From contig JAOAHE010000015.1 in the NCBI GenBank assembly GCA_026415415.1, positions 1 through 34,327 of the forward strand: a stretch of 34,327 nt of DNA, given 5' to 3'. Made by a program: the position numbers and the translations under genes. Origin of the DNA: Thermodesulfovibrionales bacterium (GTDB lineage Bacteria > Nitrospirota > Thermodesulfovibrionia > Thermodesulfovibrionales > Dissulfurispiraceae). The notes beneath the pieces were generated by a model, which was not told where the DNA came from, made no database searches, and was given only the letters and a program-made list of their open reading frames with translations. Of this stretch, positions 1-34,327 are shown piece after piece. Position 1 is the stretch's first letter, and each line of letters begins with the position of its first letter.

Positions 1-19
1 AGATGTGTATAAGAGACAG
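1..19. other. Nextera/Tn5 mosaic-end adapter (library artefact)
   Basis: The first 19 bases, AGATGTGTATAAGAGACAG, are exactly the Tn5 mosaic end used in Nextera tagmentation libraries. They are not genomic and should be trimmed. Their presence shows that position 1 is a read end, so the feature at the left edge is cut by the assembly and not by biology. Confidence 0.95.
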
Positions 20-792
20 CTCCAGAGGATTAAATAAATCAAACTGTTTATTCCTCCACCTCAAAACTATAACTCCCTGTCTTCTGCATAGTATGCACTG
101 TGTCGCCGATCTCTCTATCAGTTACTACTGCCTCTGCTTGTCTAAATGATTTTCATTGCTTAAGCCCCTTTGTCGCTTCTCCATCACAGATGCATCTTTG
201 TGTCCTACTACGCAAAAGGTCGTCCTTTTGCTCATAAGTAGGGTTATTATTTCTGCACTGTAAAACTCAGAATCTAATGAGGTATGCTTTATCCTCTTCC
301 CTTGTGGTAATATTTTGTATGCCTCATTAATCGCCTCTACTACTTCACCCATTGCACTGCCCTCCCTAAAGGCATGATATACTATTATCGAAAGTTCCTC
401 AAACATTGTCACGATGTAAGCTTTGAATCCCTTACATCTCATCTTAATATCTACTTGTTCAGTCTCTTCGCACTTCTCATCTTTCTAAACCAGTTCTCTA
501 CCGTAGAAACAGATAGAATATGTATAAGTCCTATGAGTTCCCTCAATCCTGTGTCTTCTGATATCTCCCTTAAATCCTCTATGTGCCAGCTTCTACCATA
601 AGGCATCATGGATAGAGGCTCTATATAATCCCATGCCTTGTATCCCCTATTTGACGCAGGCATAGGCTTATCTATTAGGTCCTTTACCTCAAATCCCCTT
701 AAAAATTCTGAATAGATAGCAAGCTCTGACCTCGAGATTATCTCATCTTTCGTAAGACCAAGCTTAAAATTAAGGTGGGTTTGTTTTATCAT
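20..792 (-). pseudogene. Decayed IS1380-type transposase, truncated at contig edge
   Basis: Four pieces of one transposase lie in order on the minus strand but in different frames. The first (792 to 451) holds the N-terminal region with SNRGYKAWDYIEPLSMM and an LREL-GLIHIL-S motif. The second (about 489 to 125) holds KGFKAYIV, FREGSA and a DDE-type segment, LDSEFYSAEII. The third (about 140 to 65) reads TDREIGDTVHTMQKTG. The fourth (about 68 to 20) reads LRWRNKQFDLFNPLE. These motifs and their order resemble IS1380-family (IS4 superfamily, DDE) transposases. The part between the first and second pieces, which should carry the first catalytic Asp, is much shorter than normal, so an internal deletion is likely besides at least three frameshifts. 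The 3' end runs off the window. It cannot encode an active enzyme. Terminal inverted repeats were not identified. Confidence 0.8.
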
Positions 793-1085
793 TATATCTA
801 CTACTTCTTTTGTTTTATTATTCAGCTTTTGGGTGATGTTTTATATCACTCAAAAAAATTAAACAAGAAGGAGTTTTCTTTATTTATGGGAAGTCTATCT
901 CTATTTTTGGGGTATACTTAATTATAATTTTAAACTAAATTAAGGTAAATAGCAAACTTATAAATGACACCGTAAGTTTATGTCCCTATTAAGTTGAGTA
1001 GTCATGATTTGTAGTGTTTTGGTTAAGTTTATTAGCTAAGATAGTAGTATTTTTATAAAAAGATATAGTTGTAAAAAGATTAATC
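793..1085. other. Intergenic gap between dead transposase and mocA
   Basis: About 290 AT-rich bases with no credible gene. It should hold the outer end of the IS, but I could not place the inverted repeat. A short hairpin (GTGAT, seven bases, ATCAC) lies near 834-850. The right part carries one arm of the 13-bp inverted repeat listed separately. Confidence 0.5.
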
Positions 1086-1095
1086 TTAGCTAATA
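1030..1095. repeat. 13-bp perfect inverted repeat at the mocA 3' end
   Basis: Arms TATTAGCTAAGAT (1030-1042) and ATCTTAGCTAATA (1083-1095) are perfect reverse complements separated by 40 AT-rich bases. The right arm covers the mocA stop codon. It could fold as a long-loop terminator or mRNA 3'-end stem for the minus-strand operon, or be the ends of a very small inserted element. No U-tract typical of an intrinsic terminator follows it clearly. Confidence 0.6.
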
Positions 1096-1700
1096 TTGTT
1101 TTTTAATGAAATGAAAGAGATTTTTTTTAATGCCTCATTATAATCTTTGATTGTGTCTATATCTAAAATTACACCTTCATCTAAGACTTCTAATAGAAAA
1201 ACTTTCTGATAGTTTGTTCTTATTATATCTCTAAGATTACATCCTGAAAAAAGAGCATTTAACGCTGTAAAAGGGAATAGGGTGGGATGCCCTTTTTTGT
1301 TGTTGTAGCAAGGAATTATTATTCTATCAGGAACATTGTGATGTGTAGAGATGATTTTTTGAATTGTATCAGGTTGTACTAAAGGGTGGTCTGATGGGTA
1401 GACTAAAATGCCAGAACAATAGCTTTTAATTGCCTTAAAGCCTATCCTGACAGATTCAGCCATCTCACTTTCTTGCACCGGATTAATAGCTATGTTTATT
1501 GGTAAATTGCTAATTTCTTTTTGAATCTCTTTGGCTTGCGAACTAATTACAACTATTGTCTCTTTTATATCTGCTTGAATGATTGAGTAAATACAGTGAG
1601 TTAAAACTGTTCTTTCACCTAAGGGAAGCAGTTGCTTTATCTGTCCCATCCTTTTGGATTTCCCTGCTGCAAGAAGAATTGCCGAGACGTGAGTGGTCAT
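1086..1700 (-). CDS. mocA: MocA-like molybdenum cofactor nucleotidyltransferase
   Basis: Cytoplasmic NTP-transferase of the MobA/MocA family, expected to add CMP (or another nucleotide) to molybdopterin for the molybdo-hydroxylase encoded upstream in the same operon. The 204-residue protein opens with the nucleotide-binding signature LLAAGKSKRMGQIKQLLP (residues 9-26) and later has YPSDHP and KKGHPTLFP, typical of the family; length is normal. The start at 1700 is preceded by AGGAGG at good spacing. It lies 86 bases inside the end of xdhC, an unusually long overlap. Last gene of the iorAB-xdhC-mocA operon. Whether it makes MCD or another dinucleotide form cannot be told from sequence alone. 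Confidence 0.85.
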   Translation of the reverse strand: MTTHVSAILLAAGKSKRMGQIKQLLPLGERTVLTHCIYSIIQADIKETIVVISSQAKEIQKEISNLPINIAINPVQESEMAESVRIGFKAIKSYCSGILVYPSDHPLVQPDTIQKIISTHHNVPDRIIIPCYNNKKGHPTLFPFTALNALFSGCNLRDIIRTNYQKVFLLEVLDEGVILDIDTIKDYNEALKKISFISLKNNIS

Positions 1701-2457
1701 TTTGCCTCCTAAGTTGAACTATTTGAGCCATTATGCTTATAGCTATTTCTTGAGGTGTTACAGATCCAATCGCTAAGCCAACGGGGGTGATTATTCTGCT
1801 GATTTCATTTTGGGAGAAACCTTCATCAGATAGTCTTTTGAACAATATATTTCTTTTTCTTTTACTTCCTAAAAGACCAATATATTGCGCATCAGTAGAA
1901 AGAGCAGATTTAAGAGCAGTAAGATCGTGGTTATGTCCACGAGTAGCTATTACTATATAACTTTGCTTGGCGACAGTATATCTTTTAAAGATAGTCTCAA
2001 AGTCATTCACAATAATGTCATCTGCATCAGGTAGATTTTCTCTATTTGCAAACTCTTCTCTGTCATCAATAACAATTACTTTAAATCCTAAAAATTTTGC
2101 TATTTTTGACAAAGCCTTTCCAACATGACCAGCACCAAGAATTACTATAGATGGTTCAGGAGTAATAGGCTCAATAAATATCTTTATTCTGCCACCGCAG
2201 ACAAGTCCTCCTTCTGTCTCTTTAAGATTAAAGGAAAGGGTTTTAGCAGAGTGGTCTTTTATGGCCATTAAGGCTGCTTGAATAACCTCTGCCTCTACAC
2301 ATCCGCCTCCAACTGTTCCTAAGGTAGTAGAGTCATCTAATATGAGCATTTTTGCACCTATCTTTTGGGGAGATGATCCCAGACACTCTACTATGGTAGC
2401 AACTGCAAATGATTTGCCCTCTTTTTTGAGCCTAAATATCTCTTCATAAAGATCCAT
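1615..2457 (-). CDS. xdhC: XdhC/CoxI-family molybdoenzyme maturation factor
   Basis: Maturation chaperone that binds sulfurated Mo-cofactor and loads it into xanthine-oxidase-family enzymes. The N-terminal XdhC/CoxI domain has VGGGCVEAEV and CGGRIKIFIEP; the C-terminal Rossmann domain has VILGAGHVGKAL followed by VIDDREEF, as in XdhC. The start at 2457 lies immediately after the stop of the large-subunit gene (one base between), so translational coupling is likely. The family normally ends near the QIVQLRR segment; here the frame continues about 28 more residues into mocA, suggesting that an earlier stop was lost. Function as partner of the upstream enzyme is inferred from the operon. Confidence 0.9.
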   Translation of the reverse strand: MDLYEEIFRLKKEGKSFAVATIVECLGSSPQKIGAKMLILDDSTTLGTVGGGCVEAEVIQAALMAIKDHSAKTLSFNLKETEGGLVCGGRIKIFIEPITPEPSIVILGAGHVGKALSKIAKFLGFKVIVIDDREEFANRENLPDADDIIVNDFETIFKRYTVAKQSYIVIATRGHNHDLTALKSALSTDAQYIGLLGSKRKRNILFKRLSDEGFSQNEISRIITPVGLAIGSVTPQEIAISIMAQIVQLRRQNDHSRLGNSSCSREIQKDGTDKATASLR

Positions 2458-2458
2458 T

Positions 2459-4624
2459 TTAGGTTATTTTTAATTCATTTAAGTTTATTGGGAGTTTTCT
2501 TATTCTTTTTCCTGTTAGAGAAAATATAGCATTACAAATAGCAGGAGCTATAGGTGGCACGCCAGGCTCCCCAACCCCTTGAGGGGTTTCATTACTTTTA
2601 ACAATATAAACTTCTACCTTTGGCATATCTTTCATAGTAAGTATTTGGTAGTCATGGAAATTAGATTGCTCAACCATACCATCTTTAATAGTGATGGAAC
2701 CAAAAAGAGCTGCAGAAAGACCAAATACAATGCCGGACTCCATTTGTGCCTCAACTGTAGATGGATTTATAACCCTCCCGCAATCAATGGCACAAATAAC
2801 CTTACTTACTTTTAACTTGCCTGATCTATCTAAGGATACTTCTGCAACTTGAGCTACATAACTGCCAAAAGATTTATGTACTGCTATACCTCTTCCTTTT
2901 CCTTTTTCTAAGGAATTTTTCCAACCTGCCTTTTCAGCAGCAAGTTCTAAAACACTAAGATATTTAGGTTGGTTTTTTAGGAGGTTTTTTCTAAACTCAT
3001 AGGGGTCTTTCTTGGCTAAATGTGCTGCTTCATCAATGAAGGACTCTACAACAAAGGCAGTATGTGAATGTCCAACAGAACGCCACCATAGCACAGGAAT
3101 ATTTACGTTAGGGCTGTGTAAGTCAACATGTATATTAGGGATCTCATATGGTATATCATGAGCACCTTCTGTTGAAGTTTTATCAATACCATTTTTAGTC
3201 AGAGCCTGTTCAAAAGGGGTGCCTTTTACGATGGATTGTCCTACTATAGTGTGAAGCCATGAGTTAAGATTTCCCTTTTCGTCCAGTCCTGCTGATATTT
3301 TATGATAATACATGGGGCGATAATACCCCCCTTTAATGTCGTCTTGTCGGCTCCAAATAACTTTGACAGGTTTTTTGAGCTCTTTTGCAATATGGGCGGC
3401 TTCAGATACAAAATCTGAGTGTGGGTTTGCTCGCCTTCCAAAACCACCACCTAAGTAGGTAGTATAGAGAAAAACCTTTTGAGGATCAAGATTTAAGATA
3501 GAAGCTGCTGCATTTCTATCAAGTGTTTGCATCTGCGTTCCAGTCCATATATAAGCTCTATCTTCTTTATAATCAATGAGGCAATTTAGAGTCTCCATTG
3601 GGGAGTGGGATAGATAGGGAACTTCATACTCAGCAGTTATCTTTTTATGAGCCTTTTTGAATTGTTCTTTTGCTTCTCCATCCTTTTTAGCTATCAATCC
3701 TTCAGTGTTTGCAAGTCTGGAATAGGTAATCTTTAACTCATCTGTTGAGAGTTTTGAGTTTTCTCCTACATCCCATTTAATATCAAGGGCCCCCCTTCCA
3801 TTATAGGCAGACCAAAAATCTTTAGCTACTACTGCAACTCCAGAAGGTATTTGAATAATGTGCATAACACCGTTTACTTTCATAGCATTTTCAGCATTGT
3901 AGCTTTTGACTTTTGCTCCAAAAACTGGAGGGCGTGCCACAAGGGCTGTAAGCATTCCAGGGACTTTGACATCAATTCCAAAAATTGCTTTTCCGTTAAC
4001 TTTTTCTTTAGTATCAAGGTGTTTTGTAGGCTTACCGATAACCTTAAATGTATCAGGTGATTTTAGGACTATGTTATTAGGTGGTTCAACAGTAGAAGCC
4101 TTTTCCACAAGGGAACCAAAGGAAAGTCTCTTTTTTGATTTTTCATGAATAATAAATCCTTTTTCAGCTCGGCACTCTGAGGGGTCCACTTTCCATATTT
4201 GGGAAGCAGCATTGATGAGCATTAGGCGTGCTGCAGCTCCTGCTTTTCTTAATTGATCCCAGCAAGAACGAACGCTGCTACTGCCGCCTGTACCTTGAAT
4301 AGCACCCCACTCGGTGTGGTTATAAATCGGATTCACGGGAGCTGGTTGTATCTTGATTTTTGATAATTCACATTCTAATTCTTCAGCGATGAGCATAGGA
4401 AGAGAGGTATAAACACCTTGTCCCATCTCTGATTTGTTAATAATTAATGTTATTGTATCATCACTTCCTATTCTGATAAAGGCGTTTGGGCTAAAGGTTT
4501 TAGAAGTTACTTTTGCTTTACCTTCTGAATCAATGGGCATATAAAATCCTAAAAGTAGGCTTGTCCCCATGATAGCACCAGTTTTAAGAAAATCACGTCT
4601 GCTTAAGTTAATTATATCAGTCAT
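2459..4624 (-). CDS. iorB: Molybdopterin-binding large subunit, IorB-type (aldehyde/isoquinoline oxidoreductase)
   Basis: Large Mo-cofactor subunit of a two-subunit molybdo-hydroxylase of the xanthine oxidase family, which hydroxylates an aldehyde or N-heterocycle using water. It has 721 residues. Residues 8-14 (SRRDFLK) followed by a hydrophobic stretch form a Tat signal, so the complex should be exported folded to the periplasm. Mo-binding motifs are visible: GGGFGRR at 392-398, the WWRSVGHSH segment near 513-521, and QGVGEPG at 682-688, with Glu686 the expected catalytic base. The order and Tat signal fit the isoquinoline 1-oxidoreductase beta group, which lacks the FAD subunit and passes electrons to an external acceptor. 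No cytochrome gene is adjacent. It overlaps the small-subunit gene by four bases (ATGA). The substrate is unknown, so the symbol marks subfamily only. Confidence 0.88.
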
Positions 4625-5088
4625 TTTTTACCTCTCTTTGAAGACATAAGTTGTGAAGAAAGATGAATAGCTTTTTTAATTCTTTGGTATGTTCCACATC
4701 TGCATAGGCAACTTGACATGTAATTATCAATATCTTCATCTGTTGGGTTTGGTTTTTCGCTCAGGAGAGATATCGCTTGCATTATTTGTCCTGGTTGACA
4801 GTAACCGCATTGTGGAACATCTTCAAGAATCCAAGCTTTTTTGACGGGATGGCTTTCAGGTATGCCTTCTATTGTAGTTACCTTTTTGTCTTTTATATCG
4901 TTAATAAAAGTCTGACAAGAACGGACTGCTTTGCCGTCAACTAAGACAGTGCATGCACCACATTGGGCAATTCCACATCCAAATTTTGTTCCTACCAGAC
5001 CCAAATGATCCCTTAATATCCACAACAGAGGTGTATCGCTACTAACATCAATCTTATATCGCTTACCATTGATAAAAAGAGAGGTCAT
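4621..5088 (-). CDS. iorA: [2Fe-2S] small subunit of molybdo-hydroxylase, IorA-type
   Basis: Electron-transfer subunit with two [2Fe-2S] clusters. The plant-type ferredoxin cluster uses Cys38, Cys43, Cys46 and Cys58 ([16 protein letters not shown]). The C-terminal four-helix cluster uses Cys94, Cys97, Cys129 and Cys131 ([10 protein letters not shown] and CLCRCGTY). At 155 residues it has the usual length. It has no signal of its own and is probably carried out by the Tat signal of the large subunit. The start is preceded by AGGAGG. First gene of the operon, with a near-consensus promoter about 75 bases upstream. Confidence 0.92.
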
Positions 5089-5162
5089 TGCTTTCCTCCT
5101 ATGTCTGTCGGGTTAAAGTGCTTTCCCCTTTGTTAATATTTATAATTAATATTTATAAAGAA

Positions 5163-5191
5163 ATAATACAATATGGTTTTTTATATGTCAA
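5163..5191 (-). promoter_or_regulatory. Sigma70-type promoter of iorAB-xdhC-mocA
   Basis: On the minus strand TTGACA (5191-5186) and TATTAT (5168-5163) are separated by exactly 17 bases. The predicted start is near 5156, leaving a leader of roughly 70 bases to iorA. Five to six of six consensus bases in each box make this the clearest promoter in the window. Confidence 0.75.
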
Positions 5192-5263
5192 ATTAAGGGT
5201 AAAATTATCGGGAGTAGTTTTCGTATAAAAATTGTTTAAGATTTTTAAATATAGGGTATTAAG

Positions 5264-6710
5264 ATGAAATTAAAATTTAAGATTGTGAATTTTATCCTAA
5301 TTTTTTTATCTATTTTGTTCACTTATGCTAAGGCTGTTGATATAAGAATACTTTATCTTGATGACTTTCATGGGTTTGCAGAAAGTTACAAGCCATTTGG
5401 GGTGGAAAAGCCTATTGGCGGAGCTTCTGTTTTTACCTCTATATTAAAAAAGCTTAAGAATGAAAAAACTACGCTTTTAGCTTCTGCAAGAGATATGATT
5501 CATGGTAATAACTGGCCAAATCCTACAGAAGGACGGTCTGTTATTAAGCTTATTAATTCTGTGGAGTTTGATGCGATGTTAGTAGGAAATCATGAACTTG
5601 ATTTTGGACAGGAGGTCCTTAAAAAAGAATATTTGAGGCAAACTTTTCTATTTTAGGGGAAATATTTATGTGTTGGGGGAGTAAAACAATTTATTATAAA
5701 AGAATTAGCTGGAATTAAAGTAGTATTAATAGGAGTAACTACTGAAAACCTTAGCTTCCCATCCAAAAAAATGTGGAATTTTTTCTGTCCATTGAAGCAC
5801 AATTACCAACTATCTGGGTGAGTTAAAAGTAAAAACTGATTTATTCATAGTTCTCTCATAGAGGTTTTCATAGTGGTAGAGTTCTTGCAAAGAGGGTAAA
5901 AGTTCATATTGTTGTAGATGGACATTCTCATATAAAATTAGAAAAATCTGCCCAAATAGGCAGTGTTATAATAGTGCAAGCATGGAAGCGTAGAAAAATC
6001 TTAGGAGTTTTAGTCTTTATGGTAGAAGAAGGTTAAATATTAAAATTTAGAGGTTATCTTGAAGACATAAATAGGAATAGCTAACTGAGACATAGATTGT
6101 GAGATTGTGAGAAAAAAAAGACCGATCTTGGCAATTTTTAGCAGACATTATAAGAGAAACAGCTGGTGCTCAAACTGCTATTATATTCTATTATATTATA
6201 TGGTGGAGGAATAAGGACGGGGATTAAAAAAGGAGAGATAAAGGTAAAGGCCATTTACCCGGTGTTACCTTTCAATAATTGCATAGTTGCTATTAAGATG
6301 ATAGGCGCAAAAATAAAGGAGTTACTTGATCATGAGGTTTCTGCCTATCAAGAAGGGGCGGGCAGGTTTCCACAGGTATAGGAAATCAAGTTTATCTATG
6401 AGCCAAAAGCAAAGTTAGGGGAAATGATAAAAGAGATAGTAATAGGAAATTTTATCTTAAAGAAGATGAAGAATATACTTTAGCTACAAACGACTTCTTC
6501 GTTGCAGGAGGAGCTGGTTTATTTCACATTCAGTGATGGATTGAGATCATTAAAAGACTATGAATTAATAAATGGTGTTATAAAGTCAGGGGAAATCGTG
6601 TATTTAGATGCAAGCAGGTATTTAAGAGATATTGTGGTGAATTATATAAAGAATAAAATGTTATAGATCCAAAAATTGAAGGAAGAATAAAAGAGTTATT
6701 AGAAAAATGA
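5264..6710 (+). pseudogene. Decayed 5'-nucleotidase / metallophosphatase (UshA-like)
   Basis: An exported bifunctional metallophosphoesterase/5'-nucleotidase that is no longer intact. The first 130 residues read cleanly: a signal peptide (about 1-24), LYLDDFHGF (metal-binding Asp and His), SARDMIHG and VGNHELDFG. A frameshift then ends the frame near 5654. Downstream, family motifs return in changing frames: VVDGHSHIKLE near 5915, GGGIRTGIKKGEI near 6200, and VLPFNNCIVAIKMIGAKIKELL near 6260, then stops again. The final fragment ends with a stop at 6708-6710. At least five disruptions are visible. Two active-site motifs (GNHE and GHSH) survive, so decay is probably recent. Confidence 0.85.
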
Positions 6711-6909
6711 AGGTTTATGTAAATAATAAGCTTTTTGAATTTATCTACTGAATGATAGTCAGGCATGCTTTAATTGATTCAAATCTAATTAAATCAGTTA
6801 AGGTTGGGGAAAGTTTATGATTAATGGAGCAATGAGATAGGTTAGATGGTGAGCTTTCACAGATAGGGTCGGGATTTTTGTTGGTACAAAATCAGAAGAA
6901 ATAAAGTGA
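6707..6909 (+). pseudogene. Decayed small companion gene downstream of the 5'-nucleotidase
   Basis: An ATG overlaps the stop of the nucleotidase remnant (ATGA at 6707-6710). It opens MKVYVNNKLFEFIY and hits a stop, then continues in other frames with VRHALIDSNLIKSVKVGE, WSNEIG, LDGELSQ and GIFVGTKSEEIK before a stop at 6907-6909. Joined, these pieces suggest a protein of about 65 residues, possibly a small beta-rich fold, broken by several frameshifts. I do not recognise the family with certainty. The four-base overlap shows that it was the second gene of an operon with the phosphatase and decayed with it. Confidence 0.5.
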
Positions 6910-6994
6910 GGCTTGTTATACCTTAAACTTGTTATTTAAAATCTACTTTGTGTTTACTATGAAGGTAATTTCAGAATATAAAAGATAGCCTTTC

Positions 6995-7036
6995 TTACCT
7001 CCAAATCTTTTTAAGATTTGGAGGTAATTGATTTTT
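6995..7036. terminator. Strong hairpin terminator between convergent transcripts
   Basis: A perfect 14-bp stem (TTACCTCCAAATCT at 6995-7008 pairing with 7014-7027) with a five-base loop. Read on the plus strand it is followed by TTGATTTTT, giving an intrinsic terminator for the dead nucleotidase operon. Read on the minus strand it sits just after the stop of the ferredoxin-domain gene and may protect or end that message. Confidence 0.75.
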
Positions 7037-7042
7037 AAATGC

Positions 7043-7768
7043 TTAAATTTTTATTTTCTCTAAGATCTCACCTTTTGTACTGATTACTACCTCTTCTAAG
7101 GGTATATCTTTACCAGAGAGAGAGATAGCTTTTTCAATAATCTTGGATAATTTAGAGCAACAAGGTACTTCCATAGAAAGGACAGTGATATTTTTAATAG
7201 AGGAGGTAGAGAATATCTCAACAAATTTACGTAAGTAGTAATCAGTATCATCTAACTTTGGACATCCAACAAGTAATATTTTACCTCTTAGGAAGTCGTT
7301 ATGAAAATTGGGATAGGCAAAAGCGGTACAATCCGCGGCTACCAATAGATCAGCATCTTTTAGAAAAGGTGCTACAGCTGGCACAAGTTTTATTTGTAAG
7401 GGCCAGTTAGTAAGCTCAGAGACAGCCCTTGTTTGGATCTCTTCTGTTATTTGAGGTTTTGTTGTTGATATAAAATGCACTGAGGGACAGCAAAGCTTTT
7501 CTTCATGGTGGTGGCTTTGTTGTCTGCTTTTAAGATACTCTTCCACAGCCTCGGGGCTAAACTCTTCAGCTTCTCGTTCAATAAGCTTTAAAGCACCTTT
7601 TGGACATTCACCAAGACAGGCTCCAAGCCCGTCACAGTATATTTCTGATACTAATCTTGCTTTACCATCTATTATCTGTATAGCACCTTCTGCACAGGCA
7701 GGGACGCATTGACCACAACCATCACACAAATCTTCATTTATCTCTATTATTTTTCTTAATGTTTTCAT
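7043..7768 (-). CDS. 4Fe-4S ferredoxin-domain protein of the hcp operon
   Basis: Probable electron carrier working with hybrid cluster protein. The N-terminal ferredoxin domain has CDGCGQCVPAC (Cys15, 18, 21, 25) and a second motif CDGLGACLGECP (Cys45, 51, 55) in which the usual second cysteine is Leu48. A short His-rich linker (HHH near residue 85) precedes a cysteine-containing C-terminal region with AADCTAFAYPNF, LLVGCPKLDD and MEVPCC. This two-part architecture is familiar from anaerobes. The ATG at 7768 is preferred over a GTG at 7777 because GAGG lies eight bases before it. It starts two bases after the preceding gene's stop, so it is co-transcribed with hcp. Proposed electron donation to Hcp is inferred from position. 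Confidence 0.82.
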   Translation of the reverse strand: MKTLRKIIEINEDLCDGCGQCVPACAEGAIQIIDGKARLVSEIYCDGLGACLGECPKGALKLIEREAEEFSPEAVEEYLKSRQQSHHHEEKLCCPSVHFISTTKPQITEEIQTRAVSELTNWPLQIKLVPAVAPFLKDADLLVAADCTAFAYPNFHNDFLRGKILLVGCPKLDDTDYYLRKFVEIFSTSSIKNITVLSMEVPCCSKLSKIIEKAISLSGKDIPLEEVVISTKGEILEKIKI

Positions 7769-7770
7769 TT

Positions 7771-8469
7771 TTAACACCTCTTAAAAGATTTTTTTGCGAT
7801 TTTTTTTGCTGTATTTGTAAATAAATCTTTTTCAATTATTTCATCTAATTTTTCTACTTTATTACTTTCCTTTTTAAGATTTTTTTCAATATTAACAAGG
7901 GTAATTGCATCAAGTAAAATTTTTTGATTGATAGATACCTCGTCATCTGAATCTTTTTTAAGAGTTATTAAGTTACATACTTCTTCTATCATCTCCGGTT
8001 TAGCATTTAGTCTTGTAAGTATATTGCGGGCAGTATTTTGATTTTGCTCAACACTGTCAGTAATATCGTGAAAGTAAACTGCTGCAATAATAACAGCTGG
8101 GTTAGCTATCTCTTCTTTTATAATTTGCTCAACATATTTAACAGTTTTTAAGATTTTGCTAATTTTTTTAAAATCCTTGCCTAAGTATTTTTTTATCTCT
8201 ATAGCAAGGCGATCTTTAAAGAGCACCTCTTTTTCTGCAATTAATTCAGCAGGAAGGCTCCCAAGACACTGTTCGGCATATTTGCAGTAGGCAGCACAAC
8301 CGAAATCCATTTTTGGGTTAACGAACTCATAGCCACATTTTTTACAAGTGCGAGCTGGCTCGTCTTTAAAAAACTCAACAGCTTCTCCACATTTGGGGCA
8401 TTTTACATCATATATAGCAGAAAAGTCCCAAAAAGCTGTATCCTGTCCAGGGCATCTGATCATAGACAT
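7771..8469 (-). CDS. Zinc-ribbon protein with degenerate HD-like domain
   Basis: A 232-residue cytoplasmic protein. The N-terminal part has a CXXC/CXXC zinc ribbon (Cys24, 27, 42, 45) followed by a further Cys cluster (Cys58, 62, 68: FGCAAYCKYAEQC). The C-terminal helical part resembles HD phosphohydrolases: VYFHDI gives His134-Asp135, but the first His expected about 30 residues earlier is Ser or Lys (KKISKILKTV), and the His-rich motif expected after EEVCNLI reads LKKDSDD. Most metal ligands are therefore missing, suggesting a non-catalytic domain. ATG at 8469 has AAGGAG in front; an upstream in-frame ATG at 8514 does not. It lies between hcp and the ferredoxin gene. Its function is unknown; a sensor or scaffold role in nitrosative stress is speculation. 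Confidence 0.75.
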   Translation of the reverse strand: MSMIRCPGQDTAFWDFSAIYDVKCPKCGEAVEFFKDEPARTCKKCGYEFVNPKMDFGCAAYCKYAEQCLGSLPAELIAEKEVLFKDRLAIEIKKYLGKDFKKISKILKTVKYVEQIIKEEIANPAVIIAAVYFHDITDSVEQNQNTARNILTRLNAKPEMIEEVCNLITLKKDSDDEVSINQKILLDAITLVNIEKNLKKESNKVEKLDEIIEKDLFTNTAKKIAKKSFKRC

Positions 8470-8487
8470 TTTAGCTCCTTTATATTT

Positions 8488-8509
8488 GGGGCGGGAAGAT
8501 ACCCACCCC
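8488..8509 (-). promoter_or_regulatory. GC-rich intercistronic RNA hairpin after hcp
   Basis: In the 50-base gap between hcp and the next gene, the minus-strand RNA GGGGUGGG pairs with CCCGCCCC around a six-base loop: eight pairs, one of them G-U. On the opposite strand the same position would be a C-A mismatch, so the stem is better in the transcript that matters. No U-run follows, which argues for mRNA processing or stability control more than termination. Confidence 0.6.
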
Positions 8510-8519
8510 CGCACTGATT

Positions 8520-10163
8520 CTATTTTAAGATCTCCTTTAAGTCTTCATCAGGAGTCTTTATAGGCGTTATATTAAAATTCTTAACAAGAACATTTAAAAC
8601 ATTAGGTGAAACAAAGGCTGGTAGCGACGGTCCTAATCTGATATTTTTGATATTTAAGTAAAGCAAAGTAAGTAGTATCGCTACGGCTTTCTGTTCATAC
8701 CATGAAAGAATTAGTGAAAGAGGAAGCTCGTTGACCCCTACATTAAATGCCTTTGAAAGAGCAAGAGCTATCTGGATAGCTGAGTAAGCATCGTTGCACT
8801 GTCCAACATCTAAAAGTCTTGGAATTCCACCTATGTTACCAAGATCTTTATCAAAAAACCTAAATTTACCGCATGCAAGAGTAAGAATTACTGTGTCTTT
8901 TGGTGCTTTCTCTACAAATTCTGTGTAATAGTTTCTACCAGGTTTTGCTCCATCGCATCCTGCAACTAAGAAGAAATGTCTGATATTTTTATTTTTTACA
9001 GCTTCAATGACTTTATCAGCGATGCTTAAAACTGTATTTCTGGCAAAGCCTACCATTACGTATTTGTCTTCAATATCTTCTGTAAACCCTTCCATAGAAA
9101 GAGCTTTCTCTATAACAGGTTGGAAATTTCCATCAGCTATATGTTTTACCCCTGGCCAACCTACTAAGCCCGTAGTAAAGATGTTGTCTTTATAAGAGTC
9201 AAGAGGTTTTTGAAGGCAGTTTGTAGTCATGACTATAGGACCTGGGAATTTTGGGAATTCTTTTTGTTGGTTTTGCCATGCTGTGCCAAAATGTCCATAG
9301 AAATGGGGATATTTCTTTAGTTCAGGGTATCCGTGAGTGGGCAACATCTCACCATGTGTATAAACATATATGCCTTTACCTTCTGATAGTTTAAGAATCT
9401 CATGTAAGTCTCTAAGGTCATGCCCTGACACTAATATAGCCTTTCCTTTTTTGGTGCCCAAAGGGACTTTTGTAGGTACAGGGTGACCATATGTTGATGT
9501 ATTGCCTGCATCAAGAAGTTCCATTGTTCTTAGATTTATCTCTCCACATTTAAGAACTAAATTAATCCATTCATTAATGGATAGATCTTTTCTTAAGGTT
9601 GTTGCCAATCCTTCATGAATAAAAGAGTAGACTTTATCATCTTCTTGTCCTAATATCTGAGCATGATCAGCATATGCAGATATTCCTTTAATTCCATATA
9701 TTAGTATCTGTTGCAAAGAGTGAATGTCAGGGTCTAAGGTTGGGTCTGCTTTAACTCCTACTTTAATGCCATCTTTGATCATCTCCTCTTTTGTTGATGG
9801 TAGATTGTAATTGGCTGCTGGTTCTGCAAAATAAGAGGTACCACCAGCATTTTTAATATTAGCTTTTAAGTCTTCCCTGAGTTGAATGCTTTTTTTGATT
9901 AACTCTACAAACCGATCAGGATCAAAATCTACATTAGTAAGAGTTGAGAAAAGGGCTTTTACAGTAAAAACATTGACATCTCTTTTAAGTATCCCAAGTT
10001 TTCTTGCCTCGGTCGCATAAAGAGAAAGCCCTTTTAAGGTGTAAACTAATAAATCTTGTAGTGCTGCCACATCTGGTTGCTTGCCACATACTCCGATTTG
10101 TGTGCATCCTTCCCCTCTTGCAGTTTGTTCACATTGATAACAAAACATCCTTTGCTCTGTCAT
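8520..10163 (-). CDS. hcp: Hybrid cluster protein (hydroxylamine reductase)
   Basis: Cytoplasmic iron-sulfur enzyme that reduces hydroxylamine in vitro and is linked to nitric oxide detoxification in vivo. The 547-residue protein carries the N-terminal cluster motif C-X2-C-X8-C-X5-C (Cys8, 11, 20, 26). Hybrid-cluster regions follow: SGHDLRDLHE, TTNCLQ, VAGCDGAKPG, LACGKFRFFD and DVGQCNDAYSA. Length and the tight N-terminal Cys spacing fit the class found in anaerobes. The start has AAGGAG eight bases before it. It leads an operon with the zinc-ribbon/HD-like and ferredoxin genes. Upstream lie a TATAAT box and a perfect TTGAC-N4-GTCAA palindrome, so activation by an HcpR-like regulator is likely. 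Confidence 0.95.
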   Translation of the reverse strand: MTEQRMFCYQCEQTARGEGCTQIGVCGKQPDVAALQDLLVYTLKGLSLYATEARKLGILKRDVNVFTVKALFSTLTNVDFDPDRFVELIKKSIQLREDLKANIKNAGGTSYFAEPAANYNLPSTKEEMIKDGIKVGVKADPTLDPDIHSLQQILIYGIKGISAYADHAQILGQEDDKVYSFIHEGLATTLRKDLSINEWINLVLKCGEINLRTMELLDAGNTSTYGHPVPTKVPLGTKKGKAILVSGHDLRDLHEILKLSEGKGIYVYTHGEMLPTHGYPELKKYPHFYGHFGTAWQNQQKEFPKFPGPIVMTTNCLQKPLDSYKDNIFTTGLVGWPGVKHIADGNFQPVIEKALSMEGFTEDIEDKYVMVGFARNTVLSIADKVIEAVKNKNIRHFFLVAGCDGAKPGRNYYTEFVEKAPKDTVILTLACGKFRFFDKDLGNIGGIPRLLDVGQCNDAYSAIQIALALSKAFNVGVNELPLSLILSWYEQKAVAILLTLLYLNIKNIRLGPSLPAFVSPNVLNVLVKNFNITPIKTPDEDLKEILK

Positions 10164-10203
10164 GATTAACTCCTTTCTTTTTAATGTATTTTTTTTTAAT
10201 TAA

Positions 10204-10209
10204 ATTATA
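10204..10209 (-). promoter_or_regulatory. -10 box of the hcp promoter
   Basis: Exact TATAAT on the minus strand. The predicted start is near 10197. No TTGACA lies 17 bases upstream; the hexamer there is AGCATC, as expected for an activator-dependent promoter. The leader to the hcp start codon would be about 34 bases. Confidence 0.6.
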
Positions 10210-10231
10210 TTAAAAAATTTTTTAGCGATGC

Positions 10232-10247
10232 TTTGACTTAAGTCAAA
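10232..10247. promoter_or_regulatory. HcpR/FNR-type operator upstream of hcp
   Basis: TTTGACTTAAGTCAAA is a perfect 16-bp palindrome. Its core TTGAC-N4-GTCAA matches, from memory, the consensus reported for HcpR, the CRP/FNR-family regulator of hcp in sulfate reducers, and differs from classical FNR (TTGAT-N4-ATCAA) at one base per half-site. Its centre is about 42-43 bases upstream of the start predicted from the TATAAT box, essentially the class II activation position (-41.5). Confidence 0.75.
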
Positions 10248-10271
10248 AAGTAAAAAAAATTTTAAAAAGAG

Positions 10272-10295
10272 GTGGTATGATAAGTGGTATGATAA
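10272..10295. repeat. Tandem 12-bp direct repeat
   Basis: GTGGTATGATAA occurs twice head to tail, at 10272-10283 and 10284-10295. Each copy contains a -10-like TATGAT. It may be a chance duplication or part of the upstream control region of the lipoprotein gene. Confidence 0.55.
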
Positions 10296-10500
10296 TACGT
10301 AAGGGTTTATAAATTATAAAGATTAGTGGTAAAGCCTCTTTCTTAAGAAGGTTAGACAAAATTCATGGAAAAAAATATTTAGAGAATTTATTCTTTAGAG
10401 AAAGATTAAAGGAGGCAAAGTGTATAATCATCTTATTTGTAAAACTGGCTAAGATATATTTAAATGCTACTTTTATGAAAAATTTCATAGGAGGACTTCA

Positions 10501-11760
10501 ATGGTAAAGTTATTTATTATTTTCTGTCTATGTATTTCCCTATTGTCATGTGGGGGACATAGTGTGACAGATACCTCTACACTGACTCTTGAAATTGATG
10601 GCAACAATAATGGTATTTTTGATGAACAGACTGATTTTTACCTTTTTGAAAACCCTAACGATAAAGAAGCTATCATAAAAATTACTTACAAGGATAAATA
10701 CGGTAAAGCCATATTCGGTAGCTCTATAACTCTTACTGCTGATAATAAAGAAGTAATGTTCCCGATGGGAAACACAGTCACCACTAATTCAAGTGGGCAG
10801 GCTACAGTGTTTATAAAGGTTGAACCATCTACTTTAAGAAATGTTACGACTACTATTAGCGTTGTTGCCTCAGCCACTGATACAAAAAATGCGATACTTT
10901 TATATCTTTTGCCTGTGACTGTATCTCCTACTTTATCTGCGATCTCTGCAACACCTGATATAGTTAATACAGGCGGAACATCAGCAATAACCGTTCTTTT
11001 AAAAACGAATATGAACACCTTAGTTCCTAATGGGACACTCGTAAACTTCCAAGCAAACTGTGGTACTATAACGCCTTCGGCTACTACTACTTCTGGTGTT
11101 GCTACTGCTACTTATACAGCACCTTTAGTTGTTCCTGCTGATGGTTTTTGTGAAGTGACAGTGTCCTCAAATAATGTTTTAATAGGAAATTTAAAGCTTA
11201 CTATTGGAGTGATTGATCCTACCCAGTCTTTTCTTAAAGCAACCCCAGATACGATAGTTTTAGAAGAGTCCTCTGTTATAACCGCTTTGGTCAAAAATAA
11301 TATGGGTTTACTTGTGCCAAACGGAACAGTTGTAAGCTTTGCTGCAACCTGTGGAACTATACCCCCGTCATCAATAACTACAAATGGAATCGCTACAGTG
11401 ATTTTTAAAGCCCCTATTACTTTACCAGCATCAGGTAAATGCTCAATATCTGCCTCCTCAAGTAGTGTATCCATAGGAACTGTTGAGGTAGCTATAAAAT
11501 CAAAATTGACAGTTACACCAGCCACACAAAATATAAGCAAAACTGCAGGTGGCACCGCTACTTTTACAATAACTGGGGGTATCCCCCCTTATAATGTAAC
11601 CTCTAATAACCAGGTCTTCAAGCCAAACCCAACTAATATAGATAAAGAGGGGGGGAGTTTTTCTGTGACTGTTCCAGCTAACTCTTCGGAGGCAACTGTA
11701 ACTTTTACTATTAGTGATTTCAATGGAAGAACTCAAACAGCAGTATTGCAAATAAAGTAG
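10501..11760 (+). CDS. Lipoprotein with tandem bacterial Ig-like repeats
   Basis: A 419-residue secreted lipoprotein. Residues 1-17 form a lipoprotein signal with lipobox LLSC, Cys17 being the lipidation site. Beta-rich, Thr/Ser-rich repeats follow. One Ig-like (Big_1/invasin-type) unit covers about 25-140. Two clearly related units, at about 142-235 and 240-335, share the pattern LVPNGT-V-F-A-CGTI-PS-TT-G-AT-APL, each ending with a second Cys (GFCEV and GKCSI), so each may hold a disulfide. The C-terminal 80 residues are a more divergent beta domain. An AGGAGG supports the start. No close operon partner is visible; it faces away from hcp. The role is probably surface adhesion or structural, but no ligand can be inferred. 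Confidence 0.8.
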   Translation: MVKLFIIFCLCISLLSCGGHSVTDTSTLTLEIDGNNNGIFDEQTDFYLFENPNDKEAIIKITYKDKYGKAIFGSSITLTADNKEVMFPMGNTVTTNSSGQATVFIKVEPSTLRNVTTTISVVASATDTKNAILLYLLPVTVSPTLSAISATPDIVNTGGTSAITVLLKTNMNTLVPNGTLVNFQANCGTITPSATTTSGVATATYTAPLVVPADGFCEVTVSSNNVLIGNLKLTIGVIDPTQSFLKATPDTIVLEESSVITALVKNNMGLLVPNGTVVSFAATCGTIPPSSITTNGIATVIFKAPITLPASGKCSISASSSSVSIGTVEVAIKSKLTVTPATQNISKTAGGTATFTITGGIPPYNVTSNNQVFKPNPTNIDKEGGSFSVTVPANSSEATVTFTISDFNGRTQTAVLQIK

Positions 11761-11797
11761 AATAAGCTCACATAGCTGATAGCTCAATTTGACATGT

Positions 11798-11825
11798 GTT
11801 AACTAATAATGATACCTTAGTTAAC
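11798..11825. promoter_or_regulatory. 9-bp inverted repeat abutting the fabF start codon
   Basis: Arms GTTAACTAA (11798-11806) and TTAGTTAAC (11817-11825) are perfect reverse complements around ten bases; the right arm ends one base before the ATG. TTGACA lies just upstream at 11789-11794. No ribosome binding site is visible before the ATG. It could be a repressor site over a promoter or an RNA hairpin at the translation start. Confidence 0.5.
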
Positions 11826-11826
11826 A

Positions 11827-13059
11827 ATGAGAAGAGTTGTAGTTACAGGTATTGGAGCTGTTACGCCCTTAGCTAATAATTTTAGCAACGCATGGGAGGC
11901 TACAAAAAAAGGTATTTCTGGCATTAAACCTATAGCAAGATTTAACGCTGAACATTTACCTTGGCAGGTTGCTGGAGAGATTAAGAGTTTTGAGCCTTCT
12001 CAGTATTTGACAGATAAACAAAGAAGGACAACTGATTTATTTGTTCAGTATGCTATATCTGCTGCCTGTATGGCGTTTGAAGATGCTAAGTTGGTTTTTT
12101 CACAAAAAGAAAGTGACAATTATGGCGTTATTATTGGCTCAAGTAGAGGGGGGATTAGTAGTATTGAACTTGAAATTAAAAGGTTATTAGATAAAGATAG
12201 AAAGTGCAAAATCCAAAGAATATCACCTTATATTATGCCTTCAACTACAATCGGCATTGCATCATCAACAGTTGCACAGAAACTTAAATTACAAGGTATT
12301 TGTTATGGTGTATCTTGTGCTTGTTCCTCAGGAGCTGTTGCAATAGGTGAAGCCTATAGGAATATAAAAAATGGTTACAGCGAAGTAATACTCGCAGGAG
12401 GTGCTGAAGCCCCAATTTGTGAAATATGTGTTCTTGGTTATGGAAGTGCTGGAGCCTTATCTACAAAAAAAGATAGCTCTGCCAGTAGACCCTTTGATAA
12501 AAAAAGAGATGGCTTTGTCTTATCTGAGGGAGCAGTGGTTTTAGTTATGGAAGAGCTTGAGCATGCAAAGAAGAGAGATGTAATGATTTATGGTGAGGTA
12601 ACAGGGTATTCTAATACTACAGATGGATTTCATATTACCAAACCTAATTTAGAAGGTGAGATAAAAACGATAGAGTTAGCAATTAGGGATGCTGGTATAA
12701 GTCCGAAGGCAATTGACCTCGTCAGTGCCCATGCCACCTCTACCCCTTTGGGAGATTTAGTAGAGGCAGGAGCTATAAGAGTGGTTTTTAAAGAAAAACC
12801 TGATGTGCCTGTTACTGCTATTAAATCTATTACAGGGCATATGTTAGCAGCTTCAGGAGCTTTTGAGATAGCTTGTGCTTTAATGAGTATTAAAGACGGT
12901 ATTATTCCACCGACTATAAACCTTTCTAATAAAGATGAAAATTGTCAGATAAATGTAGTGAGTAAGTTAACAAAAACCTCTATTGATGCTGTTTTAACCA
13001 ACTCCTTTGGTTTTGGTGGTATTAATGCTACGCTAATTATACAAAAGTATATTACTTAA
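11827..13059 (+). CDS. fabF: Beta-ketoacyl-ACP synthase II (FabF family)
   Basis: Condensing enzyme that extends acyl-ACP with malonyl-ACP in fatty-acid synthesis. The 410 residues begin with RRVVVTGIGAVTPL, the standard FabF start. The catalytic triad is visible: Cys166 in SCACSSG, His302 in SAHATSTPLGD and His338 in SITGHMLAASGA, with NSFGFGG near the C-terminus. The gene stands alone, with no acyl carrier protein or other fab genes beside it, so it may be a second condensing enzyme and not the housekeeping copy. The start lacks a Shine-Dalgarno sequence and sits against an inverted repeat. Its end overlaps the convergent DUF362 gene by eight bases. Confidence 0.9.
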   Translation: MRRVVVTGIGAVTPLANNFSNAWEATKKGISGIKPIARFNAEHLPWQVAGEIKSFEPSQYLTDKQRRTTDLFVQYAISAACMAFEDAKLVFSQKESDNYGVIIGSSRGGISSIELEIKRLLDKDRKCKIQRISPYIMPSTTIGIASSTVAQKLKLQGICYGVSCACSSGAVAIGEAYRNIKNGYSEVILAGGAEAPICEICVLGYGSAGALSTKKDSSASRPFDKKRDGFVLSEGAVVLVMEELEHAKKRDVMIYGEVTGYSNTTDGFHITKPNLEGEIKTIELAIRDAGISPKAIDLVSAHATSTPLGDLVEAGAIRVVFKEKPDVPVTAIKSITGHMLAASGAFEIACALMSIKDGIIPPTINLSNKDENCQINVVSKLTKTSIDAVLTNSFGFGGINATLIIQKYIT

Positions 13060-14173
13060 TCTCTCTTAATTTATATTTTCTGGTCCCTAAGCCAATTCTT
13101 TCAGCTTCTTCTATTTGGATATGATAAGGTCTTTTGTGTAAAGAGTAAAGAATATCTTCACCTGGGTTAATCTTTTCCTCTGAAGCTAAGGAAGAAGGCA
13201 AAGGGATTTGTTTTCTAAGTAAGTCAATCGAAGCTTGTTCTATGGCTACAATATCATCTGAGAGTAATATCCCGATGTCTTGAATTACAGGCACATCTGC
13301 AGCTGGCATGCAGTCACACTCAGGCTGAATTTCAGTCAGGAAATTTAAGTATAGTATCTTTTTTTCTTTAAATGTTTTTATAACAGCAGAAGCAGCTTCA
13401 GCAAGAGATCTCATAAAATAGTCATCATCTGCTGGCAAAGTTAGCCCTCCTTCGGGACAGACTCTTGAACATCTGCCACATCTCCAACATCTTTCATCAT
13501 CATAGGTAAATACATTATTTTTGAAGTCTATACAATCAAGAGGACAGATCTCTTTACACTGCAAACAGAGCGTGCATTTTTCTTGATCCCAAATGAGTTT
13601 CCCTTCTCCGATAGTGTGCATTGCTCCTCTGCCACATTTCCAGCCACAATGTCTATGGCTCCCACTTACCGCTCCCATAGCTAAGTTCTTTATAGCTCCA
13701 CCATATCCAGCATTTATATGACCTTTAACATGGGAACAAACTACCATCGCAGGGACATCATAAATTAGAGTTGCTATTGCGATTTCACCAAGGATATCAC
13801 CTGCTTTAACAAGTATATTATCATTTCCGTAAAGTCCATCAGCCAGAACCACTGGTGCACCAACTGAGAGATGATTGATTCCGTTTTGATTTGCTACCTC
13901 AAGATAGTCTAACCCTTTAATCCTTACTGTATCAGTTATAAAAGGTTTTGCACCTACTTTTTTGATTTTATCTACGACCTTTTTTAAAAAAACAGGTCTG
14001 ACTATTCTATGTGCTCCATCGGAACCAAAATGGGTTTTTATGGCTACCCATTCATTTTTTTGAAAATAGTTATTCAAATTTATCTCATCAAGAAGTCTCT
14101 CAAGTTTTCCTGGCATACTATCATCGTATTTCCATTTAGCTACTCTTGATGAAGCAAAATAAACCAAAGACAT
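13052..14173 (-). CDS. DUF362 protein with two 4Fe-4S clusters
   Basis: A 373-residue member of the DUF362/ferredoxin-like family common in anaerobes; its reaction is not established. The N-terminal DUF362 domain includes KTHFGSDGAHRIVRP, VVCSHVKGHINAGYGGAIKN and a Cys-rich turn HRHCGWKCGRGAMH. It is followed by two ferredoxin motifs, CTLCLQCKEICP and CWRCGRCSRVCP, near residues 200-240. The C-terminal part has QPECDCMPAADVPVIQDIGIL, typical of the family. It is probably a soluble redox protein. It precedes no obvious partner, and the cyclophilin gene lies 34 bases upstream in the same direction, so the two may share a transcript. Confidence 0.85.
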   Translation of the reverse strand: MSLVYFASSRVAKWKYDDSMPGKLERLLDEINLNNYFQKNEWVAIKTHFGSDGAHRIVRPVFLKKVVDKIKKVGAKPFITDTVRIKGLDYLEVANQNGINHLSVGAPVVLADGLYGNDNILVKAGDILGEIAIATLIYDVPAMVVCSHVKGHINAGYGGAIKNLAMGAVSGSHRHCGWKCGRGAMHTIGEGKLIWDQEKCTLCLQCKEICPLDCIDFKNNVFTYDDERCWRCGRCSRVCPEGGLTLPADDDYFMRSLAEAASAVIKTFKEKKILYLNFLTEIQPECDCMPAADVPVIQDIGILLSDDIVAIEQASIDLLRKQIPLPSSLASEEKINPGEDILYSLHKRPYHIQIEEAERIGLGTRKYKLREIK

Positions 14174-14207
14174 AAATCCTCCTACTTAAACATAAATGGC
14201 TAAAATA

Positions 14208-14693
14208 TTATTTTTCTATGATCTTAACTTTCATCTCTATTCTTTCAAGAGGATTGTCTCTTTTGTCCCGAGGTTGGTTTACTATCTTCTCAGCTACCTC
14301 AATACCTGATACTACTTCACCAAAGACGGTATATTGCCTGTCTAAAAAAGGAGCGTCAGCAACACATATGAAAAATTGAGACCCAGCGCTATGGGGATCT
14401 CTTGCTCTTGCCATTGAAAGAGTACCTTTTTTATGTGGTTTATCATTAAATTCTGCTTTAATTGTATATCCAGGGCCTCCTATACCATGTAAAGATCTAT
14501 CGGGGTTTTTAGAGTTGGGATCACCACCTTGGATCATAAAACCTGGGATTACCCTGTGAAATGTTGTTCCGTCATAGAACCCTTTTTTTGCCAAATCTAT
14601 AAAATTCTTAACGTGATTTGGTGCTACATCTGGGAAAAATTTAAGCTCAATGTTACCAAATTTAGTCTCAATCACTGCTTTTGTTTCAAACAT
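14208..14693 (-). CDS. Cyclophilin-type peptidyl-prolyl isomerase
   Basis: Catalyses cis-trans isomerisation of proline peptide bonds. The 161-residue protein is a single cyclophilin domain with FHRVIPGFMIQGGD (catalytic Arg and Gln), GTLSMARA, SAGSQFFI and TVFGEVVSG. No signal peptide is present, so it is cytosolic (PpiB-like). AAAGGAGG is found 11 bases before the ATG. The loop around SKNPDRSLHGIGGPGYTIKAEF is typical of bacterial and archaeal short cyclophilins. It is upstream of the DUF362 gene. Confidence 0.93.
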   Translation of the reverse strand: MFETKAVIETKFGNIELKFFPDVAPNHVKNFIDLAKKGFYDGTTFHRVIPGFMIQGGDPNSKNPDRSLHGIGGPGYTIKAEFNDKPHKKGTLSMARARDPHSAGSQFFICVADAPFLDRQYTVFGEVVSGIEVAEKIVNQPRDKRDNPLERIEMKVKIIEK

Positions 14694-14823
14694 TTTTTTA
14701 ATTTCCTCCTTTGTAAATGTGTTACTTTTAATCTCAGAACTTGATGCTTAGATTAAAAAAGTTATTGTAACGATAAATGAAAAAAGTATAAAGGTTAAGG
14801 AAAGTCTTTCATTTAAGTTAAGT

Positions 14824-16128
14824 TTAATTAAACTCATATACTTTACCCCTACAAATTGTAATTATAACTTTGCCTTTTAATTCCCATCCTGCAAAGGGAG
14901 TGTTTTGGCCTAAGGTAGAAAAAGAAGATGGCTCAACCTTCCAGATTCTGTTTAAATCTATTATGGTTATTTCGGCATCGGTGCCAATTTTTAAAGTCCC
15001 TTTGGGGATCTTTAGAATTTTAGCTGGTATAAGAGCCACCTTTTCTACTAATTGAGATAGCGATAAGATACCGTCAAATACAAGTTTTAGACTTAAGGAT
15101 AAGGCTGTCTCAAGACCTGAGATACCAAAAGGAGCTTTATCAAACTCTTGGTTTTTTTCATCTATGTGGTGTGGAGCATGATCTGTAGCTATAACATCTA
15201 TTGTACCATCTTTTAAAGCTTCCTTTATTGCATGGACATCTTTGATTGTTCTCAAAGGAGGATTGACTTTTGCATTCGTATTGTAATCTAAAACAGCATC
15301 TTCTGTAAGAGTAAAATAGTGAGGACAGGTCTCTGCTGTTATGTTAAGTCCTCTTTCTTTTGCAAGTCTTATCAGTCTAATAGAGCCTTCAGTGGAGACA
15401 TGGGCAATGTGTAGACAACTACCTGTTAGTTCTGAAAGGATAATATCTCTTGCTACTATAATCTCTTCAGCTGCTGATGGTATGCCTCTCATTCCTAAGG
15501 ATGTACTTAGGCTGCTTTCGTTCATCACTCCATATTCAGATAAAAAAGTATCTTCAGCATGCGAGATTATTGGTACATTAAAGGATTTGCAATATTCAAG
15601 AGCTCTTCTCATTAAAAGGGAGTTCATCAGTGATTTGCCATCATCTGAAAATGCCACAGCTCCAGCTTCAATCATTGAACCTATCTCTGCAAGCTCTTCC
15701 CCTTGGGAATTTTTTGTTATTGCCCCTATAGGAAAAACATTACAGTAACCTTCTTCTAATGATTTCTTTTGGATATAGGTAGTTACCACATTATTATCGT
15801 TAACTGGCTTTGTGTTTGGCATGGAGCAAAGGGAAGTGAACCCTCCTTTAATAGCAGCTAAGGTGCCAGTTTTAATTGTTTCTTTATATTCATAACCAGG
15901 CTCTCTTAGATGAGTATGCATATCAATAAGCCCTGGCAAAATGTATAGGCCAGTTGCGTCTATAATTTTTACTTCATCTGATTTTTTAATCCTTTTTTTG
16001 TCCTTATTGTTTTTATTGTTTAATAGAAATATCTCTTTAATCTTTCCCTTTTCTATGACAACATCGCCAAAGCTATCTATTCCTTGTGATGGGTCAATTA
16101 TATGTCCATTTTTTATAATTATATCCAT
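14824..16128 (-). CDS. pyrC: Dihydroorotase
   Basis: Cyclises carbamoyl-aspartate to dihydroorotate in pyrimidine synthesis. It is a class I (multifunctional-like) enzyme of 434 residues. Zinc ligands are visible: HTHLREPG (His71, His73), AFSDDGKS in the position of the metal-bridging Asp, ISHAED, HIAHVSTEGS, and ATDHAPHH near the C-terminal third. A lysine-rich low-complexity insertion of about 18 residues (37-54, NNKNNKDKKRIKKSD) sits in the N-terminal beta domain and is unusual. AAAGGTG precedes the start. No aspartate transcarbamoylase gene is adjacent; pyrE lies about 4 kb away on the other strand. Confidence 0.95.
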   Translation of the reverse strand: MDIIIKNGHIIDPSQGIDSFGDVVIEKGKIKEIFLLNNKNNKDKKRIKKSDEVKIIDATGLYILPGLIDMHTHLREPGYEYKETIKTGTLAAIKGGFTSLCSMPNTKPVNDNNVVTTYIQKKSLEEGYCNVFPIGAITKNSQGEELAEIGSMIEAGAVAFSDDGKSLMNSLLMRRALEYCKSFNVPIISHAEDTFLSEYGVMNESSLSTSLGMRGIPSAAEEIIVARDIILSELTGSCLHIAHVSTEGSIRLIRLAKERGLNITAETCPHYFTLTEDAVLDYNTNAKVNPPLRTIKDVHAIKEALKDGTIDVIATDHAPHHIDEKNQEFDKAPFGISGLETALSLSLKLVFDGILSLSQLVEKVALIPAKILKIPKGTLKIGTDAEITIIDLNRIWKVEPSSFSTLGQNTPFAGWELKGKVIITICRGKVYEFN

Positions 16129-16440
16129 CTGTACACCTTTAAGTAAGATCGTTTTGAACTTAAAAAATTATAACAATAAATTTGATAAAAAACTAAACTA
16201 TAAATTATTTTAGCAAAATAAACGATAACAATCTTGATATTTTTAAAACTGATCAAAACAAAAATCATATCATCTTGAAAAAATCACCATAGCAATGGTA
16301 GATATTGTTAATTTTTGTAATGCAAAAAAATCAGAAATTATTAAATTTTTAAAAGAAGTTGTAAATATATCTTGGAATTAGGACATTTACTTGGGTAAAC
16401 TTACTGAAAGGCTTTATAACCCCTTTTTTGAAAAGTTAAC
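16129..16440. other. Divergent gap between pyrC and nagZ
   Basis: These 312 AT-rich bases hold the pyrC promoter candidate at the left. I see no gene, repeat or clear promoter for nagZ in the remainder. Confidence 0.4.
16167..16175 (-). promoter_or_regulatory. Extended -10 promoter candidate for pyrC
   Basis: TGTTATAAT on the minus strand fits an extended -10 element (TGnTATAAT). No good -35 box is present. The predicted leader is about 30 bases. Confidence 0.4.
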
Positions 16441-17958
16441 TTGAAAATAATTTCATATAAAATGCTCAATACTTTCAGTTTCATAGAAGACAAGATATAT
16501 CAATTGTTCATAGTAAGGCTTGATGGTGATAAGTTAGCTGACAATAGTTATAGAGACAAAATAATCTCTCTTGTTAAGAGAAAAGTGGGTGGTTTTCTAT
16601 TGTTTGGTGGTCAAAAATATGAAATAAAAGCTTTCATTGAAGAACTTCAGATGATGGCGCATATACCGCTTTTTATTGCTTCAGATATCGAAAGAGGGGT
16701 TGGACAACAAGTGAGGGGAATGACTGAGTTCCCTTGCTCTATGGCTATTGCATCGGCTATTAATCTGAATAAAAGGACGGATCTATCATTGTTAAGAAGA
16801 GCATTGATAGCTATCTCAAAAGAGGCAATATTTGTGGGAATTAATATGCCTCTTATCCCTGTGCTTGATATAAACGAAAACCCTAATAATCCCATTATTT
16901 GTACAAGGGCTTTTTCTGATATAAAAGAAAAGGTAAAAAAACTTGGTGCTTTTTTTATTAATATTATTCAGCAAGAAGGTCTGATTTGTTGTGCGAAACA
17001 TTTTCCAGGTCATGGTGACACAGATGTTGACTCCCATATATCCTTGCCTGTAATCCAGAAGTCATTAGGTAAGATGCTTACTCATGAGATAGAACCTTTT
17101 AAAATTGCGATAGAGCATGAAGTAGGAGCTATTATGGTTGGTCATTTGAGCATACCAGCTGTTGATCCTATGCCTGCCAGTATATCAAGAAAGATAATTA
17201 CAAATCTCTTAAGAAAAAGATTAAAGTTCAAAGGGCTTATAATGACTGATGCGTTAAATATGGATTCGCTTAAGAGCTTTAAAAATCTTTATACAAGTTG
17301 CCTTGAAGCTGGCGTTAATATTTTGTTACATCCAATGGATCTATCCTTGGCGATAGAGGAGATAAGAGATTCTTTAAAGGAAGGTGTTTTAAAAGAGTCT
17401 CTTATTGACAGGTCACTCTCTCTTATATTGGAAGCTAAAAAGAAGATCCCTTTTAAGACAAAAAAAATAGTAAATTTAAAAGGAAATATTAAAACTGCTA
17501 ATAAGATATTGGAGAGATCTATAACTTTAATAAAGCACACTGAAGGTTTATTGCCCATAGTCGAAAAAGAACAAGTAACTCTTCTCTTCGCTGGTGATAG
17601 AAGTTTTTATGAAAACTCTCCTTTAAGACAGTGGCTTAAGAATTCCTATCATGTTTTTGATAATTATTTAAACTCTATGGACATCATGATATTTGCTATT
17701 TTTACTAATGTATTAGGCTGGAAAGGCACATCGGGTATTGATATTGAAGAGATTAAGAGAATAAATGAGATAAGCAAGAACTCAAAAAAAACAATAATTA
17801 TCTCTTTTGGTTGTCCTTATGTATTAAGATATTTCAGGGATGCCCATGTTCTTATTGCTGTATATGGTACAGGTATTAATTATCAGCAAGCACTGATAAA
17901 ACTTATAGATATAGGTCCTGGCTCTTTTAAGGGCAAACTACCAATTAAACCTCTATGA
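16441..17958 (+). CDS. nagZ: Beta-N-acetylhexosaminidase, GH3 (NagZ-like)
   Basis: Removes N-acetylglucosamine from muropeptides during peptidoglycan recycling. The GH3 domain (about 10-330) has IASDIERGVGQQV, the NagZ signature KHFPGHGDTDVDSH (from Lys186) with the His that acts as acid/base, and MTDALNM where Asp270 is the expected nucleophile. At 505 residues it is longer than Escherichia NagZ (about 340) and carries an extra alpha/beta C-terminal domain (about 345-505), as in some Bacillus-type enzymes. No signal peptide is obvious, so it is probably cytoplasmic, matching import by AmpG. The start is uncertain: TTG at 16441, or ATG at 16462; neither has a good ribosome binding site. The stop overlaps ampG by four bases. 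Confidence 0.9.
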   Translation: MKIISYKMLNTFSFIEDKIYQLFIVRLDGDKLADNSYRDKIISLVKRKVGGFLLFGGQKYEIKAFIEELQMMAHIPLFIASDIERGVGQQVRGMTEFPCSMAIASAINLNKRTDLSLLRRALIAISKEAIFVGINMPLIPVLDINENPNNPIICTRAFSDIKEKVKKLGAFFINIIQQEGLICCAKHFPGHGDTDVDSHISLPVIQKSLGKMLTHEIEPFKIAIEHEVGAIMVGHLSIPAVDPMPASISRKIITNLLRKRLKFKGLIMTDALNMDSLKSFKNLYTSCLEAGVNILLHPMDLSLAIEEIRDSLKEGVLKESLIDRSLSLILEAKKKIPFKTKKIVNLKGNIKTANKILERSITLIKHTEGLLPIVEKEQVTLLFAGDRSFYENSPLRQWLKNSYHVFDNYLNSMDIMIFAIFTNVLGWKGTSGIDIEEIKRINEISKNSKKTIIISFGCPYVLRYFRDAHVLIAVYGTGINYQQALIKLIDIGPGSFKGKLPIKPL

Positions 17959-19223
17959 AAATTTTTAAAATATCCCCTTATATTAAGGTATATCTGAGCC
18001 GTCGTATCGCTGTAACAGCCTCTCTTGGTTTTTCCTCAGGTCTTCCTCTTGCTTTAACAGGTGGTACTTTACAAGCATGGATGGCTGTTGAGGGTGTTGA
18101 CATAACCACAATAGGAGTTTTTGCCCTTATTGGCTTACCCTATAGCCTTAAATTTTTATGGTCTCCATTTATGGATAGATATTCCATACCTTTGCTTGGT
18201 AGAAGGCGAGGGTGGATCCTTATATGTCAGATCTGCATAATGATTGCTTTAGGTATAATGTCTTTCTGCTCACCTCAGAAAGTACCATTTTTGTTAGCTC
18301 TAATTGCGGTATTTATTGCTTTTATATCGGCATCACAGGATATAGTAATAGATGCTTATAGAACCGATGTCCTCCGTGAAGAAGAAAGGGGTGCAGGAGC
18401 TGCGGTCTTTGTTTTTGGTTATCGAATAGCATTATTTTTCTCTGGGGCATTGGCTCTTATAATTTCTGAGTATATTAACTGGCATAACACCTATCTTTTG
18501 GTTGCCTCAGGTATGTTAATTGGTATAGTGAGTATCTTTATGGCTCCAGAACCAGATGTAAAGGCTGTGCCACCTAAGAGCCTTTCTGATGCAGTAGTTA
18601 ACCCCTTAAGAGACTTTTTTATCAGACCCAATGCTTTATTAATACTATTGTTGATAATCCTTTATAAACTTGGAGATGCCTATGCAGGCTCACTTACCAC
18701 AGCGTTTTTAATAAGAGGAGTCGGTTTTACCGTGGGTGATGTTGGGACTATAAATAAAGGGTTTGGTCTTATATGTGCAGTGATGGGCTCTTTCATTGGT
18801 GGTGCTTTGATGGTTAAGTTAGGTTTAATGAAGTCTTTGCTCTTTTTTGGGATACTTCAAGCTATATCAAACCTTTCTTTTATGTGGCTTGCTTTTGTTG
18901 GTAAAAGTTATGAGATGCTTATCTTTACTATAGCATTTGAGAACTTAAGTGGTGGAATGGGCACCTCTGCATTTGTTGCTTTATTAATGTCACTTTGTAA
19001 TAAAAGCTATAGTGCTACTCAGTATGCTTTGTTGTCCTCGCTTGCTGCAGTAGGACGTATAATTATCTCTCCTACTTCAGGTTTTTTAGTTGAGTCAGTT
19101 GGTTGGGCTAATTTCTTTTTAATAACTACCTTAGTTGCAACTCCGGCTTTAGTACTGCTGTGGCATATGAGGGAGGATATTAGAAAGTTAAGTTTAAAAT
19201 CATCTCAAGAGGGAAATAAATAG
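17955..19223 (+). CDS. ampG: AmpG-like muropeptide MFS permease
   Basis: Inner-membrane major facilitator that imports anhydro-muropeptides for recycling. The 422-residue protein is hydrophobic throughout with about 12 membrane segments and opens with the AmpG signature LGFSSGLPLALTGGTLQAWM, then PYSLKFLWSPFMDRY, ASQDIVIDAYRTDVL and ALLSSLAAVGR, all characteristic of AmpG. It overlaps the nagZ stop (ATGA), so import and cleavage of muropeptides are translationally coupled. Convergent with the GH46-like gene, eight bases apart. Confidence 0.93.
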   Translation: MKIFKISPYIKVYLSRRIAVTASLGFSSGLPLALTGGTLQAWMAVEGVDITTIGVFALIGLPYSLKFLWSPFMDRYSIPLLGRRRGWILICQICIMIALGIMSFCSPQKVPFLLALIAVFIAFISASQDIVIDAYRTDVLREEERGAGAAVFVFGYRIALFFSGALALIISEYINWHNTYLLVASGMLIGIVSIFMAPEPDVKAVPPKSLSDAVVNPLRDFFIRPNALLILLLIILYKLGDAYAGSLTTAFLIRGVGFTVGDVGTINKGFGLICAVMGSFIGGALMVKLGLMKSLLFFGILQAISNLSFMWLAFVGKSYEMLIFTIAFENLSGGMGTSAFVALLMSLCNKSYSATQYALLSSLAAVGRIIISPTSGFLVESVGWANFFLITTLVATPALVLLWHMREDIRKLSLKSSQEGNK

Positions 19224-19231
19224 GCTATTAT

Positions 19232-19909
19232 TTAGAAGACATTTACACCATTTGTGTTGATAGGTAGTATTTCTAAATACCAGTTGTCTTTCTCTATTTC
19301 ATTAAAGAAGGTTTGAGTGCGATAAATAGTTTTCCTAAGAAGTGTTCTTTCATGATATTTAAGCCACTGGCGTCTAATTTCAACATAGGATGTTATCCAC
19401 TTTTTTTCATTCCCACCTTTGGAAGGAGGGGACTCTCTAAATCTTTTTCTTAAAAACATAGGGACACCACCTGAGTGGACAAATGAGTCATAAACTACAA
19501 GTCCGCTTAAAGGCAACTCAAAACCATTTTTTTGAAGCCAGTTTAGAGCAGGTAGCCAGTATAACCCATCAAAGAATATATCTTGAGACTCTCTCATAGT
19601 TTGGTCTTCACGAGCAGCTTTAATAAGAAGATTTTTAAAGTTTTCATCATTGGATAAGGGTTGTTTGCCTATTTTCTCTAAATAGGGGACGAAATCATCA
19701 GCAAACTTTCCATTATTATCTATATATATCTCTATTAATTTTAAAAGATTACCTTGCTCAGTTGTCTGGCTTCTGCCATAAGTAATTTGATATGTACCAT
19801 TTATTCCGTCATCGTATATAACGAGTTTGTCATATTTGCCTTCAGGGACACCTGTTTCAAAAACATTAATAATTCTCTGAATTAAGTTCTTTTTATCAGC
19901 AATTAGCAT
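19232..19909 (-). CDS. GH46/chitosanase-like (lysozyme-fold) glycosidase
   Basis: A 225-residue protein resembling GH46 chitosanases and related lysozyme-like hydrolases. The N-terminal INVFETGVPEG places the candidate catalytic Glu18, followed by YDDGINGTYQITYGRSQTTEQ with the YGRxQTTxxG motif and a candidate second acid. The centre has FFDGLYWLPALNW and LVVYDSFVHSGGV, and the C-terminal RRQWLKYHERTLLRKTIYR is typical. There is no signal peptide, so export is unexplained. It sits back to back with nagZ-ampG, suggesting a role in cell-wall turnover rather than chitosan use, but substrate and location are not shown. Assignment is from motif memory. Confidence 0.6.
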   Translation of the reverse strand: MLIADKKNLIQRIINVFETGVPEGKYDKLVIYDDGINGTYQITYGRSQTTEQGNLLKLIEIYIDNNGKFADDFVPYLEKIGKQPLSNDENFKNLLIKAAREDQTMRESQDIFFDGLYWLPALNWLQKNGFELPLSGLVVYDSFVHSGGVPMFLRKRFRESPPSKGGNEKKWITSYVEIRRQWLKYHERTLLRKTIYRTQTFFNEIEKDNWYLEILPINTNGVNVF

Positions 19910-20073
19910 TTTATATGTGATTTGACGCTTTATTTAAAACAGAGCTTTCCTCTAATATTATTAATATAAAAATAATCTACAAATTGGTAGTTGTCAAGAG
20001 AAAGAATAAACATCTTTAAATCTTTTTAATTTTATTGATTTTTAGTAGTCTATTTCTTTATATTTTACAGATT

Positions 20074-20628
20074 ATGGATATAAAACAGAGGTTAATTGCG
20101 CTTATAAAGAGCCGTTCTTATCAATATAGCGAAGATAAACCTTTTAAGCTTTCCTCAGGAGGTTATAGTAATTACTATTTTAATTTAAAGAAAACTACCT
20201 ACTCACCTGAAGGGATATACCTTGTTGGTAAGATCCTTTTTGATAAGCTTAAAGAGCTCTCTTTAGAGATTGATGCTATCGGAGGCTTGACCTTAGGTGC
20301 TGACCCGATCGCTTTGGCTGTCGCGAGGCATTCTTATGACAGCAATCAACCTATCGAAGCATTTACCATACGAAAAGAACCTAAGGGCTACGGTACTGAA
20401 CTGCAGATAGAGGGTAACATTAAAAAGGGAGATAGAGTAGTTATCATAGATGACGTGATCACCACAGGGAGTTCGACTATCAAAGCAATTAAGGCTGCTG
20501 AAAGGTTTGGACTTGTTATAAAGGGAGTTATTGTGCTTTTAGATAGATGTGAGCAAAACGGCAGGCAAAATATTGAGTCCTTAGGCTACAAAGTGTATAG
20601 CATTTTGACAATAAAAGATTTTATGTAG
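20074..20628 (+). CDS. pyrE: Orotate phosphoribosyltransferase
   Basis: Transfers ribose-5-phosphate from PRPP to orotate, giving OMP. FKLSSGGYSNYYFNLKK is the N-terminal signature, GGLTLGADPIA follows, and VVIIDDVITTGSST is the PRPP-binding loop. From the ATG at 20074 it has 184 residues, the usual length. An in-frame TTG at 20035 would add 13 hydrophobic residues that the family lacks. No ribosome binding site is visible before 20074. It stands alone, convergent with proA. Confidence 0.93.
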   Translation: MDIKQRLIALIKSRSYQYSEDKPFKLSSGGYSNYYFNLKKTTYSPEGIYLVGKILFDKLKELSLEIDAIGGLTLGADPIALAVARHSYDSNQPIEAFTIRKEPKGYGTELQIEGNIKKGDRVVIIDDVITTGSSTIKAIKAAERFGLVIKGVIVLLDRCEQNGRQNIESLGYKVYSILTIKDFM

Positions 20629-20655
20629 TTAGACTCATATTGCCTGCCATTTTAA

Positions 20656-21912
20656 CTATTCCCTCAGCTGTCCGTTACCGAATACTATAAATTTTGTGCA
20701 AGTTAGCTCTTCAAGTCCCATTGGTCCTCTTGCATGAATTTTATCCGTTGATATGCCTATCTCAGCTCCTAAACCGAACTGAAAACCATCATTTAGGCGA
20801 GTGGAGGCGTTTACAAAGACAGCTGATGAGTCAACCTCTCTTATGAAGAGCATGGCTTTGCTGTAGTCTTGAGTAATTATTGAGTCTGAGTGTGATGAGC
20901 CATATTTTGCTATATGCTCCATAGCTTCGTTTAAGTCTTCTACGATTTTCACATTTAAGATTAAATCAAGATACTCTTTATAATAGTCATCATCATTAAC
21001 AGCCTCAATTCCTGGATATAGAGCTTGGGTCTTTAGGCATCCTTTTATTTGAACTCCACTGTCTTGAAATCTTTTAAGCATCTTGGGGAGGAACTCTTTG
21101 GCTATGGCTTTATCTACTAGTAGTGTTTCCATTGCATTACAAGTAGCTGGTCTTTGAACTTTTGCATTGTAAGATATCTCTTCTGCCATCTGTAAGTCTG
21201 CATCTTTGTCCACGAAAACATGGCAGACACCTTTGTAATGCTTAAGAACAGGTATTCTGGAATTTTCAGTTACCGTTCTTATTAAGCCTTCACCACCTCG
21301 GGGTATTATTAAGTCTATAATACCTTCAAGTTTTAGCATCTCCATGATAGCCTGTCTATCTGGTATATCTATGTAAGTAATAGCTCCTTCATGAATGCCT
21401 TCTTCTTGTGCTACTTTTCTTAATATTGAGACTATAGCTTTGTTGCTATTGATAGCTTCAGTTCCACCTCTTAAGATAACCGAGTTGCCTGCTTTAAGAC
21501 ATAAGCTCGTTGCATCTGCTGTAACATTTGGGCGGGCTTCGTATATGATGCCGATCACTCCTATTGGCACCCTCATCTTACCAACAAGCATGCCATTAGG
21601 TCTTCGTCTCATGTTAAGTATTTCTCCTACTGGATCAGGTAGTTGTGTGACTTCTATTAGACCGTCAGCCATCTCCTTTATCCTTTTATCGTTAAGAGTA
21701 AGTCTTTCTATAATGGGCTTTGAAAGACCTTTTTTCTCCGCCTGTTCAATATCCTTTTTGTTTTCTGTTAAAAGAATATTTTGTGAGTCAATAAGAGCTT
21801 GAGCCATTTTAATTAAGACCGTATTTTTTTGTTTTGATGAAGCTCGTGCAAGGCTTCTTGCTCCTTCTTTTGCTTCTTTAGCTTTTTGAAGAATATAATC
21901 TTTTAATTCCAT
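20656..21912 (-). CDS. proA: Gamma-glutamyl phosphate reductase
   Basis: Second step of proline synthesis: NADPH-dependent reduction of glutamyl-5-phosphate to the semialdehyde. The 418-residue aldehyde dehydrogenase-fold protein has VPIGVIGIIYEARPNVT, RGGTEAINSN and the catalytic Cys258 in QRPATCNAMETLLV. Full length, with no disruption. AGGAGG-like CTCC complement precedes the start. The partner gene proB is not in this window, so proA is separated from it. Confidence 0.96.
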   Translation of the reverse strand: MELKDYILQKAKEAKEGARSLARASSKQKNTVLIKMAQALIDSQNILLTENKKDIEQAEKKGLSKPIIERLTLNDKRIKEMADGLIEVTQLPDPVGEILNMRRRPNGMLVGKMRVPIGVIGIIYEARPNVTADATSLCLKAGNSVILRGGTEAINSNKAIVSILRKVAQEEGIHEGAITYIDIPDRQAIMEMLKLEGIIDLIIPRGGEGLIRTVTENSRIPVLKHYKGVCHVFVDKDADLQMAEEISYNAKVQRPATCNAMETLLVDKAIAKEFLPKMLKRFQDSGVQIKGCLKTQALYPGIEAVNDDDYYKEYLDLILNVKIVEDLNEAMEHIAKYGSSHSDSIITQDYSKAMLFIREVDSSAVFVNASTRLNDGFQFGLGAEIGISTDKIHARGPMGLEELTCTKFIVFGNGQLRE

Positions 21913-22309
21913 TGATACCTCCTAATTTTTTGTTGTTTTAGTACCTTGCTTCTATGAAAACTTGCCAATATAGATTAGCAAGTGTAAGATAAAAAAATTT
22001 AAGCTTAGTATTATAATATAGAGTTGGTGAAATAAAAAAAGTAAGCTTAGATCAATTAAGAGAAAAACTTCAAAAAGTATATTATGGTGCAGAGATTGGT
22101 TTATGTTTTTCTTTATAAAAAGATTCTTGTTTATGGTAAGTCATTAGAGAGGTTTAAAGAAAAACTGATTGCTTCTTTGATTTTAAGGTTTTAAAACTAA
22201 AGATTTCTTTAATAAAAAGCTTTTTATAAAATAGTAGTATTTAAATTTCAGATTAAAAAGATGCTTTCATGCTTAACAAATAAAATAAAAAAGTGGTAAT
22301 ATTAAGACT
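21913..22309. other. Gap between proA and the acylphosphatase gene, with possible gene remnant
   Basis: These 397 bases carry a small hairpin (ACTTGC at 21960-21965 pairing with GCAAGT at 21978-21983). Between about 22024 and 22235 broken plus-strand pieces look coding: VGEIKKVSLDQLREKLQKVY, then in another frame ILVYGKSLERFKEK. They may be remains of a small nucleotidyltransferase-type gene, but the evidence is weak. No intact gene is present. Confidence 0.35.
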
Positions 22310-22585
22310 ATGAAATATAGAGCACATCTCATAATTGAGGGGAAAGTTCAAGGTGTTTTTTTCAGAGCTTTTACAAAAGAGGTAGCAGATTCTTTGGGCT
22401 TAAAAGGTTGGGTGAGAAATCTTCCTAATAGAAAAGTGGAAGCTGTTTTTGAAGGAAATAAAGAAGACATAGAGACTGCAATCAGCAGGTGCTATATTGG
22501 TCCTCCAATGTCAATGGTTATAAATATAGATATTAGATGGGAAGATAAAGTTGAGGGATTTAGTGACTTTAGAATCAGATATTAG
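22310..22585 (+). CDS. Acylphosphatase
   Basis: Small cytosolic enzyme that hydrolyses acyl phosphates. The 91-residue protein has the signature VQGVFFR with catalytic Arg19, and GWVRNLPN with Asn37, then V.AVFEG. Full length. It overlaps the start of bioB by about 23 bases, so the two are probably translated from one message, although no functional link is known. Confidence 0.93.
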   Translation: MKYRAHLIIEGKVQGVFFRAFTKEVADSLGLKGWVRNLPNRKVEAVFEGNKEDIETAISRCYIGPPMSMVINIDIRWEDKVEGFSDFRIRY

Positions 22586-23567
22586 TTATAACCGTAGAAT
22601 TAATAAGCTCAAGGAAAGGATTCTATCAGGCAGTAAGATTACAAAAGAAGAAGCTTTTTTTATTGTTAACTCTCATAACTTAACCCTCTTAGATCTGTTT
22701 TCAGCTTCTAATAGTCTTCGCGCTAATTATTCAGCCGAGTTTATAGAGTTGTGTGCGATCATAAACGCTAAATCAGGGGCTTGTTCAGAAGACTGTAGCT
22801 ACTGTGCTCAATCTTCTAAGAATAAAGCAAAAGTTAACATATATCCTTTGATGAAAAGAGAGCTTATAGTGGAGAAAGCTCTTGAGGCAAAAGAGGGTGG
22901 AGTTAGTAGGTTTAGTATCGTTACAAGTGGAAAAAAGATTAATAGATATGAGCTTCAAGAGGTAGCTAAAGCTATTAAGGATATTCGTATATTAGGTCTT
23001 AAGCCTTGTGCTTCTTTGGGAATTTTAAGCCTTGATGAACTGATATTTTTGAAAGAAAGTGGACTTTATAGGTATCATCATAATATCGAGACATCAGAAA
23101 AATTTTATCCTAAGATCTGCACAACACATACTTATGCTGAAAGAGTAAAGACCATAGAGTTTGCTAAATCTATTGGCCTTTCTGTATGTTCAGGTGGAAT
23201 TTTTGGGATGGGTGAAAGTTGGGAAGACAGAATAGAGATGGCATTTGCATTAAAAGAGTTAAATGTAGATTCTGTTCCAATAAACTTTTTGATCCCGATC
23301 GAAGGAACACCTTTGTATGGCAGAGAACTGCTTCATCCCTTTGAGGCTCTAAAGGTAATAAGTCTTTTTAGGTTTATCTTGCCTGATAAGTCAATAAGAA
23401 TATGTGGTGGAAGGATGCAAGTTTTAAAAGAGTTTCACAGTCTTATTTTCATGGCTGGTGCAGACTCAGTAATGACAGGGAATTACCTTACCACAACGGG
23501 TGTCTCATATGAAAAGGATATAGCCTTAATTAGACTGCATGGTTTTATCCCTGAGGGCTTCAAGTAA
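22563..23567 (+). CDS. bioB: Biotin synthase
   Basis: Radical SAM enzyme inserting sulfur into dethiobiotin. The radical SAM cluster is in CSEDCSYCAQSSKN, and YRYHHNIETSEKFYPKICT, SVCSGGIFGMGESWEDR, VDSVPINFLIP and a C-terminal GGRMQVL plus GADSVMTGNYLTTTG match BioB (the conserved Arg of the auxiliary cluster is in GGR). I prefer GTG at 22563, with GAGGG five bases upstream, to a TTG at 22551; this gives 334 residues. Other bio genes are absent here. HydE was considered and rejected on the C-terminal motif. Confidence 0.92.
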   Translation: MTLESDISYNRRINKLKERILSGSKITKEEAFFIVNSHNLTLLDLFSASNSLRANYSAEFIELCAIINAKSGACSEDCSYCAQSSKNKAKVNIYPLMKRELIVEKALEAKEGGVSRFSIVTSGKKINRYELQEVAKAIKDIRILGLKPCASLGILSLDELIFLKESGLYRYHHNIETSEKFYPKICTTHTYAERVKTIEFAKSIGLSVCSGGIFGMGESWEDRIEMAFALKELNVDSVPINFLIPIEGTPLYGRELLHPFEALKVISLFRFILPDKSIRICGGRMQVLKEFHSLIFMAGADSVMTGNYLTTTGVSYEKDIALIRLHGFIPEGFK

Positions 23568-23575
23568 TAAGTGAT

Positions 23576-24250
23576 GTGGAAAAACTAATCATGAGGATCT
23601 TGATAGCTTGTGTTTTTTTCTTTGTTGTTTTATTAGCCTGTGAATATGCCTTTTCAGACTTTCAACTTTTAGTTTCAGGACTAAATAGCAAACATCCTCA
23701 GGAACGACTTAATGCGATTAATTCTTTGAAAACCATTGAGGATGAGAGAACTGTGGAACTCTTGGTTGAGCTTTTAAACAACAGGCAGGAAGACTGGCGA
23801 GTTCAATCAAGGGCTATTAAGTTACTTGGTGAGAGCAAAAACCCTAAATCCTTGAATATCTTACTTCAATATCTTGACGGAGTTTTTTTTAACTTTGAGT
23901 GTCCTTCGGTTAAGCTGAGTGCTGTTTTAGCCTTAGGTAATTTCAAAGATGAACCAAAGGTAGTAGATGCCCTTCTTAATAACCTCTACTATGATAATTT
24001 GTTAATAAAAGAGGCGGTAGTGCAGTCCCTTGGTGCTATAGCTAATAGAAAAGCAGTTCCTCATTTGATATCTTTACTACAAGAAAGTAGCTTTGCTATT
24101 AAATACGCTACAATTAAAGCATTAGATAAGATTGGCGATCCTCAAGTAATCCCCTATCTTAAAAGTTTTTTATCTTCAGAGAAAGATGTATTGTTAAGGA
24201 GAGAAGCTTTAAAGGTTATACGGAGTTTGGCTTTTAACCATGATAGATAA
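23576..24250 (+). CDS. Exported HEAT-repeat protein
   Basis: A 224-residue protein with an N-terminal hydrophobic signal (MRILIACVFFFVVLLACEYAFS). A cysteine in LLAC could be a non-standard lipobox, otherwise cleavage would follow AFS. The rest consists of about five HEAT/PBS-lyase-like repeats, each with a pattern such as A-..LG-..P-.V..L, for example AIKLLGESKNPKSLNILLQYL, and is likely to be an alpha-solenoid for protein binding in the periplasm. The start is GTG 23576 or ATG 23591; no ribosome binding site decides. It begins eight bases after bioB. Confidence 0.8.
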   Translation: MEKLIMRILIACVFFFVVLLACEYAFSDFQLLVSGLNSKHPQERLNAINSLKTIEDERTVELLVELLNNRQEDWRVQSRAIKLLGESKNPKSLNILLQYLDGVFFNFECPSVKLSAVLALGNFKDEPKVVDALLNNLYYDNLLIKEAVVQSLGAIANRKAVPHLISLLQESSFAIKYATIKALDKIGDPQVIPYLKSFLSSEKDVLLRREALKVIRSLAFNHDR

Positions 24251-24422
24251 TATCAAGGCAACTTTAAAGATCCTTTTTAGTTAAGAATTTAAGATAGCTC
24301 ATAATCCTTTCCAATAGTTTTATAGCAAAGGCATACTATAGGCATCTGGATATGGCTTCTTTATAATTAAAGCGATTATCTTAGCATAAAGTAGATGTTG
24401 ATAGATCTGTATTTGTAACTTT

Positions 24423-24438
24423 TTAGGTTATAACCTAA
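24423..24438. promoter_or_regulatory. 16-bp perfect palindrome upstream of liv
   Basis: TTAGGTTATAACCTAA is fully self-complementary. It lies about 340 bases before the predicted liv start site and about 170 after the HEAT-repeat gene, with no obvious gene of its own. A dimeric regulator site is possible; the regulator is unknown. Confidence 0.4.
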
Positions 24439-24761
24439 GTAGGGTTAGAAACCTTTTTTATAGCTAAGTTATAAGAGGATTTTATATATAGTAAATAGGG
24501 TTATGATATTTAAGGTAAATGTACATAATTTATCAAAATTTGACAGCATAAAGAGATATCTTTGGAACCATGAAGTTGAGGAAGATTAATTGGATTTTTT
24601 AATTAGTTAAGATAATTATTTTGAGAGTGCAGTTGATTATATAAAGATTATATAAAAGAGATTAAAATTCCTCTTTGAGTTCGTTAAGAAGCTTTTTTCT
24701 ATAGAAAATTTCGCCTTTTTTGCTTGATTTCAAGTAGATCTATCAAAAAATACATTTAAAT

Positions 24762-24770
24762 TGCTATAAT
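24762..24770 (+). promoter_or_regulatory. Extended -10 promoter candidate for livHMGF
   Basis: TGCTATAAT fits TGnTATAAT. The start would be near 24777, a leader of about 40 bases to livH. A -35 box is weak or missing. Confidence 0.5.
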
Positions 24771-24817
24771 TAAAAGTTTGTTAAGTTACTATATTATTTC
24801 TTTGAGGTATATTTAAA

Positions 24818-25705
24818 TTGCTAACAGTATTTCTGCAGTTTCTTTTCTCAGGGCTAACCGTTGGAGCTGTATATGCCTTGGTAGGGATGGGGTTTAATAT
24901 TATTTATAATGCTACCTCTATAATTAATCTGGCTCAAGGTGAGTTTGTTGTTATTGGTGGTTTAATGATGTGGTTTTTTACCTCATCTGTTAAGCTCCCT
25001 TTTGTTTTATCAGTTTTGCTTACCATTTTAACAGCCGGATTGATAGCTTTTTTGATGGAAAGACTTACTATAAGACCTATTCAGAAAACTGACTTACTTC
25101 TCATGATAATGATTACTATATCTGTCTCAATAGTTTTAAGGGGTCTTTTAATGTTTAAGTTTGGTAAGGACCCTTATGGGTATCCTCCTTTTACTGAAGG
25201 TGAACCTATAAGCATTTTTGGTGCTATCATTCAACAGCAGGCATTGTGGGTAATAGGGGTCACAGCGGTAAGTATTGTTTTACTTTATATATTCTTCAAT
25301 AAGACATTAATTGGCAAAGCTATGAAAGCTTGTGCTGTAGATCCTGTAGCTGCAAGACTTGTAGGGATTAATGTGTCACAGATGGTTATGCTTTCTTTTA
25401 TCTTAAGCGGGGTAGTAGGGGCAATAGGCGGTATAGCTATTACCCCAATATCTTTAATGGAATATGATAAAGGTCCAATGTTGGCAGTTAAAGGATTTTG
25501 TGCAGCTATTTTAGGTGGACTTGGAAGAGGCAGAGGTGCCATAGTAGGTGGTTTTACAATAGGGGTCCTTGAATCTATGACAGCGGGATACTTACACTCA
25601 GGCTTAAAGGATGCAGTTGCTCTTATAATCTTACTTTTAGTTTTATTTTATAAACCAGCAGGTATTTTTGGCAGTAGCGCGATAGCACGTTTGAGAAAAT
25701 TTTAA
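24818..25705 (+). CDS. livH: Branched-chain amino acid ABC permease LivH
   Basis: Inner-membrane permease of a HAAT-type importer. The 295-residue protein has about eight membrane segments, starts LQFLFSGLTVGAVYALVGMG, and has the LivH signature NATSIINLAQGEFV plus the cytoplasmic loop GKAMKACAVDPVAARLVGINV that contacts the ATPases. It begins with TTG, with GAGGT about ten bases upstream. First gene of livHMGF. No LivK substrate-binding gene is adjacent, so specificity is unknown; leucine/isoleucine/valine, urea or aromatic compounds are all possible. Confidence 0.93.
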   Translation: MLTVFLQFLFSGLTVGAVYALVGMGFNIIYNATSIINLAQGEFVVIGGLMMWFFTSSVKLPFVLSVLLTILTAGLIAFLMERLTIRPIQKTDLLLMIMITISVSIVLRGLLMFKFGKDPYGYPPFTEGEPISIFGAIIQQQALWVIGVTAVSIVLLYIFFNKTLIGKAMKACAVDPVAARLVGINVSQMVMLSFILSGVVGAIGGIAITPISLMEYDKGPMLAVKGFCAAILGGLGRGRGAIVGGFTIGVLESMTAGYLHSGLKDAVALIILLLVLFYKPAGIFGSSAIARLRKF

Positions 25706-25711
25706 GAAGAT

Positions 25712-26644
25712 ATGAATAAAGATAATATTATCGCTCTTACAGTATTGGTTATCTTAATAGTCTTTTTCCCCCTTTTATCACCAAGTCCTTATAACTTAAG
25801 TATAGCTATTTTTGCTGGAATAAATGCACTTCTTGCAATAGGATTGTCTATCTTGATGGGATACGCTGGCCAGATTTCTCTTGGTCAAGCAGGTTTTTAT
25901 GGTATAGGTGCTTATGTTTCAGCAATATTAAGTCTGAAAGCAGGGATACCTGTACTTTTGAGCATCTTATTTGCAGCTTCTGTTGCTGGGATTTCAGCTG
26001 TATTATTGGCGGTTCCTGCATTGAGACTTAGGGGGCATTATTTAGCTGTAGCTACCTTAGGCTTTGGAGAGATTATTTATATAATTTTGAATGAGTTTGG
26101 ACCTGGTGGGCCATCTGGCTTTGGTGATATCCCACGATTATCTATTTTAGGTTATTTTTTTGATTCTTCTACTAATTTCTTTTATCTAACTTGGACAGTA
26201 GTTACTTTAGCAATGATTTTCTCAATTAATTTGATTGATTCAAGAATAGGAAGAGCATTGCGTGCAATGCATGATAGTGAGATTGCTTGCAAAGCCATGG
26301 GGCTTGATATTGTCTCTTTAAAGATAAAGGTTTTTGTATTGAGTGCAATTTTTGCGTCTTTGGCAGGGAGCCTTTATGCACATTATGTTACTTTTGTTAG
26401 TCCAAGCTCTTTTTCTCTCTTTCATTCTGTATTAATAGTTATGATGGCAGTTTTAGGGGGGATTAACAATCTTTGGGGAGCTATCTTAGGAGCTATAATA
26501 ATAACTATTTTGCCTGAGCTATTAAGAAAATTTGAGGAGTTTGATGTTCTTGTATATGGTTTAATACTTACATTTTCTTTATTGTTTTTTAGGAAAGGAC
26601 TTGTGCCGATCTTTATTGATAAGTTAAAAAAACTGAGGGCATGA
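25712..26644 (+). CDS. livM: Branched-chain amino acid ABC permease LivM
   Basis: Second permease subunit, 310 residues with about eight to ten membrane segments. It carries GYAGQISLGQAGFYGIGAYV, RLRGHYLAVATLGFGEI and the coupling loop IGRALRAMHDSEIACKAMGLD, all typical of LivM. It follows livH by six bases and precedes livG by three. Confidence 0.93.
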   Translation: MNKDNIIALTVLVILIVFFPLLSPSPYNLSIAIFAGINALLAIGLSILMGYAGQISLGQAGFYGIGAYVSAILSLKAGIPVLLSILFAASVAGISAVLLAVPALRLRGHYLAVATLGFGEIIYIILNEFGPGGPSGFGDIPRLSILGYFFDSSTNFFYLTWTVVTLAMIFSINLIDSRIGRALRAMHDSEIACKAMGLDIVSLKIKVFVLSAIFASLAGSLYAHYVTFVSPSSFSLFHSVLIVMMAVLGGINNLWGAILGAIIITILPELLRKFEEFDVLVYGLILTFSLLFFRKGLVPIFIDKLKKLRA

Positions 26645-26647
26645 TTC

Positions 26648-27406
26648 TTGCTTAATGTCAACGGTATAACTAAGATTTTTGGTGGACTGGTGGCACTTAA
26701 GGACGTTTCTTTCTCAGTCCAAGAGGGCTATATTAGTGCCTTAATAGGTCCAAATGGAGCTGGAAAGACAACCCTTATGAATATTATAAGTGGAATACTA
26801 ACCCCTGATAAGGGAAAGATATTTTTTGAGGACCAAGAAATCAGCAATCTTCAATCTGTTAGAATCGCTAAGATGGGGATATCTCGGACTTTTCAACATC
26901 TTGAAGTATTTTCTAATTTATCAGTGCTTGAAAATGTTATGGTTGCTCGGTACACTAAGACTAAATCTGGTTTTATATCTTCAGGATTAAAACTGCCATT
27001 TGCAAAGAAAGAGGAACTAACTGCTAAGAAGAAATGTGAGGAAATCCTTGATTATATAGGACTTTACAATAGAAAGAATGAAATAGCCTCTAATTTGCCC
27101 ATTGGTGAACAAAGAACCTTAGAAATCGCACGTGCTCTTGCTACTGAGCCTAAACTTTTATTGCTTGATGAGCCTGCAGCAGGACTTAATATAAAAGAGA
27201 CAAAGATGCTCGGTGAGACAATCAAGAGAATTCGCCAGGAAAAGGGTATAACTATCTTACTCGTTGATCATGACATGGAACTTGTTATGAAGATAAGTGA
27301 TTGGATTACAGTTTTAAATTTTGGTGAGGTCATAGCAGATGGCAAACCTTCTGATGTTCAAAAAGACCCTGTTGTTATAAAAGCTTATCTTGGAGAGGAA
27401 CTATGA
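26648..27406 (+). CDS. livG: Branched-chain amino acid ABC ATPase LivG
   Basis: ATP-binding subunit of the importer. Walker A is GPNGAGKT (34-41), the signature is NLPIGEQRTLEIARALA (variant IGEQ in place of SGGQ, normal for LivG), and Walker B is LLLLDEPAAGLN. The long insert after VMVARY is typical of LivG. Starts with TTG; GAGGG lies about nine bases before. The stop overlaps the livF start (ATGA). Confidence 0.94.
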   Translation: MLNVNGITKIFGGLVALKDVSFSVQEGYISALIGPNGAGKTTLMNIISGILTPDKGKIFFEDQEISNLQSVRIAKMGISRTFQHLEVFSNLSVLENVMVARYTKTKSGFISSGLKLPFAKKEELTAKKKCEEILDYIGLYNRKNEIASNLPIGEQRTLEIARALATEPKLLLLDEPAAGLNIKETKMLGETIKRIRQEKGITILLVDHDMELVMKISDWITVLNFGEVIADGKPSDVQKDPVVIKAYLGEEL

Positions 27407-28146
27407 CCGCTGATACAATGCTAGTGCTCAAAAATGTAGATGTGCATTATGGAAAGATTCATGCTATAAAGAGACTATCTTTACATGTAAACAGAGGCGA
27501 AATAGTTGCTTTGATAGGGGGTAATGGCGCTGGGAAAACAACCCTTTTATCAGCTATTTCAGGGTTGCTAAGGGTTACATCTGGAGAGATAAAATATAAT
27601 AATATAATGATTAATAACCTCCCAGCAGAGGAGATTGTAAAGAAAGGCATCTCTCACGTCCCTGAGAGGGGGCTTGTTTTTAAGCCCTTAACTGTTGAGG
27701 ATAACTTATTATTAGGAGCTTATCATCTCTACTCTTTTGCTAATAGAAACGAATATAAAAAAGATCTTCTTCAGGTATATAAGATGTTCCCTGTGCTTGA
27801 AGAAAGGAGAAAACAACTTGCAGGTACCCTATCTGGTGGTGAACAACAGATGCTTGCTATTGCCAGAGCTTTGATGGCTAAACCAAAGTTGTTGCTTCTT
27901 GATGAACCAAGCATGGGATTAGCCCCTTTAATAGTTAAAGAGATTTTGGCTTATATAAAAAGGCTGAGGGATAATCATGGCTTGACTGTTCTTTTGGTTG
28001 AACAAAATGCTCGTAGCGCATTACAGATTGCTGATAAAGGTTATGTTTTGGAGACAGGAAGAGTTTTACTGCAAGGCTCTGCAGAAGACCTTCTTGCCAA
28101 TAGAGATGTTCAAAGAGCTTATCTTGGTAGAGATTTAGACACATAA
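27403..28146 (+). CDS. livF: Branched-chain amino acid ABC ATPase LivF
   Basis: Second ATPase of the importer, 247 residues. Walker A GGNGAGKT (39-46), signature LSGGEQQMLAIARALM and Walker B LLLLDEPSMGL, with VPERGLVF typical of LivF. It overlaps livG by four bases and ends the liv operon; recR starts 25 bases later and may be read through. Confidence 0.94.
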   Translation: MTADTMLVLKNVDVHYGKIHAIKRLSLHVNRGEIVALIGGNGAGKTTLLSAISGLLRVTSGEIKYNNIMINNLPAEEIVKKGISHVPERGLVFKPLTVEDNLLLGAYHLYSFANRNEYKKDLLQVYKMFPVLEERRKQLAGTLSGGEQQMLAIARALMAKPKLLLLDEPSMGLAPLIVKEILAYIKRLRDNHGLTVLLVEQNARSALQIADKGYVLETGRVLLQGSAEDLLANRDVQRAYLGRDLDT

Positions 28147-28171
28147 TAGTTGACATCGTTTTTTAAAAGAT

Positions 28172-28765
28172 ATGGCTATAAATATAATAGATGAGTTAGT
28201 AGATAATTTAACAAAGTTACCTGGTATCGGCCGAAAAACAGCCCAGAGGCTATCTTTTTTTATATTAAGCATGTCTGATACTGAGGCAAAAAGGTTAGCA
28301 GAGGCGATTATAAATTTAAAAGAAAAAGCTCTATTTTGTTCTATTTGCTTTAATATAACTGATAAAGACCCTTGTCATATATGCTCTGATAACTTGAGAG
28401 ATAGAAAAACTATTTGTGTAGTAGAAGAACCAAGTAATATTGTAGCTATTGAAAGAACTAAGATCTTCAAAGGGTTGTATCATGTGCTTTTAGGGGCTTT
28501 GTCTCCTTCAGAAGGTATTACTCCAGAGAGATTGAAGATTAAAGAACTTCTATCAAGGGTTACAGAAGGAGAAATTCAAGAGGTGATTATAGCTACAAAC
28601 CCAAATACAAAAGGGGAGTTAACAGCAAGTTATCTCAAGGATGTCTTAAAGGCATATAATATTAAGGTAAGCAGAATTGCTTATGGGTTACCTATAGGTA
28701 GTGATATAGAGTTTGCTGACGAGGTTACCCTCTCGAAATCTCTTGAAGGCAGAAGGGCTTTATAA
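28172..28765 (+). CDS. recR: Recombination mediator RecR
   Basis: Zinc protein of the RecFOR pathway that helps load RecA on gapped DNA. The 197-residue protein has a helix-hairpin-helix (LPGIGRKTAQRLSFF), a C4 zinc finger (Cys56, 59, 68, 71) and a Toprim domain beginning ICVVEEPSNIVAIE. Full length. In many bacteria it follows dnaX-ybaB; here it follows liv and precedes tilS. Confidence 0.95.
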   Translation: MAINIIDELVDNLTKLPGIGRKTAQRLSFFILSMSDTEAKRLAEAIINLKEKALFCSICFNITDKDPCHICSDNLRDRKTICVVEEPSNIVAIERTKIFKGLYHVLLGALSPSEGITPERLKIKELLSRVTEGEIQEVIIATNPNTKGELTASYLKDVLKAYNIKVSRIAYGLPIGSDIEFADEVTLSKSLEGRRAL

Positions 28766-28779
28766 ATAGGCTTTTTACC

Positions 28780-30159
28780 ATGGATCTAATACAAAAAGTC
28801 AGAGATACAATATCTAAATTCAATATGATTTTTAGAAATGATATAATCCTGATAGCTTTATCAGGAGGTGCTGACTCTGTATGTCTTTTGAAAGTTTTAT
28901 CTGAACTTAAAGACGAGTTTGAGTTAAAGCTTAACTCTCTTTATATTGACCATGGATTAAGACCTGATGAAATACCACTTGAGATAGAATTCTGTAGTAG
29001 ACTCTCTGAATCCTTAAAGATCCCTTTTATGATTAGAAAGGTAGATGTTTTGGGTTACTCAAAAGGTGAAAAGATGACTAAGCAACAGGCAGCAAGGGAA
29101 TTAAGATATATGGTCTTTAATGAAGTTGCCTTTGAAATAAAAGCTGATAAGATCGCTTTGGGGCATACTGCTGATGATCAGGCTGAAACGCTACTTTTAA
29201 GATTGATTAGAGGATCAGGATCTTTGGGATTAGCTGGCATACCACCAGTAAGACAAAAGATAATTAGACCATTAATAGAGATTGAAAGAAAGGATATCGA
29301 AGCGTTTTTAGATGAAAATAACATAGCTTTCGTTGTTGATTCGTCAAATTTGTTAGATAGATATATTCGCAATAAAGTGAGAAATTTCCTTATACCAGAG
29401 ATAAAAAAGATAAACCCTTCTATCGTTAATACTTTACAAAAAACTTCAGAGATTTTTAGAGATGAAGAGAGATATTTTGAGGTTATGGTTACTAAAACTA
29501 TGATGAAGATGATAAGTAGAAAAACAGATAACCATATAGAACTCTTTTTAACCCCTTTTGAGGTAATAGATACTGTATTAATGAGAAGAGTTCTTCGTAG
29601 AGCTATTGATGCAACAAGAGGTTTAAGAGGAATAAATTTTATACATATTGAAGATATTATATCTTTGATAAAGAAGGGTAAGGCAGGAGACAGACTTTAT
29701 CTGCCTAATAATATAAGAGTAATTAAGGGCTATTCAATTTTAACTATTACTTGCCAGCAGCCTAATAAATTAGACACCTATACTTTATATGAACCTAAGA
29801 GTATCTATCTTAAAGAGGCTTCATTAACTTTAAGTTGTAAGGTGATTGATATTAAAGGGATAGATAAGGAAGTAGCTTCAAAAAAGGTTGCCTACTTAGA
29901 TGCTGATAAAATTAATTTTCCTCTTAAGATAAGAAGTAGAAAAGAAGGAGATTATTTCTATCCCTTTGGTTTGGGCAAGAGGAAAAAACTTCAAGATTTT
30001 TTTGTTGATGAAAAAATTCCACGCGATGAAAGAGATATAGTGCCTTTATTGATAAATGACAATGGAGATATTTTATGGGTGTCAGGCTATAGGATAGATG
30101 ATAGATATAAAATTAATAAAGATACTAAAAGGGTACTAAAATGCACTATAGATTATTAA
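28780..30159 (+). CDS. tilS: tRNA(Ile) lysidine synthetase TilS
   Basis: Converts the wobble cytidine of tRNA(Ile, CAU) to lysidine. The N-terminal ATP-pyrophosphatase loop is LSGGADS (27-33); YIDHGLRPDE, LGHTADDQAETLLLRL and the LVVDSSN-type segment match TilS. The C-terminal TilS domain (about 385-459) is present, with RSRKEGDYFYPFGLGKRKKLQDFF. The 459-residue length is normal. Starts 15 bases after recR. Confidence 0.95.
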   Translation: MDLIQKVRDTISKFNMIFRNDIILIALSGGADSVCLLKVLSELKDEFELKLNSLYIDHGLRPDEIPLEIEFCSRLSESLKIPFMIRKVDVLGYSKGEKMTKQQAARELRYMVFNEVAFEIKADKIALGHTADDQAETLLLRLIRGSGSLGLAGIPPVRQKIIRPLIEIERKDIEAFLDENNIAFVVDSSNLLDRYIRNKVRNFLIPEIKKINPSIVNTLQKTSEIFRDEERYFEVMVTKTMMKMISRKTDNHIELFLTPFEVIDTVLMRRVLRRAIDATRGLRGINFIHIEDIISLIKKGKAGDRLYLPNNIRVIKGYSILTITCQQPNKLDTYTLYEPKSIYLKEASLTLSCKVIDIKGIDKEVASKKVAYLDADKINFPLKIRSRKEGDYFYPFGLGKRKKLQDFFVDEKIPRDERDIVPLLINDNGDILWVSGYRIDDRYKINKDTKRVLKCTIDY

Positions 30160-30239
30160 TCAGTTCCAGACTTTAAGAGTAGTAATTATTAAATTCTAAT
30201 CATAAGATTTTAGGGTTCATTAGTTTAAGGAGGAGAGAG

Positions 30240-31673
30240 ATGAGAAGAAAGATATATTTAACTAAAACTAAAAGCTTAATTATTTGTCTGACTATCGTTA
30301 CCTTTCTATTTACTTTTTCAGCTTTGTTAGAGGCTCAGGGGGGTTATTCACCAAGGGTTTTAGAGCAGCTTGGGGATGCTATGGCAGATGTAGTTGATCA
30401 TGTTAAACCGTCTATAGTGAATATATCAACTACAAGGGTTATTAAAGCTCAGCGACATCCTTTCTTTGATGATCCTTTTTTCCGTAGATTCTTTGGAGAT
30501 GAACTACAAAGACAGCAAAAGAGGAAAGTTACTAATCTTGGATCGGGAGTAATAGCGACCTCTGATGGTTATATCCTGACAAATAACCATGTTATAGAGG
30601 GCGCGGAGGATATTTTAGTTAAGCTTGCAAATAACAAAGAATATAAGGGTAAGGTAGTAGGTTCAGATAAAAGAACAGATCTTGCTGTAATTAAGATAGA
30701 AGAGAGAAATCTTCCTACATTAAGATGGGGGGACTCTGACAAGTTAAGGGCAGGAGAGCTTGTCCTCGCTATTGGCAATCCTTATGGGTTAAATCAAACC
30801 ATAACAATGGGTATAATCAGTGCTTTAGGAAGGTCAGGGATCGGTATAACTGACTACGAAGACTTTATTCAGACAGATGCAGCTATTAACCCAGGCAATT
30901 CAGGAGGTGCTCTTGTTAACTTAAAGGGGGAATTAGTAGGGATTAATACTGCTATTTTTTCTACAACAGGTGGCTATCAAGGAATAGGGTTTGCCATACC
31001 CTCAAATATGGCTAAAAGCATAATGGAAAGCATAATTAGTCGCGGTAAGGTTGTAAGGGGATGGCTGGGAGTAAATATCCAACCTCTTACACCAGATCTC
31101 GTTAAGCAGTTTAAACTCAAAGATGAAAAAGGTGTTTTATTATCTGATATAGTTGAAGGAGGACCAGCAGAGAAAGCCGCTCTTAAAAAAGGGGATGTGA
31201 TAGTAGAATATGATGGTAAAAAGGTAGAGAATCCTTTTCAACTAAGAAATATGGTTGCAGCTACAGCACCTGGCAAATCGGTGGATATTAAGATAATAAG
31301 AGATGGAAGGCCGCTTACTTTGAAAGTAATTATAGGTGAGTTACCCGCTGATTTTAACATAGCCTTAGGACAGCAAACCCAAAATACTTTTAGGGGCATT
31401 ACTATTCAAGATCTAACAGAAGAGTTCTTTAAGAAAGAAGGTATAACAAAGAAGATAAAAGGAGTGGTAGTTGTAAATATTGCTGATGATAGCCCAGCTT
31501 GGGGGAGATTGAACGAAGGAGACATTATAATAGAGGTGAACAGACAAGCTATTTCAAATTCTAAAGAATTTAATGCTATAGTATCTAAAATAGCTCCAGA
31601 AAAAGAAGTTTTATTCACTATAATTAGAGAAGGCTCTTCACTATTTACAGTGATACCTTCAACTTCTAATTGA
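30240..31673 (+). CDS. degQ: Periplasmic serine protease, DegP/DegQ (HtrA) family
   Basis: Protein quality-control protease of the periplasm. A signal peptide (about 1-32) is followed by the trypsin-like domain with the catalytic triad His117 (TNNHVI), Asp147 (RTDLAV) and Ser221 (GNSGGAL). Two PDZ domains follow (about 270-365 and 385-470), with RGWLGVNIQPL at the start of the first. The 477-residue length is standard. AAGGAGG precedes the ATG. Specific assignment to DegP rather than DegQ cannot be made by eye. Probably monocistronic, ended by the hairpin at 31688-31733. Confidence 0.95.
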   Translation: MRRKIYLTKTKSLIICLTIVTFLFTFSALLEAQGGYSPRVLEQLGDAMADVVDHVKPSIVNISTTRVIKAQRHPFFDDPFFRRFFGDELQRQQKRKVTNLGSGVIATSDGYILTNNHVIEGAEDILVKLANNKEYKGKVVGSDKRTDLAVIKIEERNLPTLRWGDSDKLRAGELVLAIGNPYGLNQTITMGIISALGRSGIGITDYEDFIQTDAAINPGNSGGALVNLKGELVGINTAIFSTTGGYQGIGFAIPSNMAKSIMESIISRGKVVRGWLGVNIQPLTPDLVKQFKLKDEKGVLLSDIVEGGPAEKAALKKGDVIVEYDGKKVENPFQLRNMVAATAPGKSVDIKIIRDGRPLTLKVIIGELPADFNIALGQQTQNTFRGITIQDLTEEFFKKEGITKKIKGVVVVNIADDSPAWGRLNEGDIIIEVNRQAISNSKEFNAIVSKIAPEKEVLFTIIREGSSLFTVIPSTSN

Positions 31674-31687
31674 TTAGACATTTTTTT

Positions 31688-31733
31688 AATCCCAACAGAT
31701 AGGGATTGATCTTAATCCCCATCTGTTGGGATT
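31688..31733. terminator. Long hairpin between convergent degQ and hemW
   Basis: Outer stem of 13 bp (31688-31700 with 31721-31733), then one mismatch and an inner stem GGGATT/AATCCC (31702-31707 with 31714-31719) around a six-base loop. The plus strand continues ATTATTTAATT. The outer arm covers part of the hemW stop codon. Likely ends both transcripts. Confidence 0.75.
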
Positions 31734-32892
31734 ATTTAATTGTATCAATAAGATTTATAATTACCTCATTACTTAATAGTAAACCTCTTTTAGTGAGCAT
31801 AACTTTGTTTTTTTGTCGTTTTAATAAGTTTTGGTTTATAAGACTTTCTATTTTTGGTTTCATCTGAGCAAGTATGTTGGGAGGTAATTTTTTTAAGTTT
31901 ATACCTTGTGTTTTTCTTAAACCAAGAAATATTAATTCTTTTATCTTGTCTGCATGGCTTAATTTGATAGACTCAGTTAAGGGAATAACCCCCTTAGAAA
32001 TAGATTTAATGTAGTCATTAATATCTTTAACATTGCAATATCTTAACCCCCCTATATAAGAGTGTGCCCCTGCACCTATTCCTACGTAGTTTCCGCTATC
32101 CCAATAATTTAGGTTATGTCTACAGTAAAAACCTACTTTTGAAAAGTTTGAGATCTCATAATGTTTAAACCCATTTTTTTCTAATATGCTTTTTCCTAAG
32201 TGATACATATCTATTACTAAGTCTTCATCAGGTAGTACTAACTTTTTTGATTTAATCTTTTTATAAATTGGGGTATCTGTCTCAATAATTAATTCATATA
32301 TTGAGATATGCTGAGGTTCTGTATTAATAATCTTCATAAGGGTATCTTGCCAATGTAGTAGTTCATCTTTGTTATCTTTTTGGTTGATATTTTGAGGGAT
32401 ACCATATATAAGATCAACAGAGATATTTTTAAATCCAGCTTTTTTAAGCAAGTCAATGGTCTCTAAAGCTTTTTCTGCGGTATGGCTACGCCCTAAGATT
32501 TTTAACTGTCTATCAACCAAGGATTGAATACCTACACTTATTCTGTTTATATCTAATGATCTGATACCTAATATTTTATCTTTATTTAAGCTCTCTGGGT
32601 TTGCCTCTATCGTGATTTCTACATCTCTTTGAATTGTAAGATTTTCCTTTATAGACTTAAATAGTTTTTTTAGTAAATCTAATCTCAATATGGTTGGAGT
32701 ACCTCCCCCTATATAAATAGCTTTGAGAGCATCTAACATTTTTTTCTTAAGAGAAATTTCCTCTATAACAGCACTGATATAGTCTTGAGCAGCTTTTTCA
32801 TTAAACTCTATAGAATAAAAGTCACAGTAAAAACATTTTTTTCTGCAAAAAGGTATGTGTATATAAAGATATAAGGCTTTAGAATTAGTCAT
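31732..32892 (-). CDS. hemW: HemW-type radical SAM heme chaperone
   Basis: Radical SAM protein related to oxygen-independent coproporphyrinogen oxidase, now regarded as a heme chaperone. The cluster motif is CRKKCFYCDF (Cys16, 20, 23) and GGGTPT, VSVGIQSLVDRQLKILGRSH, SVDLIYGIPQ and a C-terminal HemW domain are present. The 386-residue length fits HemW and not HemN (about 450). It lies 26 bases downstream of the GGDEF gene. Confidence 0.92.
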   Translation of the reverse strand: MTNSKALYLYIHIPFCRKKCFYCDFYSIEFNEKAAQDYISAVIEEISLKKKMLDALKAIYIGGGTPTILRLDLLKKLFKSIKENLTIQRDVEITIEANPESLNKDKILGIRSLDINRISVGIQSLVDRQLKILGRSHTAEKALETIDLLKKAGFKNISVDLIYGIPQNINQKDNKDELLHWQDTLMKIINTEPQHISIYELIIETDTPIYKKIKSKKLVLPDEDLVIDMYHLGKSILEKNGFKHYEISNFSKVGFYCRHNLNYWDSGNYVGIGAGAHSYIGGLRYCNVKDINDYIKSISKGVIPLTESIKLSHADKIKELIFLGLRKTQGINLKKLPPNILAQMKPKIESLINQNLLKRQKNKVMLTKRGLLLSNEVIINLIDTIK

Positions 32893-32918
32893 TGTTGGAA
32901 GTTATAAGAAGGAAGGGT

Positions 32919-34208
32919 TCAGTGATTGTTAATTTTTCTTTTTTTCTTGTATTTATTTTCATACATCGTAGAGTCAGCCTTAGCTATTAGGTCTTCTAAA
33001 GATACAGGCATATCAGGGTCATAAATTGAGATGCCCACACTTAAGGAAATTTGATAGTCCTTTTTTGCCTCAAGGTTAAAGGCTTCAACATTTTCGTTTA
33101 GTCTTTTTGTGATGGTTTGGTGGTTAATATAACCCGTTTGTAAAGCAGATACTACAAACTCATCACCGCCATATCTGGCAATTATATCTGATTCTCTAAA
33201 AGTATTTTGCAAAATTGTAGCTGTATTTTTTAAGGCTTGATCCCCTTCAATATGACCATAGGTGTCGTTAATGTATTTCATATCATTTAAGTCAATGAAA
33301 AGTAGTAACATCTTTGCTTTAAGTCTATCAGCAGTCTTCATTAATTGTTCTGTAAGGGCGATAAAACCTCTACGATTATATATACCTGTAAGATCATCTA
33401 TAAGGGAAAGATTTTTAAGCAGTTGTTCTGTCGCTATTCTTTCTGAAATATCATGGGCTACATGAACCGAACCAGCTATATTTTTCTCTTTATTTAAGAT
33501 AGGCACAACAGAAACGTGAAAATATCCTTTTAAGTTTTGTTCATAAACATCAGCTGTGTGAGACTTACCATCCTTAAGAAGCTTACTGTGGGGACATATT
33601 ATTGGAGGTGCCTTAGAGCTATGGACTAACTCATAGCAATGCTTACCGATTGCGTCCTCACTTTTTATGCCAAGTCTTTCTAACATAGCTTTATTAATTT
33701 TTACTATTGTATGCTGAGTATCTAAAATGGCTATGAGGTCAGGTACTGCATTAAATGTCATTTCCCATTCTTCATTAGCCTTAGCACATTCATTAGCTTT
33801 TTGCGTAGCAAATTTATCTAAGGTGATATCATTTATTTGGGTTATGGTCCCAACAAAATTGTCATAGATAAAAGGGTATATAGAAACTTTTTGGTGCATG
33901 AACTCTGATATCTTTTTATTGATATAAGGAATTTTGATTAAATAGTTATGGTCTGAGGGTATGGAAAGGGTCTGTTTTGTTTTTAAAACTTCTTCAAAAT
34001 AGTTGATTAAATTTTCTTCAATTATTTCAGGGAATAAATCTGGAATTTTTTTACCTATTGTATCATGTCTTTTTAAATTTAAGTGCTTTTCAAACCATTT
34101 ATTGCAATACTGAATAATGAGCTTATCATCAGTTGCAAGTATGCCAAAATCGGTTGTCTCTTGAAGCCAGTTAGCAATAGCTTGATAGATTGTAGTTGTC
34201 TCTATCAT
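32919..34208 (-). CDS. PAS-PAS-GGDEF diguanylate cyclase
   Basis: Soluble sensor enzyme likely to make cyclic-di-GMP. Two PAS-like domains (about 10-130 and 145-260) precede a GGDEF domain (about 265-425). The active site is GGDEF (347-351), and the inhibitory I-site RXXD is intact as RESD (338-341), five residues upstream, so product inhibition is expected. The second PAS has KHCYELVHSSKAPPIICPHS, a Cys/His-rich segment that recurs in some sensory PAS domains and may bind a cofactor or metal. There is no membrane segment or signal. The ATG lacks a ribosome binding site; a short frame ends three bases before it. Confidence 0.9.
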   Translation of the reverse strand: MIETTTIYQAIANWLQETTDFGILATDDKLIIQYCNKWFEKHLNLKRHDTIGKKIPDLFPEIIEENLINYFEEVLKTKQTLSIPSDHNYLIKIPYINKKISEFMHQKVSIYPFIYDNFVGTITQINDITLDKFATQKANECAKANEEWEMTFNAVPDLIAILDTQHTIVKINKAMLERLGIKSEDAIGKHCYELVHSSKAPPIICPHSKLLKDGKSHTADVYEQNLKGYFHVSVVPILNKEKNIAGSVHVAHDISERIATEQLLKNLSLIDDLTGIYNRRGFIALTEQLMKTADRLKAKMLLLFIDLNDMKYINDTYGHIEGDQALKNTATILQNTFRESDIIARYGGDEFVVSALQTGYINHQTITKRLNENVEAFNLEAKKDYQISLSVGISIYDPDMPVSLEDLIAKADSTMYENKYKKKRKINNH

Positions 34209-34327
34209 AGCTTAATATAATAATAAAAATCTAAAAAAAATTAAATAGAGTGTATAAGCTACAGACATATGCGACATTTCTCCCTTTTCAATTATAAAAT
34301 CTATGGGTGTCTTTTTGTTAAGTGATT
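34209..34327. other. Right edge of the window, leader of the GGDEF gene
   Basis: There are 119 AT-rich bases with no confirmed gene. A 21-codon minus-strand frame, starting MSHMSV, runs from 34277 to 34212, with GGGAG close before its ATG (short spacing). No adapter sequence is seen at this end. Confidence 0.4.

Follow-up and report, generated by a model that had tools for sequence, protein, structure and literature searches.

Here, we describe a gene (gene X) that lies between hcp and frdX in the window, the whole 34,327-nucleotide stretch of a Thermodesulfovibrionales genome analysed in this study, and that encodes a fusion of an eight-Cys domain and a pseudo-HD domain. On the basis of sequence comparison, we tentatively suggest, with somewhat less than even confidence, that its product is a non-catalytic protein with an accessory role in the hcp-frdX operon for nitrosative stress. 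Gene X would probably be a helper and not an enzyme, because its HD half has lost the metal site and its eight cysteines have been kept.

The operon is located on the minus strand and runs from a TTTGACTTAAGTCAAA palindrome through hcp, gene X and frdX to a hairpin. The first gene (8520..10163, minus strand, 547 aa) could be assigned with certainty from its sequence to the hybrid cluster protein: it scored 843 bits against the NCBIfam hydroxylamine reductase model NF003658 (equivalog cut-off 367), 782 bits against TIGR01703 and 578 bits against PF03063, and had the N-terminal Cys pattern C-x2-C-x8-C-x5-C. Gene X itself (7771..8469, minus strand, 232 aa) was delimited by its open reading frame and ribosome-binding site, with an ATG at 8469 preceded by AAGGAG and a stop at 7771. 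A GTG at 8514 is an unlikely start, because the orthologue in the sister species begins where the ATG does. The third gene (7043..7768, minus strand, 241 aa) codes for a FrdX-type ferredoxin with an N-terminal 2[4Fe-4S] region matched by PF00037/PF13187, and aligned over 96%, with 45% identity, to the 4Fe-4S protein from an hcp/Crp-Fnr/4Fe-4S cluster of Roseburia. Only 50 nt separate hcp from gene X, and the frdX start codon stands 2 nt past the gene X stop; thus, judging from this spacing, co-transcription of the three genes is very likely. A perfect 15-bp hairpin directly behind frdX (6995..7027) likely marks the end of the operon. The hcp gene therefore has its FrdX-type 2[4Fe-4S] partner as in other hcp-frdX operons, with gene X lying between them. 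In the sister species (G001), the operon order was conserved, again with an HcpR-type site ahead of it, and the gene X orthologue (64% identical) had the same position. The location inside an hcp operon with a ferredoxin gene, as proposed in the initial annotation, was thus borne out, both in the window and in the sister species. No Rfam match could be identified in the window. It should also be noted that pieces of a calcineurin-like 5'-nucleotidase gene, with a signal-peptide-like start and a GNHELDFG motif, were found on the plus strand at 5264-5656 and 6166-6381; this gene ends early and is apparently a broken gene adjoining the hcp operon.

An HcpR-type palindrome, TTGACTTAAGTCAA (core 10233..10246), is present about 85 nt before hcp begins and fits the published HcpR consensus wyTTGACnnnnGTCAArw (PMC1274295), so the operon has the TTGACnnnnGTCAA-type upstream site of HcpR-regulated operons. 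The exact sequence TTGACNNNNGTCAA occurred once in the 1.89 Mb genome; as about two occurrences are expected by chance, this single-copy count alone proves nothing. There is good evidence, from sequence conservation, that the palindrome is functional, because six other genomes (seven with this one) have the same palindrome or a one-base variant ahead of hcp, at a distance of 75-108 nt. A single Crp/Fnr-type regulator was found in the genome (93% complete); its helix reads SRETVSR, for which the published rule predicts a CRP-like TGTGA site. A TTGA[CT]NTAAGTCAA-type palindrome was observed upstream of hcp in five loci of relatives (L110, L116, L118, L119 and L123). HcpR-type control seems to be widespread in this order, because the palindrome precedes hcp even in relatives without an adjoining frdX. 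In one genome of the order (L108 of G007, 3154-3840), a Crp/Fnr-type regulator gene is divergent from hcp behind the palindrome and may be considered a candidate HcpR of this order.

The N-terminal domain of gene X (residues 1-76; 8242..8469, minus strand) was defined by alignment as a CPG / CxxC / CxxC / Cx3Cx5C domain with eight cysteines: C6 (in CPG), C24/C27, C42/C45 and C58/C62/C68. All eight, together with the P and G of CPG, one Glu and one Ala, were invariant in the 20 sequences aligned (20/20), which included stand-alone proteins of about 80 aa; the N-terminal Cys clusters, described in the initial annotation as intact, are indeed so. The two CxxC knuckles of a zinc ribbon (C24-C27 and C42-C45) belong to this invariant set, and the best match to a curated family, PF09723, reached 19 bits vs a cut-off of 34.4. 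A plain FmdB-type zinc-ribbon protein could be ruled out, as the eight-Cys pattern and CPG differ and the scores are under the cut-off.

Stand-alone relatives of this domain, of about 80 residues, are encoded by many genomes from this order and phylum; a second phylum contributed two genomes with such proteins. With their pattern CPGS...CxxC...CxxC...CxxWCxxAxxCVG, they share with gene X the eight cysteines, the CPG and the conserved Glu, Ala and Gly, but they lack the HD half and had no hcp neighbour in the loci examined. Their genes adjoin unrelated genes (ubiX/ubiA, hemH, carB and MttB-like), so the eight-Cys domain is not specific to Hcp. A QDTxxW subtype was common only to the fusion proteins and two stand-alone members; one QDTxxW-type protein without the HD half is encoded between two MttB-like corrinoid methyltransferase genes (L149 of G809, 7601-7834). 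In three loci of the same order (L008, L025 and L031), the stand-alone gene is followed by a ferrochelatase-like (HemH) gene, and two of these loci also have a UbiX-like decarboxylase gene before it. No curated model covers this stand-alone family with its recurring hemH/UbiX-like neighbourhood.

The C-terminal half (residues 79-232; 7774..8235, minus strand) is homologous to the HD superfamily (PF01966). A profile of the three full-length members found in this study (the window protein, its sister-species orthologue and a protein from another phylum in genome G475) matched the solved HD hydrolases 3djb, 3b57 and 3gw7 (YedJ) with E values of 3e-4 to 4e-4 (3e-4 to 5e-3 when 2pq7 is included among the matches), and hhalign gave 96-99% probability over 142 columns between the gene X family and three intact small HD proteins. 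Gene X scored 13.7 bits against PF01966, below the cut-off of 22, and the intact relatives scored 25.6-37.9. Ligand positions were mapped by alignment to four intact relatives with H / H-D / H-H / D. In the window protein, the first His is replaced by Lys105 (adjoining Ser104), His134-Asp135 is kept, the His-His pair is replaced by Lys171-Lys172 (followed by Asp173) and the last Asp by Ile189. The initial annotation had already noticed the retained His-Asp pair and the replacement of the first His and the His-rich motif, both of which held up; the loss of the last Asp was absent from it, and the site is more degraded than was thought at that time. In the sister species, these positions are Arg105 / Tyr134-Asn135 / Asn171-Lys172 / Asp188, with the last Asp alone kept, and in G475 they are A103 / R132-A133 / P183-Y184 / D201. 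The H...HD...D metal-ligand pattern of PF01966 is thus absent from all three, and no ligand position has been kept in all of them.

In addition, this genus lacks the active-site loop of intact HD proteins (YGSxxGxxQE), and the C-terminal helix motif IxxxFxTxxxxxxA is still present. Because no ligand position is common to the three members and the loop is gone in this genus, the C-terminal half is, from these alignments, a pseudo-HD domain without a metal site, as the initial annotation had suspected. The possibility that the ligands have merely shifted was ruled out, since the alignments to the four intact relatives offered no alternative His/Asp set. A sequencing error or a pseudogene could also be ruled out: the frame is open in the sister species, which independently shows different ligand replacements. 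Structure prediction returned two single-sequence models of low confidence (pLDDT 48). The protein clearly exemplifies a pseudo-HD domain with a metal site that related proteins have lost in different ways.

Comparison of the window with the sister species, in which synonymous sites were saturated, gave identities of 85.5% for the Cys domain, 79.5% for Hcp, 70% for FrdX and 53% for the HD half. Thus, by sequence identity, constraint within the operon is strongest on the Cys domain. The HD half is loosely but clearly constrained: 53% identity at synonymous saturation means purifying selection. No stop codon interrupts the HD half in any of the three full-length members.

We also analyzed the distribution of gene X. 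A search of 176 genomes of the order identified hcp in 75, and none of the hcp neighbourhoods examined beyond this genus (0/40 copies, from 39 genomes) contained gene X. By profile search, the full-length protein was present in 2 of the 230 genomes of the class, both belonging to this genus. In two genomes of a sister genus (g16), the same palindrome is followed by hcp-frdX, and no gene X relative lies between the two genes. Gene X is therefore not essential to Hcp, as most hcp-bearing relatives, and the hcp-frdX operons of g16, are without it. Sampling of about 400 genomes from a second phylum yielded one further full-length protein (G475), besides two Cys-domain proteins of the stand-alone type and an intact HD protein. 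In G475, gene X stands at the end of a CODH/ACS operon, in the order cooC, methyltransferase-like, cooC, CODH catalytic subunit, AcsB/D, AcsC, AcsV and X (names assigned by reading the sequences). This coincidence, a single case, is of interest given the homology between CODH and Hcp (PF03063; PMC10210160). The linkage to hcp expected from the initial annotation is thus, by gene order, real but narrow within the order and class searched: it was kept in the sister species, and it did not recur in the 40 other hcp neighbourhoods examined or in the only other full-length member found. No homologue of gene X was found in viral contigs, a plasmid search returned stand-alone HD proteins only and no fusion, and the sole return of a genome-contig scan was a zinc-ribbon protein of another kind.

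NO induces both hcp and frdX by way of HcpR, which targets them, and C. difficile becomes NO-sensitive when either gene is knocked down (PMC12915319). Class I Hcp is a widespread NO reductase of anaerobes whose physiological electron donor and dedicated helper are unknown (PMC10210160). As an accessory protein, gene X might work as follows. Its Cys domain would bind metal, with the four Cys of the two CxxC knuckles probably holding zinc and C6, C58, C62 and C68 holding a second zinc or a Fe-S cluster. With the helical pseudo-HD domain as a docking surface, the Cys domain would be brought close to Hcp and/or FrdX, where it could help electron delivery to Hcp, or the keeping or repair of the Hcp clusters under NO. 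The accessory role is suggested by the conserved operon order, the 50-nt and 2-nt gaps, the conserved HcpR-type site, the Cys domain being the most constrained, the position of the G475 member at the end of a CODH/ACS operon, and the loss of the metal site, with different replacements, in all three full-length members. Counting against it are the many hcp-bearing relatives without gene X, including g16, the stand-alone eight-Cys genes beside unrelated genes, and the number of full-length members (n=3).

The main rival to an accessory role is that the eight-Cys domain alone matters and that the HD half is an eroding relic, left after its enzymatic job was lost. Such decay would agree with the HD half evolving faster than the rest of the operon (53% identity), with the loss of a different ligand set in each member and the deletion of the loop, as well as with the existence of stand-alone eight-Cys proteins; however, the HD frame has stayed open in all three members despite synonymous saturation between the sister species, and the C-terminal helix motif persists. 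We consider this explanation unlikely. Pseudoenzymes that bind ligands commonly arise when a fold is kept after its catalytic activity has been lost, and gene X sits in a stress operon. It might therefore be proposed that the pseudo-HD pocket binds a nucleotide or small molecule without hydrolysis and signals nitrosative or redox state via the Cys domain. Such a sensor appears rather improbable, given that no pocket residue is conserved at the ligand positions among the three members, that this genus has lost the active-site loop and that the domain profile search found no DNA-binding or other known output domain. Finally, an active metal-dependent phosphohydrolase using His134-Asp135 and non-canonical ligands would account for the His-Asp pair kept in the window protein, but this protein lacks the first His, the His-His pair and the last Asp, and the sister-species orthologue, at the same operon position, has Tyr-Asn instead of His-Asp; we regard this activity as highly implausible.

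A broader form of the accessory role would make eight-Cys/pseudo-HD proteins dedicated partners of the Hcp/CODH (prismane) superfamily, serving Hcp in one lineage and CODH/ACS in another by electron delivery or cluster handling, with the HD fold recruited as a dead docking domain. This generalization is speculative, and we would consider it distinctly unlikely on the sequences at hand.

Several known systems resemble parts of the operon described here. The small HD hydrolases YedJ (3gw7), Lin1889 (3b57) and 3djb, and stand-alone HD proteins on Acinetobacter, Pusillibacter and Phocaeicola plasmids, are homologous to gene X over about 140 residues and have the same C-terminal motif; they keep H / HD / (HH) / (D or E)AD, whereas gene X has one His-Asp pair and lacks the active-site loop. 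Operons with hcp and frdX were first described in Desulfobacterota and Bacillota. An eight-Cys/pseudo-HD gene between hcp and frdX was not described in PMC545781, PMC1274295 or PMC12915319, although an unnamed gene precedes frdX2 in the hcp1 locus of Desulfuromonas (PMC545781), and a literature search on HD-domain genes beside hcp or acsV returned nothing relevant. Each part is thus of a known kind, and the combination, with a multiply lost HD site in an hcp operon, was not found described in the literature searched. The hcp-frdX operons under HcpR in delta-proteobacteria and Clostridia (PMC545781, PMC1274295, PMC12915319) share with the window hcp, a FrdX-type 2[4Fe-4S] gene and a TTGACnnnnGTCAA-type site ahead, whereas the window adds a third gene, eight-Cys/pseudo-HD, between the two. 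An hcp operon with both a ferredoxin and a conserved Cys-rich pseudoenzyme provides two concrete candidates for the electron donor or helper of Hcp.
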